From Candidatus Krumholzibacteriota bacterium (GTDB taxonomy: Bacteria; Krumholzibacteriota; Krumholzibacteriia; Krumholzibacteriales; WJIX01): a DNA stretch of 64,000 nucleotides. Both the position numbers and the translations under genes were made by a program. The stretch lies in contig JAXHNR010000001.1 of the NCBI GenBank assembly GCA_034520215.1, positions 124,001 through 188,000 of the forward strand, read 5' to 3'. The notes beneath the pieces are model-generated. The model was not told the DNA's origin. It ran no database searches and saw only the letters and a program-made list of their open reading frames with translations. Shown here piece after piece: positions 1-64,000 of this stretch. The first letter of the stretch is position 1. Each line of letters begins with the position of its first letter.

Positions 1-504
1 GCTGTCAATCGCGCGGGTAAGATATTGGCTTTTACTCTTTTTGCAGCTGTCGGGGCGCAGTTTGCTGTTCGCCTTCCCTTTACACCTGTGCCGGTTACCA
101 TGCAGACGCTTTTTGTAGTTATGGCCGGAGTCGTGCTCGGCCCGCGTGATGGCTTCTACGCCATGCTTTCATACCTTGCCCTGGGTATTTCAGGGGCGCC
201 TGTCTTTGCCGGGCTTACTTTCGGTCCGGCCGTTTTGTTCGGACCCACGGGGGGTTATCTGATGGCGTTTCCCGCCGCGGCCTTCCTGGCCGGATATCTG
301 CCTGAGATTGCCGGAGGAAATACGGCGGCGAGGGCTTTAGGTATTATTTCAGGTTTGGCGCTCATACTGCTCTCAGGAGCTGCTTATCTCTGTCTTATAA
401 CCGGCTTATCCATTGCTGATGCTCTCATGCTGGCTGTTATTCCGTTTATTATTGCTGAAATCGCCAAATTTCTGGCAGCTGTCTTTATAGCCGGCAGGAT
501 ATAA
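1..504 (+). CDS. bioY: Biotin transporter BioY, 5' end outside window
   Basis: This is the substrate-binding S component of an ECF-type biotin importer in the inner membrane. The reading frame is open from base 1, so the true start lies left of the window. A TTG at 25 is inside the frame and is unlikely to be the start. About 167 residues are visible, against roughly 190 in the family. Recognisable BioY motifs are PFTPVPVTMQTL near residues 27-38 and FGPTGGYLMAF near residue 80, followed by further hydrophobic helices. The ATPase and EcfT partners are not seen here; BioY proteins are often encoded alone and use shared energising subunits. The gene is convergent with the symporter gene, with about 60 bp between their stops. 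Confidence 0.9.
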   Translation, partial: AVNRAGKILAFTLFAAVGAQFAVRLPFTPVPVTMQTLFVVMAGVVLGPRDGFYAMLSYLALGISGAPVFAGLTFGPAVLFGPTGGYLMAFPAAAFLAGYLPEIAGGNTAARALGIISGLALILLSGAAYLCLITGLSIADALMLAVIPFIIAEIAKFLAAVFIAGRI

Positions 505-565
505 TAAAGGGATAATAAATACATAGATGATCTATTTCCGCCGGAACTCCTTGCTTGAGCGGATC

Positions 566-2047
566 TTAATCCGGAGTCCTTTCCGCCTCGACAGAGTCTT
601 TTTCTTTCAGGACGAAACTGGCTGTTACAGCCACAACAGACGCGACGGCGAATGTCATAAACCTCGAGGTTATAACCTCTTCCATTCCCGTGCTTATCCA
701 TATAATTGTAAATAACATGCCTGTAACGATTGTAACAAGAGCGGCTCTTCCGTGAAATCTCTTCCAGAATAATGTGAGCAGTATCACAACGGAAAATGTA
801 CCGCCTATTCCGGCCCACACGTATCCTACGAGAGTATAAATCAGATTTGACGGTGAGAGATAAGCCGCGGCGAGAGCGATAACCGCGAGAACAGCTGTTG
901 CTATTCTTGAGTGAATAAGCCCTTTTATATCGGTTTTGCCTCTGGCTTTAAGTGCCGGCTTTATTATGTTTTCTGAAAGTTCTGTTGATGAAAGTATAAG
1001 GAGTGAATCAGCGGTTGATATCATTGCCGCTATAGCTCCGGTGATAAGAACAGAGGCTATCGCGGGCGGAAAGATCTTGAGCATTACAGCGGGCATTACA
1101 TATTCCTGATCTTCAAGGCCCGTTGGGCCGAAGAAGCATATCCCCAGCCAGCCGATAGAAAGAGCTCCTAAATAGGCAAGTACAGTCCAGATAATACCCA
1201 CCGCGCATCCCCGCTTGGCTTGACTGCTATCCTTTATAGCCATAAAGCGCATGCTCAATTGCGGCTGCCCGCCAAGATATCCGAAGAACCATGAAAGTCC
1301 GCCCATTATCACTACTCCGGCGGCAAATCCCGAAGCTGCGCCGGTCATAGAGCTGTAATCTGTTCCGGCTTTGGAAAGGGCTATCGGGATGGATTGAGCG
1401 AAGAGGTCGGGATTAGAGCTGACGGCGATTATTCCGAAAATGGGGCCTGCAACTAGAGCGGTAATCATCACAATGGCCTGGACAGCGTCAGTATAAACCA
1501 CGCTCCTGAATCCTCCGTATATCGTATATGGAACTATGATAATAGCTGTTAACAGCATTCCGAGTTTGGGATCTATTTCGAACATAGTATGAAGTGTTTT
1601 ACCTCCGCCCAGAAATTGCGCGCCGATATAGAAGAAAAAGAAGAAGACGATCGTCAGGCTCGCGACCGCGCGGATTGACTTTTCAGAAGCGCTGTGCTTT
1701 CTGGCTATATATCCGACAAATGTGTTAACATCGTACTTTTCGGCTTCATCGCGCAGTCTTACAGCTATAGCAAGCCAGCAGACAATTATCCCAGCTACGC
1801 AACCCAGGGCGGTCCATATTCCTGTCAGCCCGGTAGCGTAAGCCAGTCCCGGGAGGCCGAGGAGCGCCCAGGAGGATTCCCCGGTCGCGCGTTCAGAAAG
1901 AGCCGCAATCCATCCGGGAAGATTCCTTCCGGCAATAGCGTAGTCCGAGGTGGTTTTTACTTTTCTGCCCTGATACAATCCCCAGAGTATCAGCAGGAGA
2001 AGATAACCTATCATCACAAAGAGTATTTGCTGTGTGTTACTTTCCAT
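566..2047 (-). CDS. Sodium:solute symporter, PutP (proline)-like
   Basis: A secondary transporter of the SSS family that couples sodium entry to uptake of a small solute, plausibly proline. The protein is 493 residues, close to E. coli PutP (about 500). Near the N-terminus is a PutP-like segment: GRNLPGWIAALSERATGES, then SWALLGLPGLAYATG. Many hydrophobic helices follow and the C-terminus is short and charged. The start at 2047 is preferred over an upstream ATG at 2152, because AGAGGA lies a few bases before it and the extra 35 residues look non-coding. The substrate is inferred only from resemblance to PutP. Confidence 0.85.
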   Translation of the reverse strand: MESNTQQILFVMIGYLLLLILWGLYQGRKVKTTSDYAIAGRNLPGWIAALSERATGESSWALLGLPGLAYATGLTGIWTALGCVAGIIVCWLAIAVRLRDEAEKYDVNTFVGYIARKHSASEKSIRAVASLTIVFFFFFYIGAQFLGGGKTLHTMFEIDPKLGMLLTAIIIVPYTIYGGFRSVVYTDAVQAIVMITALVAGPIFGIIAVSSNPDLFAQSIPIALSKAGTDYSSMTGAASGFAAGVVIMGGLSWFFGYLGGQPQLSMRFMAIKDSSQAKRGCAVGIIWTVLAYLGALSIGWLGICFFGPTGLEDQEYVMPAVMLKIFPPAIASVLITGAIAAMISTADSLLILSSTELSENIIKPALKARGKTDIKGLIHSRIATAVLAVIALAAAYLSPSNLIYTLVGYVWAGIGGTFSVVILLTLFWKRFHGRAALVTIVTGMLFTIIWISTGMEEVITSRFMTFAVASVVAVTASFVLKEKDSVEAERTPD

Positions 2048-2161
2048 TGCTTTTCCTCTCCGCCAGGATTTCTTGATTGGATATTCTAAAACAGGATGAG
2101 AGGTTATGTCAAACGGAAGAAGAGAAATTGGAGTTCCCCCGATTTTTAACATTCCTTTGTA

Positions 2162-2320
2162 TATCCGGCTATTGGTATTTCAAAACCCTCTCGGAAGACG
2201 AGCGGGCATGGTTTTCCCATTTCCTTTAGGGAAATGGGAAAGAGCGAGTCTGAGAGCGGGAGACGCTATTTCCTCGCAGGGGAAATAGACGGCGTTTTTG
2301 ACAATACCAATAGCCGGATA
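2162..2320. repeat. Palindromic element with 18-bp terminal inverted repeats
   Basis: The ends 2162-2179 and 2303-2320 are a perfect 18-bp inverted repeat (tatccggctattggtatt and its complement). Inside are two further hairpins: 12-bp arms at 2213-2224 and 2230-2241, and 8-bp arms at 2266-2273 and 2281-2288. A degenerate version of the right end occurs at about 2480-2505. There is no coding potential and no convincing target duplication. It resembles a MITE or a repetitive extragenic palindrome; which of these is not decided by the sequence. Confidence 0.6.
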
Positions 2321-2490
2321 GAAACTAAATGTCAATTCCACTTATCATTATGGGTAATTACTTGATAGTTATGCCATTACTAAAATATTGCCCTGATTTT
2401 TGGGGAATGTCCTGGAAGAAGAGAAAGACTTAAAGCTGATAAAAAGTAATCTTTGTTCCCGTGAAACAGGCCGGGTCTTTGGCAATATTA

Positions 2491-2512
2491 ATGACCGGGT
2501 AAAAACGGTCTT
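2491..2512 (+). other. Small hairpin between symporter and TolB-like gene
   Basis: GACCG and CGGTC arms flank an A-rich loop and are followed by TTTT on the plus strand. It lies just downstream of the stop of the 2549-5398 gene (minus strand). It could act as a weak terminator in either direction, but no plus-strand gene ends here. Confidence 0.3.
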
Positions 2513-2548
2513 TTAATAGCTGTTTCATCTTTTTCCATTCAGCATGGT

Positions 2549-5398
2549 CTAATTTACTGAGAGGATAAGGTCGAAACGTGTTTTGTCATTGTCAATACAA
2601 TATGAGCAGCGAAGACCTGTTCTGATCCTCATATGTTTATTGCTCAAAAGAAAGCTTTCCAGAGGCAGTTCTATTCCGAAAGAACGGTATAAGAGTCTTT
2701 TCTCGTTGTCTTCTGTGAGTCCGTAGTCAAAGAAAAAACTGCCGTTAATTCTTTTGATGTAGAGGACCTTCCATATTGATAGATTTGTGTTCATAAGGGG
2801 GAAGGTGTAGTTGGCGGAAAACCTGTAGAAATTGTCAAGAATCCTCTCGTCACTCTCTATATATCCGCGGGGGAAGAAAACACTATTACTCCATCTGTAC
2901 GTGTTGCTAAGCTTTTGTTCTTCAAGAGCCCCCTCGAAATGAAAGCTGTCGTGATCGAAAAGCCCCGGCAGAAATATTGTCGACCTTAAATTCAGCTTGT
3001 TACCCCGGTAGCTGCTTCCCACAGTGTGATTCAAAGAGACGATCAGGTTCTGCGCGAAGGAAGGATAGATGTCGTGAGGAGACTTCTGCTTTGAACGTGA
3101 AAAGAGAATATAATGATAGAGAGATTCAACCGAGTAGTCATAGTTTTCTGAATAATCGTATAATGAACGGTCTGAGATTTCTCTGTGTTCGGCGAATGAG
3201 CCGAAGCGAAGATGCCGGTAGTAAGTACCCCGGGACAGGTTCAGAGGAAAATAGACTCCGATTCTCCCTTCCGTTTCTTTCCATGTTCGAAAGTCATCTG
3301 AGTGTTCCAGAGGATCCGCTCTCTTTCCGTATTTACCCCCTATGCTGAACACGGGAAAACGGCCGGCGTAATCTAAGTTCAGGCTTATTGAGCCGGCATT
3401 CTTTCTGTAGTTATACCTGCACCCCAGAAGGGTTTGTGTTGTAAGCAGTACATCGTTAGAGAGCAGATTGAAAAATATATCTTCATTAGTCGTGTCGATA
3501 GATGGAATCAAGCTGTGGAAATTGAATGTGTGAAGAAGCGGATTGTATTTGCTGACCTTGTATTTCCGTTCTTCCGTCCTCTTTTTCTTACCGCCGGTGA
3601 CAGATTTACTTATCGGTTTAAAGTAGCTTGATCTTCTGATCTTAACTTCATCGAGTGATTTCCATTTCGAAGGAGCCAGAGGGGAACTTACGATTTCATA
3701 ACCCTTCGGGGTGTAGTCGCTGAAGTAGAGTTCTTTTTGATTCCCAGAAACTTCCGGGAAAAAGGCTCCATATGGTCTGGAAGTAACTTGAAATCTCTCC
3801 CCGGACTTAATTTCAACGGCATAGATATTGTTTATCCCCGAGTAGTCCGATTCATAGAGAATGTAACTTCTGTAAAAACAGGGTGATTTAATATGCTCTC
3901 CGGCGGTCGGCGGGATTATTGTCTTGATTATCCGCTTTTCGAGGTCGAATATTTTAAGAGAACTGCCTCTGTCTGTAAGATCGGTAAACGCGATTTTGGT
4001 TCCGCCGGTCGACCACGCCGGATCGAAAATGAATTCATTGGCGGGGACCCTATAAGATACTTCTGTTTCTCCCGTTAGCGTATCAATGATCTTTAAAAAG
4101 CACTTCCTTTCGGGCGTGAATTCAACTCCGGCTATCCGGCTGCCGTCAGCAGATAGAGCGCAGCTGGTGAATTTACCCTTTTGTGTGATCTGCTCTGTCT
4201 TTCCTCTGGCTGTATCCATAATAACTATGTCGGAATAGTTTCTGTACCTCCATCTTATATCAGGTGTTACAGTAAGCCAGGACAGCTTTCCTCCACCGGC
4301 GGATATTGACCTTTCATTGCTCATGAGAGGACGGTATGAAGAATTGTAGGGAAGCTCTCTTATGAATTTTTCTTTACCTGAAGGTGAAAAACGGACTACA
4401 GCGCAGTTATTGTCCGGGTCGGTTTTAATGGAGAGAATTCCGTTTTTAGTATATTGCGGACACAGATAGTGAGTCCACGGCTCCCGGCAGGGAGGACTTA
4501 TTCTTTTAACCGGAGTGAACGCGAGGTCCGATTGTTGTTCTTCCCACATCACTTTTACTTCATCCATCGTGTCTTTATAGAGCTGCCTGATAGACCTTCC
4601 GGTTATATCAGACAGAGATTTATCGAATGTAGGATATATGACGTATTTACCTGTTTCGCCGAGAACTCTGTCCCATACATCCGCGCCGTATTCCCTGCAG
4701 GCGCGTGTTGTCATAAGATATCCGAGTTTGTAGGGGTCCGAGAAAATATACGGGTCGTCGTATGAACCGAGATAGTTTTCCTCGTAAGAAAGGCGCTTGC
4801 CGGAGAGTTCCTGGGCGCGCAGCCAAAGATCGAAAAAGGGAAGTCTGCCCCGCCCGCCGTTTGTAAAAATAGTTTCGGCAAGCACAGCGTCCCCTTCACT
4901 GAACCAGACGGGTATATACAAGAAATCGAAGGTCGCGGTGCCGATATCGCCGAGACCTAGAGACCATAATCTCTTGCCGGGCCCTGAACCCAGTTTTCTG
5001 TTTTGTACTATGTGGCGTCCTTCGTGAGATGCGAGAGTCTTGTACCATTCCGTGGCCGGAAAAGATGAAGGTGTGCTGTACCAGTGTGACATCAACGGAG
5101 CATAATTTACGTAGCCGTTTGAATCTGTTGACTGATTAATAAGCACTATCGGCACCGAACTGTATTCTGATTTCATTGTGAGATTATGGAGGCGGGCGAA
5201 GTGCTCCATCAGATTCGCTACGCGCTGCGCGTCCGCCTCTATCTCCGCTGGAAATATTATCTCAAAGTGTTCTGTCTTTATCTCTTTCCATTCTACTTCC
5301 GGCGGGGATTGCCCAAAGCCTCTGTCTGAACAAAAGAGAAGGAAGATCAGTATAATAACCGGAAGAATGGATCTTTTTATTCTTTTATCAGGTATCAT
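2549..5398 (-). CDS. Secreted protein: gluzincin-like peptidase, TolB-like propeller, outer-membrane barrel
   Basis: A 949-residue exported protein. Residues 1-30 form a signal peptide. Residues 35-190 resemble the peptidase-MA (gluzincin) fold, with HEGRH at 125-129 fitting the zinc motif HExxH and WFSEGDA around E168 supplying a possible third ligand. The middle (about 290-590) has repeated PD40/WD40-like strands of TolB type (for example GKLSW, ADGSRIAGVEF, TKIAFTDL). The last 350 residues alternate polar and aromatic positions and suggest an outer-membrane beta-barrel. It is monocistronic. Substrate and activity are unknown; the peptidase call rests on motif geometry only. Confidence 0.65.
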   Translation of the reverse strand: MIPDKRIKRSILPVIILIFLLFCSDRGFGQSPPEVEWKEIKTEHFEIIFPAEIEADAQRVANLMEHFARLHNLTMKSEYSSVPIVLINQSTDSNGYVNYAPLMSHWYSTPSSFPATEWYKTLASHEGRHIVQNRKLGSGPGKRLWSLGLGDIGTATFDFLYIPVWFSEGDAVLAETIFTNGGRGRLPFFDLWLRAQELSGKRLSYEENYLGSYDDPYIFSDPYKLGYLMTTRACREYGADVWDRVLGETGKYVIYPTFDKSLSDITGRSIRQLYKDTMDEVKVMWEEQQSDLAFTPVKRISPPCREPWTHYLCPQYTKNGILSIKTDPDNNCAVVRFSPSGKEKFIRELPYNSSYRPLMSNERSISAGGGKLSWLTVTPDIRWRYRNYSDIVIMDTARGKTEQITQKGKFTSCALSADGSRIAGVEFTPERKCFLKIIDTLTGETEVSYRVPANEFIFDPAWSTGGTKIAFTDLTDRGSSLKIFDLEKRIIKTIIPPTAGEHIKSPCFYRSYILYESDYSGINNIYAVEIKSGERFQVTSRPYGAFFPEVSGNQKELYFSDYTPKGYEIVSSPLAPSKWKSLDEVKIRRSSYFKPISKSVTGGKKKRTEERKYKVSKYNPLLHTFNFHSLIPSIDTTNEDIFFNLLSNDVLLTTQTLLGCRYNYRKNAGSISLNLDYAGRFPVFSIGGKYGKRADPLEHSDDFRTWKETEGRIGVYFPLNLSRGTYYRHLRFGSFAEHREISDRSLYDYSENYDYSVESLYHYILFSRSKQKSPHDIYPSFAQNLIVSLNHTVGSSYRGNKLNLRSTIFLPGLFDHDSFHFEGALEEQKLSNTYRWSNSVFFPRGYIESDERILDNFYRFSANYTFPLMNTNLSIWKVLYIKRINGSFFFDYGLTEDNEKRLLYRSFGIELPLESFLLSNKHMRIRTGLRCSYCIDNDKTRFDLILSVN

Positions 5399-5987
5399 GA
5401 TATGGTTTTCTCTTTAAGCAGATCATTTCTGAAGATAGTAGACGATTTATCGCGTAAATCCAAACAGAATGTTCATTTGAAACTCCATCTGACCATTCTG
5501 TAAATGATGATCAGCAATTCTGCTGCCAATGTTCCGCCTTGTTTAATTAAGCGCGGAAGGTTACTCGAGCAAAAATTGAACGATTTTGTACATAAAAACC
5601 CCCCGGATGAGTTAACCTCTTGGTATAAAAACAAATTCCTCTATAACAGCATAATTGCTGTAAGGACTTTTAAATCAAAATAACTGGAACGCTCTTGATT
5701 GTCTTTTATTAGTATGGTATAAATTTGCTCGGCAGGGGAGAAGATATGGGTTTTGTACGGAAACTGTATAAGAACTTATTTATTTTATTAAAGTTGAATA
5801 AGCACCTTACTTAAAAGGAGATATTGAAAAAATATTCAAAGATAATATGTTGACAAGATAATCAAATATTAGTTTATGAGGAAACCGGATATACAATGAT
5901 GGCGCGGACGCTTCGCGATTTAAAGAATGAATGGAGAATATTTAAATGAGATTTTGATAGCTGGAGGCGCTGTAGCGCCGCGCCATC
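5399..5987. other. Intergenic, AT-rich, with a truncated leader-like ORF
   Basis: There is no intact gene. At 5824-5853 a TTG start follows AAGGAG and reads MKKYSKIIC before a stop, which looks like the first residues of an exported protein whose remainder is lost. A short GC hairpin (ggcgc/gcgcc) lies at about 5966-5979, just before the mazEF cassette begins. Confidence 0.4.
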
Positions 5988-5991
5988 GGGC

Positions 5992-6020
5992 TTGACAATC
6001 TGTGGCTTAGTTAGTACAAT
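5992..6020 (+). promoter_or_regulatory. Sigma70-type promoter of mazEF copy 1
   Basis: TTGACA at 5992-5997 and TACAAT at 6015-6020 with a 17-bp spacer. It lies 22 bp before the mazE start and is repeated exactly in copy 2. The -35 box sits at the very edge of the repeated cassette. Confidence 0.8.
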
Positions 6021-6042
6021 GTAATTACAGGAGGTGACATAT

Positions 6043-6300
6043 ATGAAGTCTAAGATTGTCAAGATAGGCAACTCCCAAGGAATAAGGATACCAAAACCTA
6101 TTATAGAGCAGGTCGGGATAGAGCGGGATATCGAGATCATAGTTGAAGATAATCGCCTTGTTATAAGTCCGGCACAGAGGCCAAGGTCTGATTGGTTAGC
6201 GGCATTTCAGAAGATGGCAGAGCGTGGAGACGACAAGCTCCTTGATCTAGGAGAGATATCACCGACAAAATGGGATGAGGAGGAATGGGAGTGGAAGTAA
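6043..6300 (+). CDS. mazE: MazE-like AbrB-fold antitoxin, copy 1
   Basis: An 85-residue antitoxin that should bind and neutralise the MazF toxin and repress its own promoter. The N-terminal half (IVKIGNSQGIRIPKPIIEQV) is the swapped-hairpin AbrB/MazE DNA-binding fold. The acidic, tryptophan-rich tail (ending EEEWEWK) is typical of the toxin-binding arm. ATG 6043 is chosen because AGGAGGT lies 8 bases upstream; a GTG at 6034 overlaps that site. It overlaps the toxin gene by 16 bp. Copy 2 at 30321 differs by only a few residues. Confidence 0.9.
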   Translation: MKSKIVKIGNSQGIRIPKPIIEQVGIERDIEIIVEDNRLVISPAQRPRSDWLAAFQKMAERGDDKLLDLGEISPTKWDEEEWEWK

Positions 6301-6614
6301 ATAGATTTGAGGTTTACCTGGTAAATCTGGATCCAACTGCTGGAAGTGAGATTAAGAAGACACGTCCGTGCTTGATTATTTCGCCCGACGAGATGAATCA
6401 TAGTATTAGGACAGTTATTGTTGCTCCGCTTACTACAAAGGGCAGACCATATCCTACAAGGGTGTTATGCAAGTTTAAGGGTAAAAGCGGGCAAGTTGTT
6501 TTAGATCAAATCCGTACAATTGACAAGGAGAGACTGTTAAAGAAATTGGGGCGTTTAGATAAACGATCAGCATATGCAGTTCTGTCTGTACTTGCTGAGA
6601 TATTTGCGCCCTAA
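6285..6614 (+). CDS. mazF: MazF/PemK-family mRNA interferase toxin, copy 1
   Basis: A 109-residue sequence-specific endoribonuclease toxin of the MazF/PemK family, which cleaves mRNA and stops growth when the antitoxin is lost. Family motifs are the start RFEVYLVNLDPTAGSEIKKT, then RPCLIISPDEMN and VIVAPLTT, and a late strand with VVLDQIRTIDKERL. It starts inside the end of mazE with GAGGAGGA just before its ATG, so translation is coupled. The stop codon TAA overlaps the first bases of the attC-like site, a compact layout typical of integron cassettes. Confidence 0.93.
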   Translation: MGVEVNRFEVYLVNLDPTAGSEIKKTRPCLIISPDEMNHSIRTVIVAPLTTKGRPYPTRVLCKFKGKSGQVVLDQIRTIDKERLLKKLGRLDKRSAYAVLSVLAEIFAP

Positions 6615-6742
6615 CTGCATAATGCAGCTGACGGTCCGTCCTGTCACGGCTCTGGCAGGGGTTGCGGCAGGCCGGCACCGGCTCGGCTTTTCGGTCAGAG
6701 ACGCGCCGGGCCATCCCGCAGCTGATGCGAGGGATGTTATAT
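6612..6742 (+). other. attC-like recombination site 1 (integron cassette end)
   Basis: The site begins at the mazF stop with TAAC (R''-like) and an 8-base spacer. Next come GCAGCTG, an extra A, and CGG (L''-like), a variable GC-rich part, CCCGCAGCTG (L'-like), a spacer and GTTATAT (R'-like). CAGCTG-CGG can pair with CCG-CAGCTG leaving the A unpaired, as the extrahelical base in attC. The 5' half matches the sites at 30890 and 31759; the right core GTTATAT fits GTTRRRY poorly. Length is about 131 bp, within the attC range. Confidence 0.55.
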
Positions 6743-6793
6743 GCAAGACAAACAGCTGGCGATTATGGATTTTGTGTAAAATAGGAGGTTAAA

Positions 6794-7000
6794 ATGTTTC
6801 ATGGAATGTACGGATACGGCTGGGGATGGATAATAGGCATTATTTTTTTTATAGCTGTAATCTGGATTATTGTAAGAATGGTAAGCCAGAACAATCAGTT
6901 ACGGGGTAATAACAAAACTCCCCTTGACATTTTAAAGGAAAGATATGCCAAAGGGGAAATAGATAAACAAGAGTTCGAAGAACGAAAAAAAGATTTATAA
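6794..7000 (+). CDS. Small membrane protein with SHOCT domain
   Basis: A 68-residue protein. It has a short Gly/Trp/Tyr-rich start, one transmembrane helix (about residues 11-29) and a cytoplasmic SHOCT-like tail (PLDILKERYAKGEIDKQEFE). AGGAGG precedes the start. It lies 12 bp before the copper ATPase gene, and small SHOCT proteins commonly accompany heavy-metal efflux genes. Its direct role is unknown. The start lies 51 bp after the right core of the attC-like site. Confidence 0.85.
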   Translation: MFHGMYGYGWGWIIGIIFFIAVIWIIVRMVSQNNQLRGNNKTPLDILKERYAKGEIDKQEFEERKKDL

Positions 7001-7012
7001 AAAGGCTATGAC

Positions 7013-9031
7013 ATGAAAAATCATTCAGAACATAATCACAATGACCATAAACATCATGAGCATCGCTCTCACGATCATTCCGGCCATCATGCCATGATGA
7101 TTAAAGATTTCCGAAAGCGGTTTTGGATTTCACTTTTGGTTACCCTGCCAATTTTGATACTTTCTCCCATGATACAGAACATTCTGGGATATATTATCAG
7201 TTTTGGTTATTCAGACTATGTGCTTTTTGCGTTATCGGCATTTGTTTATTTCTATGGGGGGTGGCCGTTCCTTACCGGTTTGGTTGTTGAACTGAAAAAG
7301 AAACAACCTGGAATGATGACTCTCATTGCCGTTGCCATAACTGTTGCTTTTGGTTACAGCTCAGCCACTACGTTTGGTTTGGAAGGTAAGAAATTCTTCT
7401 GGGAACTGGCAACTTTAATCGATATTATGCTCCTGGGGCACTGGATTGAAATGAAATCCGTTATGGGTGCCTCCCTTTCCTTGCAAAAACTAGTGGAGAT
7501 GATGCCCGACGAAGCGCATTTGGTAAAAGACGGAGATACCAAAGATGTAAAAGTTGGGGAATTAGAAAAAGGTGATTTGGTGTTGGTGCGCCCCGGCGAA
7601 AAAATACCGGTGGATGGCATTATTACAGAGGGAGAAAGTTCCGTAAATGAATCAATGGTGACAGGGGAATCAAAACCGGTAAAAAAAGGCAAAGATAAAA
7701 AAGTCATTGGCGGAACAATCAACGGAAACGGTTCACTAAAAGTACAAGTACAACAAGTTGGCGAGGAAGCTTATCTGAGCAAGGTCATTGGTATGGTAAG
7801 AGAGGCTCAGGAAAAAAAATCAAAAACACAGCACCTTGCTGACAGAATTGCCTTTTGGTTAACCATTACCTCACTCACTGTGGGATTCGGTACACTTACT
7901 GTCTGGTTAATTATAGGTAAGCCATTTGTTTTTGCCCTTGAACGTATGGCCAGTGTAATGGTCATCACATGTCCCCATGCATTGGGGCTGGCCGTACCAT
8001 TAGTCGTGGCTATATCAACATCTGTTTCTGCACAAAAAGGCTTGCTGATTAGAAATCGCACAGCCTTTGAAAATTCCAGAAAAATAAACCTGCTGGTATT
8101 CGATAAAACAGGCACCCTTACCAAGGGCAATTTTGTGGTAACCCGTTTCGGTTCATTGGTTAGCAATTATGAAGATAAGGAAATTCTGCGCATTGCAGGT
8201 GCACTGGAAGCCAAATCAGAACACCCCCTGGCTGCAGGTATCATGGATAAAATAAAAGATGAAAACATTAAAGTGCCCGATGCGGAAAACTTCACTGCCA
8301 TCACCGGTAAAGGCATTGAGGCTGATGTTGAAAACAAAAAAGTGAAGGTGGTAAGCCCAAGATACATCAAGGAACAAAACATGGATATACCCGAAAAAGC
8401 TTACAAAAGCGAACAGGAAACTGTTGTTTTTCTGATAATTGATGAAGAATTGGCTGGTTTTATTGCCATGGCAGACGAAATTCGGCCGGAATCGTATGAG
8501 GCGATAAAAACATTGAAAAACAATGGCCTTAAAGTGTATATGATCACGGGCGACAATGAAAAAGTGGCCAAAAGCGTGAGCGATGAATTGGGGCTTGATG
8601 GATATTTTGCCGGAATATTGCCTGACCAGAAGCTTGAAAAAATAAAAGAATTTCAAAAAACCGGAAAGTTTGTTGCCATGACAGGTGACGGCATTAACGA
8701 TGCCCCCGCACTGGCAACCGCCGATGTGGGCATTGCTGTGGGCTCAGGCACTGATATTGCCGCAGAAACAGCGGATATTATCCTGGTAAACAGCAACCCG
8801 AAAGATATTGCTTCGTTGGTAATTTTCGGAAAAGAAACCTACAAAAAAATGATACAGAACTTTGTCTGGGCAACTGGTTATAACGTGATTGCCATTCCGT
8901 TAGCCGCTGGAGTTCTGTATAGTAAAGGCATATTAATCAATCCAGCTATGGGTGCGGTATTAATGAGCTTGAGTACGGTTATTGTGGCTATCAATGCACA
9001 ATTGTTAAAAAGAAAAATGAGCATAAATTAA
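7013..9031 (+). CDS. copB: Heavy-metal P-type ATPase, CopB type
   Basis: A 672-residue P1B-type ATPase that exports copper (probably Cu+ or Cu2+) across the inner membrane. The N-terminus is a histidine-rich metal-binding stretch (repeated HNDH/HEH within residues 1-25) rather than a CxxC domain. The membrane motif is CPH (TCPHALG, about residue 319), which marks the CopB/P1B-3 subgroup. The phosphorylation site DKTGT is near residue 364, and the hinge [11 protein letters not shown] near 556. The AT-rich codon use resembles Bacteroidetes genes and differs from the cyclic-di-GMP genes to the right, so transfer is likely. Confidence 0.93.
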
Positions 9032-9045
9032 TAAGGGAGTATGTT

Positions 9046-9105
9046 ATGAAGTATTATAAAGTGGACATACGTGCTCCTTTCTTAAAGGTACCCAAACCCA
9101 AATGA
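9046..9105 (+). pseudogene. Truncated gene start after copB
   Basis: After GGGAG, an ATG at 9046 opens a 19-codon frame (MKYYKVDIRAPFLKVPKPK) that stops at 9103-9105, 15 bp after copB. It looks like the first codons of a third gene of the copper operon whose remainder was deleted. The family cannot be told from so little sequence. Confidence 0.4.
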
Positions 9106-9172
9106 ATCAGCGTCATTGCTTTTTTCTCCTTATTATAGTGGCTGTGTAAAATTTTTATGAATTCCGGCCAAA

Positions 9173-10309
9173 CTACTTCATCTTTTTGCGGGCCATGATA
9201 CATCCGCGCCGGAAATCGCAAACATTCATCCTTAAACGCCCGCGCCGTTCGAAAAGCCGAAACGAACCGCCGATATACAGCAAAAAGGTATCGTATACGT
9301 CCTTAAAATTATCGAGGTCAAGCATGATAAATGCGACATTCTTTTGATTCCTCTCGGCCTGTGCTAAGGCGATATCCGCGCGATCAGAGAAGAGCTTCCG
9401 GTTGGGAAGACCAGTCAGGGAATCGTGGTAAGCCATCTGCCGGATCTTCGCCTTAGCTTGCTTGCTTTCGGTAATATCCTGACAAAAACCAATAAATCTG
9501 TTATCAGTAATACTCGCCGCAACTAAATTAATCCAAAACTTCTCTCCGTTTTTCTTGCGTACAATATAATCGCTATTTTCATAACCCTCTGTTTTTAAAT
9601 TTTTAAACAATGCCATTCCTTTATCTAAGAATTCCGGGGCAAGAAAGTCCGGGATGGTTAAATTCAACAGTTCTTCTTTTGTATACCCGGTCATCCGGCA
9701 CGCTGCCGGGTTAACCTCAAGGTAACGACCTGTATTATCTGCCACAAAAATACCAAGAGGAGCTTTTTCCATGTAAGTTTTGAACTTGGCTTCGCTTTCC
9801 CGCAAAGCTTTCTCTACTTTATGGCGCTCTGTGATGTCGCGTACAACCGCATGAACAATCGGTTTGCCATCCAGTTCCATGGCAGTGAGCAGCACATCAG
9901 CCGGGAAGGTCTCGCCGGTGTCGTTTCTCTTGTGCATCCACTCAAAGTGAAAGCTGCCCTTTTCCACAGCTGTCGAAATCATCCGGTTGGCCAGCACCTG
10001 AGAGTCCGTTCCGTCAGGCTGCTCAACCGGCGACAAATCGGCGGGACTTTTTAATAAGAATTCCTCCCGGGTCCGGCATCCAAAGATCGAAAGGGCCGCT
10101 TTGTTGCAGTCGAAAAAGCCATTCTCATCAAGTAACATCACCGCATCGGTGACGGCATTGAACAGCTTTCGGAACTTCTTCTCCGAGTGGGCCAGCGCCT
10201 TCTCTGCACGCAAGTACTCTGCTTCAATTGCCTCCAGTTGCCTGATTCTTTCTTCTAAAGCGGTTATCTCTTTTACCTGTTTGTGATGGGTATTTGACTG
10301 ATCGCTCAT
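9173..10309 (-). pseudogene. PAS-PAS-GGDEF protein with the GGDEF domain cut short
   Basis: A 378-residue frame. An N-terminal coiled coil (about 10-45) is followed by two PAS domains (about 45-165 and 170-290) and the start of a GGDEF domain (MAYHDSLTGLPNRKLF, then MLDLDNFKDVYDT). After that point the expected NDTLGH..GD, the GGDEF signature and the rest are missing, replaced by about 35 unrelated residues. The protein therefore cannot make cyclic-di-GMP, although it could still sense through its PAS domains. It lies 64 bp downstream of the intact PAS-GGDEF-EAL gene on the same strand. A deletion or frameshift remnant is the simplest reading. Confidence 0.75.
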
Positions 10310-10373
10310 GTGCTCCCTCCTTTAAGGGAATTTGTAGAGCTGCGCGACGGGACAGTTTCTTCAGTTTTCTGGT

Positions 10374-12884
10374 CTATAGATAACCTATCGCCAAAATACC
10401 CGGGATTTCATCTGCCGGCAAAGGCCGGCTGAACAAGTAGCCCTGAATTTCGTCGCATCCCTGCTCCTGCAGGAAGGATAACTGATCTCCTGTTTCCACA
10501 CCTTCGGCAATGGCCTTCATATTCAGGCCGTGCGCCATAACAATCATCGTCCTGACGATAGCCTGGTCTTTACTGTCGGAGGCCAGGCCGTCTATAAAGG
10601 ACTTATCGATCTTCAAGAAATCCAGCGGCAGCTGTTTCAAATAGCTCAAGGATGAATGTCCCGTGCCGAAATCATCAATTGCAACTCCTATCCCTAGCGC
10701 TTTTAGTTCAGTCAAGATCTCAATAGCTCTTTCAGCGTCCTTCATAATAGTGCTTTCCGTTATTTCCAATCCCAGGCACTTCGGAGAAATCATCATATTT
10801 TGCAAGGCGGCCTTTATTATGCCTACCAGATCCTGTTTCTCAAATTGGAGGCTCGATACATTCAGGGCAACTTTGCTCTGCTTATAACCGGCCTTCTGCC
10901 ATGCTTTAATTTGGGCGCAAACGGTGCGTATGACGAATTCTCCGATAGGCAGGATGAGACCGTTTGTTTCGGCTACGGGAATAAACTCCATCGGTGGAAT
11001 CAAGCCCTTGCCGGGATGATTCCAGCGTATCAGCGCTTCCATCCCCGTAATTTTTCCAGTTGCCGCATCTACCTTCGGTTGATAGTAGAGTACAAGCTCA
11101 TTTCGTTCCAGTGCCCTGTGCAGGTCGCTTTCCAGCGTCAAAAGTTCCTGAACAGCGGAATGCATTGATTTTGAATAAAAGTAAAAGGTGTTCGTACCTT
11201 TGGCCTTTGTGTGTCTCATGGCCTTTTCAGCGTTTACCAGAAGCTCGTCAACATCCGTTCCGTCATCAGGATACAGGGCAATGCCCATACTGGCGGTTAT
11301 AAATACCTCGCGACCGTTTAAATCATAGGGTTTGGATATTTCCTCGAGTAATTGACTGACCGGTCTCACGGCGTCCTGGGCCTGGTTGAGATCATGGGCC
11401 AATACTATAAACTCGTCGCCGCCAGCCCGGGATATAACATTTCCTGTTTCTCCTTCGACTGCTCTGGCAACGAAGGCATTTTTGCGTAAAAAGCTGGTAA
11501 GCCTGCCGGCAACAGCCTTCAGCAGCAGATCTCCGGCGCCATGTCCGAGCGTATCGTTGATCCGGGTAAAATTATCCAACCCGATGTAAATAATGGCAAA
11601 TATTTTGTTATGACGCCTGGAATGCGCGATTGATTCTTTTATAAGTTCTTTTAGAAACGTGCGATTTGGCAACTCGGTCAGCCTGTCATAATAAGCCATC
11701 AGGTGAATCTTTTCCGTCGCCTTCCTGATTTCCGTGAGGCTCTCAATGATCATCATGGCGTAAAGTATGTCACCCTCTTTGCCACGAATGGCAGAAGAGG
11801 TGGTATTAACCCAGACGATTCCGCCGTCCTTTCTGACATACCGCTTTTCAAAACGAACTACGGGACTGTGGCCTGCAAACAATTGTCTTGAAAGTTCCCT
11901 GCTCTTTTCTTTGTCATCCTCATGGGTTATGTCAGCAATGCGTTTACCGGCAAGTTCCTGTTGGGTATAACCCAGCAAATCACACAACATCTTATTCGCG
12001 GTAATAATTATGCCCTCCGGGTTTAGCAAACCCATCCCGAAAGGGCCTTCTTCAAAGATGCTTCTGAACCGCTGTTCGCTTACCCGTAATTCCTCCTCGG
12101 ATTTCTTGCGCTTTGTGATATCAATGCAAGACGCTATAGTGCGATTGGTTCCGGGAATTATGTCCGCGGCCAGTAAAAGATTTCGCGTTTCACCGTAGCG
12201 GGTAATGAAACAAAACTCATACTGGTGTACTGCAGCATCCGGATTCTGGCGCCGTAAATAATGGTTTTTCTTCATCCAAACCATATCATCAGGGTGAACA
12301 AATTCGGTCCAGGATTTTTTCCCTTCAACCTCCTGCTTTGAATATCCGGAAAGTTCTTCGAAATAAGAGTTGGCATGGGAAATAATAGTGTCCACTTCAA
12401 TAATGAACATGGCTGTGCCGGAGGTCTCGAATATAGCGCGGTAGTAGTTTTCAGACCGCCGCAGGGCTTCTTCGGACTGTTTGCGTGCGGTGATGTCACG
12501 GGCAATGCTGAGTATGCAGCTTTTACCCTCATAGTCGATTTTGCGGCTGCTTATCTCAACGGCAATTGTGCTGCCGTCTTTGCGCCGGTGAACCGATTCA
12601 AACACCAGGGAGCCCTGCTGATCAACATCCTGAAATCGTTGCGGCCCGCTGCCCGCATATTCACCGACATCAAGGTCCATGGGCGTCATGCGCAGAAGTT
12701 CCTCACGGCTGTAGCCAAGCCTTCTGCAGGCGACTTGGTTTACCTCCAAAAATTGCCCTGAGAGGTCGTGGATAAAAACAGCATCATTGTAACCGTGAAA
12801 AATTCCCCTGAATTTTTGCTCGCTATGCTTTAGCCGGGTTAGTGCGCGCATGTGCCTGATTATATTGGATAAAAACAGCATCAT
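10374..12884 (-). CDS. PAS-GGDEF-EAL cyclic-di-GMP turnover protein
   Basis: An 836-residue signalling protein with three PAS domains (about 20-135, 140-260, 265-390), a GGDEF domain (about 395-560) and an EAL domain (about 575-825). The GGDEF signature is intact (RAGGDEFIVL), as are the EAL motif (EALIRW) and the downstream DDFGTGHSSL and AEGVETG. Both synthesis and breakdown of cyclic-di-GMP are possible. No transmembrane segment is clear. The first codons fall in a duplicated stretch (12771-12835 and 12868-12935), so an original 5' part may have been lost and the start is uncertain. Confidence 0.85.
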   Translation of the reverse strand: MMLFLSNIIRHMRALTRLKHSEQKFRGIFHGYNDAVFIHDLSGQFLEVNQVACRRLGYSREELLRMTPMDLDVGEYAGSGPQRFQDVDQQGSLVFESVHRRKDGSTIAVEISSRKIDYEGKSCILSIARDITARKQSEEALRRSENYYRAIFETSGTAMFIIEVDTIISHANSYFEELSGYSKQEVEGKKSWTEFVHPDDMVWMKKNHYLRRQNPDAAVHQYEFCFITRYGETRNLLLAADIIPGTNRTIASCIDITKRKKSEEELRVSEQRFRSIFEEGPFGMGLLNPEGIIITANKMLCDLLGYTQQELAGKRIADITHEDDKEKSRELSRQLFAGHSPVVRFEKRYVRKDGGIVWVNTTSSAIRGKEGDILYAMMIIESLTEIRKATEKIHLMAYYDRLTELPNRTFLKELIKESIAHSRRHNKIFAIIYIGLDNFTRINDTLGHGAGDLLLKAVAGRLTSFLRKNAFVARAVEGETGNVISRAGGDEFIVLAHDLNQAQDAVRPVSQLLEEISKPYDLNGREVFITASMGIALYPDDGTDVDELLVNAEKAMRHTKAKGTNTFYFYSKSMHSAVQELLTLESDLHRALERNELVLYYQPKVDAATGKITGMEALIRWNHPGKGLIPPMEFIPVAETNGLILPIGEFVIRTVCAQIKAWQKAGYKQSKVALNVSSLQFEKQDLVGIIKAALQNMMISPKCLGLEITESTIMKDAERAIEILTELKALGIGVAIDDFGTGHSSLSYLKQLPLDFLKIDKSFIDGLASDSKDQAIVRTMIVMAHGLNMKAIAEGVETGDQLSFLQEQGCDEIQGYLFSRPLPADEIPGILAIGYL

Positions 12885-12935
12885 TCATTGGAACCCTGTA
12901 AAATTCCCCGAGTTTTTGCTCGCTATGCTGTAGCC
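12771..12935. repeat. Imperfect tandem duplication at the 5' end of the GGDEF-EAL gene
   Basis: Bases 12771-12835 and 12868-12935 are copies of one stretch, sharing gataaaaacagcatcatt and tttttgctcgctatgct with scattered changes and small indels. The second copy lies at and upstream of the present start codon and has lost its frame. Confidence 0.75.
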
Positions 12936-13211
12936 ACGCGTTAATTAATTAGATGATAGGATAAATAATCAAATAGTGCAAGGCGCAAAGCGGAAAAATC
13001 AGGCAAATGTGTTGCTGGTTCACAAATTGGCCGATTCGAGAAGTCCGCTGGCAACCGGCGAGGGCTCAGGTACAATATTGCAGATGTTGATTATGGCCTT
13101 AATACCAAAACTTGGGATGGAAAGACCTTATCCACGGTAGTATAGATAATCTCCTATACAAACATGCCGGGCTACATAAAATTTATCCGGATAAAAAAGA
13201 ATTCATGTTCG
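12936..13211. other. Intergenic, no intact gene
   Basis: A mixed-composition gap between two GGDEF-EAL genes. A short plus-strand frame around 13065-13145 (containing YNIADVDYGL) looks protein-like but has no start signal. No promoter or terminator is clear. Confidence 0.3.
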
Positions 13212-15572
13212 TTAATCAGGCGATACTGTATCCGTATATCCTTTTAGCTGTTCGCGTATCTCCGAGGTGAACTTCTCCGGCGGCATTGGTTTATTTATGT
13301 AGAAACCCTGGAACTGGTCGCACGAATGGGTTCTAAGAAAATCGGCCTGTTCCTTCGACTCCACGCCTTCTGCGACCACCGTGAAACCCAGGCTTTTGCC
13401 CAGATCAATGAGAGCCGTAGTCAAGCTTTTGGTTTCGGTGTTAGGAATCATATTTTGAATGAACGAGCCGTCGATTTTAAGAGTGTTAAGCGGAAACTCC
13501 TTTAATTTGGACAGCGATGAGTAACCGATACCGAAATCATCTATTGCTACCCGCACTCTCATCTGTTTCAAATCCTTGAGAATCCGGATCGTCCCGTCCA
13601 TGTCGTGCATGATAATAGCCTCGGTGATTTCCAGTTCGAGCAGCTCGGGTGCCATTCCGCTTTCCTGAAGCGCGTCCCCGACGTCCTTCAAGAAATCTTC
13701 ATCAAAGAACTGCCGCTTGGAAATGTTCACGGCCATGCTCAATTTGGGAAAACCTTCGTTTTGCCATGCGAGGTTCTGACGGCAAGCGGTTTTGAAAACC
13801 CAGCGCCCGATAGGAACGATGAGCCCGTTTTCTTCTGCAAGGGGTATGAATTGCATAGGCGGAATTAACCCGAGATCGGGATGCTGCCAGCGCAGCAGCG
13901 CCTCTATGCCGGTAATGCGGCCAGTGGCCATGTCCTGCTTGCTCTGATAAAAAAGGCGGAACTCATTGTTCTCCAGCGCCTTGCGCAGACTCGATTCCAG
14001 GGTGAGGCGCTCCAGCGAGTCAGTGTTCAGTTTTTCGGAGTAGAACCGGAAGTTGTTCTTCCCTCCCTCTTTTACGTGATACATTGCGACATCGGCGCTT
14101 TTCATAAGTGTTTGTTCATCTTCACCATCGGCCGGAAACATGGCAATTCCGATACTTATTGTGATGCGAAACTCCTGCTCGGCAAGCGTAAAGGGCTTTG
14201 CGACTGCTGCCAGGATTTTTCCGGCAACTGTTGTCACCTGGGTTTCCTCAGTAATCTCGGGGAGCAGCATTATAAACTCGTCGCCTCCCAGCCGCGCGAC
14301 GATATCGCTTTCCCGCAGGGACTCCCTGAGTCGTCTGCCCATCTTCTTGAGTAGCTCGTCGCCTGCCTCGTGGCCAAGCGAGTCGTTGATTGCTTTGAAG
14401 TGGTCGAGGTCTAAAAACATCAACGCCAGCCTTTTTTTATAACGGCGCGCGTGCTGCATTTGATGGTAAAGAAGCCGGCTGAAAAGCGCTCGGTTCGGCA
14501 GGCCTGTGAGATTGTCGTGATAGGCGAGATATTCGACGTTCCGCGCGTGTGCGGCCCGTTCTTCAATGGCGTTCGTGCGCGACTTCCGGAGCTGCCAGGT
14601 CAACCGGCCGAGCAGAACTCCGATAACGACCACCAGTATACTGACCAGACCGGCGCGCCGTATGTAGCGGCGCTGGATCCTGTCGGCGGGGGCGAGTTGT
14701 TCCGCTTCGGAAAGACCAACGACGATTGCCAGTTGGAATTCGTAAAGCTTTCTGGCGATGGTGTAGCGTCGAGTGTCGTCCCAGCGGTTTACAGTCACCT
14801 CGGCCGAATCATCGACGGGGGTGCTCTCCTGTACCAGCGCATTGTAGTTAATCGTTGTGCCCGCGGATATATCATTACCGGTGCGTCGTACCCGGAAAAC
14901 GCCGTCGGTTCCCACCAGTCCGAGAACGCCGTGTTCTCCCAGCGCATCGGACTCATAGCCGCTGACAAAATAGCCGGCATGCACCGATACCGCCACGATC
15001 CCCGTGAACCGTTGTCCGGCCTCCCCGAAGCGTCTGCTGAAAGACAACCACCATTCATCTGACCCCCGGTAGTGCTGCGGCTGTCCGATTACCATATCCT
15101 CTTGCTCTTTCGCACGTTTAAAAAAATCCATGTTTGCCACGTTCTCGGGGATAGAAGAGCGATTTGTGCTATCGAGGATCTCTCCACGGGCATCAATTAT
15201 GCTGACTGTGAAGACGATCTCGGGCGGCAGCAACTCTTCGGAGCGCAAATCTTCCAGGATCACCTGCGCGGGTTTGTCATCCAGTTGATAGCGGACCATC
15301 TTCAATGTGTGATCGATCTCGCGCAAAGCCCGCACGACCTGAGCTTCGTAGGTGTCAGCCACGTCCATGGTCATAGCCGCGGCAGTGCGATCAGCTGAGG
15401 CACGTTCTCTGGCGATGAGATTTAAAGTGACAGCCCAGATTACCGCCAGAAACAGAACGGTCATCACGATGGACAAAACGGGCGGCTCGATCAGCCGGTG
15501 AAACCAGCTCCGGCCGGCGGTGCTATCTATCTGCGGGACATCTTCGTTCGTTTGCTCGGTTACATCAATCAA
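13212..15572 (-). CDS. Membrane GGDEF-EAL protein with periplasmic Cache-like sensor
   Basis: A 786-residue inner-membrane cyclic-di-GMP protein. TM1 is at about 33-53. A periplasmic double-Cache-like domain (about 55-300) is followed by TM2 (about 308-328), GGDEF (signature RLGGDEFIMLLPE) and EAL (EALLRWQHPD, DDFGIGYSSL, AEGVES). Both catalytic signatures are intact. The TTG start at 15572 overlaps the stop of the substrate-binding gene, so translation is coupled. The GC-rich codon use resembles proteobacterial genes. The adjacent porin and binding protein suggest the sensor responds to a periplasmic solute. Confidence 0.9.
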   Translation of the reverse strand: MIDVTEQTNEDVPQIDSTAGRSWFHRLIEPPVLSIVMTVLFLAVIWAVTLNLIARERASADRTAAAMTMDVADTYEAQVVRALREIDHTLKMVRYQLDDKPAQVILEDLRSEELLPPEIVFTVSIIDARGEILDSTNRSSIPENVANMDFFKRAKEQEDMVIGQPQHYRGSDEWWLSFSRRFGEAGQRFTGIVAVSVHAGYFVSGYESDALGEHGVLGLVGTDGVFRVRRTGNDISAGTTINYNALVQESTPVDDSAEVTVNRWDDTRRYTIARKLYEFQLAIVVGLSEAEQLAPADRIQRRYIRRAGLVSILVVVIGVLLGRLTWQLRKSRTNAIEERAAHARNVEYLAYHDNLTGLPNRALFSRLLYHQMQHARRYKKRLALMFLDLDHFKAINDSLGHEAGDELLKKMGRRLRESLRESDIVARLGGDEFIMLLPEITEETQVTTVAGKILAAVAKPFTLAEQEFRITISIGIAMFPADGEDEQTLMKSADVAMYHVKEGGKNNFRFYSEKLNTDSLERLTLESSLRKALENNEFRLFYQSKQDMATGRITGIEALLRWQHPDLGLIPPMQFIPLAEENGLIVPIGRWVFKTACRQNLAWQNEGFPKLSMAVNISKRQFFDEDFLKDVGDALQESGMAPELLELEITEAIIMHDMDGTIRILKDLKQMRVRVAIDDFGIGYSSLSKLKEFPLNTLKIDGSFIQNMIPNTETKSLTTALIDLGKSLGFTVVAEGVESKEQADFLRTHSCDQFQGFYINKPMPPEKFTSEIREQLKGYTDTVSPD

Positions 15573-16020
15573 TTGGCACCACCCGCAAGCGTTCGTCCAA
15601 AAAATCGGGGGATAGGTATCCGATGGTATTGGGGTTTTCAGCCACTAACTCAGCCATAGCATCCCCGCTGGAAACGGTTGGCGGCGGCTGGCCGCGGCCG
15701 GTAAAGAGAAGTTTCGACCAGTGAGCCTTTATCTGCGACTGGGATCGTCCCAGGTATCTGCTGTAGAATTCGCCGCGCGTGGGCGAGCTTTCACTCAGAT
15801 CGACGGGTTTCACTAAATTCCCGTTCGGAAAGCGGTTCATTCTGCCCAGGTAGATGTCTGTGAGCTGGGCGCGGGACAGGGTCTTGATCGGATTCTGCGA
15901 AGAGACCACTACCACCACCCTGGCGGCCTCGTCGGCGCGGACGGCGCTGGCCATGAGGCTTAAGAGATATATCCATGCAATCACTGTTATTCGTTTCATT
16001 TGCATCGGCAAACCAATCAT
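15565..16020 (-). CDS. Small PstS-like periplasmic substrate-binding protein
   Basis: About 151 residues with a signal peptide (MKRITVIAWIYLLSLMASAV, cleaved after RA). The mature part carries PBP-like motifs: VVVVSSQNPIKTLSRAQLTDIYLG, HWSKLLFTGRG, VAENPNTIGYLSP. These resemble small phosphate-ABC-type binding proteins encoded near signalling genes. ATG 16020 follows the porin stop by one base; in-frame ATGs at 16005 and 15999 are alternatives, and no strong Shine-Dalgarno sequence decides. No transporter genes are nearby, so a role as ligand-binding partner of the downstream sensor is more likely than uptake. Confidence 0.75.
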   Translation of the reverse strand: MIGLPMQMKRITVIAWIYLLSLMASAVRADEAARVVVVVSSQNPIKTLSRAQLTDIYLGRMNRFPNGNLVKPVDLSESSPTRGEFYSRYLGRSQSQIKAHWSKLLFTGRGQPPPTVSSGDAMAELVAENPNTIGYLSPDFLDERLRVVPID

Positions 16021-16021
16021 C

Positions 16022-17305
16022 TCAAAATACAAAGTCGATCGCGGCGCTGAACAGGTTGACAGACCCCCCCGGCTCAAATCCCGGCTGTCTGTTGATAAGA
16101 ACACCCGGTGATCCGTCTCCCAGATCAAGGTATTGGTACTGTACTTTCAGGTCCGCGTTCCGGATAAAATCCCAGCGTACACCCACGGATATGCTCTTTT
16201 GATTGGTTGCGGATCCCAGCATCTCGTTCAGCGCGGCATTGAGCGCTTCGGCCTGAGCGGCCTGCTCCGGCGAAAGGCCTGCCAGCGACAAACCCGGGTC
16301 CGAGGTGTCGCTGTAGGGTCGAGCTCGCGCCAGGGTCATATAGGGGGTAACCTCTCCGAAACGATACCCGCCGGTAATATACAAGCCTTCGATATCGCCA
16401 ATAAAAGTACGGGTTTTCGCCAGCGCCCACTCGCCCATCACGAACCACTTGCCGGGGTCATAGCGCGAGCCGAAGCTCATGATTTCAAATCGCTTGCCGC
16501 CAATATCGTATCGGTCGGCAATTGCTTCGCCCTCCTCCCCGAATTGCCTGAACGCATCAAAGAACGGATCAAAATCTTTCATTGTAAGGCGGAAACTGCC
16601 ATAACACGCAAACAGGGTTGCTGCGCCCCGTTCCAGAGTATTGCTCAGCACCACAACGTCGCGGGCGTTTGCCTCGCTTCCGTCGGGGATATTGACGTCC
16701 CTGGTGCCGTACAAGCCCCGCAGGGTATTGGTGAACCCATCGAAATGGAAACGGTAACTGAAGTCGATACCGTCAGCATTGGTAACGGGTATCATGTCAT
16801 AGACTTCCTTGGGAGGACGGATCCATGGGGTCGCATACCTTACCTTGCGGTACTCGGAAACCATGAACGTCTGCTGTACCATGCGCCCGGCGCGTACGCT
16901 CAAATCCGGGGTGATGTCGAACTTGAGATTGGCCCACTCAACGAACGGCGTGTAGGTTTCGTCGTAACGCTGCTTGGAGACTACCTGCAGGATGCCGGTA
17001 AGCCGGGACGTGAGATTGGCGGTGAGCTGCAGTCCCAGCACGTTGTCTACTTCGGGGCTCCAGTCACGGGTGTAACCTGCCCCGTCGGGAGAGAACAAGT
17101 TTGAGGCGAAGTCCGCCTGGTCCTCGTCGGAACGGACCACTCCGAACGTACCGAAGCCGTTGAATGAAAAGTTAGGCGTTTCAGTAACCTGTGCACCCGC
17201 GGCGGTCACGCAGACGAGCATCACGGCCGCTGCAGCAATTATCAGTTTTCCCATCATCAGTCCTTGCGCAAAGTGTGCTTTACAAAAGCCAATCTTCATC
17301 CGCAT
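16022..17305 (-). CDS. Outer-membrane porin-like protein
   Basis: A 427-residue protein with an N-terminal signal segment (hydrophobic core MGKLIIAAAAVMLVCVTAAG) and a mature part rich in alternating strands (FNGFGTFGVV, ADLKVQYQYLDLG) ending in aromatic FVF, the hallmark of an outer-membrane barrel. It is first in a three-gene operon with the binding protein and the Cache-GGDEF-EAL sensor, with 1-bp and overlapping junctions. Start 17305 has GAGAGG about 7 bases upstream. The channel substrate is unknown. The whole operon has a more GC-rich, proteobacteria-like codon use than its surroundings. Confidence 0.75.
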   Translation of the reverse strand: MRMKIGFCKAHFAQGLMMGKLIIAAAAVMLVCVTAAGAQVTETPNFSFNGFGTFGVVRSDEDQADFASNLFSPDGAGYTRDWSPEVDNVLGLQLTANLTSRLTGILQVVSKQRYDETYTPFVEWANLKFDITPDLSVRAGRMVQQTFMVSEYRKVRYATPWIRPPKEVYDMIPVTNADGIDFSYRFHFDGFTNTLRGLYGTRDVNIPDGSEANARDVVVLSNTLERGAATLFACYGSFRLTMKDFDPFFDAFRQFGEEGEAIADRYDIGGKRFEIMSFGSRYDPGKWFVMGEWALAKTRTFIGDIEGLYITGGYRFGEVTPYMTLARARPYSDTSDPGLSLAGLSPEQAAQAEALNAALNEMLGSATNQKSISVGVRWDFIRNADLKVQYQYLDLGDGSPGVLINRQPGFEPGGSVNLFSAAIDFVF

Positions 17306-17867
17306 GGCATGCCCTCTCAGACTGCTCCTTAAAGGGGCTTGAATTGGGAAGCTCCTTTATGTTTATTGGTTACTCAAAATCACACTCTAACATTAGAGAA
17401 TAGACTCCGGTAATCTTTTATGTCAATAAAATTCTCAATCGCAAACACGACACTAATTTGCAAGCATTCTCCATTTGAAAACACTAATAACCCCGAACGA
17501 CTCTGCAGTTCGTATCCCAAAAGGGCTTTTGCGCGCCTTGACTATGAACTTTTTACCTTGCCGTCCGAGACCGTAATAAGAGAATTCCTGCCCCGCGGAA
17601 GGTCATCGGGATTCTGTTTTCTCAGTGTGGAAGTACAAAGTGCTCCGAATTTAATTTTAAATTTATTATTGAACCTTGACAATGAATGTCAATAAAGGGT
17701 GAATGTTTCGCTTGTATAATATTGATATATAAGTAATAATTTAAATAGATTAGGAACTGAGTCGGGGGGGTAGGGGAAAAGAAATAGACGCGGCAGAAGA
17801 TGCTCATCAGCAGAACAGAAAAACACCCGAATTCTCCGACTTTACTAAGCCACGGAAGGAGAACGCC
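17306..17867. other. Intergenic region upstream of porin and GlsB genes
   Basis: This is the shared upstream region of divergent genes. A 91-codon plus-strand frame at 17420-17695 has neither family resemblance nor a good ribosome site and is not accepted as a gene. The stretch from about 17640 to 17760 is AT-rich and may carry promoters, but no clear consensus was found. Confidence 0.35.
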
Positions 17868-18122
17868 ATGAATATAATATGGTTTCTTTTGATCGGCGGG
17901 GTGGCCGGATGGCTCGCCGGCCTGATCATGAAGGGGAAGGGATTCGGAATCCTGGTAAACATCATAGTGGGTGTAATTGGAGGAATAATCGGAGGCTGGT
18001 TGTTCGGAGTGCTGGGTATCGGGGGAGAAAGTCTGATCTGGACTCTGGTTACCGCCCTGGTCGGAGCCGTTATACTTCTTTTCATAGTCAGTCTTTTTAA
18101 GAAAAAGGGAGTTGCCGAGTAA
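17868..18122 (+). CDS. GlsB/YeaQ/YmgE-family stress membrane protein
   Basis: An 84-residue, glycine-rich inner-membrane protein of the transglycosylase-associated (GlsB/YeaQ/YmgE) family, with three hydrophobic helices (about 3-20, 28-48, 55-76) and a basic end (LFKKKG). GGAAGGAG precedes the ATG. These proteins are commonly induced by osmotic or envelope stress, though their molecular role is poorly known. It begins the stress-gene region that continues on the minus strand to 30 kb. Confidence 0.9.
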   Translation: MNIIWFLLIGGVAGWLAGLIMKGKGFGILVNIIVGVIGGIIGGWLFGVLGIGGESLIWTLVTALVGAVILLFIVSLFKKKGVAE

Positions 18123-18214
18123 CCGCTTCCGCCGCTGATCCACACCCCGTCAGGCAACATGGAGATCAGCTTAAATTCGAGCAGAAAGGAGGAAAGGCGA
18201 GATCAATGTAGCTG

Positions 18215-18391
18215 GTGCTGGTTGTTGCTTTGGCGGCAGTTGTGCTCCAGAAGCAAGCGTCCTGGCAAGTTCGTCTTCTCTGGCTGACCGGGGAAGTGCC
18301 AGGCATCATCCTGCTGCTCCTGACAGCAGCAGACCTTATCGTTAAGTGGCATAAAGGTGAAGTCATAATAAAGAATCTTCGGGAAAGATAA
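18215..18391 (+). pseudogene. LapA-domain-like membrane protein, start mutated
   Basis: A 58-codon frame reads VLVVALAAVVLQKQ, then QVRLLWLTGEVPGIILLLLT, resembling the LapA (DUF1049) two-helix domain. The natural-looking start ATG at 18206, preceded by AGGAGG, is followed at once by TAG, so only a GTG (18215) or CTG remains. It is therefore probably a recently inactivated gene, or one with a weak alternative start. Confidence 0.45.
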
Positions 18392-18393
18392 AT

Positions 18394-18579
18394 TTCAATC
18401 CCTCGGTGAAGAAATTGCCAGAGGGAATCATTCTACTTGCAGGTGGGGGCATTCCCTACTCTCTTGGAGTAGCATTCTTTTCGGCATCAGGTTATAAATA
18501 CAATCATCTGGAATAGCATATATTCGTTTTAATAGGAACCACTTGTCATATATTGGCAGCTATAAATCATGCTACCTAA
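18394..18579 (+). pseudogene. Hemolysin III/TrhA-family C-terminal fragment
   Basis: The frame reads LPEGIILLAGGGIPYSLGVAFF, then YKYNHLE, an in-frame TAG, and HIFVLIGTTCHILAAINHAT. This matches the last helices of hemolysin III-family membrane proteins (GG..Y..G..F, then H.FV..G...H). The amber codon replaces the residue just before the conserved H. No start or N-terminal part exists, so it is a decayed fragment. Confidence 0.6.
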
Positions 18580-18605
18580 TTCCAATTATACGGAGGTTCA
18601 AGAAT

Positions 18606-18638
18606 AAGTAGTCGGAGCCCGGTGTGCTCCGACTACTT
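18606..18638 (-). terminator. Strong 13-bp hairpin
   Basis: Arms 18606-18618 and 18626-18638 (aagtagtcggagc and complement) are perfectly paired around a 7-base loop. The hairpin overlaps the stop codon of the FlgD-tail remnant and lies downstream of the minus-strand lipoprotein gene. No long T tract follows, so factor-independent termination is plausible but unproven. Confidence 0.5.
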
Positions 18639-18701
18639 CAAAAGCACCATCTTCCTGGTCCGCGGGATATCTCCGGCGATCAAGTGGTAAAAGTAGACAC
18701 T
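18633..18701 (-). pseudogene. Remnant of a FlgD-like C-terminal sorting domain
   Basis: The minus strand reads SVYFYHLIAGDIPRTRKMVL, then LK and a stop. This is the terminal strand pattern (GVYFYRL.AGDF..TRKM.LLR) of secreted proteins in FCB-group phyla, as at 35392. Only the last 22 residues remain, out of frame with the lipoprotein gene whose stop overlaps it. Confidence 0.6.
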
Positions 18702-19302
18702 ACTTGTCGCCGAACCTGGCGGATGCATCCTCGAAGATTCTCTGGGCCTTTTGCAAGGCGGCTTCGAGCGCGGGTTTGGCCTCTTTCCGCCAAATGTCTC
18801 CGCTCGCCTCTTTCGCCTCCGCAAGTCTTGCTCTTGAATCAGCCAGCGCGTCCGACATCTGATACCTGGTATTCTGGAACTCGGCCTGCGCCGCGTCGCC
18901 GACTGGCGATGATTTTGCCAGAAGTTCCTGCCATTCCTTTTCGATCCTTTCAACAGTCTTCCGGGCGGCTATGAGGTCTTTCTCTTTCGACTGTGTCAGA
19001 AACTCTCCTGTGGCCTGCATGGCATCGTCGACCGCGTCGCCGGTGGTCTTCGCGGCGCCGCCTACAGCATCGCCCGTTTTCTGCATGGCATCGCCGACCG
19101 CGTCGCCGGTGGTTTTCGCGGCGCCGCCTACAGCATCGCCCGTTTTCTGCATGGCATCGTCGACTGCTTCGCCGGCGGTTTTTGCTTTCTCGGACGGAGT
19201 TTTATCACCGCATGCCGACAGACCCATTGCCAACATGAAAAGTGCAAGGAATAAAGCCAACGTTCTGCCCCTGGTGTATTTCGTATTTTTGAATATCATC
19301 AT
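18700..19302 (-). CDS. Lipoprotein with tandem 22-residue amphipathic repeats
   Basis: A 200-residue protein with a signal peptide and lipobox (LSAC, cysteine near residue 31). The mature N-terminal half carries tandem repeats built on AMQKTGDAVGGAAKTTGDAV, an 11-residue periodic pattern like LEA or apolipoprotein helices. The second half is a charged helical region (about 105-195). The repeats are also nearly identical at the DNA level. It fits small envelope stress lipoproteins; the exact role is unknown. It is last in a minus-strand series with the OmpA-like and WW-motif proteins. Confidence 0.8.
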   Translation of the reverse strand: MMIFKNTKYTRGRTLALFLALFMLAMGLSACGDKTPSEKAKTAGEAVDDAMQKTGDAVGGAAKTTGDAVGDAMQKTGDAVGGAAKTTGDAVDDAMQATGEFLTQSKEKDLIAARKTVERIEKEWQELLAKSSPVGDAAQAEFQNTRYQMSDALADSRARLAEAKEASGDIWRKEAKPALEAALQKAQRIFEDASARFGDK

Positions 19303-19350
19303 AACCTCCTTGTTTCAAACATCCTGCAGGGGGTTCCCCGGCATTTAAAA

Positions 19351-20022
19351 TTAATTCATGCCTTCCTGATTCATCGCCGCATTCTTCAACTTATCGTTAG
19401 CGAAAACGGCGACCTCAACTCGACGGTTCAGCTGACGGCCGTATTCCGAACTGTTGGAAGCTATAGGGTTTGTCTCGCCCAGTCCGATTATGCTTATCCT
19501 CGAGCTCGGAATGCCGAGACCCATTAAATAGTTGGCAACGGCCCGCGCGCGGCGCTCGGATAATTGCTGGTTATATTCGTCCTTGCCGGTGTTGTCCGTA
19601 TCGCCTTCGACGAGGATGTTCGTGTCGGGATATTTGTTCAAGATTTTGGCGAGTTTCTCGATGTTGATTTTCGCCTGAGGCTGCAGGTCCGATTTGTTTA
19701 TGTCGAAAAGAAGGCCCGAATCAAATGTGATTTTGATTCCTTCGCCGATGCGTTCTATCCTCGCGCCCTCGAGATCCGCTCTCATTTCCTCGGCCCGCTT
19801 GTCCATCTCGTTGCCGATCATAACCCCGGCCGCTCCTCCGACTGACGCACCGATGATTGCGCCGAGAGCGGTGTTTCCCGTAGCATGTCCTATGGCACCC
19901 CCGACAGCCCCTCCGGCGCCGGCGCCGATCAACCCGCCAGTGGCTTTTTTATTCCAGGAACACCCGGGGTTGACGGCGAAGAGCACCATTACGATTAATA
20001 ACAGAATTGATATCTTTTTCAT
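19351..20022 (-). CDS. OmpA-family lipoprotein with glycine zipper (YiaD-like)
   Basis: A 223-residue outer-membrane lipoprotein. The signal peptide ends at NPGCS. A glycine-zipper segment (about 28-70, GAGAGGAVGGAIGH) is followed by a linker and a C-terminal OmpA peptidoglycan-binding domain (about 95-210, with ILVEGDTDNTG, LSERRARAVANYL, RQLNRRVEV). It should tie the outer membrane to peptidoglycan. ATG 20022 is preferred because AGGAG precedes it; a GTG at 20031 lies within that region. Confidence 0.9.
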   Translation of the reverse strand: MKKISILLLIVMVLFAVNPGCSWNKKATGGLIGAGAGGAVGGAIGHATGNTALGAIIGASVGGAAGVMIGNEMDKRAEEMRADLEGARIERIGEGIKITFDSGLLFDINKSDLQPQAKINIEKLAKILNKYPDTNILVEGDTDNTGKDEYNQQLSERRARAVANYLMGLGIPSSRISIIGLGETNPIASNSSEYGRQLNRRVEVAVFANDKLKNAAMNQEGMN

Positions 20023-20113
20023 TGTAATCACTCCTTAAGTACAGATTATCTGTCGATAAAACAATCGGGCCTCCCACCGCCTATAGCCGGCTTTCAACCC
20101 GTCCGATTTATAC

Positions 20114-20923
20114 TTATTTACTGAACAACCTATTCCACCAGGATTTCCTTTCCGGCTGTTGTATTCTTGCCGTGTGACGTTCGTCGATTTCCTTGTAGAT
20201 CGAAACCGCGAGGTCATCGCCTGTCTCGCCGGCGTTCATCTTCCTTTCTATGAATTGATTGAGTCGCTCATAATCGGTATTCTTGTCTGCGCCGTACGAC
20301 ATGGCACGGGTAATTTTTTCGATTTCATTTCCCCGCATCTCTCTGTTAATCGCCTTGTTCACGGCCGATTCGATATGTGTCAGAGGCACACCCTCGCGCG
20401 CCGTCCTCTCAATCGAAATAGTCGCTCTTTCCTCGTCTTCGCGAGTCATTCCCTTTCTTGTCCGGATCCGTTCGAGAATCCTGGTTTTAGACTGCTCCAG
20501 GTTGTGTTGCCAATCCGCTTTCTTTTGCGAATCCCAATCTGCGGATCCGGGGGGATAACTGTGTGCGATTTCGAGCTCCCGTTCCTTCATCCTCCCTGGA
20601 GGCACTCCGGCTCCTCCCCACCCCGTTTTGTTGCCATGCGACCATCCCGGAGGGTTCCCGTCTGGCCAATCCGACATTTCCCTGGCGGATATTCCGCGTG
20701 GTTTGTATTTGTTCTTATTGGTCTTCGCGGCTTTGGGGGTGTCCGTCGTCCTGCCGGTACCCCTGTTTTCTTTACCGACCAATTGCTCATTCTTCTTCCT
20801 TTCTTTGCGGCTTGTGTTCTTCGCCTGCCCTTTTCCCTGGGCATGCGCGGCCGCAAAGCCGGTTAGCAGCCAGATGGCTGCGACCCCGGACACTAATAGT
20901 TCGAAGCCTTTCATCCTTTTCAT
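20114..20923 (-). CDS. Secreted protein of unknown function with W-P-G motifs
   Basis: A 269-residue protein with a signal peptide (hydrophobic core about 8-28, cleaved after AHAQ). A lysine/asparagine-rich segment (30-75) is followed by a Trp/Gly/Pro patch (DWPDGNPPGWSHGNKTGWGG), then a charged helical region (115-250) and an end with KSWWNRLFSK. A similar PPGW/GxxGW patch occurs in some uncharacterised secreted bacterial proteins. I recognise no domain. It lies between two OmpA-type genes on the same strand and may belong to the same envelope-stress set. Confidence 0.7.
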   Translation of the reverse strand: MKRMKGFELLVSGVAAIWLLTGFAAAHAQGKGQAKNTSRKERKKNEQLVGKENRGTGRTTDTPKAAKTNKNKYKPRGISAREMSDWPDGNPPGWSHGNKTGWGGAGVPPGRMKERELEIAHSYPPGSADWDSQKKADWQHNLEQSKTRILERIRTRKGMTREDEERATISIERTAREGVPLTHIESAVNKAINREMRGNEIEKITRAMSYGADKNTDYERLNQFIERKMNAGETGDDLAVSIYKEIDERHTARIQQPERKSWWNRLFSK

Positions 20924-20988
20924 TATCTTTTCCTCCTTTCAGAATTTATCAGAATACGACCCTCGCTCCAGTTCATTCACTTTTGCCC

Positions 20989-22614
20989 TTAAATTTTCTT
21001 CAATTCGACCCGGCGGTTTTTCGCCCTTCCTTCCGCCGTTTTGTTATCCGCTATCGGTTTCGTTTCTCCGTATCCTCTGGCTGTCAGCTGCGATGCCGGG
21101 ACGCCTTTGTTGACGAGGTAGTCGCGCACAGCTTTCGCCCGCTGTTCTGACAGATTCATATTGTATTTCTCGTTGCCGGCTGAATCGGTATACCCGCCCA
21201 CTTCGACTTTCACTTCAGGGTGCTTCAGCAGACTCGCCGCAACACGGTCGAGTATCTGTCTGGAATCGGCGGTGAGAGCCGACTTGTCGAACTCGAATTT
21301 AACTCCCTCAAGGATCACGGGTTTTTCCGGAGTCGGGATGTATTCCTCGGCCGAACTCTTTATGGAAACGGATTTCTCCTGTGTGTTATTCTTCGAATCG
21401 GTGACCGTCAGCAAGGCCGTATAGTCCCCCTCCGTCTGATAGACATGGTTTGGATTCCGTTCCCTGCTCGTGTTCCCGTCTCCGAAATCCCACGCGAACT
21501 TGTAGTTCGGACAACCTCCGGTGGCGGAACCTGCAAACTCCACCGAAAGAGGAGCTGTCCCGCTCGTTGGATTCCCGGACGCAGTAACAACAAGCTTCGG
21601 ACACTCGACCGTTACATAAACACTGTTTTCAGCGGCTGTATTTTTGGAATCCGTGACCGTAAGCGAGGCCGAACAGTCTCCCTCCGAATAATAGGTATGG
21701 CTGGGATTCTTTTCGTTGCTCGTGCTTCCGTCTCCGAAGTTCCACGCGTACGTGTAGTCCGGGCACCCTCCTCTGTGGGAACCGTCAAACTGCACTGTCA
21801 GCGGAGCCTGTCCGCTGGTGGGAATTCCCGATGCGGTGCAATAAAGCGGCGGACACTCTTTCCCGCCGAAATAGAAGGTCACGCCGGCAAACGCTTCGGC
21901 TATGCCTCGGGGCAGATCTAACTGATCAGTGCCCGTCCCAACAATGTCTCTCTCATCCCTGAAGTTGGTCAGGAGATGGGACAGGTAACGAAACTTTGCT
22001 CCTAATTCCAAAGAAAGCCATTCGGTGGGAAAATATTCCAATCCCGCTCCCACCATGAAATAAATTTCCTGGTCTTTTAAATAGTAACAGCTTGAGTCAC
22101 TGGTAAAGGGAGGGACGCCGGTGCCGAGCAGGGAAGGGTCGGCCGAAATCAAGGTGTTCCAGTCTTTATCGGCCCATTTCCATTTATAGACACCCGAACC
22201 GCCGAAGATGTAGGGAGACCATTTTTTCTCCGGCATGAAATGATATTCGGCCACCACCCCAACCAGAAAAGCGCGCTGCCGGGGCCCGTCGGTCACGTTG
22301 TCAAAGGTCAATCCGGCTCCGTCCTGCATCCTTGAGCCTACGCTCAAGTCGGCCAGGTAGGTCTGCATGATCTGCCCTTCCAGGCCAAGAGTAAACTTAC
22401 TGGTCAGACCATACTTCAGTCCGAGGTTAATCCCTTTGCCCAAGGTCCACATGTCGGAGTGGTCGGTAATACCGAGCTTATATATCAGGCCGTGAACGCC
22501 CACTCCCCACTTTCCGTTTTGATCCATAGCTTGCGCCGGGCCGGCCACCAAAGCCGCCAATACCGACCATATACAGATCGCCGTTAGTGTTAATATATAT
22601 CTCTTCTTGTTCAT
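20989..22614 (-). CDS. OmpA-family protein with barrel and two PKD domains, copy A
   Basis: About 541 residues from ATG 22614 (an upstream in-frame ATG at 22674 adds residues without signal-peptide character). A signal peptide precedes an N-terminal beta-barrel-like region (about 30-265). Two PKD domains follow (about 268-350 and 352-435, each with WNFGDG or WDFGDG). The C-terminal OmpA domain (about 445-540) has VKFEFDKSAL, VGGYTDSAG and AKNRRVELKK. It probably anchors the outer membrane to peptidoglycan while exposing PKD modules. The last 821 bp are nearly identical to those of copy B at 23782, whereas the barrel halves have diverged. Confidence 0.85.
   Translation of the reverse strand: MNKKRYILTLTAICIWSVLAALVAGPAQAMDQNGKWGVGVHGLIYKLGITDHSDMWTLGKGINLGLKYGLTSKFTLGLEGQIMQTYLADLSVGSRMQDGAGLTFDNVTDGPRQRAFLVGVVAEYHFMPEKKWSPYIFGGSGVYKWKWADKDWNTLISADPSLLGTGVPPFTSDSSCYYLKDQEIYFMVGAGLEYFPTEWLSLELGAKFRYLSHLLTNFRDERDIVGTGTDQLDLPRGIAEAFAGVTFYFGGKECPPLYCTASGIPTSGQAPLTVQFDGSHRGGCPDYTYAWNFGDGSTSNEKNPSHTYYSEGDCSASLTVTDSKNTAAENSVYVTVECPKLVVTASGNPTSGTAPLSVEFAGSATGGCPNYKFAWDFGDGNTSRERNPNHVYQTEGDYTALLTVTDSKNNTQEKSVSIKSSAEEYIPTPEKPVILEGVKFEFDKSALTADSRQILDRVAASLLKHPEVKVEVGGYTDSAGNEKYNMNLSEQRAKAVRDYLVNKGVPASQLTARGYGETKPIADNKTAEGRAKNRRVELKKI
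20996..21816 (-). repeat. 821-bp direct repeat, copy A (PKD and OmpA domains)
   Basis: Nearly identical to 23789-24609 at constant offset 2793. The repeat covers both PKD domains and the OmpA domain plus a few bases of 3' flank. Identity drops abruptly at the barrel-PKD junction. Confidence 0.9.
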
Positions 22615-22689
22615 TCTCTCACCACCATGGTTTCGATTTTCAAGAATACTTTCCACCGTCGTTTTAAACAGCACGACTTTATTCCGCCC

Positions 22690-23694
22690 TTACGGTCTGG
22701 TAACCGCATTGTCGTCCAGGGTAACCGCGCCATTCCTCGCAAACACTCTGCCATCCAGAGTCGCGCCGGTCTCCAGTGTAACTGCGTCAAGGGCCAGTAT
22801 GTTTCCCTTAAAGGCCGAAGTTGTTCCAAGGGTCACTGCGCTGCCTGCCTGCCAATAGACGTTATCGGCCTGAGCGTTGCCTGCCAGAATGACCTGTCGG
22901 CCGGACGTCACGGTAAGATCGGACGCAATCTGGAAGATGAAAACAGCATTCGCGTCGCCCCCGGCGTCGAGAGTGAGATCCCCTGACGATATCGCAAGCG
23001 TAGAGCTGGATGTATAGGTGCCCGGGGGAAGGGTTTGCCCGCCTATGTTTCCGGCAACGGTTGCACCCGGCGGCTGCCCCTCTATGTAGAGATACGAGGT
23101 GGTCAAGCACAATTTGGCCGCGTTTGCCTCAGTATCATTGATGTGCAAGGTCCCGGTGTAGGTTCCCGGAGGAAATCCGGTTATCGCCGTACCCGGGCTC
23201 AACCCGATATCTCCGGTAATCTCCGTACCGCCGGTGTTGGTAATCGTCGTGCCGGCCAGAGTTGCAAAATCGGCCGCGCACCCGAGGATGGAGCTCGCGT
23301 CTGGAGGAATCCCTGGTGTTATGACGGTATCGGCGGGTGTTGAGCGTGCGCTCGCGTTTTGCGAACAGTCCAGGGCCTCAACGGTGTAGACATACGTCAT
23401 GCCGGGAATAAGACCGGTGTCCCGGAAGCTGGTGTATCTTGTGTTGCCGATCAGAAAGGACCCTCTGTAGACATTATACGAACACACCACCAGGTTGTCG
23501 GTTGAAGCAGTCCAGGTAATTTCTACAGTGGTTGGGTCCACTTGCGTGTGCGTCACGTCGGTCGGTTGACTGGGAGCGATAAATTCCGGCTCGACGCTGT
23601 TGTCCGAACATCCCGCCAGCCCGGTTAGCGTTCCAAAAGCCAAAAAAGATAATGCCAAAGCGAAAAAAGCGCAACGAGCTGAAAACTTTTTCAT
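22690..23694 (-). CDS. Ice-binding-like (DUF3494) lipoprotein with fibronectin III domain
   Basis: About 334 residues. The signal peptide ends in a lipobox (GLAGCS). A fibronectin type III domain follows (about 40-125, with PSQPTDVTHTQVD, TYVYTVEALD). The C-terminal DUF3494 beta-solenoid (about 135-334) has ILGCAADFATLAGTTITNTG, TEITGDIGLSPG and FIFQIASDLTV. DUF3494 domains include ice-binding proteins but are also common adhesin-like surface modules. ATG 23694 has GGAGG upstream. It lies between the two OmpA-PKD copies, on the same strand. Ice binding itself is not shown. Confidence 0.85.
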   Translation of the reverse strand: MKKFSARCAFFALALSFLAFGTLTGLAGCSDNSVEPEFIAPSQPTDVTHTQVDPTTVEITWTASTDNLVVCSYNVYRGSFLIGNTRYTSFRDTGLIPGMTYVYTVEALDCSQNASARSTPADTVITPGIPPDASSILGCAADFATLAGTTITNTGGTEITGDIGLSPGTAITGFPPGTYTGTLHINDTEANAAKLCLTTSYLYIEGQPPGATVAGNIGGQTLPPGTYTSSSTLAISSGDLTLDAGGDANAVFIFQIASDLTVTSGRQVILAGNAQADNVYWQAGSAVTLGTTSAFKGNILALDAVTLETGATLDGRVFARNGAVTLDDNAVTRP

Positions 23695-23717
23695 TTCTCC
23701 TCCTTTACTCGATTGCC

Positions 23718-23765
23718 CGATCGGGGGGCGCCGCGCCAAAGAATACGGCGGGGGCCCCCCGATCG
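23718..23765 (-). terminator. GC-rich 12-bp hairpin between OmpA-PKD copy B and DUF3494 gene
   Basis: Arms 23718-23729 and 23754-23765 (cgatcggggggc and complement) enclose a partly paired loop. It lies immediately after the stop of copy B and before the start of the next gene. No T tract is present, so it may terminate transcription or simply stabilise mRNA ends. Confidence 0.45.
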
Positions 23766-23781
23766 TTGTTCCGATCAGTCG

Positions 23782-25401
23782 CTAATTTTTCTTCAATTCG
23801 ACCCGGCGGTTTTTCGCCCTTCCTTCCGCCGTTTTGTTATCCGCTATCGGTTTCGTTTCTCCGTATCCTCTGGCTGTCAGCTGCGATGCCGGGACGCCTT
23901 TGTTGACGAGGTAGTCGCGCACAGCTTTCGCCCGCTGTTCTGACAGATTCATATTGTATTTCTCGTTGCCGGCTGAATCGGTATACCCGCCCACTTCGAC
24001 TTTCACTTCAGGGTACTTCAGCAGACTCGCCGCAACACGGTCGAGTATCTGTCTGGAATCGGCGGTGAGAGCCGACTTGTCGAACTCGAATTTAACTCCC
24101 TCAAGGATCACGGGTTTTTCCGGAGTCGGGATGTATTCCTCGGCCGAACTCTTTATGGAAACGGATTTCTCCTGTGTGTTATTCTTCGAATCGGTGACCG
24201 TCAGCAAGGCCGTATAGTCCCCCTCCGTCTGATAGACATGGTTTGGATTCCGTTCCCTGCTCGTGTTCCCGTCTCCGAAATTCCACTCGAACGTGTAGTT
24301 CGGACAACCTCCGGTGGCGGAACCTGCAAACTCCACCGAAAGAGGAGCTGTCCCGCTCGTTGGATTCCCGGACGCGGTAACAACAAGCTTCGAACACTCG
24401 ACTGTTACATAAACACTGTTTTCAGCGGCTGTATTTTTGGAATCCGTGACCGTAAGCGAGGCCGAATAGTCTCCCTCAGAATAATAGGTATGGCTGGGAT
24501 TCTTTTCGTTGCTCGTGCTTCCGTCTCCGAAGTTCCACGCGTACGTGTAGTCCGGGCACCCCCCTCTGTGGGAACCGTCAAACTGGACTGTCAGCGGAGC
24601 CTGTCCGCTAATGGGATTTCCAGATGAGGTGCAAATAAGGGGCGGGCACTCTTCCCCGCCGAAATAGAAGGTCATGCCTGTGTACAGTTCGACGATCCCT
24701 TTGGGCAGATCAAGCTGGCCCGGATCTGATCCAACGATGTCCTGATCGTCCGTAAAATCGCTTAGAAGGTGTGTCAAATAACGAAACTTGGCTCCAACCT
24801 CAAAAGAGAGTGACTGTGAGGCGAAAAGCTCCAACCCGGCTCCGCCCATAAGGTACAGTTCCTGGTCCTTTAATTCGTAAGTGTTCCCGGCTTTATCCGT
24901 CTGGGGCAAATTCGCATCGACGAGAGCGGGATCGTCGGAAAACAAGGTGTTCCCGTCTTTGTCGGCCCATTTCCAGAAGTAAATCCCGGGCCCGGCAAAA
25001 AGTACAGGCGACACTCTCTTGTCCGCCATGAAACGATATTCTGCAAACAGTCCTGCCACATAGGCGCGCTGCCGGGGCCCGTCGGTCACATTGTCAAAGG
25101 TCAATCTGGCTCCGTCCTGCATCCTCGAGCCTGTGCTCAAGTCGGCCAGGTAGGTTTGCATCCAGCTCCCTTCAAGGCCGATTGCGAATTTGGGGGTTAA
25201 CCCGTACTTCAAGTCGGCGCCGGCGAGCCATCCCGGCGTCCAGAGATCGGAGTGATCGGTCAGGACAAGTTTGTAGGCTCCGCCGTACAGGCCTAATCCC
25301 ACTTTTCCGTCCATGCCCTCTCCATGCAGCGGTTGGATCGGCAAAACCAAAACTGCCAGTACAACCATCGCGCTCAATAACCAAAAATATTTTTTCATCA
25401 T
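23782..25401 (-). CDS. OmpA-family protein with barrel and two PKD domains, copy B
   Basis: A 539-residue paralogue of the 20989 gene with the same order: signal peptide (about 1-29), beta-barrel-like domain (30-262), two PKD domains (WNFGDG in each) and the OmpA domain. The barrel half is clearly related but diverged (shared TYLADLS.GSRMQDGA, FDNVTDGPRQRA). The PKD-OmpA half is almost identical to copy A at the DNA level, which points to recent gene conversion or segmental duplication. AAGGA precedes the tandem ATG codons at 25401 and 25398. Confidence 0.87.
   Translation of the reverse strand: MMKKYFWLLSAMVVLAVLVLPIQPLHGEGMDGKVGLGLYGGAYKLVLTDHSDLWTPGWLAGADLKYGLTPKFAIGLEGSWMQTYLADLSTGSRMQDGARLTFDNVTDGPRQRAYVAGLFAEYRFMADKRVSPVLFAGPGIYFWKWADKDGNTLFSDDPALVDANLPQTDKAGNTYELKDQELYLMGGAGLELFASQSLSFEVGAKFRYLTHLLSDFTDDQDIVGSDPGQLDLPKGIVELYTGMTFYFGGEECPPLICTSSGNPISGQAPLTVQFDGSHRGGCPDYTYAWNFGDGSTSNEKNPSHTYYSEGDYSASLTVTDSKNTAAENSVYVTVECSKLVVTASGNPTSGTAPLSVEFAGSATGGCPNYTFEWNFGDGNTSRERNPNHVYQTEGDYTALLTVTDSKNNTQEKSVSIKSSAEEYIPTPEKPVILEGVKFEFDKSALTADSRQILDRVAASLLKYPEVKVEVGGYTDSAGNEKYNMNLSEQRAKAVRDYLVNKGVPASQLTARGYGETKPIADNKTAEGRAKNRRVELKKN
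23789..24609 (-). repeat. 821-bp direct repeat, copy B
   Basis: Partner of 20996-21816. The two copies lie in the same orientation around the DUF3494 gene, so recombination between them would delete that gene and make a hybrid OmpA-PKD protein. Confidence 0.9.
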
Positions 25402-25464
25402 ATTTCCTTTTGTTATAAAAAATGCCGTTCAATACCCCTCAAAAATTTATGATAATTCCCCGAA

Positions 25465-25710
25465 TTAAGTGCCGAAACAGCAAAACCATGTTTTCCAGTA
25501 AGACACGAACAAAAGAGCTCCGCCGGCAAGAACCGCCGCCACTCCGGCCCAGAGAGGGACATTGACGGCGTTCTTTTCCTGAATCGAAATCTCCAGCATG
25601 CCCAAATTGGCTTCGTGGTTCTCTCTGGCGTAGACAAACCTGCCATATACGAGGCCGATGATACCGGCGATAATCAAGAGAATTGCGACTATCTTTATAG
25701 TAGTACTCAT
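25465..25710 (-). CDS. Small two-helix membrane protein
   Basis: An 81-residue protein with two membrane helices (about 6-23 and 52-70). Between them is a short periplasmic loop resembling a widespread but uncharacterised small family (LGMLEISIQEKNAVNVPLWAGV). It follows the Lmo0937-like gene with a 15-bp gap, and GGAAGTG lies before the ATG. The function is unknown; it groups with general-stress membrane proteins in many genomes. Confidence 0.75.
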   Translation of the reverse strand: MSTTIKIVAILLIIAGIIGLVYGRFVYARENHEANLGMLEISIQEKNAVNVPLWAGVAAVLAGGALLFVSYWKTWFCCFGT

Positions 25711-25725
25711 GAATTCACTTCCGCT

Positions 25726-25878
25726 TTAACCGCGCGAGCGCCGGCTCTGGAGAAACCGAACGACCAGCACCACGAGCGCGATAACCAGAAGAACATGAAT
25801 TACTCCGCCGAATGTGTTCGCGGTAATAAGCCCCACCAACCACAGAACCAAAAGAATTATTCCTATTATCCAAAGCAT
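25726..25878 (-). CDS. Lmo0937-family (DUF5670) small membrane protein
   Basis: A 50-residue protein reading MLWIIGIILLVLWLVGLITA, then NTFGGVIHVLLVIALVVLVV and a basic tail RFLQSRRSRG. This matches the Lmo0937 family of two-helix stress-associated proteins. AGAGGTGG lies about 9 bases before the ATG. It is too short for standard ORF cut-offs but has a clear family pattern, and is probably co-transcribed with the gene at 25465. Confidence 0.85.
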   Translation of the reverse strand: MLWIIGIILLVLWLVGLITANTFGGVIHVLLVIALVVLVVRFLQSRRSRG

Positions 25879-25958
25879 TTCCAAACCACCTCTTTCAATC
25901 ATTCAAACAGGTTAACCATTATCCTGCTTTATTAAAAGGGCACCCCGCTCAATACTCC

Positions 25959-26599
25959 CCGGCGATCCTGACGGATCACGCAATTAGGATAATAATGATT
26001 ACTATAAGGAGTGCCGTGACGACGCCGATAGTTATCGATTTGTCGGCCTGTTCCATATCCTGGACGACATAATCGGAGAAGGCGTCAAGCTGGGCGTCGG
26101 GAACCCTGGTGAATCCATTGGCGCCCGCCAGCTCGTCCTGCTTCTCCTTCAGGCTGGTTTTGGTCCGGTCTATGCCCGCTCGGTCCGATTCCGACACGAT
26201 CGATGAATTCCGGATCTTGTCAAGAGCCGCCGACATATTCTGAATCTTTAAGCTCAGGATATCGCGCTTCTGCGACGGGTCGTCCGTCGCCTTCACCTTA
26301 ACCGCGGCGTCATTGAAGTAGTTTTGAATCTTGCCCTGCCCGAAGGCCGTTCCGGCCAAGAGGAGGATACTCATCATCAGGACTGTACATAGTACATGCC
26401 GTTTTAACATTTCTGTTCCTTTCGTGGTGTATTATAAAAGTGGTATATTAAAAAATACTCCCTCTGTTATTTATCCGCACCGCAACAATCCATTCCGCCT
26501 CCTTTCCAATAATTGTCCGGCGCTTCCTATCTATTAAAAATATACTCGGAAATGGGACGCGGGTAAATCGATCCGGAGGATGAAAAAGGAGCTAGTCCT
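25959..26599 (-). repeat. Direct repeat of about 640 bp, copy A
   Basis: Matches 28733-29358 in the same orientation with few substitutions and one 16-bp-scale indel upstream of the gene. Each copy holds one complete 144-codon gene with its upstream region. The block between them contains the baeRF and clan-CD-like genes. Confidence 0.92.
25976..26410 (-). CDS. Exported helical protein with C-terminal membrane anchor, copy A
   Basis: A 144-residue protein. It has a signal peptide (cleaved near GTAFGQ, residue 25), a charged helical middle (about 40-110) and a C-terminal helix (ITIGVVTALLIVIIIILIA) that should anchor it in a membrane. I recognise no family. A second copy at 28750 differs by two conservative residues. 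It belongs to the minus-strand stress-like gene series. Confidence 0.75.
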   Translation of the reverse strand: MLKRHVLCTVLMMSILLLAGTAFGQGKIQNYFNDAAVKVKATDDPSQKRDILSLKIQNMSAALDKIRNSSIVSESDRAGIDRTKTSLKEKQDELAGANGFTRVPDAQLDAFSDYVVQDMEQADKSITIGVVTALLIVIIIILIA

Positions 26600-26810
26600 G
26601 ATGGATGAGATGGATACATCTCGTGACGGAGTATCAATGATCCGGACCGTTTGAAGTGAATGGGTAAGTTCCGTCAAGCAGAGACAGCAGCAGAAGAAAC
26701 ATGTTACTCGAAGTGGAAAGATATCTTTCGGTGATCCGGCAGAGATACACACCTTAATTAACCCGGCCGGCAAACCGGCTCCGCCGTACCAGAGTGCCTG
26801 TTGTGGGCGA
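26411..26810. other. Intergenic, mostly repeat-associated upstream sequence
   Basis: The first 190 bp are the upstream part of the direct repeat. The rest holds no gene I can support. A short GCCGG/CCGGC hairpin at about 26763-26776 lies downstream of the baeRF gene and might terminate it, but there is no T tract. Confidence 0.35.
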
Positions 26811-27527
26811 TCAGTTCGCTGTTATAAGGGCGATTCTACGCAGTTTTGTAAGCGATCCGCTTCCTAGGAATATCACTTTTCCAGCCTTTTCCAGCACCTT
26901 TTCGATAATGGCATCCACCGCATCATCGTTCACCTCGCGGATGTCCAGTTCCTCCGGCCTGATGATAGAATGATCCGTACTGCGGATGCCGCCTTTCATA
27001 TGATAATCTTCTTCGACGAATAAAGTGTCCCTCTCGTTCACTCCCGCCAAACGTCCCACTTCTTCAATTCCGGATGCGACCTTCCGCGATTTTTCCGCAT
27101 CTTCCAGCTTCTGCATCGCCCATTCATTCGTGCCGGCCATCACGTCCTTTACTATCGGCCATACGATTTTACCGAGATCGTGCGTAGAGGTGGCGCTATA
27201 ATCGCCTTCGACCCAGCCTATCAACACATCGTGATGAGATGTCACGGACCCGAATATCGACAGGTTTCTCCTCGCCCCGACCAGGACAAATTGAAGCGGA
27301 TCCCGTTTGAAATAGTGATCGAAGCGTTTGTCGACCGTGCGAATGAAATCCCTCGCCTGCTTGTCTCTTATCCCCGGGTTGGCGCTATTACCTGTCAGTG
27401 CGGAAGATTCGATCGGAAAAATCCTGTTCTGAATATCGATAAGTTTATCCCGGAATGCTTCGTAAATCCTGTTGGTATGCTCGCCTAAAGAAAGAACATA
27501 GTAATGTGTGATCAATTTCATTTTCAT
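26811..27527 (-). CDS. Bacterial eRF1-like protein (baeRF family), N-terminal domain missing
   Basis: 238 residues matching the last two domains of the bacterial archaeo-eukaryotic release factor-like proteins. LSLGEHTNRIYEAFRDKL starts the match, FVLVGARRNLSIFGSVTSH follows, and the C-terminal part has TLFVEEDYHMKGG and KVIFLGSGSLTKLRR. Full members have about 350-380 residues; here the first domain is absent. The family is thought to act on ribosomes under stress, but this is prediction only. A good ribosome site (AAGGATGAG) precedes ATG 27527, so the short form is probably real. Confidence 0.65.
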   Translation of the reverse strand: MKMKLITHYYVLSLGEHTNRIYEAFRDKLIDIQNRIFPIESSALTGNSANPGIRDKQARDFIRTVDKRFDHYFKRDPLQFVLVGARRNLSIFGSVTSHHDVLIGWVEGDYSATSTHDLGKIVWPIVKDVMAGTNEWAMQKLEDAEKSRKVASGIEEVGRLAGVNERDTLFVEEDYHMKGGIRSTDHSIIRPEELDIREVNDDAVDAIIEKVLEKAGKVIFLGSGSLTKLRRIALITAN

Positions 27528-27593
27528 CTCATCCTTTTAAACTGAATTAAAGTGAAGGCTTTGTTATGCGAGTTTTTCGCACGATTTCGGGGA

Positions 27594-28715
27594 TCACTTC
27601 ACAAACCTCCAGCATTCCCATCCCGAATGGCTCTTTTTGTTTTTCAGACGTCCGAACCGCGGCGCACGATACAACACCGTTACCCCCTTGTTAATTCCCG
27701 GCAGCACGTACGCCGGATCCTCCGCGCAATCGCATCGCTTAATCGATCCGGGTGTTATTCCTTTCAATGAATTCAGGGTCTGTTCGTAAACGCCGGCGAC
27801 GGATCGCGTGAACGGCCGGACGGCCTCCATGTCGTAGACTACTACGGTCACAGCCGTCTGCAATTCCTCCGTCAGTCTGTCGAACGCGTGCCGCGCGAAT
27901 GTTTTCGCGAATCCAAACACATCTTCTTCCCGCAAACCGATGTTCAATCGTTCGAATGGGCTGAGATCGAAGTACGAGAGGTGAAGATTGTCCGGAGAGG
28001 CAATGACGTACCGCGCGAGCGGAGCAAGGGCGTTCATGGTATAAGGTGTGCCGTTGAAACATGTGGAAAGCACGACCAGATCGACCTTCGTTGAATCTTG
28101 CGCGAATCCTTTCAATCCTTCCGCGAGATCGGCTATCGTGAAGGTCCGGTTCCCGTAAGAGGCGTCGTAGCCCTTCCCTCCGAATTCGGGGATTTCATGG
28201 CCGAAATACAGAAACATACTCACCGGCTTGGGCGATCCTTCCGCGCGGAAACGGGTGTAAAGCTCCGTTTCGGGATCGAAACGTGATTCGCCCTGGTCTC
28301 TCCAGTACGATTCTTTCGCGATAAGACTGCCGTTCCGATAGTAATAAAATGTACCGTCGCGGCGCGGGAAGATGAACATGAAATGCCTTCTGCGTTTTTC
28401 ATGAAATATGAACACCTCGGCCTGGGTATTCCGCTGCGCGACCGTTATCGCTTTCTTGAGGGTCACCTCATCCGCTTTGTGGGCATTGCCGCCGGTATCA
28501 TGATAGAGGTAACCTCCGTCGCCGTGAATGATGCACACTATGGAATACCGCGATGGAAGCATTTCCTTATCTTCCGGAGCAGCCTCGCGGCCCGCGGGAG
28601 GGATTGAGCCGCACGAACATAAAAACAACGCGAGCGCCGCACAGGCGGTGCCCGCAATCGGTATCGTGCGTATCCGAGTGACTCTTTTGAAAAATCGATG
28701 AAGCATGTAATTCAT
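27594..28715 (-). CDS. Lipoprotein resembling clostripain (C11, clan CD) peptidases
   Basis: 373 residues from ATG 28715 (GAGGT upstream; an earlier in-frame ATG lies in the flanking repeat). The signal peptide ends with LFLCSC. A possible clan-CD pair is present: H173 in YFGHEIPEF and C219 in DLVVLSTCFNG, followed by ARYVIASPDNLHLSYFDL. This is the arrangement found in clostripain-like C11 enzymes. It could be a surface cysteine peptidase that processes exported proteins, or an inactive relative. It lies between two direct repeats beside the baeRF gene. Confidence 0.6.
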   Translation of the reverse strand: MNYMLHRFFKRVTRIRTIPIAGTACAALALFLCSCGSIPPAGREAAPEDKEMLPSRYSIVCIIHGDGGYLYHDTGGNAHKADEVTLKKAITVAQRNTQAEVFIFHEKRRRHFMFIFPRRDGTFYYYRNGSLIAKESYWRDQGESRFDPETELYTRFRAEGSPKPVSMFLYFGHEIPEFGGKGYDASYGNRTFTIADLAEGLKGFAQDSTKVDLVVLSTCFNGTPYTMNALAPLARYVIASPDNLHLSYFDLSPFERLNIGLREEDVFGFAKTFARHAFDRLTEELQTAVTVVVYDMEAVRPFTRSVAGVYEQTLNSLKGITPGSIKRCDCAEDPAYVLPGINKGVTVLYRAPRFGRLKNKKSHSGWECWRFVK

Positions 28716-28732
28716 TCCAGATACCTCGATAG

Positions 28733-29358
28733 CCGGCGATCCTGATGGATCACGCAATAAGGATAATAATGATTATTATAAGGAGTGCCGTGACGACGCC
28801 GATAGTTATCGATTTTTCGGCCTGTTCCATATCCTGGACGACATAATCGGAGAAGGCGTCAAGCTGGGCGTCGGGAACCCTGGTGAATCCATTGGCGCCC
28901 GCCAGCTCGTCCTGCTTCTCCTTCAGGCTGGTTTTGGTCCGGTCTATGCCCGCTCGGTCCGATTCCGACACGATCGATGAATTCCGGATCTTGTCAAGAG
29001 CCGCCGACATATTCTGAATCTTTAAGCTCAGGATATCGCGCTTCTGCGACGGGTCGTCCGTCGCCTTCACCTTAACCGCGGCGTCATTGAAGTAGTTTTG
29101 AATCTTGCCCTGCCCGAAGGCCGTTCCGGCCAAGAGGAGGATACTCATCATCAGGACTGTACATAGTACATGCCGTTTTAACATTTCTGTTCCTTTCGTG
29201 GTGTATTATAAAATAAAACTCCCTGTTATTTATCCGCACCGCAACAATCCATCCCGCCTCCTTTCCAATAATTGTCCGGCGCTTCCTATCTATTAAAAAT
29301 ATACTCGGAAATGGGGCGCGGGTAAATCGATCCGGAGAATGAAAAAGGAGCTAGTCCT
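28733..29358 (-). repeat. Direct repeat of about 626 bp, copy B
   Basis: Partner of 25959-26599. The two copies bracket 2.1 kb carrying the baeRF and clan-CD-like genes, the arrangement expected for a duplicated locus or a deletable block. Confidence 0.92.
28750..29184 (-). CDS. Exported helical protein with C-terminal membrane anchor, copy B
   Basis: A 144-residue near-twin of the protein at 25976, differing only at two positions (MEQAEK for MEQADK, LLII for LLIV). It has a signal peptide, a charged helical body with KTSLKEKQDELAGANG, and a hydrophobic C-terminal helix. Family and function are unknown. Keeping both copies intact suggests either a very recent duplication or selection for dosage. 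Confidence 0.75.
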   Translation of the reverse strand: MLKRHVLCTVLMMSILLLAGTAFGQGKIQNYFNDAAVKVKATDDPSQKRDILSLKIQNMSAALDKIRNSSIVSESDRAGIDRTKTSLKEKQDELAGANGFTRVPDAQLDAFSDYVVQDMEQAEKSITIGVVTALLIIIIIILIA

Positions 29359-29405
29359 TTAGAATCAGCCCTTCACGCGAGCCGGGGAGATTCAAATCCG
29401 GAGTT

Positions 29406-30065
29406 CTATCGTTCGGAATCTTTCTCTCGGACAAAGGCAGCTATCTGCAGGCGGGTATTGAGGGCCAGCTTTTCCAGAATATTGTGCACATGGCTCTTTA
29501 CGGTGTAGGTGGAGATATAGAGGCGTTCGGCTATTTCCTTGTTTCCGAGACCCTCGGTAATGAGGGTGGTGACGTCCAGCTCCCGGCTGGTTAACTGCAT
29601 CGAATTTTTGGGGATCCCATTGCCTGTTTTAAGCGCCGCCTGGATGATTTCAGTGAAGAGTGAATTAGTCAGGGCCGTTGGAAGCACATCTTCGCCCTCC
29701 GCGACCCTTTTAATTGTTTGAATGTAATCCTCCAGCGAAGCGGTCTTGAGAATAAAGCCGCTGCCGCCGGCTTTCACGAACTCTATGATATCGGATTGTT
29801 CGGGGAACATGTCCATTGCGATAAATCGCGCCGTCTGTAATTCTTTCATCAGTCCGGCCATCAGATTCAAGCTGGTCTCCTTTTTCAGCCCCAGATTCAG
29901 GAGAATGATGTCGGGGGAGATTTTCATCTTCTTCAACTGCTCAACAATGTCGCCGTCTTCGGCTAGTGCGTCGACTTCGAAATAGCTCTGGGCGTTCAGC
30001 ATGGCTGCGATGCCTTCGCGGAGAAGACGATTATCTTCGATCAGCAGTATCCTGATTTTCGCCAT
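29406..30065 (-). CDS. NarL/LuxR-type response regulator with Asn at the phosphorylation site
   Basis: 219 residues: a receiver domain (1-120) and a LuxR-type helix-turn-helix (about 155-212, LTSRELDVTTLITEGLGNKE, then TYTVKSHVHNILEKL). The acidic pair (E10, D11) and the lysine in FILKTAS are present. The expected phosphoacceptor aspartate is Asn57 (IILLNLGL), and the usual Thr/Ser before it in strand 4 is Met. It is probably an atypical, phosphorylation-independent regulator. No histidine kinase is adjacent. Its position at the head of the minus-strand envelope-stress series suggests it may control it. Confidence 0.85.
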   Translation of the reverse strand: MAKIRILLIEDNRLLREGIAAMLNAQSYFEVDALAEDGDIVEQLKKMKISPDIILLNLGLKKETSLNLMAGLMKELQTARFIAMDMFPEQSDIIEFVKAGGSGFILKTASLEDYIQTIKRVAEGEDVLPTALTNSLFTEIIQAALKTGNGIPKNSMQLTSRELDVTTLITEGLGNKEIAERLYISTYTVKSHVHNILEKLALNTRLQIAAFVREKDSER

Positions 30066-30269
30066 GGCAATACTCTTTCATTGCATAGATTCATGTTTTT
30101 GCAATATGTCGGTATTTTATTTCTCCTTACAAAAGCGTAACACAGCTTTTTACCCTTTTCAAATCTATTTGAATTAGTTTTGTTAAAATAATAATTATTT
30201 ATTTAACCTGAATTATTCAAAAATTGCAACACCTTTTTATAAGTAACCGTACTGAGATAAATATTGGGT

Positions 30270-30298
30270 TTGACAATCTGGGGCTTAGTTAGTACAAT
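30270..30298 (+). promoter_or_regulatory. Sigma70-type promoter of mazEF copy 2
   Basis: TTGACA at 30270-30275 and TACAAT at 30293-30298, spacer 17 bp, as in copy 1 with one spacer change. Confidence 0.8.
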
Positions 30299-30320
30299 GT
30301 AATTACAGGAGGTGACATAT

Positions 30321-30578
30321 ATGAAGTCTAAGATTGTCAAGATAGGCAACTCCCAAGGAATAAGGATACCAAAACCTATTATAGAGCAGGTCGGAATAGA
30401 GCAGGATATCGAGATCATAGTTGAAGATAATCGCCTTGTTATAAGTCCGGCACAGAGGCCAAGGTCTGATTGGTTAGCGGCATTTCAGAAGATGGCAGAG
30501 CGTGGAGACGACAAGCTCCTTGATCTTGGAGAGATATCACCGAAAAAATGGGATGAGGAGGAATGGGAGTGGAAGTAA
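30321..30578 (+). CDS. mazE: MazE-like AbrB-fold antitoxin, copy 2
   Basis: An 85-residue antitoxin differing from the copy at 6043 only at a few positions (for example GIEQDIEI for GIERDIEI, SPKKW for SPTKW). It has the same AGGAGGT ribosome site, promoter and 16-bp overlap with mazF. With such similarity the two antitoxins probably neutralise either toxin. Confidence 0.9.
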   Translation: MKSKIVKIGNSQGIRIPKPIIEQVGIEQDIEIIVEDNRLVISPAQRPRSDWLAAFQKMAERGDDKLLDLGEISPKKWDEEEWEWK

Positions 30579-30892
30579 ATAGATTTGAGGTTTACCTGGT
30601 AAATCTGGATCCAACTGCTGGAAGTGAGATTAAGAAGACACGTCCGTGCTTGATTATTTCGCCCGACGAGATGAATCATAGTATTAGGACAGTTATTGTT
30701 GCTCCGCTTACTACAAAGGGCAGACCATATCCTACAAGGGTGTTATGCAAGTTTAAGGGTAAAAGCGGGCAAGTTGTTTTAGATCAAATCCGTACAATTG
30801 ACAAGGAGAGACTGTTAGAGAAATTGGGGCGTTTAGATAAACGATCAGCATATGCAGTTCTGTCTGTACTTGCTGAGATATTTGCGCCCTAA
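30563..30892 (+). CDS. mazF: MazF/PemK-family mRNA interferase toxin, copy 2
   Basis: A 109-residue toxin identical to copy 1 except for a Lys-to-Glu change (RLLEKLGRL). All motifs (TRPCLIISPDEMN, VIVAPLTT) are intact. The TAA stop again merges with the attC-like site. It is followed on the same strand by vapBC and a hypothetical gene, forming a short cassette-like array. Confidence 0.93.
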   Translation: MGVEVNRFEVYLVNLDPTAGSEIKKTRPCLIISPDEMNHSIRTVIVAPLTTKGRPYPTRVLCKFKGKSGQVVLDQIRTIDKERLLEKLGRLDKRSAYAVLSVLAEIFAP

Positions 30893-31082
30893 CTGCAGAA
30901 TGCAGCTGACGGGCCGTCCTGTCACGGCTCTGGCAGGGCGCTGCGCCATCGGGTTTTGAGGATTTCCATCCGCATTCTGTACGTCGCTAAAGCGCCGGCC
31001 ATCACGCGAATGCAGTGGGTGGTAGGGCCCTTGTGAGCAAGCTCGCGGCCTCTCCCGCAACTGATCCACAAGCCCGTTAGCT
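30890..31082 (+). other. attC-like recombination site 2
   Basis: Starts at the mazF stop (TAAC, spacer TGCAGAAT) and continues GCAGCTG, extra A, CGGG. It ends CCCGCAACTG, spacer ATCCACAAGCCC and GTTAGCT. The two arms pair leaving the extra A out. At about 193 bp it is longer than most attC sites, with an unusually large centre that may include inserted sequence. The left 50 bp match site 1 and site 3; the right 25 bp match site 3. Confidence 0.55.
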
Positions 31083-31107
31083 CGACTTTATACATTAATG
31101 TATGCTA

Positions 31108-31136
31108 TTGACAAACGCTAAGTCCATCGATATAAT
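31108..31136 (+). promoter_or_regulatory. Perfect-consensus sigma70 promoter of vapBC
   Basis: TTGACA at 31108-31113, a 17-bp spacer, and TATAAT at 31131-31136. It lies 25 bp after the preceding attC-like core and 37 bp before the antitoxin start, so the cassette carries its own promoter. Confidence 0.85.
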
Positions 31137-31173
31137 ATACGTATGACGTGCGTGTTATCGATGGAGGTATAGT

Positions 31174-31380
31174 ATGAATACGGTGACGCTTTCACCAAAA
31201 TTTCAGGTTGTTATTCCTAAGGCGATTCGGGAGATACTTAAGCTTAAACCAGGCCAAAGGATCCAAGCAATAGTCTATCAGAATAGAATCGAACTCATTC
31301 CAGTCAAATCAGCAAAAGATATGCGAGGATTTATAAAAGGTATTGATACGGAGATCGAGAGGGAGGGAGATAGGGTATGA
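31174..31380 (+). CDS. vapB: VapB-like AbrB-fold antitoxin
   Basis: A 68-residue antitoxin with the AbrB/SpoVT swapped-hairpin fold (VTLSPKFQVVIPKAIREILK, then LKPGQRIQAIVYQNRIELIPV) and a charged tail (KGIDTEIEREGD) for toxin binding. It overlaps the toxin gene at ATGA. It probably represses the perfect-consensus promoter 37 bp upstream. It is the first gene of the second cassette-like unit. Confidence 0.9.
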   Translation: MNTVTLSPKFQVVIPKAIREILKLKPGQRIQAIVYQNRIELIPVKSAKDMRGFIKGIDTEIEREGDRV

Positions 31381-31751
31381 ATGTGGTTGATTCGTCGGGA
31401 TGGCTGGAATTCTTCGCTGATGGACCGAATGCCGATTTTTTTACTTCGGCTATTCAGGATACAGAGAAATTGATCTTACCTACGCTGAGTATATTCGAAG
31501 TATTCAAAAAGATCCTGCAGCAAAGAGAAGAGGGGGAAGCTTTGCAGGCAATAGCTCTTATGCAGCAAGGTGCTGTAGTGGAGTTGACATCGAGTCTGGC
31601 ACTGGAAGCAGCCAGGCTGAGTATTGAAGAAAAGCTACCACTGGCAGACAGTGTGATGTTAACGACATCTAGGGCATATGAAGCTACCTTATGGACTCAG
31701 GACTCTGACTTCGAGGGTATGAGCGGTGTAAAGTATGTTAAAAAGATATGA
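31377..31751 (+). CDS. vapC: VapC-like PIN-domain ribonuclease toxin
   Basis: A 124-residue PIN-domain toxin. The acidic metal-binding residues are visible: D5 (NVVDSSGW), E41 (SIFEVFK), D91 (PLADSVML) and D109/D111 (TQDSDFEG). Family members cleave tRNA or rRNA. It is translationally coupled to the antitoxin by the ATGA overlap. The stop is 8 bp before the attC-like site, so toxin, antitoxin, promoter and recombination site form one compact unit of about 780 bp. Confidence 0.92.
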   Translation: MNVVDSSGWLEFFADGPNADFFTSAIQDTEKLILPTLSIFEVFKKILQQREEGEALQAIALMQQGAVVELTSSLALEAARLSIEEKLPLADSVMLTTSRAYEATLWTQDSDFEGMSGVKYVKKI

Positions 31752-31758
31752 TTTAGCG

Positions 31759-31858
31759 AGCTAACTGCAGCATGCAGCTGTCGGATCTGCCCTGTCACGG
31801 CCCTTGCGGGGACAAGTCCCGCGGCCTTTCCCGTAGCTGATCCGCAAGCCCGTTGGGC
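31759..31858 (+). other. attC-like recombination site 3
   Basis: The best of the three sites, 100 bp long. The left core AGCTAAC fits RYYYAAC except one base, and the right core GTTGGGC fits GTTRRRY perfectly. GCAGCTG-T-CGG pairs with CCCGTAGCTG with an unpaired T, and CGGATC can alternatively pair with GATCCG. The centre folds into a hairpin (GGCC..GCGGGGAC/GTCCCGC..GGCC). This matches attC architecture: R, spacer, L with an extrahelical base, terminal structure, L, spacer, R. Confidence 0.65.
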
Positions 31859-31884
31859 GGTAATTACAAGCCAAGATAAACGAT

Positions 31885-32352
31885 ATGAACATTTTTGTCC
31901 TGGATTACGAAATTCAGAAATGTGCCGAGTACCATGCCGATCAACACGTTTTGAAGATGATTCTTGAAAGTACACAAATGCTCTGCACTGTACTAAACGA
32001 ATTGGGTCTGCGGGCTCCTTACAAATCGACCCATCTTCATCATCCCTGTACTTTGTGGGCTGGCGATTCTTTTGAAAACTGGAAATGGCTGCAGGCTCTG
32101 ACGCTCAGTCTCAATGAAGAATATAGATATCGTTTCGTCAGTGAAAAGGACCACAAATCGGCTATAATTGCTCGAGAATTACCTGATCCTCCAATCGATA
32201 ATCGTGGCCTTACAGCTTTTGCTCAGGCAATGCCTGATGAGTATAAGTGTTCTGGTGATGCTGTTAAAGCATATAGACAGTTTTACGTTGCTGAAAAAGC
32301 TCATTTCGCAACATGGACAAAAAGACCTGTTCCTGATTGGTTTGAAAGCTGA
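31885..32352 (+). CDS. Conserved hypothetical protein (family shared with phages)
   Basis: A 155-residue protein starting 26 bp after the right core of attC-like site 3, so it is probably the next cassette gene. Conserved-looking motifs are NIFVLDYEIQKCAEYHADQH, VLKMILESTQMLC, HPCTLWAGDSFENWKWL, EEYRYRF and a C-terminal KRPVPDWF. Similar short proteins with D/H-rich N-termini occur in phages and scattered bacteria, without an established function. The His/Asp/Cys pattern could bind metal, but this is a guess. No downstream attC-like site was recognised. Confidence 0.7.
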   Translation: MNIFVLDYEIQKCAEYHADQHVLKMILESTQMLCTVLNELGLRAPYKSTHLHHPCTLWAGDSFENWKWLQALTLSLNEEYRYRFVSEKDHKSAIIARELPDPPIDNRGLTAFAQAMPDEYKCSGDAVKAYRQFYVAEKAHFATWTKRPVPDWFES

Positions 32353-32423
32353 CTTAAATTGCGGAAATATTATTGATTTAAGAAACGAGATCGGCTGCTG
32401 AGGCGTTAACTTCGTTTAGAGTT

Positions 32424-32648
32424 TTACTGAGAGAAACTCCTGAACATCCCGCTTTCTTTTATGGAAACCGGGAAGCCATCAAGCTGCTGGGGAATCTTGT
32501 CCTGAAGCTCCGGGGTAAGACGGGTTACAAAAATCGTTATGCATGGGCTGCCATCTTTCCTTCCCTCGCCTGTTCCCACTACCCCCGGTATAGAGATCAG
32601 TTTTTCAGTATGCCGTTTCAGGACTTCTTTTATTGGTTCATGCGACAT
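32424..32648 (-). CDS. Stand-alone prodomain-like protein related to the adjacent protease
   Basis: A 74-residue protein without a signal peptide. It aligns with residues about 55-137 of the neighbouring protease: EVLKRHTEKLISIPGVVGTG matches the protease stretch DRHTDRLFTHPEVVGTG, and FPVSIKESGMFRSF matches IPLVAKETGRFKIF. So it is a free copy of the N-terminal domain that precedes the trypsin-like domain. It could act as an inhibitor or folding helper, or be a degenerate partial duplicate. It lies downstream of the protease on the same strand, beyond two hairpins. Confidence 0.65.
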   Translation of the reverse strand: MSHEPIKEVLKRHTEKLISIPGVVGTGEGRKDGSPCITIFVTRLTPELQDKIPQQLDGFPVSIKESGMFRSFSQ

Positions 32649-32675
32649 ATTCAGCAGAGCTTCCTCTGATAATCA

Positions 32676-32700
32676 TCAAACCCGGCCAGGCCGGGTTTGA
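32676..32700. terminator. 11-bp perfect hairpin
   Basis: Arms 32676-32686 and 32690-32700 (tcaaacccggc and complement) around a 3-base loop. Followed on the plus strand by TTAAAAAA and adjacent to the T-rich terminator of the protease gene. It probably strengthens termination between the two minus-strand genes. Confidence 0.55.
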
Positions 32701-32702
32701 TT

Positions 32703-32737
32703 AAAAAAGGCGCAGCCCCTTTCGCAGAGGCCGCGCC
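32703..32737 (-). terminator. Intrinsic terminator of the protease gene
   Basis: On the minus strand a GC-rich hairpin (GGCGCGGCC / GGCTGCGCC arms, one mismatch) is followed directly by six T residues. It lies 16 bp after the protease stop. Confidence 0.8.
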
Positions 32738-32752
32738 AGTTATTGGTTCTCC

Positions 32753-34618
32753 TTAATAGGTTACTGTCACCTGATTCGAGCATGGAGAGCCGCCAATTTC
32801 ACATACCTTGTATGTGAACGATCCTCCTCCAACTTGATCTGTGGCGTCGGTGTAAAATCCGTCATTGGCAGTAGTGGTGATCAGTACACCGTCACGGTAG
32901 ATTTCCACGTCGGTCCCTGTTGCACCGCTCCATTCAAGGTCGGCATGCTTGCGTCCGCGCACCTTGTAACCGGTAACGGTCAGGGTGATATCAGTGCTGC
33001 TGCTGGTTACTGTGACATCCTGAGAGGCCGTGTCGGTAGCGCCGTCATCGTCGGTAACGGTCAGATAGACGGTATAGGTACCGTCACTGCCGTAGGTGTG
33101 CGAAGGGTTCTGAGAGGTCGATGTAGCGCCGTCTCCGAAGTCCCAGCTCCAGCTGGCAATGCTTCCGTCAGAATCGGTACTCTGATCGGTGAAATCAGCT
33201 GTCAGGTCTGTGGTGGTATAGGTGAAATCAGCTGTTGGCGGGTTGTTTGTGGTACTGCTCGATACCGTCACATCCTGAGAGGCCGTGTCGGTAGCGCCGT
33301 CATCGTCGGTAACGGTCAGATAGACGGTATAGGTACCGTCACTGCCGTAGGTGTGCGAAGGGTTCTGAGAGGTCGATGTAGCGCCGTCTCCGAAGTCCCA
33401 GCTCCAGCTGGCAATGCTTCCGTCAGAATCGGTACTCTGATCGGTGAAATCAGCTGTCAGGTCTGTGGTGGTATAGGTGAAATCAGCCGTAGGCGGATAA
33501 TTTGTGGTTCCGCCGCTGGCATCGTCCACTGTCACGTTGAATCTATTCAGAACTGCGTCTATCGGGTTCGCCAGAGTATAATCGGAACTTCCGGCAAACA
33601 GCAGGGCAACCGGATTCGCGTTGCTGTCGTCTGTTACGATCAGAGAACCGGAATCGCCTCCGCCACTGAATGTTCCGGGGGTAATCGATATCTGATCCAC
33701 GAAAACGGCTGACTTTACGCAGCTGTACGGGCCGCGGGTCTCATAGCAGACCTCCACGGTCACGTTCAGTTCGGAAACCTCACCATGTGTCCAGACTGTG
33801 GTACGACCGTACTTCTGGACCTTCATTCCGATCTGTGCACTCTTTATCGTTGAACTGGGAGTGCCGTAACCGTCGCCGTCAGGTGTGGAGGTCCCTACAT
33901 TACCGGTGGTTGTCGCCGCGATCGCAGCATCGATATAGTTGCTGCTTCCGTCGAAAAGGATCGGCTCGTAATCGTAAAGTGTCCCTATGGCATCCTCGGG
34001 GTCTTGCCCACCGTCGTACGGTCCGGGCTGAAGCTCGTTGTCACCTATGGAAGCTTCATTTATGTTTGCATAAACGTGATTGTTGCTCAGCGCATATACA
34101 TTCCCTGAGCCATCCTTTACCCTGCAGCCGATCGTGCCGGCGGTAATGTCCGGATGGCCGGTGGATACGCCGATCGGTACCGGGCGAGCAAATCTGGCGG
34201 TGGGGTCTGCAAAGATCTTGAATCTGCCAGTTTCCTTTGCTACCAGAGGTATGCCTTCGACAAACTCCGGAATAGCATCCAGAGCAGCATCGTTTACCAG
34301 AGACTCAAGATCTACAGGTATCTGGTCAACCGCTGAGGCGGTGTAGACCACCACAGCAAGCTCGCCGTCTTCATTAAGCCCTGTTCCTGTTCCTACTACT
34401 TCAGGGTGGGTGAATAGACGATCAGTATGCCGGTCCTGAACAGCCATTACCTCTTTAACCTTCGGATGGTTTACACTGTACTTTGCTTGCGTGTCAATCT
34501 TAACGGGCTCGTTCGGCATATTGGCCTGGTCGCTGCAGCTTAGCCATAAGCCGGAAGTAACTGCTACGGCCAGAAGCAACGCGACCGCAAGGCTTCTTTT
34601 GAAATGTCTTAAATGCAT
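32753..34618 (-). CDS. Trypsin-like (S1) lipoprotein protease with two PKD domains
   Basis: 621 residues. The signal peptide ends in a lipobox (LWLSC, C28). An N-terminal prodomain (about 50-140) precedes a chymotrypsin-fold protease (about 145-365) with the triad H181 (ALSNNHVYAN), D230 (NYIDAAIA) and S323 (GGGDSGSLIV). It resembles Nal1-like bacterial serine proteases. Two PKD domains (about 377-455 and 462-540) are almost identical. A C-terminal beta domain (545-621) with EIYRDGV and YKVCEIGGS resembles fibronectin-like modules. It is probably a cell-surface protease. The stand-alone prodomain homologue is next to it. Confidence 0.88.
   Translation of the reverse strand: MHLRHFKRSLAVALLLAVAVTSGLWLSCSDQANMPNEPVKIDTQAKYSVNHPKVKEVMAVQDRHTDRLFTHPEVVGTGTGLNEDGELAVVVYTASAVDQIPVDLESLVNDAALDAIPEFVEGIPLVAKETGRFKIFADPTARFARPVPIGVSTGHPDITAGTIGCRVKDGSGNVYALSNNHVYANINEASIGDNELQPGPYDGGQDPEDAIGTLYDYEPILFDGSSNYIDAAIAATTTGNVGTSTPDGDGYGTPSSTIKSAQIGMKVQKYGRTTVWTHGEVSELNVTVEVCYETRGPYSCVKSAVFVDQISITPGTFSGGGDSGSLIVTDDSNANPVALLFAGSSDYTLANPIDAVLNRFNVTVDDASGGTTNYPPTADFTYTTTDLTADFTDQSTDSDGSIASWSWDFGDGATSTSQNPSHTYGSDGTYTVYLTVTDDDGATDTASQDVTVSSSTTNNPPTADFTYTTTDLTADFTDQSTDSDGSIASWSWDFGDGATSTSQNPSHTYGSDGTYTVYLTVTDDDGATDTASQDVTVTSSSTDITLTVTGYKVRGRKHADLEWSGATGTDVEIYRDGVLITTTANDGFYTDATDQVGGGSFTYKVCEIGGSPCSNQVTVTY
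33015..33495 (-). repeat. Tandem repeat of the PKD-coding unit (period 255 bp)
   Basis: Two units starting at 33015 and 33270 are almost identical over about 225 bp, encoding two copies of an 85-residue PKD module. Such identity indicates recent tandem duplication or ongoing conversion within the gene. Confidence 0.9.
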
Positions 34619-35391
34619 TATATTATTTCCTCATTTTTTAAAACAAAGTGGCTCGATTTACTGTGAATTTATATATGTTTGAGTCTGCTATGGAGGGAGG
34701 CTTACTTTTTTGTGTATAATCATTAAGTAGGTCTTAAAGATCATATTGCGCAACTTACCTTCCCTAATCCGGCGAGGTCTGAAATTTGTTTTCCCGCTTC
34801 ATCCACACGAGACGAGTATTCGAAACGGTAATTCAACGCCATTGAGCTGGAACTGCTATCAGCAGTCAAAAGGTAAGCTTATTTAAAATCATATTTTAAT
34901 TTTATAATCCTGATCAGTAACGCCAACCCCTTTTTGAGAATCCAGCCGCACTGTCCCGTGCGAAGAATATATCAAATACTTTAAAAATGAGCTTACCAGA
35001 TTTATTTTTATCTGTCAAGGATAACAAAGGTAACAAAGGTTGATGATCCCAAAACTTATGACAGAATAAAAAATTGAGGAAATTCCTGTTCGGATAGGTT
35101 ATGATTTAATAAGGAGCCATATTAAAACCTCGGGAGGATAAGGTGCGATGCCCGTAAAAATTCATAATCATCCACTGCACCCGATTTGGTTAGGATTCAG
35201 AAAAATGCTGGCTGTTATTATGGCAGTCTGGGTTTTTTCCCTTGATCGGGAAAAGGGCAGAATACCAGAACTGGTAATAAATCTATGATATGGAGCGGAG
35301 CGGCTTACCAATTAAAAGCCGTGGCTGCCGGGCATTTACCCCGGCCGGCTCCTCTCAGCCGGCTAGAAAAGACACCCCCTTCCCCGGGCGC
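34619..35391. other. Long AT-rich intergenic region with one possible small ORF
   Basis: No convincing gene. The best candidate is 35148-35288 (+), 46 codons (MPVKIHNHPLHPIWLGFRKM and onward) preceded by GGAGG and AAGGTG; it has no family resemblance. A ccggct/agccgg hairpin at about 35345-35365 lies downstream of the secreted repeat protein gene and may terminate it. Confidence 0.35.
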
Positions 35392-37827
35392 TCATCTGAG
35401 CAGGATCATCTTCCTCGTCTCCGAGAAATCGTTCGCGGTTAGCTTGTAGAAATACACGCCGCTCGCTGCTATTGAGCCCGAGTCGTCGCGGCCGTCCCAA
35501 CTCTCCTCGTATGTGCCGGCCGGGAGGTCCCCGTCGAGCAGGGTTTTCACACGCCTGCCCGCGGCATCGTAGACAGCCAGCATCACGCGCGAGGGCTGCT
35601 TCAGACCGAAACTTATCGTCGTACGCGGGTTGAAGGGATTGGGGTAGTTCTGGCTGAGGTAGCTTGCCTCCGGCACAGGGAGCATATCGTCGCCGGTTAT
35701 TTCGGCCGGGCCGAGCAAGGCATACCCGCTCTCGTTACCGTGTATATCAACCGCGGAGAGCTTGTACCAGTAGCAGGTCTCCCACTCCCAGCCGCCGTCG
35801 AAGTATTCCGGGTCTGTCGGAGTGGCGATCATGTTGCCCGTGCCGGGGGTGAAGGTCTCTTCGGTCCCGCGGTAGACGGCGTAGTACCAGAGGTCGTTCT
35901 CCTCGTTCTCGTCCCAACTGAGCTGGAGCCCTTCGGGGCTCTGCGACTGTTCGCCCGACAGAGCCATTGGTGGGGTGGGCGAGTTGTTGTCGACCGAGTA
36001 CCCGCTGTCGGGCTCGCTCATGTACCAGATCGAGGGGATCGTCGTGTGGATGCTGATCAGGTATGCCGACCAAGGGATGCCGCCGGAGGTAGAATCGGCC
36101 AGCGTACCCGCGGCGTAGATGTACTCCGTCTCCTGGCAGGCGGCAAAGCTTCCGATGATCTCCCACGTGCCGGGCGGGAAGTCGGCGGCCTGCAGAAACT
36201 CCCGCGATACCTCGCCCTTTATAGGATCGTATGTCCCTTCTTCGATCGCCGAGAGAAGCACGGGGTCGTCCACACGCCTCCAGACGTTGTACGTCGACAC
36301 TGGATGGCTGTGCCATCCGGCGTCGTCCCACGTACTGCGTTCGATCGTGAGCCTCACAAGACCGCCCTCGTCACCGGGGATATCGGAGGCCGACAGTATA
36401 ATCGGCGGCAGGTACCCGACCCGCTCTTCGAAGTCGATCATCTGGGCATATATGTCCTCGTGCCCGCTGCGGAAATCCTCCCAGGCGACGATAGCGGGAC
36501 CGTCCTCGTCGCAGACTACCCGCGTCTCTAACTGATTTGCCGCCTCGACCGACAGATTGACACCGTCGGGTTCCCACAGCATGTTTCCCGAAGGATCTAT
36601 CCGCTGGGCGTATACTTCATCATCCGACCCGTTTCTATGGTCTCTCCAGGTAACTATCGCTCCACCGCTGCAATCCATGACTGCATGTACGTCTGTCTGA
36701 AATCCGGAGGCGCCGCATACCTGAACTCCGTGTGCGGTCCAGAGCACCGTCCCCGATCCGTCTATCCGCTGGGCGTAGATGTCGGTTCCATTACCGAGAT
36801 AATTTCGCCAATCGACCCATACCATGATAGCTCCCGAGGGATTAGCTGATTCATCCGGGATCAACTGCAAGGAGAGCTGGTCTTGCCCCGCCGCGCATAT
36901 CACGACCCCGTCGGTAGTCCATTGGGGATTTCCGGACTGGTCCACCCTCTGGGCGTATATATCGAGATCCGTACCGTCGCGGAAGTCCAGCCACGCGAAG
37001 ATCGCTCCCAGGGTTTTTCCATCAGACACCACCTTCGGTTCTGTCTGGTCTCCGGCAGCGGTGCACACGTCTATCCCGCCGCTCCACTCGACCGTACCCG
37101 TGGTATCGAAACTCTCGGCGAAGATGTCGACATCAGCATAGCGGTAGTCCTCGAACGCTATTATCGATTCGCCTCCCCCCCCGAAAGTTATATCCGAATT
37201 GAGATGATCCGAATAAAGGTTGACAACAAGCTTTCCACCGCCGGCCCAGAGTTGCCTCCCTGACGGGGTCAGGCGCTGCGCGTAGATAGCCCAGCCTGAC
37301 GATCGATTGTCGAACCAGGTGATGATTATCCTGTCGTATTGATTATAAAGAATCTGCGGTGTTACCTGATCACTCGAATAATCGCATAGTATCGTCTCAT
37401 TGTCTATGAGCAGGGGAGTTCCGGAGGAGGTCAGGATCTGGCAATATAAATCTGTTTCCTGTGAAAGATGATCCTCCCACGCCAGGACTACCGATCCACT
37501 AAATCCGATCGCCTCGATATCATGGTTCAGCTCGATCGATTCGTACGCGTACAAGGGATCGGAGACACGGATCCCGTCGACCGTCCATTGCGCGCTGCCG
37601 TATGAATCGATCCGCTGCGCGTAGATGTGCCAGTCCCCGTCCCTGTAATCCTCCCACGCGAGGACTGCGCCGTTCGCCCCGTCGGTTGTCATCCGTATTC
37701 TCGTTTGAAGGCTCGAATTTGTGCATACGGGCGTTCCCGACTCGATCCAGTCCGCGAGCAGCAGGGGAGCCCCTATGATCATAAGAGACAGAGCCGTCAG
37801 AAGAGATGTTTTCAGAAGTTTTATCAT
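35392..37827 (-). CDS. Secreted beta-propeller-like repeat protein with FlgD-like C-terminal domain
   Basis: 811 residues. The signal peptide (1-25) is followed by about eight repeats of some 55 residues (30-470), each with a core such as DIYAQRIDGSGTVLW, then GAIVAWEDYR-like strands, suggesting a beta-propeller. Next comes a region of beta sandwiches including a fibronectin III-like domain (about 630-710, GLQLSWDENEENDLWYYAVY). The FlgD-like Ig/sorting domain is at about 725-811 (SQNYPNPFNPRTTISF, GVYFYKLTANDFSETRKM). This tail directs secretion or surface attachment in FCB-group bacteria. The ligand is unknown. Confidence 0.85.
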   Translation of the reverse strand: MIKLLKTSLLTALSLMIIGAPLLLADWIESGTPVCTNSSLQTRIRMTTDGANGAVLAWEDYRDGDWHIYAQRIDSYGSAQWTVDGIRVSDPLYAYESIELNHDIEAIGFSGSVVLAWEDHLSQETDLYCQILTSSGTPLLIDNETILCDYSSDQVTPQILYNQYDRIIITWFDNRSSGWAIYAQRLTPSGRQLWAGGGKLVVNLYSDHLNSDITFGGGGESIIAFEDYRYADVDIFAESFDTTGTVEWSGGIDVCTAAGDQTEPKVVSDGKTLGAIFAWLDFRDGTDLDIYAQRVDQSGNPQWTTDGVVICAAGQDQLSLQLIPDESANPSGAIMVWVDWRNYLGNGTDIYAQRIDGSGTVLWTAHGVQVCGASGFQTDVHAVMDCSGGAIVTWRDHRNGSDDEVYAQRIDPSGNMLWEPDGVNLSVEAANQLETRVVCDEDGPAIVAWEDFRSGHEDIYAQMIDFEERVGYLPPIILSASDIPGDEGGLVRLTIERSTWDDAGWHSHPVSTYNVWRRVDDPVLLSAIEEGTYDPIKGEVSREFLQAADFPPGTWEIIGSFAACQETEYIYAAGTLADSTSGGIPWSAYLISIHTTIPSIWYMSEPDSGYSVDNNSPTPPMALSGEQSQSPEGLQLSWDENEENDLWYYAVYRGTEETFTPGTGNMIATPTDPEYFDGGWEWETCYWYKLSAVDIHGNESGYALLGPAEITGDDMLPVPEASYLSQNYPNPFNPRTTISFGLKQPSRVMLAVYDAAGRRVKTLLDGDLPAGTYEESWDGRDDSGSIAASGVYFYKLTANDFSETRKMILLR

Positions 37828-38217
37828 GACATATCCCCTTTCAGGATATTCAGCCGCGGATTCCAGCTGGATCCGGTATGGATAAAGATCCCTGATGCCG
37901 CGCTAAGACGGCGCGAGGCAGTTGATTCTGCCAGCATCAAGTCATGCCCCTAATGAATAGATTATATCATATAAAGCGTTATATGAAAAGGGAACAAAAT
38001 CGTCATGGCGGGAATAGGAAGAGAATAGTAAAGGGTGAATATAAGTTCCTAATGTATAATTTTTGTAATATTTTAATTTGCATCAGGTTATGATATAATG
38101 ACAACGCATCACTATAGAAAAAGGCACTCCGGAGCGATCCATAAAACGGTAGACCTATTTAAAAAACTCCAGGTGCAAGCAGACCGGTTTATTATGGTAG
38201 CCTTAAGGAGGTAGACT
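37828..38217. other. Divergent intergenic region
   Basis: Upstream region of the secreted repeat protein (minus strand) and of the broken toxin-like gene (plus strand). Composition becomes AT-rich from about 37960. AAGGAGG lies at 38204-38210, just before ATG 38218. No confident promoter was found. Confidence 0.3.
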
Positions 38218-38845
38218 ATGAGATGGCCTAATACTATCCCTGTTTTCCTTTTAGTTCTTGTTCTTGTATGCAGAAAGTTCCCCCATTTTTTGACCCCGAA
38301 CAGTAAATTTTGATGAAGACGGAAGTAGGATACCACCACCGCCCCAAGAGCATCTAAACGAGGAAGGATATGAGTTCGGTAAGAATGTGGGAAATGTCCT
38401 TCTTTTGGGGAGTGTTTTAAAAAATGCAGCCAATCTTCTGTCTAGATTTATTCCTGGTGGGGGCCGGTTAGTTGCTGTCGGTGCAGGAGTGCAGGGTATC
38501 GCTGTATCTGCGGAAGGAGTTACAGAAGCTGCAGGAGAGCTTGTTGCGTCAGGAACAGTATATATGGCTGCAGAATCAGGAGGAGGAGGTGTTTACACCC
38601 AAGAAGAGATGGAAGCAATAATAAAAGCCAGAAAACACATCAAGAACATTTAAAACCAGATGGATAAGTTACTTGAAAAAAGAGATACAGAGGGTTGGAC
38701 GGATTCTGATAGGGAAAAATATAAAATATTAGAAAACAACTATAATGGACTGGCTGAGTTGATTACTACAGGGAAAGCGCCGGAATTTCCTCCGGATATG
38801 ATAAAGAACGATCCTATTTTAAAGCATATAATACACAAAAAATAA
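38218..38845 (+). pseudogene. Broken exported polymorphic-toxin-like tail
   Basis: After AAGGAGG, ATG 38218 opens a signal-peptide-like frame (MRWPNTIPVFLLVLVLVC) that ends in TGA near 38313. Removing one C from a CCCC run there would join it to a second frame (VNFDEDGSRIPPPPQEHLNE and onward) with a glycine/alanine-rich hydrophobic stretch (38450-38600). That frame stops with TAA at 38651-38653 but continues in frame from 38660 as MDKLLEKRDTEGWTDSDREK to 38845. NF.EDG followed by a hydrophobic pretoxin-like segment resembles the end of Rhs/polymorphic toxins. It could be one gene with a frameshift and an ochre codon. Confidence 0.45.
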
Positions 38846-38992
38846 TTATCTTAGGCTACTTGCTATTATCTCAAGGCCTTGTTTTAATTCAGAACCATCT
38901 TCTAATATTTCTAATATTGAAATTATATCATCGCCTGTGTTCTTCAATTGATCACTTAGTTTAATCTCCCCTGAACTCGATTTCCCGTTCAT
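38846..38992 (-). CDS. Possible small protein convergent with the toxin-like remnant
   Basis: A 48-codon frame (MNGKSSSGEIKLSDQLKNTG, acidic helical middle DIISILEILEDGSEL) with a weak GAAGG upstream. Its stop abuts the stop of the preceding remnant. It overlaps the protein-like plus-strand frame at 38952-39188, so at most one of the two was a real gene. Confidence 0.2.
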   Translation of the reverse strand: MNGKSSSGEIKLSDQLKNTGDDIISILEILEDGSELKQGLEIIASSLR

Positions 38993-39188
38993 CAAAGAGC
39001 GCCTTCAAACTCTTCAATATCAGCAGGATCATTCCACTCTTACACATAGAGGCAAAATGTCCTTCACGGAAATTATAAATGCAGTCGATGTTGGCTATGG
39101 TTTAGAGGTTTCAATTGGATTTTTTTATTGGGATTATGGAAAATATTGGAGTAAAACCGCTATTGAAGCAGATCGGAATAGGTGGTAG
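38952..39188 (+). pseudogene. Protein-like remnant without start
   Basis: An open frame of about 78 codons reads LDFPFIKERLQTLQYQQDHS, then THRGKMSFTEIINAVDVGYG and FFYWDYGKYWSKTAIEADRN. Residue composition is that of a real protein, but there is no start at the left; ATG 39057 (GAGG upstream) would give 43 residues. No family was recognised. It is probably the 3' part of a gene from the same broken toxin region. Confidence 0.35.
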
Positions 39189-39329
39189 GTTTGTTCCGGA
39201 ATCTACGCAGGCAAGCCCGCCGCGCTAGCAATCAGAATGCAAACTTGGATTTTTTAGACACCCACTTGTTTGACAATTGGTCTGCGAAAATATCTTTGAG
39301 CGAATTCTTGCTGCAGCGATGTGAATATT

Positions 39330-39455
39330 CTACAGAATAAGGTAGAGGCTCGGAATTAAAAAGAGTGTAATCCCCGTGGCTAAGAGTATGCCGAAGGCGA
39401 GGCCTGCCGCCATCGGGATTGGAAACCTTGCCTGAAGGCTGAGTTCGAGGATCAT
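39330..39455 (-). pseudogene. C-terminal fragment of an RND efflux pump (AcrB type)
   Basis: The frame reads [20 protein letters not shown], then [17 protein letters not shown] and stops. This is the last transmembrane helix of AcrB-like pumps (FG...AT..TL...P.LY). Only 41 residues remain; the rest of the pump is absent. Confidence 0.6.
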
Positions 39456-39485
39456 AAACTATTAAGGGATTTGAAATTGAATAAT

Positions 39486-39899
39486 TTATTCTCTAATCTT
39501 AATTGTATTATAATAAATAATTTTATCTACAAGCCCATCACCATTAAGATCTCTTGACTTAATTTCTTCCTCACTCCAATTTAACTCTTGTATTTTTTTA
39601 ACTCTATACTGGATATTTGCCCAGGATTGACAATCCTCATAATATTTTTCAGCAATATCTGATAAAGATTCTCCCCAACCAATTCTATGATATTTTTTAA
39701 TTTTATTTTCTTGTTTTGTTTCAGAAGATTTATCCTGTTCAGAAACTCTAGATTCAGCAGAAGGTGCAATAACAACATTTCTGCTTGAATCCTGGAATTC
39801 TTGTAAATCATTAAGTCCATGAGGATCATACTTAATAACTGCTGTTACAAGAATTCCTGCAAAAATTACTCCAGCAACATATTTAATCCACTTATTCAT
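39486..39899 (-). CDS. Membrane-anchored protein with LysM-like domain
   Basis: 137 residues. An N-terminal membrane anchor (about 5-22) is followed by a polar linker (25-68) and a LysM-like domain (about 69-135), with YHRIGWGESLSDIAEKYYED, then SWANIQYRVKKI and terminal TIKIRE. LysM domains bind peptidoglycan or chitin. Inside the domain is a calcium-loop-like DLNGDGLVDK. AT-rich composition sets it apart from the stress-gene region. No operon partner is evident. Confidence 0.65.
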   Translation of the reverse strand: MNKWIKYVAGVIFAGILVTAVIKYDPHGLNDLQEFQDSSRNVVIAPSAESRVSEQDKSSETKQENKIKKYHRIGWGESLSDIAEKYYEDCQSWANIQYRVKKIQELNWSEEEIKSRDLNGDGLVDKIIYYNTIKIRE

Positions 39900-40447
39900 A
39901 AACCAAAAACTCCCTTGCTACTAAAAGATTATAGTAAAGAAGAATAATTTAATCAAGTCTTATCTACAATTCAACCCGTCGTTAAATTCATCCCTGAACA
40001 TGCTCTTGACTTCTTTTAGATCCACTGATAAATTGTGATTAGAGAGGTTTAATTCTCGCATGGTGTGTTCTCCTTTCTTTGTCTAAAGAGTTTTTGAAGA
40101 ATACACCATCTTTTTTTGCTCTTAAACAAAATTACACACTTTATTTTACATTACCCTAATATCTATGAAATCACAAAAAACTTCAAAAAATTCTAAAAAA
40201 AATATTATAATAGCCAAACAATTGGCTTTTATCTTTAGAAAAAACCTAAGGGAAAATCTGTTTTGAAAGATACGGTTACTAGAATGTTTTCTGCTATTTT
40301 GGTTATAACCTCAATTATTATTGCTTCGACCGTTGCCCATCCTCAATCTCCGGACACAACCATGCTAAGGAAAAGGGTAAAGCTGGCTGGATCTTCCACC
40401 CCCAGAAAATAAAACAGTTCAATTCATGTTTAAGTAAATTTAAAATA
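39900..40447. other. AT-rich intergenic with a possible small exported ORF
   Basis: At 40284-40412 (+) a 42-codon frame (MFSAILVITSIIIASTVAHP, then QSPDTTMLRKRVK) looks like a signal peptide with a short tail; a TTG at 40263 could extend it. There is no clear ribosome site. Otherwise only short A/T runs are present. Confidence 0.3.
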
Positions 40448-40493
40448 TTGACAAACTGGAAATCATTTTTTATTATGTGAGTGAGCGTTCACT
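40448..40493 (+). promoter_or_regulatory. Promoter and TetR-type operator of the export operon
   Basis: TTGACA (40448-40453), a 17-bp spacer and TATTAT (40471-40476). Immediately downstream is the inverted repeat AGTGA-GCGT-TCACT (40480-40493), in the form of TetR-family operators and placed to block transcription start. It lies 12 bp before the tetR start, so autoregulation is likely. Confidence 0.8.
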
Positions 40494-40505
40494 ATAGAAG
40501 AGATT

Positions 40506-41093
40506 ATGGAAACTTTTACCAAGAGACAACAGGAAATCATCAACGCCGCCATCAAGTTAATATCCGAAAAAGGGATTCAGCAATTAACAATCAAAAACCT
40601 TTCGGGAGAAATCGGTATTGCCGAGGGGGGTATATATCGTCATTTTAAAAGCAAAATTGATATTCTGTTGGCAATCCTGGTCAGTTTTGAAAACAGGATC
40701 GGAGCGGTCGCCAAAAAGCTGGAATCAACTGATAATAGCGATGCTCTCACCAAACTGGAAACTACTTTTGATGAGGCTTTTAAAAACTTTAAAGCCAATC
40801 CGGTCCTTGCGGCGGTTATTTTTTCCGAAGAAATATTTCAGAATGATAAGAGGCTGTCTAATAAGGTCTTTGGGATCATGAAACAGAACCAGGAAACAAT
40901 TCAGAGCATTATTAAATCCGGCCAGCAATCCCAATGTATTCGGTCCGATATCTCAAATATACAGCTTGCTCTAATTATCATGGGAGCACTGAGACTTATG
41001 GTTACTCAGTGGAGGCTCTCAGGATTTGCTTTCGACCTGGAATCTGAAGGCCGTCAACTCTGGAGCAGCATAAGAAGGATATTGGCTGATTAA
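40506..41093 (+). CDS. TetR/AcrR-family repressor
   Basis: 195 residues. The N-terminal helix-turn-helix (about 8-52: RQQEIINAAIKLISEKGIQQ, then IGIAEGGIYRHFKSK) is typical of TetR/AcrR repressors. The C-terminal ligand domain (60-190) is unassigned. It is first in an operon with an RND exporter, a LolA-like protein and an outer-membrane protein, with a palindromic operator next to the promoter. It probably represses the whole operon until a hydrophobic inducer binds. Confidence 0.92.
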   Translation: METFTKRQQEIINAAIKLISEKGIQQLTIKNLSGEIGIAEGGIYRHFKSKIDILLAILVSFENRIGAVAKKLESTDNSDALTKLETTFDEAFKNFKANPVLAAVIFSEEIFQNDKRLSNKVFGIMKQNQETIQSIIKSGQQSQCIRSDISNIQLALIIMGALRLMVTQWRLSGFAFDLESEGRQLWSSIRRILAD

Positions 41094-41125
41094 TTTCGAT
41101 AATTAATAATACGGGGGAAACACTT

Positions 41126-43414
41126 ATGAAATATGCGCTGAAATATCCGAAAATGGTACTGGCCATAAGCCTGTTGATAACGGCAGCCTTTTTTATTGTA
41201 ATGCGGCAAAACAGCCGGATGGAGACCGACCTTGATGACTATATGCCACAGAATCATCCCGATTTTGTTTACAGTAACAAGGCGGAAGAATGGTTTAATA
41301 TTAAAGACGGTATTATCATCGCAATTGAAAACAGAAATGGTATTTATAATACGTCAACTCTTGAGAAAGTGGAATCCCTGACGAAAAAATTGCAAGGCAT
41401 GGAAGAAATTGAAAAAGACGATGTAACTTCCCTTTATACTGCCGACAATATCATTGGGACTGACACGGGTTTGGACGTCAGTCCCTTTTACAGGAAAGTG
41501 CCTCAAAGCGAGGAAAAACTGACTGCCCTGAGAATCAACGTTCGCGACAATAAAATGGCCTACGAACGGATAGTGAGCAGCGACGAAACCGTGACTGTCA
41601 TAATCGCTGAAATAGGCGAAGATACCTTTTCGCAGGAATTTTATCGCCGACTGATAAATCTCGCTGAAGAGTACGAAGGTCCGGAAAAACTGTATGTGGC
41701 TGGCCGGCCTATTGTTGAAGGAACAATGGCTTATCTGGGGCCGCGGGACATGAAACGTATGGTGCCGATTGTCATTCTGGTAATAATTATTGTTTTACTG
41801 ATGGTACAGCGCAGCATAAAAGCAGCAATATTCACACTACTCGTTGTATTTTTCAGCGTGATCTGTGTTTTCGGGCTAATGGCTGCGGTAGGGGTCCCCA
41901 TTTACGCGGTATCCACAATGATACCGGTCATGTTGATTGCCATCGGGGTGGCAGATGGTATTCATTTATATAGTCATCTGCATATTTTTATGAAAGCTGA
42001 TCCACAAGCCGACACAAAAACGGCTGTGTCCGATATGCTCAATGAAATGTGGAAGCCGGTAGTAATGACCTCGGTGACAACAGCGGTTGGATTTATTTCA
42101 CTGTTAACCTCTGAAGTCTATCCCATCAAATATTTCGGTCTCTTCACTGCCTTTGGGGTCTTGGCCGCGATGGCATTTTCACTGTTTCTCATTCCGGCTG
42201 GTTTACTCACTTTTGGATTGCCCCGGTGGAAAAATAAAAATTCAAATACTCGAGAAAATGAAAATAGATTTCTGAATGCCATTGCCAGGTTGGTGATAAA
42301 ACATAAATACTTTACTCTGGTGTTGACAGCTTTGATTATAATAATTTCAATTTTCGGTATGACTAATGTCTGGATCAATTCCAGTTTTTTAGATAAATTC
42401 GAAGAAGACAGCGACATTGTAAGTACAGACGCTTTTATCAACAAACATTTTGGAGGTACTTCGACATTGAATGTGATCCTGGATTCCGAAAATCCGGATG
42501 CCTTCAAGAAGCCGCAGATTCTGAGAAAAATTGACAAACTGCAGACCGATGTGGAGAGTTCGCTGCAAGTGGTGGGAAGTTCCTTTGCCCTTACCGATTA
42601 CCTCGAGCGTATGAATAAAGTCATGCATGCCGACAGCGCCAAGTATGATGTTATTCCGGAAAGCAAGGAACTGGTAGCTCAGTATCTGCTATTGTACGAA
42701 ATGTCAGGAGATCCGGAGAATCTCTGGAAAGTAGTGGATTACAATTATCAGAAAGCCAATCTGACCTTTCAGCTGAAAAGCGACAATTCCATCGCCCTGA
42801 ACCGCGCTATTGACAAAATCGAAGAGTATAAGCCCGATTTGGAAAAATCAGGAGTTACTGTCAATTATGCCGGGTCCGGCTACAAAGCTCTGATTTTTAC
42901 CGACCTGATCCTTGAAGGACAGATAAAAAGCCTGATAATTTCACTGGCTATCGTAGTATTGCTGCTCTCTCTCATGTTTAAAAACGCGATGGCAGGCATT
43001 ATCGGCTCCGTACCGATTACGATCACCGCAGTGATAAGTTTCGGAGTGATGGGTTTGCTTAACATCCCATTAAGCACAACTACAGCTTTGCTTTCCAGTA
43101 TTGCCATCGGGATTGGGATAGATTACGCCGTTCATTTCATTGAGCGGTACAAAATCTACGCGGCTGAAACCGGTGATCCTCAGTTAACCGGCCATAAAAC
43201 CATGCAGCATTCCGGAAGGGCCATCGTATTTAATGCTTTAGTGGTAATCTCCGGATTCCTGGTTCTGCTGACTTCGGTATTTCCGCCAAACAGGGCGCTG
43301 GGAGCTCTCGTTTCCATGAATATGTTCACCAGCTTCCTGGGAACAGTAACTGTCATGTATCTTCTGCTGAGACTTTCAAATATTTTCTTCAAACAAAGAG
43401 AAAAGGAGTTGTAA
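41126..43414 (+). CDS. HAE3/MMPL-type RND exporter
   Basis: A 762-residue inner-membrane proton-driven exporter of the RND superfamily. It has two repeated halves: TM1 at about 11-28, a periplasmic domain (30-205), TM2-6 (210-350), a second TM near 390, a second periplasmic domain (410-600) and a last bundle (615-745). Paired motifs IGVADGIHLYSHL and IGIGIDYAVHFIERY carry the charged residues expected in the proton path. HAE3/MMPL members move lipids, hopanoids or other hydrophobic molecules. It lies 32 bp after tetR and 1 bp before the LolA-like gene. Confidence 0.92.
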   Translation: MKYALKYPKMVLAISLLITAAFFIVMRQNSRMETDLDDYMPQNHPDFVYSNKAEEWFNIKDGIIIAIENRNGIYNTSTLEKVESLTKKLQGMEEIEKDDVTSLYTADNIIGTDTGLDVSPFYRKVPQSEEKLTALRINVRDNKMAYERIVSSDETVTVIIAEIGEDTFSQEFYRRLINLAEEYEGPEKLYVAGRPIVEGTMAYLGPRDMKRMVPIVILVIIIVLLMVQRSIKAAIFTLLVVFFSVICVFGLMAAVGVPIYAVSTMIPVMLIAIGVADGIHLYSHLHIFMKADPQADTKTAVSDMLNEMWKPVVMTSVTTAVGFISLLTSEVYPIKYFGLFTAFGVLAAMAFSLFLIPAGLLTFGLPRWKNKNSNTRENENRFLNAIARLVIKHKYFTLVLTALIIIISIFGMTNVWINSSFLDKFEEDSDIVSTDAFINKHFGGTSTLNVILDSENPDAFKKPQILRKIDKLQTDVESSLQVVGSSFALTDYLERMNKVMHADSAKYDVIPESKELVAQYLLLYEMSGDPENLWKVVDYNYQKANLTFQLKSDNSIALNRAIDKIEEYKPDLEKSGVTVNYAGSGYKALIFTDLILEGQIKSLIISLAIVVLLLSLMFKNAMAGIIGSVPITITAVISFGVMGLLNIPLSTTTALLSSIAIGIGIDYAVHFIERYKIYAAETGDPQLTGHKTMQHSGRAIVFNALVVISGFLVLLTSVFPPNRALGALVSMNMFTSFLGTVTVMYLLLRLSNIFFKQREKEL

Positions 43415-43415
43415 A

Positions 43416-44204
43416 ATGAAATGCTGGAAAATCATTTTCAGTCTAATGATTGTTTCAATGTCTATTCCACTTCCGTCACTTGCCCTGGAGGATATAAGCG
43501 GACTGGAAATTATTCAGAATGTCTACACCCGCCCGACAGGCTCTGACCAGGAAGGCAAACTTACCATGACCCTGATTAATTCCCGCGGTGAAAAACGAAT
43601 GCGCGAAATCAAACAGTACATCAAAGATTTCGGCTCCGAAGAAAAGAAGATCATGTTTTTTATCTCTCCTGCAGATATTCGCAATACTTCCTTTATGAAC
43701 TGGAGTTATGATAAGGAGGGGCGGGATGATGACCAGTGGATCTATTTACCTGCCTTAAAAAGAGTAAAACGCATTTCCAGCGACAGCAAGAGTGACTATT
43801 TCATGGGTTCGGATTTCACATATGATGATCTGGGCGACCGGCACCCATCAGAAGATACGCATAAGCTGCTGCGGCAGGAAAAGGTCGACGGCGAAGACTG
43901 CTACGTCGTGGAAAGCATTCCCAAAGAAGAAGGATATATGTACTCCCGCACTCTTACCTGGGTCATCAAAGAAAAATGGGTCGGGTTGAAAAAGGAGTTT
44001 TATGACGAAGATGGCGAACACCTCAAGACACTGAGTGTAAAGAAGTATGAAAAAATCAAAGATTACTGGATCATTACAAACAGCCAGATGCAAAATGTTC
44101 AGAAAGATCATGTCACAAACATGTTGCTGGAAGATTTGAAAATTGACACCGGCCTTAAGGACAACTTGTTTACGGAACGTATGATGAGAAGGGGTATGTA
44201 TTGA
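43416..44204 (+). CDS. Outer-membrane lipoprotein-sorting (LolA-like) protein
   Basis: 262 residues with a signal peptide (about 1-23). The rest matches the LolA-like family (PF17131 type): MREIKQYIKDFGSEEKKI, DDQWIYLPALKRVKRISS, YFMGSDFTYDDL. The fold is an open half-barrel that holds acyl chains. Members often sit with RND exporters, so it likely carries a hydrophobic substrate through the periplasm between the exporter and the outer-membrane protein. GGAG lies before the ATG, and its last bases overlap the next start. Confidence 0.88.
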   Translation: MKCWKIIFSLMIVSMSIPLPSLALEDISGLEIIQNVYTRPTGSDQEGKLTMTLINSRGEKRMREIKQYIKDFGSEEKKIMFFISPADIRNTSFMNWSYDKEGRDDDQWIYLPALKRVKRISSDSKSDYFMGSDFTYDDLGDRHPSEDTHKLLRQEKVDGEDCYVVESIPKEEGYMYSRTLTWVIKEKWVGLKKEFYDEDGEHLKTLSVKKYEKIKDYWIITNSQMQNVQKDHVTNMLLEDLKIDTGLKDNLFTERMMRRGMY

Positions 44205-45472
44205 AGAATATTTGCAGAATGCAGACCATACTTTTCAGAAAGCTCAGATTTTTTCTGTTAATCGCGCTGGCTTTTTGCTTTTCAACCACCGCAATGGCAC
44301 AGGACCTGTTCATGAGCGGATATGTCCGGAATTACACAGGCGCTTTGATCAATGAAGGTGGTGAATATTCCATCATTCAGAATACATTCAATCTGAACCT
44401 GGAACACAGCAAGAGCAATGTTTCTTTTAAAGTAAATCCCTATATCTATCAATACAGTGAAAAAGAGCAGGAAACAGGGCTGCGCCAGGCGTACATGGAT
44501 ATCTATTTCAAATCTATCGACTTGCGTATAGGAAAACAGCAGATCATCTGGGGAAAAGCTGACGGAGTATTTATTACCGATATCATTTCTCCCAAGGACA
44601 TGAGCGAATTCCTGCTGCCGGACTTCGAAGAAATCAGAATGGGAGTTACGGCCGTGAAGGCCGATTATTATCGGGGAAACCAGACGTTTGAAGTGGTTTG
44701 GCTACCGGTTTTTACACCGACACGGCTGCCTGACGAATCTTCCATCTGGTCGCCGGAAATTCAATTTCCCATGACTCCTCAATTTGATTATTCTCAGCAG
44801 AAAGTGACCGGATCCCTGGAGAACAGCGAATGGTTTATCAAATATTCCGCACTCACTTCGGCCATCGATTATGAACTGATGGCCGGTTATGCCTGGGACG
44901 ACGATCCCACTATGCACATCGAAAAAGACATTGATCCTGAAACAATGCAGTTAACCGGCCTGACGGTGATTCCCCAGCATCACCGGCTGACCATTGCAGG
45001 CGGGAGTCTCAGCAGCACCCTGGGGCCGGTTGTTCTGCGCGGTGAAGGGGCTTTCTATTCGGGTAAATATTTTAACTCTGCTGATCCTGAAGCCAGCCGG
45101 GGCGTTGCGGAGAAAAATTATCTACATTACCTGGCGGGCCTTGATTACACTTTGATGGGTATCAATATCAGCGGCCAGTTCATTCAGGAGAGCATTCTGG
45201 ATTACGACCCCATGATTGGCCGGGATGAATTCGAAAATACGGTCACTTTATTGTTGCGCGAGGATTTTCTTCGTGAAACTCTGACTCTGGAGCTGTTTTA
45301 CTATATCGGGTTGAATAACAATGACGCCCTTATTCGTCCGAGCATCTATTATGATCTTTATGACGGGTTTGAACTTCTGGCGGGAGCCAATCTTTTCATC
45401 GGAGAAGAAGGTCGTTTCGGGCAGTACGATGAAAACGATATGGTTTACGCAAAATTAAAGTATAGTTTTTAA
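44201..45472 (+). CDS. Outer-membrane beta-barrel protein of the export operon (DUF1302-like)
   Basis: 423 residues. After a signal peptide (core FFLLIALAFCFSTTAMA) the chain is rich in alternating strands and ends in aromatic LKYSF. Motifs such as QAYMDIYFKSIDLRIGKQQI, IWGKADGVFITDIISPKDMS and ADYYRGNQTFEVVWLPVFTP resemble DUF1302-type outer-membrane proteins. The TTG start at 44201 overlaps the LolA-like stop and has AGAAGGGG upstream; ATG 44219 is an alternative. It probably provides the outer-membrane end of the export path. Confidence 0.75.
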   Translation: MKNICRMQTILFRKLRFFLLIALAFCFSTTAMAQDLFMSGYVRNYTGALINEGGEYSIIQNTFNLNLEHSKSNVSFKVNPYIYQYSEKEQETGLRQAYMDIYFKSIDLRIGKQQIIWGKADGVFITDIISPKDMSEFLLPDFEEIRMGVTAVKADYYRGNQTFEVVWLPVFTPTRLPDESSIWSPEIQFPMTPQFDYSQQKVTGSLENSEWFIKYSALTSAIDYELMAGYAWDDDPTMHIEKDIDPETMQLTGLTVIPQHHRLTIAGGSLSSTLGPVVLRGEGAFYSGKYFNSADPEASRGVAEKNYLHYLAGLDYTLMGINISGQFIQESILDYDPMIGRDEFENTVTLLLREDFLRETLTLELFYYIGLNNNDALIRPSIYYDLYDGFELLAGANLFIGEEGRFGQYDENDMVYAKLKYSF

Positions 45473-45854
45473 CCGGAGAATAGCGTTGGAAGAAAGCTCG
45501 ATTAAGGATTTATCTTTAACATAAAGAGATATTTTGTTCATGAAGAAACTCGCCGGATAATCAGACCTCCCAGAATAAGAATTATAAGAAATTGGGGTTT
45601 TTTCTGTCAAAGAGGGAAGTGCGGACAAGAGGGTTTGCAGATCTGATCAATAAATGAAAATTGCTAAATCCAGGCAAGCCCTATTTTATAAAGGAAGTAT
45701 CTCAGAACCAAAATTGAAAAGAATGTGTTCTTTTATGGTTGGAGAATCTTAAGCGTGAGATTGGCGAACAATTTGATCGGAGCATTCCGGTATTTGTAAC
45801 AGCTCGCAATAAAAATCGGCATCCGATTCCTCTTTAATAATAAGTTAAAACTGA
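45473..45854. other. Intergenic, no gene recognised
   Basis: Mixed composition with short frames only. ATG 45540 gives six codons (MKKLAG). No hairpin with a T tract after the export operon was identified. Confidence 0.3.
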
Positions 45855-45882
45855 TTGACATAATCCTTCCCGATGTTGTAAC
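45855..45882 (+). promoter_or_regulatory. Probable promoter of the universal stress protein gene
   Basis: TTGACA at 45855-45860 and TGTAAC at 45877-45882, spacer 16 bp, 51 bp before the start codon. The -10 box is a moderate match. Confidence 0.4.
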
Positions 45883-45933
45883 CTGCAATCATGAAAAGAA
45901 GTTAACATTCTGGGAATTTCAAAAGGGGGGAAT

Positions 45934-46377
45934 ATGCTTAAGGTAAAGAAGATTCTCTGTCCTATTGATTTCAGCGAGAGTTCTTACAAAGCTCTGGAGA
46001 TGGCGTGCGGATACGCGAATCATTTCGCGGCAGACCTGATCCTGGTCCACGTAATTGCGCCCGTACCCACCATGATGGCCGGTCCCGAACCCACAATGGC
46101 CTTCGACGTAAGCACGTACGAAGATCATCTCATGAAAACCAACGAGGAACACATCAAAAAGGTCGCAGACGAGAGAGTTTCGGACGATATCGATGTAAAA
46201 CCGATGATCCTTAGAGGCGATCCGGGCGATCAAATTATAAGGATTTCCGACGAGGAGGAAGTGGACCTTACCGTAATATCATCCAGAGGGCATTCCTCTT
46301 TCAAGGAGATGCTGTTCGGATCGGTAGCGGAAAGGGTAATAAGACATTCCAGTAATCCTGTTCTCTCAATAAGGTAG
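45934..46377 (+). CDS. Universal stress protein, UspA family
   Basis: 147 residues with the UspA alpha/beta fold: KKILCPIDFSESSYKALEMA at the start and the ATP-binding pattern near the end (VISSRGHSSFKEMLFGSVAE, then RVIRHSSNPVLSI). The G-x2-G-x9-G(S/T) motif is only partly conserved, as serine replaces the second glycine, so nucleotide binding is uncertain. A strong GGGGGG-rich ribosome site precedes the ATG. It is a single-gene unit with its own promoter. Confidence 0.92.
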   Translation: MLKVKKILCPIDFSESSYKALEMACGYANHFAADLILVHVIAPVPTMMAGPEPTMAFDVSTYEDHLMKTNEEHIKKVADERVSDDIDVKPMILRGDPGDQIIRISDEEEVDLTVISSRGHSSFKEMLFGSVAERVIRHSSNPVLSIR

Positions 46378-46842
46378 AATTAAAACAGAGTGAATCCGAA
46401 TCTCCCGCGGCATGGAAAAACAGCCTGAAAATCCATGCCCTTCCCGATCGGAGTATGGAATCGTGCTAAATGTACCAGGATTTTATCTCGAATAAAGCCG
46501 GCCTGACACGCAAATACATCTGACAAGCCGTTCAGAAGCTCGCAGATGATTTGCTGGTCGTCACCTACACCGGTCTCGAAATAGGATAGCCCATGGCTAA
46601 AAAGATGCCACACCCACCTCGCCCCCTTAGGGTATCATCGAAACCAGCCGCGACAGAGGAGCTGATGAGTTCGAATATTTCAACGAGGATGAGGCTGAGC
46701 CGGCAGTGCCGGCAAGCTCGTATTCGACAAGAATTCGCCCGTGCGGCAGGCTGTTACTAAATCGGCTTGTTCAATATTCTCAACACTGGTAAGATGCACT
46801 CATGAAATAAAAACCCCTCAATTCAGGTTAGGGTTAAATAAA
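46378..46842. other. Decayed coding region, unidentified
   Basis: On the plus strand a frame broken by TGA and TAG reads MYQDFISNKAGLTRKYI, stop, QAVQKLADDLLVVTYTGLEI, stop, then MAKKMPHPPRPLRVSS. This looks like one protein interrupted by two stops. On the opposite strand a 77-codon frame is open but lacks any recognisable family. No call is made. Confidence 0.3.
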
Positions 46843-46872
46843 TTGACAAAAGGCAAAATGAAGTGATATTTA
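46843..46872 (+). promoter_or_regulatory. Possible promoter upstream of the radical SAM gene
   Basis: TTGACA at 46843-46848 and TATTTA at 46867-46872 with an 18-bp spacer, 93 bp before the start codon. The -10 match is moderate. Confidence 0.45.
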
Positions 46873-46964
46873 TTCTAGAACAGCTGTTTTCAAGCAGCAT
46901 TCTTGTTTTGTTTTATTATCCGGGGGAGAGGTTATATGCCGTGAAACGGTAAGGTGGCAGTTAA

Positions 46965-48305
46965 ATGAATATATTATTTACAACATCCGCGGCGCCTTCT
47001 AAAAGCCCCTTTTTCACCAGTGAAAAGAGACCTCCTTTAGGTCTGGGAACACTTATATCAATAGCCAGGAATAAGGGCCACGGGGCGTTCTTTATTGATA
47101 ATTATCTCTCTCCGTCAAGATTTATCGAAAAAGGGTTTCTGCAGGAGAATGACATTGATATTGTGGCGATTCATGCTAATACGATTTGTTTCCGCGATAC
47201 TCTGAGGATGTTAAACGCGATTGAGGATCTAAGGAAGAGAGACCTGTGGCGGGGAAAGATGATCGTAGGCGGACCTCACACCTCTGTCGCTGTAGAGACA
47301 ATTCCCGAATTCGTAGATCATGTTGTGCAGGGTGAGGGTGAAAAAGCTCTCGAAGATATTCTAAGCGGCAGGGCCGAGTCGCGGATTATAAGGGGAGAAA
47401 GAATAACGGATCTGGATTCACTCCCTTCTCAGCCATGGGATATCTTTACGAAATTACCGTATGATTATCAGTGCAAATGGATAGATGAGGCCCCTGTTTT
47501 TACAATAAATACCAGTAGAGGATGTCCTTTTAATTGTACTTTCTGTTCTGTTTCTTCCGTTTGGGGAAAACGTTATTCCTTCTTAAGCGCTGACAGGATC
47601 ATTTCAGAAATCGAGTATCTTATCGAAAATCATAACGCTAAAGGGATTTATTTCAGAGAAGACCATTTTACTTTGAATACAAACAGAACCAGGGAATTTT
47701 GTGAAAAACTGATAGTAAAAAATATTGACATAAGCTGGGCTTGTGAAACCAGAGTGGATGTCTTAAGCGAAGAATTGATAGAGCTAATGAGCAGGGCCGG
47801 CTGCAGGGCTTTCTACCTCGGCGTTGAGAGCGGAAGCCAGAATGTTTTAGATAAGCTCCGTAAAGACATTACTCTCGAGCAGATTGAGAATGTTTCCATC
47901 TGGAGTAACAGATACAGCGTAAGGACATACTGGAGCCTTATCGTAGGGACTCCCCATGACACCTTCAAAGATTATATTGCCACAAAAAGATTGATAAAGA
48001 AGCTGAAACCCTATTCCCACGCTTTTAATGTTTATGTCGGAATTCCGGGAAGCTCATTGTATAAATACATTTCACGGAATAACCTCTATGAATATAAGGA
48101 TGATATAGGCTTGTTATATTTGCCGGGATTTGATGTTAAGACAAAATATTTTTATGGAGCAAACAGCAAAAAGCTTGTAGATTACAGGTTCAGACTGAGA
48201 ACTCCATTTGATAAGCGGCTTTTGAAAAGAATGTGGAGAGTTCCGTTCAGGATTCTAAAGAATAGATTATCGGGCTTTATAAAAAAAATTGCTTCCCCGC
48301 GGTGA
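46965..48305 (+). CDS. B12-binding-type radical SAM protein
   Basis: 446 residues. The N-terminal Rossmann-like domain (about 1-140: PPLGLGTLISIARNKGH, MIVGGPHTSVAVETIPEFVD, VVQGEGE) is that of cobalamin-binding radical SAM proteins. The radical SAM core (about 170-380) has the 4Fe-4S motif in SRGCPFNCTFCS (CxxxCxxC). GVESGSQNVLDKLRKDIT is the usual SAM-binding strand. It is next to polysaccharide genes, so modification of a sugar or lipid carrier is possible, but the substrate is unknown. AGGTGG lies upstream of the ATG. Confidence 0.88.
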   Translation: MNILFTTSAAPSKSPFFTSEKRPPLGLGTLISIARNKGHGAFFIDNYLSPSRFIEKGFLQENDIDIVAIHANTICFRDTLRMLNAIEDLRKRDLWRGKMIVGGPHTSVAVETIPEFVDHVVQGEGEKALEDILSGRAESRIIRGERITDLDSLPSQPWDIFTKLPYDYQCKWIDEAPVFTINTSRGCPFNCTFCSVSSVWGKRYSFLSADRIISEIEYLIENHNAKGIYFREDHFTLNTNRTREFCEKLIVKNIDISWACETRVDVLSEELIELMSRAGCRAFYLGVESGSQNVLDKLRKDITLEQIENVSIWSNRYSVRTYWSLIVGTPHDTFKDYIATKRLIKKLKPYSHAFNVYVGIPGSSLYKYISRNNLYEYKDDIGLLYLPGFDVKTKYFYGANSKKLVDYRFRLRTPFDKRLLKRMWRVPFRILKNRLSGFIKKIASPR

Positions 48306-48332
48306 GCTGTTTTCGAAAATCTCCTATATATT

Positions 48333-49832
48333 CTATCTTCTGATACCCTTCCCCAGAATATGCAGACCTTTCAGGAAGTCTCTGTCTTCGGGCTCGAGTT
48401 TCAACAACCACAGGGTGAGAGCAAAAAGGGAGAGAGATATCGATCCCGCGAGCGTAAGTGTGACCAGTGTGTGAAATGGCATAATGAAAGGTTTTATTAT
48501 CCACAGCGCCGCGGCTGAAATAAACCCCGCCAGGACAGGTTTAATAAAACCTTTGTTTAGGAAAGTGAGTTTGAGAATTATCCGTACTTCAATAACTCTT
48601 GCCAGTCCGCTGACAACGAGGGATATCATCGTTGCCCAGGCAGCGCCGAAGATACCAAAACGCGGTATAAGTATGATATTAAGTGCGACATTAAGCAGGA
48701 AAGCTCCCAGAGAATTCCACAAAGACAGTTTTACGTATCCGGACATAGACAGAATGGGGCCGGCTGATCCGAGCACAGCTTGCGAGAAAGTGGCGGCGGT
48801 CAGTATAACCAGAACAAGGGCGCCTGAGATGTAATCGGGGCCGAACAATAACATGATTTTTGTGGGAAGCAGCAGCATAACCAGGGCAAAAGGAGTCGCG
48901 AATGTAAACAGCCAGCGGCTTACAAGCCTGTAGAGATCGGACATTTTTCCCGTTTCACTTTTGGAGTGCATTTGAGAAAGAAGAGGTGAATAGATACTTG
49001 CAATGGAGAGCAAGAGCGCCTGTAATAACCCCGCTGTTCTTACCGCCGGGTGGTATAATCCCACAGTGACTGAATCGGTGAAGTATCCGAGCATCAAGAT
49101 ATCCATCCAGTGCATGAGAGTCTGAAGTATTACAACAAACATAAGAGGGTAGGAGAATCTGAGTAATTCTTTATCTATCGGGGCGGATAAGATCTTGCCT
49201 ATTTCTATGCCGGTAAGTCTCTTCAGCATAATCAGCATCAAGATACACCCCGCCCCTCCAGTAACGGCGAAGGGAAGAATGATAGTCATTCTTTTTGACA
49301 GGAGAAAGTAGCTCATTGCCATCATCGCGAAAAGGATTGTGGGCTTAACGAATTGGGTGGTGAGTATCTTGTATTTCAGGAATTTTAAACCCTGAGTCGC
49401 GAATGCGCTCACATTTGTTACCGCGTTAAGGGGAAGCGCGACAGAAAAAACAATTATCGCGTATTGCAGCAGAGGTCTTTCTTTAAAGACATTTTTTACC
49501 AGCCACCCCGAACTCAGAATCAATAGAATCATTATGATTGAAGAGAATACTGCTGTTGCTTTCAATGCTGAGCTTATCAATCTTTTTATTTGATCTCTGT
49601 CGAGCTCGGGATTCAAGCGGCTCACGAAACGCATTACACCGACTTCCAGTCCCATTTTAGCCAGCACTTCCGCGATCAGGATAATTGAATTCGCGATGGA
49701 ATATATCCCGAGGTATTCCGTTCCTACCCAGCGGGCAAGCAGAGCTGTGTAAAGAAAACGGTTTATGTTTCCGTAAACAAGACCGGAAAAGGTAATAGTG
49801 GATTCTTTAGCTATCTTCTGAGCTGTATTCAT
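48333..49832 (-). CDS. Flippase, polysaccharide biosynthesis (Wzx/MATE-like), first copy
   Basis: A 499-residue inner-membrane protein with about 14 hydrophobic helices, beginning with ITFSGLVYGNINRFLYTALL and LARWVGTEYLGIYSIANSII, the standard N-terminus of Wzx-type lipid-linked oligosaccharide flippases. It should move a polyprenyl-linked saccharide across the membrane. It overlaps the upstream glycosyltransferase gene by 4 bp (ATGA), so the two are coupled. A second, distinct flippase is encoded at 53698. Confidence 0.9.
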   Translation of the reverse strand: MNTAQKIAKESTITFSGLVYGNINRFLYTALLARWVGTEYLGIYSIANSIILIAEVLAKMGLEVGVMRFVSRLNPELDRDQIKRLISSALKATAVFSSIIMILLILSSGWLVKNVFKERPLLQYAIIVFSVALPLNAVTNVSAFATQGLKFLKYKILTTQFVKPTILFAMMAMSYFLLSKRMTIILPFAVTGGAGCILMLIMLKRLTGIEIGKILSAPIDKELLRFSYPLMFVVILQTLMHWMDILMLGYFTDSVTVGLYHPAVRTAGLLQALLLSIASIYSPLLSQMHSKSETGKMSDLYRLVSRWLFTFATPFALVMLLLPTKIMLLFGPDYISGALVLVILTAATFSQAVLGSAGPILSMSGYVKLSLWNSLGAFLLNVALNIILIPRFGIFGAAWATMISLVVSGLARVIEVRIILKLTFLNKGFIKPVLAGFISAAALWIIKPFIMPFHTLVTLTLAGSISLSLFALTLWLLKLEPEDRDFLKGLHILGKGIRR

Positions 49833-50707
49833 AGGGCAAGTTCTGTCGTTAAGCCTTTAAGAAATCCCGACCACGTGTAATAGAAGGCTTTGAATCCGTG
49901 CCGGCGGTTTAGTAAATCCTTTAACGCGACTCCGTTTAAGTACAGAAATACAACCGGAAGGAGAAGAGATCTGTTGAATTTACGGAAAAAATAGACGGTA
50001 TTATGCGCCCGGTAGTACATTCCTTCGGCCGGAGCGCTTCGGCGGGTTCCTCCGGATGAAGCCCTGAGATGTTCTATTTCAGGTTTCGGAGAATAGAGAA
50101 CCCTTCCGCCCTGTTTTCTAACGCTGAAGCCGAAATCACCGTCTTCCATGATAGCGTTACCGATATAGTTTGTATCAAATCCGCCTGCTTCGAAGAATTT
50201 ATCCCTTCTGACGCCGAAATTTCCGCCCGCCGCCCACTGGCATTCTGAATAGCTGTCGGAATAGAAGTTTTTGAGAGTTTTGCCGTAAAATGTGATATAA
50301 CCTCCGGATATGTTCTTCCTTTCATTCAGGATCTTTGAACCGGCTTCGTATATCTTTCCTCCGACAACCCAGATCTCTTCTCCGTGCCGTTTGAACTCAT
50401 TGATATAATCGGCAATTAATTCCGGAGAGGGTATTACGTCATCATCAACAAAGAGCAGTATCTCGCCGCCGGCAGCTTCGGCTCCGACATTCCTGGCATT
50501 TGGAAGCCCCTTTCTTTTGATAGCTATATACCTGTAGTGATATTTTCGGGTGGAAAAGTCACTTAGCGGAGTACTGCCCCCTGAAGTTTGATCTATGACA
50601 ATCAATTCAAAATCGTCTGATGTCTGATTTTCAAAACTTCGAAGTGTCTCGAGAGTAATACTGCTTCTATCTACTGTTGGTATAATAACACTTATTTCAA
50701 ATTCCAT
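49829..50707 (-). CDS. Family 2 glycosyltransferase
   Basis: 292 residues of the GT-A fold: EISVIIPTVDRSSITLETLR at the start, the metal-binding VDDDVIP near residue 90, and the acceptor-site region MEDGDFGFSVRKQGG around 190. It probably adds a sugar to a lipid-linked or surface glycan. A hydrophobic patch near 255-275 may aid membrane association. It is coupled to the flippase gene by a 4-bp overlap and follows the second glycosyltransferase by 12 bp. Confidence 0.9.
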   Translation of the reverse strand: MEFEISVIIPTVDRSSITLETLRSFENQTSDDFELIVIDQTSGGSTPLSDFSTRKYHYRYIAIKRKGLPNARNVGAEAAGGEILLFVDDDVIPSPELIADYINEFKRHGEEIWVVGGKIYEAGSKILNERKNISGGYITFYGKTLKNFYSDSYSECQWAAGGNFGVRRDKFFEAGGFDTNYIGNAIMEDGDFGFSVRKQGGRVLYSPKPEIEHLRASSGGTRRSAPAEGMYYRAHNTVYFFRKFNRSLLLPVVFLYLNGVALKDLLNRRHGFKAFYYTWSGFLKGLTTELAL

Positions 50708-50719
50708 AACAACCAGACT

Positions 50720-51706
50720 TTAAATTCTCAATTTACATTTTCTTTTAATTACCTGCCATAGAGGGTCGATTTTATCAATAAGAGACGCCGGGAGAAAGCT
50801 GGCGATTATAAAACCGGCCGCGAAAAGCTTGTAAGGCTTAAACCGGAAGGACTTGATAAAATGCTTTCTTGCAAGTTTCAGTTTCCTTTCAAAGAATAGT
50901 ATTCGGCCGAGGTGGAAATTATAATAAAAGGCCTTTTCTCTATCCAGGTTTCTTTCTGAAACGCCCGCGGCGTTCTTCCTCTGTTGTAGTAATTGGAGAG
51001 GTTCTTTTTCCCCTTGATTTCTTGCTATAGAGCACTTACGGGCAATTTCGGCATAATAGTTCTGTTCCTGCCTCAAAGCTATAGAAATGCTGTTAATATC
51101 AATCCTGCGGATATAGAGAATTTCCTGAATATTAGTTATTTCATAACGGCCGGCAATTCGGAGCCAGAGATCGTAATCCTGAGCTTTGACAAACTCGGGG
51201 CGGTACCACCCAACATCATCGATACTCTTTCTTCTGAACATCACGGAACCGTGGCAGAATTGGTTCTGGTATAGAAGCGATTTTTTTAATTGTACGGGAT
51301 CCGCCGGCAATATTGTCTCTGTGATCTTCCTGCCCGTACTTGTTATTTCGCTGTAAGAGGTCCCCGCCAATCCTATCTTTGAATTATCTTCCATCAGCTC
51401 TGCCTGCAATTCTATTCTGCGCGGCAGAGAATAATCTCCGGCGTCTATTCTTGCGATATACTCACCGCTCGAGTTTTCTATCGCTTCGTTAAGTGATCTT
51501 GTAAGACCTTTACGTGAGCGTGAAATGAGGGATATTCTCCGGTCACAGGTGGAATTAACGACACTGTCTACAGCCGGGCCGCCCCCGTCATTTACGATTA
51601 TGAATTCAAAATTCCTGTATGTTTGCGCCAGTATGCTCTTTATCGAATCTTCGAGAAACGGCTCGTTCTCTTTAACTGACATTATTATTGAAACTTTCGG
51701 CGTCAT
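50720..51706 (-). CDS. Family 2 glycosyltransferase
   Basis: 328 residues: KVSIIMSVKENEPFLEDSIK at the N-terminus, a metal-site segment IARIDAGDYSLPRR (DAGD in place of the commoner DADD), and VKAQDYDLWLRIAGRYE, the acceptor-binding region typical of GT2 enzymes. The C-terminal 60 residues are basic and hydrophobic and may bind the membrane. It is first in the minus-strand trio GT2, GT2, flippase. Confidence 0.9.
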   Translation of the reverse strand: MTPKVSIIMSVKENEPFLEDSIKSILAQTYRNFEFIIVNDGGGPAVDSVVNSTCDRRISLISRSRKGLTRSLNEAIENSSGEYIARIDAGDYSLPRRIELQAELMEDNSKIGLAGTSYSEITSTGRKITETILPADPVQLKKSLLYQNQFCHGSVMFRRKSIDDVGWYRPEFVKAQDYDLWLRIAGRYEITNIQEILYIRRIDINSISIALRQEQNYYAEIARKCSIARNQGEKEPLQLLQQRKNAAGVSERNLDREKAFYYNFHLGRILFFERKLKLARKHFIKSFRFKPYKLFAAGFIIASFLPASLIDKIDPLWQVIKRKCKLRI

Positions 51707-51882
51707 AATTATTCCTATTCAGAATCAGCGCGGGAAGGCAAGAGACTCTGCTTTCTCTTTTGAACCCGCAAAATCAGAATAAGAATAGAAGAGGTGACAG
51801 AAAAGGTCAAAAGAAAAAGGTGTCAAGCGGCCCCTTTCTTTTGAGGCTGGATTGCTTTAGTAAAGCTGGCCTCCCGAATTCA

Positions 51883-51911
51883 TTGACAAAATCTTGCCGA
51901 AACGATATTAC
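51883..51911 (+). promoter_or_regulatory. Promoter of the methyltransferase gene
   Basis: TTGACA at 51883-51888, a 17-bp spacer and TATTAC at 51906-51911, 57 bp before ATG 51969. This supports a start downstream of the first in-frame ATG at 51894. Confidence 0.6.
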
Positions 51912-51968
51912 GGATGTTATTATTATCAATCCGGCGAGGCAAAAGAGAATAAGAGGGATTTGGCGATT

Positions 51969-52682
51969 ATGGATTCATTTAGAGAAAAACTGCTGAACAG
52001 GTTATATTTCATTTATATAAAGGGACATTATTTCTTCTACAGGAATCGATTCTCCGAGAAGATAGAGCATATCATGCGGTTTGACAGAAGGTCTCGCGGA
52101 ATTAAACCGGATACGTGTGAGGAGCAGGGTATGCCGGGGTTTCATAAGACTTGCGCAAACGGATGGCACAGATATATGTTAGGACGGTATTTCTTTTCTC
52201 TGCGGAGTATAAAGAACAAAACAGTGTTAGACTCGGGCTGTGGACTGGGCTGGGGGAGCTATCTGATATGCGAGCTGCCGCGAGAACTTATCTCTATTGA
52301 CATAAACGAGAAAGCTCTTAGTTTCGCGCGCGGAACATGGGACGATTCAAAATTAAATTTCCGCAAATTATCAATTCTCGAAATCGATCTGCTGAGAAGA
52401 AAATTCGATGTGATACTGAGTTATGAAATAATCGAACATCTGGCCTGGAAGGAAGGACTAAGATACCTGAGTCAGATAAGCGGCAATCTGGTCTCCGGGG
52501 GGAAGCTGATTATGTCCTCATATTTTCCTTCCAGCGCCGGGGACGCCGAAAAGGAAGAAGCAAAAAATCCATATCACCTTCATATCTACACAAAAAGGGA
52601 GATGCGAGAGGAACTCGCTAAACGCGGGTTTACTAAAGTAAAATTTTTAGGAAGTTTGATGCTTTCGGCCGAGAAAGAATAG
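51969..52682 (+). CDS. Class I SAM-dependent methyltransferase
   Basis: 237 residues from ATG 51969. Earlier in-frame codons fall within the promoter. The SAM-binding motif I is VLDSGCGLGWGSYLI; motif II is ELISIDINEKAL; and VILSYEIIEHL matches motif IV. The enzyme probably methylates a sugar or lipid intermediate of the surface glycan. It is transcribed alone on the plus strand between two minus-strand groups. Confidence 0.85.
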   Translation: MDSFREKLLNRLYFIYIKGHYFFYRNRFSEKIEHIMRFDRRSRGIKPDTCEEQGMPGFHKTCANGWHRYMLGRYFFSLRSIKNKTVLDSGCGLGWGSYLICELPRELISIDINEKALSFARGTWDDSKLNFRKLSILEIDLLRRKFDVILSYEIIEHLAWKEGLRYLSQISGNLVSGGKLIMSSYFPSSAGDAEKEEAKNPYHLHIYTKREMREELAKRGFTKVKFLGSLMLSAEKE

Positions 52683-52714
52683 ATGTTTCTTCAACGTGTA
52701 ATTTATTGACTGGC

Positions 52715-53701
52715 TTATCTTTTGAAATATCCGTATTTTTCAAGGTTCAGCGCGTATTCTTCAGCGAGAAGCCGGTTGTTTTCATCGAAGAACTTCATTA
52801 ATTTCTCAAAATCCTCATCTCTGTATTTTATTGAATTTAGTGTTTTGCCAGGAATTTCTATATTGTTTAAAATTCCCAGATTATCAGCGAAGGGGATATT
52901 AATATCACCGAAGAATCTTTTCTTTAATCTGCCCAGATGGAACAACAGACTGCGCGAATCTGTTCTGTACTTGCCCATGCAGCTTTTTTTGTTTTCATTC
53001 TTAGAATTAATATAATTATAGGCCGTTTCTCGGCTCAGCCCCATGATACTTTCAAGTTTCTGAAAAAAATGAGCCGGGCTGTTTTTAAGTTCTTCGTAAA
53101 CGAGAATATAAACATTATTAACGCCGAAGATTTTTTCATATTCCTTAATTACGTCATAATAGGAAAGCGCCGACAAGGTGAAACTGCGAGCTCCGTCTCG
53201 TATCAGATTATCCGTGTAAATCCTAAAATTACGCGTCTGTTTATAATTCTTGAAACAATAATTGTACATTTGCGCGTAGATAGATTTTATTAAATCCAAC
53301 TGGTTTCTTATGACTATTATAATTTTCGGCTCCGGAGTAAGTTCGGAAAACAGCATGTGCGCTTTCCTGGCCGTACTCGAGGGGTCCAGGTATCTGACTA
53401 GAGGCCGCGGTTTTTCAGCGAAGAAGAGGCTGTTACTGAGTATCGATTCATTCGAATATATAATAGTATCTCTGTCGGTGCTGTCTATTTTATCCTTCAA
53501 ACCTCTTTTGTGATAATCTATCTTCTTTCTGAATGAAATTTCATTTAAGTATAATAGATCATATATCCATTTTTCTTCATTTTCATAATCCCTTATGTCA
53601 AACATTTCCGGGTGTTTGGGAAAGAGGAATTTTTGCAGAGTTGTGGTGGCGGTTTTCGGATAGCCGATATGAATAAAAATTTTCCGTATCTTTGCTTTCA
53701 T
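52715..53701 (-). CDS. Sulfotransferase
   Basis: 328 residues. The N-terminal IFIHIGYPKTATTTLQKFLF contains the 5'-phosphosulfate loop that binds PAPS, and VIRNQLDLIKSIYAQMYNY is the 3'-phosphate-binding segment. It should transfer sulfate to a carbohydrate or lipid, giving a sulfated surface polymer. Its start overlaps the stop of the flippase gene by 4 bp (ATGA), so the two are coupled. PAPS synthesis genes are not in the window. Confidence 0.87.
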   Translation of the reverse strand: MKAKIRKIFIHIGYPKTATTTLQKFLFPKHPEMFDIRDYENEEKWIYDLLYLNEISFRKKIDYHKRGLKDKIDSTDRDTIIYSNESILSNSLFFAEKPRPLVRYLDPSSTARKAHMLFSELTPEPKIIIVIRNQLDLIKSIYAQMYNYCFKNYKQTRNFRIYTDNLIRDGARSFTLSALSYYDVIKEYEKIFGVNNVYILVYEELKNSPAHFFQKLESIMGLSRETAYNYINSKNENKKSCMGKYRTDSRSLLFHLGRLKKRFFGDINIPFADNLGILNNIEIPGKTLNSIKYRDEDFEKLMKFFDENNRLLAEEYALNLEKYGYFKR

Positions 53702-54960
53702 TTTCCTTCACCCCTGATCTTTATCAATCTATTATAGTACAAATACATATTTAAAGAAAAACTTAATATTCCCACAATTATAGTTGAATAAAACACTCCG
53801 ACAAAACCGAATATATCTATAAATAAATAGTCCAGGATTACATTCGCGACTCCGAAAATAAAAGTGTTTATGGTAACTATTTTCGCCTGTCCGGATGGAA
53901 CGACCAGCCCCTTCACCATAAATCTTCCGGCGAATTTAATTGGCAGGAGTATCAGCAGTAAATAGAAAATAGTTATGATTTCGTCTGTAGCGTAGTCTTT
54001 CAGAAAAGCTCTTATAAAATAGGGAAAAGCGAAATAAACCAGAAAGGCAATGAAAAAACCGGCAAGAAGGCTGAATATGAGGTATTTCTTAAATTTATTC
54101 AGGAGTTTGCCTATTTTGTTCCTGGAAAATATTACAGTTATATTCGGCGCTACTACTTGTCCTAAAATCAATGAAGAAATCAGTATAAGTGTGAAAACCT
54201 TATTGATGATTTCATAATAACCTATTTCCGCGACAAAACCGAACTGCTTCAGGATTAGGATATCCACTTTTGTGTATAGAAAAAAGGCCACATTTGCCAA
54301 TCCTATTACCAGGGCGTACCCTACAATATTTTTTGTAACTTCCTTATCGATCTTAAATTCGATGTCGTCTCTAAAAATAAACAGCCCCGCCGTAAGTATA
54401 AAGAACAGGAGGTTCTGGGAAACTATAGAACCAACTAGGCCGTAGTTTCTAATCAGAAAGAAGGAAACGGGAAGGGCCAGACCTGCCGCGGAGAGGCTGA
54501 TAATTGATAGTTTTTTGAAATCTTTCAGTCCTCTGTAAGCACCGTCTGCTACGGAGGATAACGGCAGGAAAAAGAAATACGGAATAAAGTAGAGGAGCAG
54601 AGAATACTCCTCGAAGATATATTTTCCGGCGAATATGATAAATAAAGAAACAAATGTCGCTATTCCCGTTATAACAACAGTTATGGAGAATAAGATCCTG
54701 TTTAGTGATTTTGATCCTTTTGCCTTATGCTGGGCGACAAACTTCGAAGTAGAAGGAGTGAAGCCGAAATCACAGACTATAATTAACAAACTGGATATGG
54801 CTATCAGATAGGTAAATAACCCGAGATTTTCAGGGTCCAGATAACGCGCGGAGATAAAAAATATCAGAAAAGTCGATCCCTGCTTGGCTCCTATCTGAAG
54901 AGACCGCCAGATAAAGTTGTGAATTGTCTCCCGGTGCTTGTTATATTTCTTAACTAACAT
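53698..54960 (-). CDS. Flippase, polysaccharide biosynthesis (Wzx-like), second copy
   Basis: A 420-residue membrane protein with about 12-14 helices. LIFFISARYLDPENLGLFTY and IIVCDFGFTPSTSKFVAQHK are typical of O-antigen/teichoic-acid-type flippases. Its sequence is clearly different from the flippase at 48333. It is transcribed with the sulfotransferase, which suggests that it exports the glycan unit bearing the sulfate acceptor. Confidence 0.9.
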   Translation of the reverse strand: MLVKKYNKHRETIHNFIWRSLQIGAKQGSTFLIFFISARYLDPENLGLFTYLIAISSLLIIVCDFGFTPSTSKFVAQHKAKGSKSLNRILFSITVVITGIATFVSLFIIFAGKYIFEEYSLLLYFIPYFFFLPLSSVADGAYRGLKDFKKLSIISLSAAGLALPVSFFLIRNYGLVGSIVSQNLLFFILTAGLFIFRDDIEFKIDKEVTKNIVGYALVIGLANVAFFLYTKVDILILKQFGFVAEIGYYEIINKVFTLILISSLILGQVVAPNITVIFSRNKIGKLLNKFKKYLIFSLLAGFFIAFLVYFAFPYFIRAFLKDYATDEIITIFYLLLILLPIKFAGRFMVKGLVVPSGQAKIVTINTFIFGVANVILDYLFIDIFGFVGVFYSTIIVGILSFSLNMYLYYNRLIKIRGEGK

Positions 54961-55445
54961 TCAATTATCTCAGTCGGGTTTGATTTACCTGAAATTATAA
55001 TTTTCAGTCCGTATCCCCAAGCGGACAGAATTCTTTTTGATTATACAGGGTAACAAAAGAATCAACGTTGGAAAAGACCCATTCTACGCCCACAACCGCG
55101 CGATTATAATATATTAACTTAAGTGATTCTTTTTTTCAATTGAAGTATACTATATCATATTTGGAAATTATACACATGATAACCCTGCGCCGCGCTGGAA
55201 TTTTTAATATAGTTCTATTTATTGAATAAACCGGATATTTGTTTCCTTCTTTTCTAAATCTAAAGAAAAGATTCTGCAAATCTGATACAAACGCTTGCGA
55301 TTCGCGCGATTTTTAATCATCATATACGGTGTCGCGGTGTTTTTACTTTGCTCGCGAATTGACTGATCCAAAAGCAGTTTTAATGCCGGTGTTTTCAGTT
55401 TGTTCTTTAATCTGAATCGTCAGTATTCTAGATGGAGGTTGTATT
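54961..55445. other. Divergent AT-rich intergenic region
   Basis: Upstream of both the flippase (minus strand) and the CoA-transferase gene (plus strand). It holds no gene. It must contain promoters in both directions, but I cannot point to a clear pair. GGAGG lies before ATG 55446. Confidence 0.35.
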
Positions 55446-57314
55446 ATGAGCTCCCGGTTTACGAAGATGTACGAGAACAAAAAACGTTCTACCGATGATA
55501 TCCTTAAGATAGTAAATCCCGGCAGCAGAATATTTATAGGTTCCGGAGCCGCTGAGCCTCAAAAGCTTATTGGTATGCTGATTGAGAAGGGCGAATATAT
55601 TCAGGATCACGAGACGATAAACTTAATCGAACTCGGAACCTCCATATACGCCGAATCTGTTATGAGTAAACCATTTAAAAAGAACGCTTTTTTCATCGGC
55701 CAGAATGTCAGGGACGCGGTAAACGAAGGAAGAGCTGAATATACTCCAATATTTCTCTCAGAACTCCCCGAACTTATCTCCTCCGGACAGATGAAAATAG
55801 ATGTAGCCTTTATTCAGGTCGCCACCCCTGATAGTTACGGTTTTTGTTCACTCGGAGTTTCGGTGGATGTCGAGAAGGCGGGAGCTGAGAGCGCGGATAT
55901 AGTCGTAGCGGAAGTGAACGCGAAAATGCCGAGAACGCTCGGAGACTGTTTTATCCATCTAAACGATATAGATTATGTAGTGGAGAGCGACCTGCCCCTT
56001 CCCACATTAAGAGCTCCGGAACCGGATGAGGTTGCAGTGAAGATAGGCCGTAATGTAGCGAGATTAATTGAAAACGGGGCTACTATCCAGGCGGGTATAG
56101 GCATGATCCCGAACGCTGTTCTCGGGTTTTTAGATGACAAAGAAGATCTCGGAGTCCACACGGAAATGTTTTCCGACGGTATTATTGATCTCGTCGAGAA
56201 AGGAATCATCAACAATAAAAAGAAATCTCTTCACAACGGAAAGATAATAGCCACATTCTGCATGGGCAGCCAGCGCCTGTACGATTTTGTGGATGATAAT
56301 CCGCTTATTGAATTTCATCCGTGTGATTATACGAACGACCCTTTCGTAGTAGCTAAAAATAACAGGATGGTTTCGTTAAATGCCGCTATACAGATCGATA
56401 TTACCGGCCAGGTCTGCGCTGATTCGATTGGAGATTATTTTTATTCGGGGATCGGCGGGCAGGTTGATTTTGTTAGAGGAGCGGCAAGGTCATCCGGCGG
56501 TAAACCTGTAATTGTGATGCCTTCAACTGCTAAGGGCGGCACTGTTTCGAGAATTGTCTCTACTCTGGACGAAGGCGCGGGGGTCGTAACTTCCCGCGGA
56601 GATGTACATTACGTGGCTACTGAATTTGGAGTTGTTAATCTACACGGGAAAAACCTCAGGGAACGGGCTCTGGCGCTTACGAGTATAGCGCATCCCGATT
56701 TCCGCGATGATCTGATCAATTACGCTAAGAAAAGAAGTATTGTTCACATGGATCAGATGCCTCTTTCAATCGCAGGCAAATATTATCCGGATAAATATGA
56801 ACATACCGCGGTGTTCGGTGATACTGAAGTCTTCTTCAGACCCGTAAAACCTACTGATGAATCCCTGCAGAGAGAATTCTTTTATTCACTGAGCGATACA
56901 TCCATATATTACAGGTTTTTCAATGTCGTAAAAGCGATGCCTCACGAGAGGCTTCAGCCCATGGTGAATATTGATTACCGCGAAGAAATGTCACTGGTGG
57001 CTCTGGTGGGCGAGACTGAACTTGAAGAGATGATCGGGATAGGAAGGTTTAAGGTCGATCCTTCGGATAATATGGCGGAGGTTGCCTTTGTCGTACGGGA
57101 CGATTGGCAGAGAAGGGGAATAGGTTCTCATTTAATGAGTAAGCTGATAGAGATAGCCAGAGAGAAGAGAATAAAGGGATTTAAAGCGGATGTTATGGCG
57201 GAGAACAGGAAGATGCTTTCCCTGTTTCATAATTGCGGCTTTCCGGCCAAGACTAAATTAGAAGACGGAAGCTATTTTGTAGTAATAGATTTCTCGGAAG
57301 AAAAAGGAAAATAA
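55446..57314 (+). CDS. Acetyl-CoA hydrolase/CoA-transferase fused to a GNAT acetyltransferase
   Basis: 622 residues. Residues about 1-430 match the acetyl-CoA hydrolase/4-hydroxybutyrate CoA-transferase family: GSGAAEPQKLIGML near the start, GIGMIPNAVLGFLDDKEDLG, and HTEMFSDG with the likely catalytic glutamate. Residues about 455-620 form a GNAT domain with the acetyl-CoA loop VRDDWQRRGIGSHLMSKL. Such fusions suggest that CoA transfer and lysine acylation are linked. It is first in a same-strand group with a deacetylase and a butyrate kinase fusion. Confidence 0.9.
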   Translation: MSSRFTKMYENKKRSTDDILKIVNPGSRIFIGSGAAEPQKLIGMLIEKGEYIQDHETINLIELGTSIYAESVMSKPFKKNAFFIGQNVRDAVNEGRAEYTPIFLSELPELISSGQMKIDVAFIQVATPDSYGFCSLGVSVDVEKAGAESADIVVAEVNAKMPRTLGDCFIHLNDIDYVVESDLPLPTLRAPEPDEVAVKIGRNVARLIENGATIQAGIGMIPNAVLGFLDDKEDLGVHTEMFSDGIIDLVEKGIINNKKKSLHNGKIIATFCMGSQRLYDFVDDNPLIEFHPCDYTNDPFVVAKNNRMVSLNAAIQIDITGQVCADSIGDYFYSGIGGQVDFVRGAARSSGGKPVIVMPSTAKGGTVSRIVSTLDEGAGVVTSRGDVHYVATEFGVVNLHGKNLRERALALTSIAHPDFRDDLINYAKKRSIVHMDQMPLSIAGKYYPDKYEHTAVFGDTEVFFRPVKPTDESLQREFFYSLSDTSIYYRFFNVVKAMPHERLQPMVNIDYREEMSLVALVGETELEEMIGIGRFKVDPSDNMAEVAFVVRDDWQRRGIGSHLMSKLIEIAREKRIKGFKADVMAENRKMLSLFHNCGFPAKTKLEDGSYFVVIDFSEEKGK

Positions 57315-57428
57315 CAGAGGAAAGAGTTTTTAACGAGTGCTTTTCTTTTATAGCTAAATAGTCCGGTTGAAACAGGGCTCTGTTTATTCCCGGCTAATCG
57401 GCGGATTTAAAGCGCGGGGGTTGAAAAA

Positions 57429-58571
57429 GTGAATAATAAGACAAAAGGGAAAGCGGCTTTTATTTACGCCCCCGGACTTTCTGAATTTAAATTCAGCCCC
57501 GAGCACCCCTTTAAGCCCGCCAGGGTTGAAAAGGTATATGAAATGTGTAAAGGAAGAGGACTTCTTTCTGACCCTTCTGTGGCTGTTATAAAAATAGATG
57601 AGGGAAAAAGAGAGGATTTGGAAAGTTTCCATACTTCAGAGTATATCGATATTCTAGAGAGAGCGGGAAGGGGCGGGGAAGTTGACATAGATATGATTTA
57701 TCATGGGGTGGGGACTATGGAAAACCCGATTTTCACCGGGTTATTCCAATTTTGTCTTCTGTCAGTCGCGGCTACTATTGAAGCGGTAGAAAAGGTGGCA
57801 GGTGGATTTGAGAGCGCGTTTAATCCCTGCGGCGGTTTTCATCACGCTCATTCGGACCGCGCCGGAGGTTTTTGTTATGTTAATGACGCTGTGATCGCGA
57901 TCAAAAAATTGAAGACTCTCGGCAGGAGGGTCGCTTACGTGGACATCGACGCGCATCACGGAGACGGTGTGCAGGAAGCTTTTTACGACGATCCCGAGGT
58001 TCTTACTGTTTCCGCTCATGAATCGGGAAAAACTCTTTTCCCCTGGGGAGGCTTTGAGAAAGAGATTGGCAGGGGCAGGGGCAGGGGGTTCAATATTAAT
58101 ATTCCGTTGGAACTTGACACGGATGATGAAGTGTTTACCCTTCTTTTTGATAACATAGTGATGGATTCCGTAAAGAGGTTTAATCCGGATGTTATAGTTG
58201 GACAGTTTGGAACAGATGCTTCGGCGACCGATCCGCTGACTCATCTGAAAATGACCAACAACGGTTATATTGAATCGATTAAGCTTTTACATAAAAAATT
58301 TCCTAATATAGTTGCTCTGGGAGGCGGAGGGTATAATATGAAGGATGTTGTAAACGGATGGACTCTGTTATGGAGTGAACTCTCGGGGCTCAAGCAGAAC
58401 AGCGGATATGGAGGAGCGATTGGAGGAGTTCTGATGGGTGACAGCTCAATACAGGGTTCTGATTTAAGAGATATGCGGTCCTATGTTTCAGGGCCCGCGA
58501 AGGAAGATCTTATTGAAGGTGCTGAAAAACTGATTTCTAATTATAATAAAAATATACAACCGTTTCTTTAA
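57429..58571 (+). CDS. Histone-deacetylase-family (AcuC-like) deacetylase
   Basis: 380 residues of the HDAC/AcuC fold. Zinc and catalytic residues are visible: FHHAHSDRAGGFCYVNDAV (tandem His and GFC), VAYVDIDAHHGDGVQEAFYD (Asp-x-His), and a later Asp in QFGTDASATDPLTHL. It should remove acyl groups from lysines of enzymes such as acyl-CoA synthetases. It starts with GTG 57429 after GGGGG and is followed 18 bp later by the kinase fusion, so it may balance the GNAT domain encoded upstream. Confidence 0.92.
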   Translation: MNNKTKGKAAFIYAPGLSEFKFSPEHPFKPARVEKVYEMCKGRGLLSDPSVAVIKIDEGKREDLESFHTSEYIDILERAGRGGEVDIDMIYHGVGTMENPIFTGLFQFCLLSVAATIEAVEKVAGGFESAFNPCGGFHHAHSDRAGGFCYVNDAVIAIKKLKTLGRRVAYVDIDAHHGDGVQEAFYDDPEVLTVSAHESGKTLFPWGGFEKEIGRGRGRGFNINIPLELDTDDEVFTLLFDNIVMDSVKRFNPDVIVGQFGTDASATDPLTHLKMTNNGYIESIKLLHKKFPNIVALGGGGYNMKDVVNGWTLLWSELSGLKQNSGYGGAIGGVLMGDSSIQGSDLRDMRSYVSGPAKEDLIEGAEKLISNYNKNIQPFL

Positions 58572-58589
58572 CCCGGGAGTTGAGAGCAG

Positions 58590-61028
58590 TTGTTTGAAAA
58601 GAATATAAAGATAGTTGAAGCAAAGATCAGCGCGCTGTTGGGCGCTTTAAGAGAAGCCGGAAGTGCTGAAGATATTGAAATAGAGCTTGTCAGGGGGATT
58701 GATGCTGTTCATTACAGCAAGTTCGACACAGAAGATGAATACCTTGAATTCTTAGAGAATATCGTCCGGATCTCCAGACCCGTTAAGCTTGAAAGCAATT
58801 GGGAAGAAGCCTGGGGAAATCTTTTTTCGCAGTTTATACATTCCGTGAAAGTCTCAAAGCGCGGCACTGAGATTATCATCTCCAGATTGTTCGGAAAGGG
58901 TTCTCTGCCTGAAGAAGCCCGAAGTGAGAAGGTTTTGTGTATCAATCCGGGGTCTACCTCAACGAAAGTGGCTATTTACGACGGACTGAAATTAACACTG
59001 GAAGAGGAAGTTCACCTGCCGCCCGAGTACGATGACAGTGTTGAAACCCGGGCTGAGATGATTGAAAAATGGCTGGAAAAATACGGCGTCGGAAAAGGTG
59101 ATCTTCAGGGAATTGCCTGCCGCGGGGGCTTTGTAAATGGAGTATCCACTGGTACTTATCATGTTTGCTCTGAAATGGTTAGAGATGTACAGAATCCTAT
59201 TATTGATCACGCGTCTAATATGGGTATTCAAATCGGAATGAAGCTGAGAGAGGATTTTGGTGATCCGGAAAATCTGATTGTAACTATGACTGATCCAGTG
59301 GCTTCAGACGAGATGGATGTCGCGTCAAGACTTACGGGCATTCAGAAATTGCTCAGGGACGGCAGGGGGGCTCATTACCTCAATCAAAGAGCCGTACACA
59401 GATTGGCAACATCAATTCTGGGTATACCTGAAGATGAAGTTTCCACTATCGGCGCTCATGTCGGCGGCGGCATATCTATAGTGAGGCACGAAGAGGGGAA
59501 AATAGTTGATTTGGTCAACGCCTTCTCGGGAATACCAAGCGCCAACCGGTGCGGTAATATACCCCTGGATGTAATGCTCCGTTCGATCGATGAGGGGAAA
59601 ATGAGCCTTCAGGAACTCAGGAAGTATCTCTTCGGAGCCGGAGGAATGCTTGATTTAACCGGAACAAATGATTTTCGGGCCCTTCTGCATTTCAAGGAAT
59701 CGGGAGCCATAAGCGCTCAGCGTGAAAAGATAGAGATGGTAATTGATTTTATGGCCGGGAATGTCGCGGGAGCGGTGATGAAACTGGCGGCGGTCAAAAA
59801 GAGAATTGCGATGGTGATATTAACCGGAGGACTTTCTAAAAGCCATGAATTCACCGGGAAGATTAAAGACAGACTTTTTCCCTATTTCCCGGTTGGAATA
59901 ATCCGCGGGTCCATAGAACACGAATCCCTTGTAGCGGGTCATCTGAGGGCGAGATTTAACCCTTCGGCTGTAAAGGATTATGTTGGAGAAAGGAAACGGC
60001 TTAAGGAAAAAAGGAAAAGGGAGAATATTCTCCTGACCACAGAGATATTCTCCGATCCGCAACTGCGCAAGAAAGAAGATGAACCTGTGACCAGCTTGGA
60101 TGAAGTGATATATATGGCGAGGTCGATTGTTGCCAAGAAGAGAGCGCCGGTAATTGCGATCGTTGGGGCGGAGAACGAAGATGCCGTCGCCGCGGCTAAA
60201 CAGGCGAATGAGGACGGCCGTTATCCGATAGCGAAATTCCTTCTTGTCGGTGATTATTACGAGATCAACAAACTCGCCTGGCAGTATGACATCAAAGTAG
60301 ACGGCGACAATTACACGATTATAGATTCAGATGAGCCGGTGGAAAAGGCCGTATTACTACTCGATTCAGGTGAAGTTGATTTCCTCATGAAAGGCGGAAT
60401 TAAGACAGCGGATATCATGAAAGGAACCCTAAAGTATCTCAAAGAAAGCGGCAGAATGAGAAAGAACAGCATATACAGTCATGTAGGTGTTTTTCAGATC
60501 CCGAACTATCCGAAGCTTCTCTTCGTATCAGACGCGGCTCTCATTCCTAATCCCAACCGAAAGATCAAGAAGAAAATACTAGAGAACGCAGTTTATGTGG
60601 CAAAACAGCTCAATGTGATAAATCCGCGTGTTGCCATTATATCCGCCGTCGAGACGATGAACCCGAGTGTTGAATCATCTATGCTTGCCGGAGAACTCGC
60701 GAAGGAGTATTCCGGCAGAGAGGACTGTATTGTAGAGGGGCCTCTTTCATTGGATATTGCCATGGATCCCCATAGCGCCCGGGAAAAAAACTACCGCGGC
60801 AGGATCATGGGCAACGCTGACATCCTTATTATGCCGGATATTGAAGCGGGAAATGTTGTCTATAAATCTCTCACAGTTTCATCAGGCGCCTATCTTGCCG
60901 GTGTTATAATAGGCGGCGGTATCCCGATAGTATTAACCTCCAGAGGTGATTCCGCGCGTTCAAAACTTGCCTCAATATGCCTTGCCTCAATCTTGGCTAT
61001 GAAACAGGGGGATATTGCAAAGAAGTAA
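58590..61028 (+). CDS. Butyrate kinase-phosphotransbutyrylase fusion
   Basis: 812 residues combining two enzymes that usually come from separate genes. Residues 1-105 are an extra N-terminal region I do not recognise. About 108-460 is a butyrate/acetate kinase-type domain (VLCINPGSTSTKVAIYDG, GAHVGGGISIVRHEEGKIVD). About 490-812 is a phosphate acyltransferase (Ptb) domain (VIAIVGAENEDAVAAAKQAN, VDFLMKGGIKTADIMKG). Together they would convert an acyl-CoA to acyl-phosphate and then make ATP. The start is TTG 58590, 18 bp after the deacetylase stop. The substrate could be butyryl-, isobutyryl- or a related acyl-CoA. Confidence 0.9.
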   Translation: MFEKNIKIVEAKISALLGALREAGSAEDIEIELVRGIDAVHYSKFDTEDEYLEFLENIVRISRPVKLESNWEEAWGNLFSQFIHSVKVSKRGTEIIISRLFGKGSLPEEARSEKVLCINPGSTSTKVAIYDGLKLTLEEEVHLPPEYDDSVETRAEMIEKWLEKYGVGKGDLQGIACRGGFVNGVSTGTYHVCSEMVRDVQNPIIDHASNMGIQIGMKLREDFGDPENLIVTMTDPVASDEMDVASRLTGIQKLLRDGRGAHYLNQRAVHRLATSILGIPEDEVSTIGAHVGGGISIVRHEEGKIVDLVNAFSGIPSANRCGNIPLDVMLRSIDEGKMSLQELRKYLFGAGGMLDLTGTNDFRALLHFKESGAISAQREKIEMVIDFMAGNVAGAVMKLAAVKKRIAMVILTGGLSKSHEFTGKIKDRLFPYFPVGIIRGSIEHESLVAGHLRARFNPSAVKDYVGERKRLKEKRKRENILLTTEIFSDPQLRKKEDEPVTSLDEVIYMARSIVAKKRAPVIAIVGAENEDAVAAAKQANEDGRYPIAKFLLVGDYYEINKLAWQYDIKVDGDNYTIIDSDEPVEKAVLLLDSGEVDFLMKGGIKTADIMKGTLKYLKESGRMRKNSIYSHVGVFQIPNYPKLLFVSDAALIPNPNRKIKKKILENAVYVAKQLNVINPRVAIISAVETMNPSVESSMLAGELAKEYSGREDCIVEGPLSLDIAMDPHSAREKNYRGRIMGNADILIMPDIEAGNVVYKSLTVSSGAYLAGVIIGGGIPIVLTSRGDSARSKLASICLASILAMKQGDIAKK

Positions 61029-61368
61029 CCGGAGATTGGTTAAGATAGGTAACGTATACAAATTTCTGTCGAAAACTAATTAGCCGTTCCGCTCTCTCTA
61101 TAAGCACGATTTATTGAGTTCAAATTGAGAAAATAGGCTGAATCCGCGGCATTCTATCTCCCATATTTCGGCAAACAGCAAATAAACAGGTTATTGTCTG
61201 TAAAGAAATAATAAGTGAATGTACCTAAAAGACATTAGGGCTGTTATAGTTGCACGATTCTTGCGTAAAAATGATTCTAAATTGTCATGCGACGCAGCAG
61301 GTCTGCCGATAAATTGCTTTTCAAATAAGCACGCCTGATTTATAATTTCATCGCTTGGAGATTACTGA
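61029..61368. other. Intergenic, no gene recognised
   Basis: 340 bp of mixed composition. No good ribosome site or promoter consensus was found before ATG 61369, nor a T-tailed hairpin after the kinase fusion. Confidence 0.3.
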
Positions 61369-63456
61369 ATGTTTAAGGAAAAAATCAAACCACTCTTTTT
61401 ATTCGTATTGATCTGCGGGTTGACGCTGGGCTGCAGTCTGGAAGAGCCTGTTCTTCCGAGCTGGGTAGTTCCCGTTACAGTACCTCTTTCCAAAGACACA
61501 CTGCTTTTTCAGGATGAAATCGCAGACGGCAGCACTATAGTTAATATCGGAGATACTCTCTTTATCAATATTGACAAAGAATTTAAATCCGAAAGCGTAA
61601 CAGAAGATGATCTAACGCTAACGGGAAGAGATACCTCTATTTCAGTTATGATTGAAGCGATATCGCTTGATTCTATAGGAACTCAATCTGCTGATTTAAT
61701 CGAGATGGCGGATATACTGCCCACTTTTTCTTCATATGTCGGACAGACTGTCACGGTTCCGGAAACCACTGTCACTTCCGATCCGATAATGGCAGGGTCG
61801 GATGACTTCAGTTCAGCTGTTATCAATCATTGCAATATAAGAATATGTGTTTATAACGATATGCCTTTTACAATAGGCCCTAACAGTTATTCTCCGGATG
61901 GTATGGGGATACAGGTTTCAGATTCCACGGGCACGTTTGTTTCTGCGGTAAATTTAGAAGATGACATCGAGCCGGGAGGCGTAGCTTGTGTTGAAGAGTT
62001 GATAACTCCGGGTGATTCCTGGATTCGCGCCCCGTTATGGCTTGAATATTCTATTCCCGTCTCCAGGGACACAACATTTTATCTAACACAGGATATCCTG
62101 GATAGTTCAAGTTGCCGGCTGGAAGTAACTCTTCTGGATTTGGATGTTAAAGAGATAATTGGAAAAGTACCTTCACAGATTGTAACAAGAGAATATAGTC
62201 TGGCCATAGGTGAGGGGGACCGGATTATTGAAGGGAATATATCCTCCGGGGCAATGAGTTTCGATTTTATCAATCAAGTTCCCCTTGGCGCCGATCTGGA
62301 TATGACCCTGCCCGATCTGGAAACGCCGGAGAATACATCTTACAGCAAAAGCTTTGTTCTTGGTCCTGATGGAACAGATTCGTCAGCTGAGAACCTCAGC
62401 GGGTACAGGATATTAAATTCTGAATCCCCGGGAATTCCTCTCGATTCGCTGAAAATTGAATTTGAAATTGTAACCGAAGAAAGCAGCGGCTTTGTGCATT
62501 TAAGAGATACTGACAATGTGTCTGTCTCGGTCCACACCGATCAGTTTAAATTCTCCAGTCTGGAAGGGGATCTTTCGGAGGATTTATTTGAAATCGGGCC
62601 GTTTGAAGAGAATGACGTAGCCGACTACCAGGATATTTCCGGAAGTTTTAATTTCCAGCAGGCTTTGCTGCGGATAAGATTTTACAACGATTTGAATATA
62701 GAGAACCTCGACCTTAATCTCAGGATAACGGGGTATCATAATGAAATTGATGAGGGTATAACCGATTCAGCCAGTGTGGTAATAAACAGGCCCTTAGAGA
62801 TTGGTGATAATACATTTTCCATTTCCGATCAGTCGGTTGTTGATCTTCTGAATATTTATCCGACAGATATTATCTACTCGGGTGAACTTGTCTATTCAGG
62901 ATATTCATCGGTGAGCGTTGGAGACCAGATCAGCGGTGATTATTCATTTTCCACCCCCTTTGAAATTGAGATAGTCGATCCGGATCCCGTTGAATTTGAT
63001 TCCGACACTCTCTCTATAGATGATATCGGAGAAACCTTTAGAGATGCCGCGGGGGATGAAATTCAGTCCGCTGTGTTAAAAGCGTGTATTGAGAACCGCA
63101 GTTTCTTAGGCGGCACGGTACGTTTCTTCGTAAGCCGTGATATATCTGCAACCGAAGAGGAATTTTATGATACGACAAATTATTCCGTCGATAGTCTCGG
63201 GTTTACCAAGCCGATTGTTTTTGACGCCGCTACGGCTAATCCTGTAAATGGCTTTGTGGAGAACCCCGTTGTTTCAGATGTTGTTTTCTCCTTAAACAGT
63301 AACGAACTTTCAGTTTTTAAAGATCCCCCGGTAAGGACGGGATTTCAACTTAGTCTGGAAAATACTCAGGGACGAGTGATTGTTCGCGGAAGTGATTTTA
63401 TTAGATTATCAGGAGAAGTAGAGTTTGAATTCCTGATTCACGATGACGAGGAATAA
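61369..63456 (+). CDS. Large lipoprotein of unknown function
   Basis: 695 residues. The signal peptide ends in a lipobox (LTLGCS, C22). The mature protein is acidic and rich in beta strands, with several similar segments of about 100-120 residues (for example IVDPDPVEFDSDTLSIDDIG and FNFQQALLRIRFYNDLNIEN). The start EEPVLPSWVVPVTVPLSKDT resembles lipoproteins often encoded just before DUF5723-type outer-membrane proteins, which is the case here: the next gene begins 6 bp later. It probably works with that barrel at the outer membrane. I cannot name a domain. Confidence 0.8.
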   Translation: MFKEKIKPLFLFVLICGLTLGCSLEEPVLPSWVVPVTVPLSKDTLLFQDEIADGSTIVNIGDTLFINIDKEFKSESVTEDDLTLTGRDTSISVMIEAISLDSIGTQSADLIEMADILPTFSSYVGQTVTVPETTVTSDPIMAGSDDFSSAVINHCNIRICVYNDMPFTIGPNSYSPDGMGIQVSDSTGTFVSAVNLEDDIEPGGVACVEELITPGDSWIRAPLWLEYSIPVSRDTTFYLTQDILDSSSCRLEVTLLDLDVKEIIGKVPSQIVTREYSLAIGEGDRIIEGNISSGAMSFDFINQVPLGADLDMTLPDLETPENTSYSKSFVLGPDGTDSSAENLSGYRILNSESPGIPLDSLKIEFEIVTEESSGFVHLRDTDNVSVSVHTDQFKFSSLEGDLSEDLFEIGPFEENDVADYQDISGSFNFQQALLRIRFYNDLNIENLDLNLRITGYHNEIDEGITDSASVVINRPLEIGDNTFSISDQSVVDLLNIYPTDIIYSGELVYSGYSSVSVGDQISGDYSFSTPFEIEIVDPDPVEFDSDTLSIDDIGETFRDAAGDEIQSAVLKACIENRSFLGGTVRFFVSRDISATEEEFYDTTNYSVDSLGFTKPIVFDAATANPVNGFVENPVVSDVVFSLNSNELSVFKDPPVRTGFQLSLENTQGRVIVRGSDFIRLSGEVEFEFLIHDDEE

Positions 63457-63462
63457 ACTAAT

Positions 63463-64000
63463 ATGAAAAATACAAACAGGTTGGTTATCATTTTTCTGGT
63501 TCTTGTTATGCTGGTTCTTCCGGTGTTTCAAGTTGAAGCGCAGGATATGATAGATGCCCGGACTCTGGCTCTGGGAGGCAGTAATATCGCAACGGCAGAA
63601 GGTCTCGAGTATCTCGGAGGCAATCCGGCGACACTTGCCGCGCCTAAGGATTTCGGCTTTGAATTCCTGCTGTTCTCATCGAGATTAAAGATGAGCAATA
63701 ACAGTTTCTCGCTAAAGGAGTATGATGATTACTTCACTTCCGGAGACACACTCACAAACAAAGACATAGATAATCTACTCGAAGATCTGCCGGAGAGCGG
63801 TCTGAGACTTGATGGATTGGTCGGAGTAAGGGCTCTTTCATTCTGCTTCCATTCATTCGGCTTTGGAGTAACAGGAACGGGAAACGGTCATGTGATCATA
63901 CCGAAGGAAGCCGTTGAATTTCCTTTTTACGGCAATAGCGGGATTAAGAATTTACGTTTTGACGATCTTGACGGAGAGGGATGGGGAGGCGTGGCCTTTG
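63463..64000 (+). CDS. Probable outer-membrane protein (DUF5723/PorV-like), 3' end outside window
   Basis: The first 179 codons are visible and the frame is open at base 64000. The signal peptide (hydrophobic core IIFLVLVMLVLPVFQVEA) precedes DMIDARTLALGGSNIATAEG and LEYLGGNPATLAAP, an N-terminal pattern (ALGG..A....NPA.L) shared with FadL/PorV-like outer-membrane proteins of Bacteroidetes and related phyla. It follows the lipoprotein gene by 6 bp and is probably co-transcribed. Confidence 0.75.
   Translation, partial: MKNTNRLVIIFLVLVMLVLPVFQVEAQDMIDARTLALGGSNIATAEGLEYLGGNPATLAAPKDFGFEFLLFSSRLKMSNNSFSLKEYDDYFTSGDTLTNKDIDNLLEDLPESGLRLDGLVGVRALSFCFHSFGFGVTGTGNGHVIIPKEAVEFPFYGNSGIKNLRFDDLDGEGWGGVAF

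Follow-up and report, generated by a model that had tools for sequence, protein, structure and literature searches.

A conserved four-gene cassette with a FadR-like repressor, a candidate acyl-responsive lipid line across the envelope of a Krumholzibacteriota bacterium

Introduction

What does a set of four genes running from a repressor to an outer-membrane barrel carry across the envelope, in which direction and on what signal? The question is raised by a locus in the 64,000-nucleotide stretch of DNA analysed here (the window), from a Candidatus Krumholzibacteriota bacterium. The initial annotation described it as a self-contained, TetR-controlled export line for a hydrophobic molecule, with unknown cargo. 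RND-LolA-DUF1302 systems are widespread in bacteria, and their cargo and direction are unsettled.

Results

The cassette and its transport parts

The features of the locus are the following:

40448..40476, + strand: putative sigma-70-type promoter, TTGACA-17-TATTAT (11 of 12 consensus matches)
40477..40496, + strand: candidate operator palindrome GTGAGTGAGCGTTCACTATA, abutting the -10 element, shortly 5' of the tetR ATG; footprint in relatives
40506..41093, + strand: TetR-family repressor, 195 aa, with a FadR/YsiA-like C-terminal domain, TetR_C_4 (Pfam, NCBIfam, PDB, Foldseek)
41126..43414, + strand: MMPL/HAE3-like RND transporter, 762 aa, with Asp666 in a GIDYAVH motif (Pfam, NCBIfam)
43416..44204, + strand: LolA-like carrier (PF17131), 262 aa, predicted soluble and periplasmic (Pfam)
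44201..45472, + strand: outer-membrane barrel (DUF1302), 423 aa, with a TTG start (Pfam and AF2 model)

As first described, and in agreement with the ORF coordinates, the genes follow one another head to tail, with gaps of 32 bp (tetR-RND) and 1 bp (RND-LolA-like) and a 4-nt overlap in which the TTG start of the barrel gene sits within the stop of the LolA-like gene. We found no AmeC-like gene in the cassette, and no extra non-overlapping + strand ORF of at least 80 aa within 40448-45472. The downstream neighbours identified by Pfam, which was run on a subset of the window's genes, encode a universal stress protein and a radical SAM protein; this agrees with the earlier remark that no biosynthetic gene is adjacent. 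The host genome (2.6 Mb in 2 contigs, 97% complete) has a single PF17131 gene, the LolA-like gene of the window.

The transporter matches MMPL (PF03176) above threshold, at 150.3 bits. It had been called HAE3-type, and TIGR00921 is indeed its top NCBIfam model, but the 233.6 bits obtained lie under the cut-off of 351.9, so that a likeness to HAE3 stands and membership does not. Asp666 is invariant in the 58 aligned transporters, and at the nearby position 277, in the other half, 32 of the sequences have D and 26 have Y; by reference to MmpL3, we take both to be proton-relay positions. The top PDB sequence match is the siderophore exporter MmpL4 (42.8 bits). The LolA-like protein scores 220.3 bits with PF17131 (gathering threshold 30) and also matches DUF1329 (48.5 bits). 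By eye, its N-terminus resembles a signal peptide and has no lipobox Cys; its solved relatives (9tp6, 3bk5, 4z48, 3buu) have no stated function. The barrel matches DUF1302 (PF06980) with 36.5 bits against a gathering threshold of 23.2, over positions 138-422 of the 541 of the profile. Its AF2 model (pLDDT 92.3) has 20 strands. The best VIA-align matches are tied or nearly so, with Z around 22 for OccK/OccD and MOMP and around 21 for AlgE, at sequence identities of 8-15%. The predicted fold thus resembles those of substrate-specific porins and AlgE, with no lipid-specific feature, and no FadL-like fold is among the 50 matches listed for the model.

Conservation of the gene set

A first search with the LolA-like protein in 58 genomes, its own included, gave matches in 24. 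We fetched 20 stretches around the matches in other genomes, 16 of which had E <1e-28 (L032-L047). The RND gene adjoins or is fused to the LolA-like gene in 15 of these 16, the other one (L047) starting at a contig end, and a barrel gene is found in all 16. The fusion in L038 is a genuine single ORF; one suspected in L037 was discarded, the two genes being in different frames. The same-genus relative L032 keeps all four genes. Elsewhere, the triad of transport genes lies beside an ArsR-like regulator with a rhodanese-like part (L034, L046), a sigma-factor-like regulator (L042, L043; both types assigned by sequence reading rather than a family scan), or other TetRs (L033, L044; family scan). 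Since the regulator differs among distant relatives, the triad appears to be the wider unit and the regulator exchangeable. An acyl signal would thus not be general to the triad, which relatives at the order and class levels keep with other regulators.

We then scanned named genomes more widely with a LolA alignment, obtaining at least 591 stretches, of which 590 are relatives. From these at least 590 relatives we kept the best 80 (L087-L166), which come from Cloacimonadota, Bacteroidota, Spirochaetota, Aminicenantes, WOR-3, Neomarinimicrobiota, Delongbacteria, Melioribacteraceae, and others. They were split into clade A, that of the window (n=68), and clade B (n=12), whose membership was set by hand from scores and 7 of whose 12 members are in the tree. 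The co-occurrence of the four families, proposed earlier as a check, is nearly complete in clade A of these best 80. The RND gene is upstream of the LolA-like gene in 65 of 65 evaluable loci (3 are at contig edges). The barrel gene is downstream in 64 of 64 (4 at contig edges), 61 of them spaced and three (L094, L096, L100) overlapping as in the window. A homologous TetR is upstream in 46 of 47, a count that leaves out 18 loci at contig edges and 3 whose contig has no RND gene; the lone exception, L115, carries another TetR. Given the 64 of 64 synteny in clade A of the best 80, the barrel is no stray porin, and its reading as an unrelated one was rejected. The gene order thus marks the TetR, RND, LolA-like, and barrel genes of the window as one conserved operon, and the four-gene operon occurs in many phyla. 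In a quick tree of the RND proteins with SH-aLRT support, the nearest row to the window, among the matches listed, is L087, from a Cloacimonadota MAG (80% identical).

A palindrome over the tetR promoter

The repressor had been described as having a visible promoter that overlaps an operator. This reading holds: the promoter is near-consensus, the palindrome comes straight after the -10 element, and it is kept 5' of homologous tetR genes. We compared the regions upstream of tetR in 45 relatives (from the best 80 of at least 590) and in the window, 46 in total. They share a recurrent palindrome of the form GTKAGTGA-N3-TTMACTMAC, with scores of at least 14/17 in 36 of the 46, against 0.16% of 9,200 mononucleotide shuffles, a test that is partly circular because these very regions supplied the consensus. 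When only symmetry and the AGT core were scored, making the test light on consensus, 16 of 46 regions reached the maximum, against 0.4% of 2,760 same-locus segments. The window scores 9 in this test, a value attained by 39% of control segments, because the right half of its operator is degenerate. Searches with a strict 20-mer gave 29 matches in 831,876 bases of loci, versus 2.0 expected after shuffling: 19 are at 11-81 bp before tetR, 10 in the tetR-RND gap, and none elsewhere. The 10 gap sites and one site of L098 played no part in deriving the consensus. In the window, the strict right half is unmatched and there is no second site between tetR and the RND gene. By our count, a TTGACW...TA...T promoter ends within 7 bases of the operator in 22 of the 46 regions, window included. 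In 9 of the 15 Bacteroidota regions (also our count), the operator overlaps or adjoins a TAnnTTTG box, which we take to be the Bacteroidota -7 element.

One base of the palindrome varies with the protein. Residue 41 of the TetR (motif GGIYRHF in the window) covaries with operator base 3: a G or A at this base mostly goes with G or S in the protein, and a T with P or A. In the 44 loci, repressors with P/A account for 59 half-sites with T and 9 with G or A, and those with G/S for 2 with T and 18 with G or A (Fisher p = 3e-10, which is too small because the relatedness of the loci is uncorrected). Five Bacteroidota loci combine P at residue 41 with a half-site whose third base is G. In our motif alignment, residue 41 aligns with Gly48 of FadRSa, three residues before the conserved Tyr; Gly48 is described as contacting a guanine N7 and as required for binding (PMC6449355).

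A chance palindrome was ruled out by the 36 of 46 scores, the covariation of residue 41, and the 29 strict matches versus 2.0 expected. Judging from these sequence patterns, this TetR very probably binds the operator; they support recognition of a palindrome over the repressor's own promoter and, in some relatives, of another before the RND gene. The TetR would therefore repress itself and the transporter. The genome (2.6 Mb) has two copies of AGTGANNNNTCACT, the second being inside a coding ORF. The strict operator thus precedes no other gene of this genome, and the term 'self-contained' is apt as to the regulator. A looser pattern, TGARTGA-N4-TCAYTCA allowing 2 mismatches, was used to look for a regulon; it lacks such uniqueness, with 31 places in the genome versus 14 for a backwards control. 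We also sought the footprint within the genus: the contig of G003 ends inside tetR, and G001 and G002 (80-84% complete) gave no match.

A FadR-like repressor

The window TetR exceeds the Pfam gathering thresholds of TetR_N (47.3 bits versus 24) and TetR_C_4 (46.9 versus 21). Its top NCBIfam model is the FadR equivalog NF053878, at 87.2 bits versus a cut-off of 200; the next-best models include AcrR-type efflux repressors. The top PDB sequences are FadR of B. halodurans and B. subtilis, some titled just 'transcriptional regulator'. When Foldseek results for the AF2 model (pLDDT 89.8) are ordered by E-value, the first eleven rows are FadR chains, counting 1vi0 (titled 'transcriptional regulator'); SlmA chains have TM-scores equal to or above those of FadR chains. 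Among the TetRs of clade A (from the best 80 of at least 590), TetR_C_4 is found in 43 of 45, and all 45 match the FadR NCBIfam model at 1e-5, as they do the SlmA model. No recognised C-terminal domain was found in four clade-B TetRs (L169, L164, L157, L158) nor in the TetR of L115. The repressor can thus be classed as FadR-like in sequence and predicted fold, under the equivalog cut-off.

Clues to the cargo

Several gene families recur in or near the cassettes of the best 80 of at least 590 relatives: a 300-aa protein (11 loci), a cupin (9), DUF2147 (8), and DUF3943 (7), each cluster being named from the Pfam result of one member. In L115, a phospholipase A1 (PLA1) gene comes straight after the barrel gene (Pfam, 4.9e-32), and L152 has a close relative of it. 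The 300-aa family, from 11 Bacteroidota and Melioribacteraceae loci of the best 80, has an invariant HHSNGQ and an invariant Asn further downstream, which we take to resemble the triad of outer-membrane phospholipase A. Three of the six members tried have sub-threshold PLA1 matches in Pfam (best 2.3e-5), and a seventh, from L127, has none. Compared profile to profile with the two genuine PLA1 proteins, of L115 and L152, this family gave no match (Prob 1.1). PLA1-like genes are in a minority of the loci, 13 of the best 80 of at least 590. A census of 137 neighbours, which has no matched control census, counted 6 matches to PLA1, 2 to patatin, and 10 to cupin. The window genome has four acyl-CoA dehydrogenases, only sub-threshold matches to the FadL family, and no PF02253 phospholipase. 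The FadR-like repressor and the phospholipase-A1-like genes in some relatives' cassettes point to acyl lipids: the cargo, first given as unknown, can be narrowed to this class, tentatively.

Discussion

The transport triad is already known. In AmeABCD of Castellaniella defragrans, DUF1302, LolA-superfamily (DUF1329), and HAE3 RND proteins are encoded together (PMC6394551). These are the parts found here, down to the DUF1329 match of the LolA-like protein. The system differs in having AmeC (COG4447) and in its location in a monoterpene-degradation island (PMC6394551), whereas the window cassette has a dedicated FadR-like repressor. In Pseudomonas putida, a DUF1302 barrel and a DUF1329 protein are tied by phenotype and co-folding to the efflux transporter PP_2019 and periplasmic PP_2018; they differ from our cassette by being in two loci and needed for growth on Tween 20, and are not described there with a FadR-like repressor (PMC10866462). 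PG1178-PG1181 of Porphyromonas gingivalis and its Prevotella relatives unite in a single operon a TetR, an MMPL, a lipoprotein-sorting protein of the outer membrane, and one more protein (PMC10434189, PMC10470040), the last annotated DUF1302 in P. nigrescens (NZ_CP082843). They differ by iron or hemin regulation (PMC10434189, PMC10470040) and, in Prevotella, by an inserted ABC pair (NZ_CP082843). FarR/FarE of Staphylococcus aureus resembles the cassette in pairing a TetR regulator with a linoleic acid-responsive fatty-acid RND pump, but it belongs to a monoderm, its genes are divergent, it has neither carrier nor barrel, and farE expression also needs FarR (PMC10019231). FadR of Bacillus (PDB 3whc, 5gp9) shares its TetR subfamily with the window repressor, judged on sequence and predicted fold; it regulates beta-oxidation. 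We did not recognise a FadR-type TetR with the triad, or its operator, in the titles and abstract openings of the open-licence literature, which is weak evidence of absence.

We see slightly less than an even chance that the four genes make up an acyl-responsive lipid line across the envelope, triggered by an acyl-CoA-type signal. In this model, a long-chain acyl-CoA or related acyl signal would enter the FadR-like pocket and release the repressor. The RND pump, proton-driven via Asp666, would lift an acyl lipid, such as a fatty acid or lysolipid, from the inner membrane. Transit over the periplasm would fall to the soluble LolA-like protein, and entry into or passage through the outer membrane to the DUF1302 barrel. 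The role may be the disposal of excess or damaging acyl chains, making the system a diderm counterpart of FarR/FarE. The synteny, the operator statistics, the covariation of residue 41, the FadR kinship, and the presence of TetR_C_4 in 43 of 45 clade-A TetRs and in none of the four clade-B TetRs scanned count for this model, as do the PLA1 neighbours, the acyl-CoA dehydrogenases, the invariant Asp666, AmeABCD, and FarR/FarE. Counting against it are the 87 bits of the TetR versus the 200 of the FadR equivalog, the equal or higher TM-scores of SlmA, the lack of PF02253 in the window genome, the PLA1-like genes in just 13 of the best 80 of at least 590 loci, the failed profile-profile comparison, and the absence of lipid-specific features in the barrel.

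The same parts could work in the opposite direction, with the barrel and LolA-like protein importing fatty acids or hydrophobic nutrients, the RND recycling them or handing them over, and the FadR-like repressor tying the system to lipid catabolism. We hold this to be unlikely, since the characterised MMPL-type RND proteins MmpL3 and HpnN send lipids outward. Deletion of AmeABCD also leads to more dye accumulation (PMC6394551). Uptake would fit the requirement for PP_0765 (DUF1302), PP_0766 (DUF1329), PP_2018, and PP_2019 during growth on Tween 20 (PMC10866462), which by analogy counts against the acyl export line. It would also fit the control of degradation by FadR-type TetRs in B. subtilis and Sulfolobus (PMC6449355), and a genome with acyl-CoA dehydrogenases whose FadL-family matches are sub-threshold only. 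On balance, we lean towards export.

Export might instead concern toxic hydrophobes in general (solvents, terpenes, hydrocarbons), the TetR sensing a xenobiotic and not acyl-CoA. AmeABCD, with the same three transport parts, increases monoterpene tolerance and decreases Nile Red accumulation (PMC6394551), and AcrR-type repressors are among the next-best models of the TetR. Yet FadR leads both its sequence models and its Foldseek E-values, phospholipases are among the neighbours, and the cassette lacks an AmeC counterpart; we consider this reading quite unlikely. A transporter for iron or heme stress, as PG1178-81 may be, is very improbable here. The TetR, lipoprotein-sorting, hypothetical, and MMPL genes do top a P-value-ordered table of the genes with highest expression under hemin limitation (PMC10470040), PG1175-81 is strongly iron-regulated (PMC10434189), and the RND's best PDB match, MmpL4, exports siderophores. 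However, the RNDs of Phocaeicola and Prevotella form a separate 7-row clade on a long branch (SH-aLRT 100; quick tree, in which P. gingivalis is absent). The four clade-B TetRs scanned lack TetR_C_4 or any FadR-like domain, the P. nigrescens cassette is accompanied by the ABC pair, and the 25 families most often found next to clade-A cassettes include neither ABC pairs nor TonB receptors.

The acyl-responsive line has a broader version, which we regard as somewhat unlikely: a phylum-spanning, acyl-CoA-switched diderm system, accompanied in some lineages by an outer-membrane phospholipase, that would carry fatty acids or lysolipids from one membrane to the other independently of Mla, Lpt, and Lol. 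Whichever the cargo, a clade with a single conserved repressor and operator provides a handle on these systems: a ligand screen on one DNA-protein pair could give the inducer, which, once found, should indicate the cargo. If this is an acyl lipid, the cassette would be a two-membrane route for fatty acids or lipids in which a soluble carrier replaces the periplasm-spanning adaptor. If the phylum-spanning version is true, its FadR-like repressor, proton-driven RND pump, soluble carrier, and porin-fold gate, with the phospholipase in some lineages, would together cut, collect, and move fatty acids or lysolipids.

Surroundings of the cassette in the window

Outside the tetR–RND–LolA-like–barrel cassette, the window contains:
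35392–37827, minus strand: 811-aa protein that looks secreted by eye
45581–45610, minus strand: predicted sigma-70 promoter, TTGACA-18-TATAAT, 12 of 12 consensus matches

The C-terminal segment of the 811-aa protein resembles, by eye only, the sorting domains of the FCB group. The promoter consensus lies shortly past the barrel gene and is oriented antisense, back into the operon.

Neighbours of the homologous loci

In the Bacteroidota, loci L160–L164 and L169 hold cassettes of clade B, a group separate from that of the window's type. An annotated ABC pair lies immediately upstream of the RND gene in L169, and L162 has two ORFs of similar size to this pair. Long ORFs close to the L160 and L164 cassettes look TonB-receptor-like by eye. 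The weak LolA-like homologues of L048 and L051 adjoin ORFs of around 425, 395, and 240 aa, and these sets may represent a form of the carrier system that is powered by an ABC transporter. Five loci (L150, L151, L154, L155, and L164) have, near the cassette, members of one gene family, among them a Prismane/hybrid-cluster-type protein in L155; there it is accompanied by one gene that looks Rrf2-like and one that looks cupin-like by eye.

The RND transporter and its association with the carrier

The 58 aligned relatives divide at position 277 of the transporter, which lies in the N-terminal half and close to the putative proton-relay site: 32 carry D and 26 carry Y. In the related locus L038, the transporter and the LolA-like carrier are fused in one ORF:
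L038, 5953–9237: 1094 aa; RND part at residues 58–807, LolA-like part at 870–1086

This fusion suggests that cargo passes directly between the two parts.
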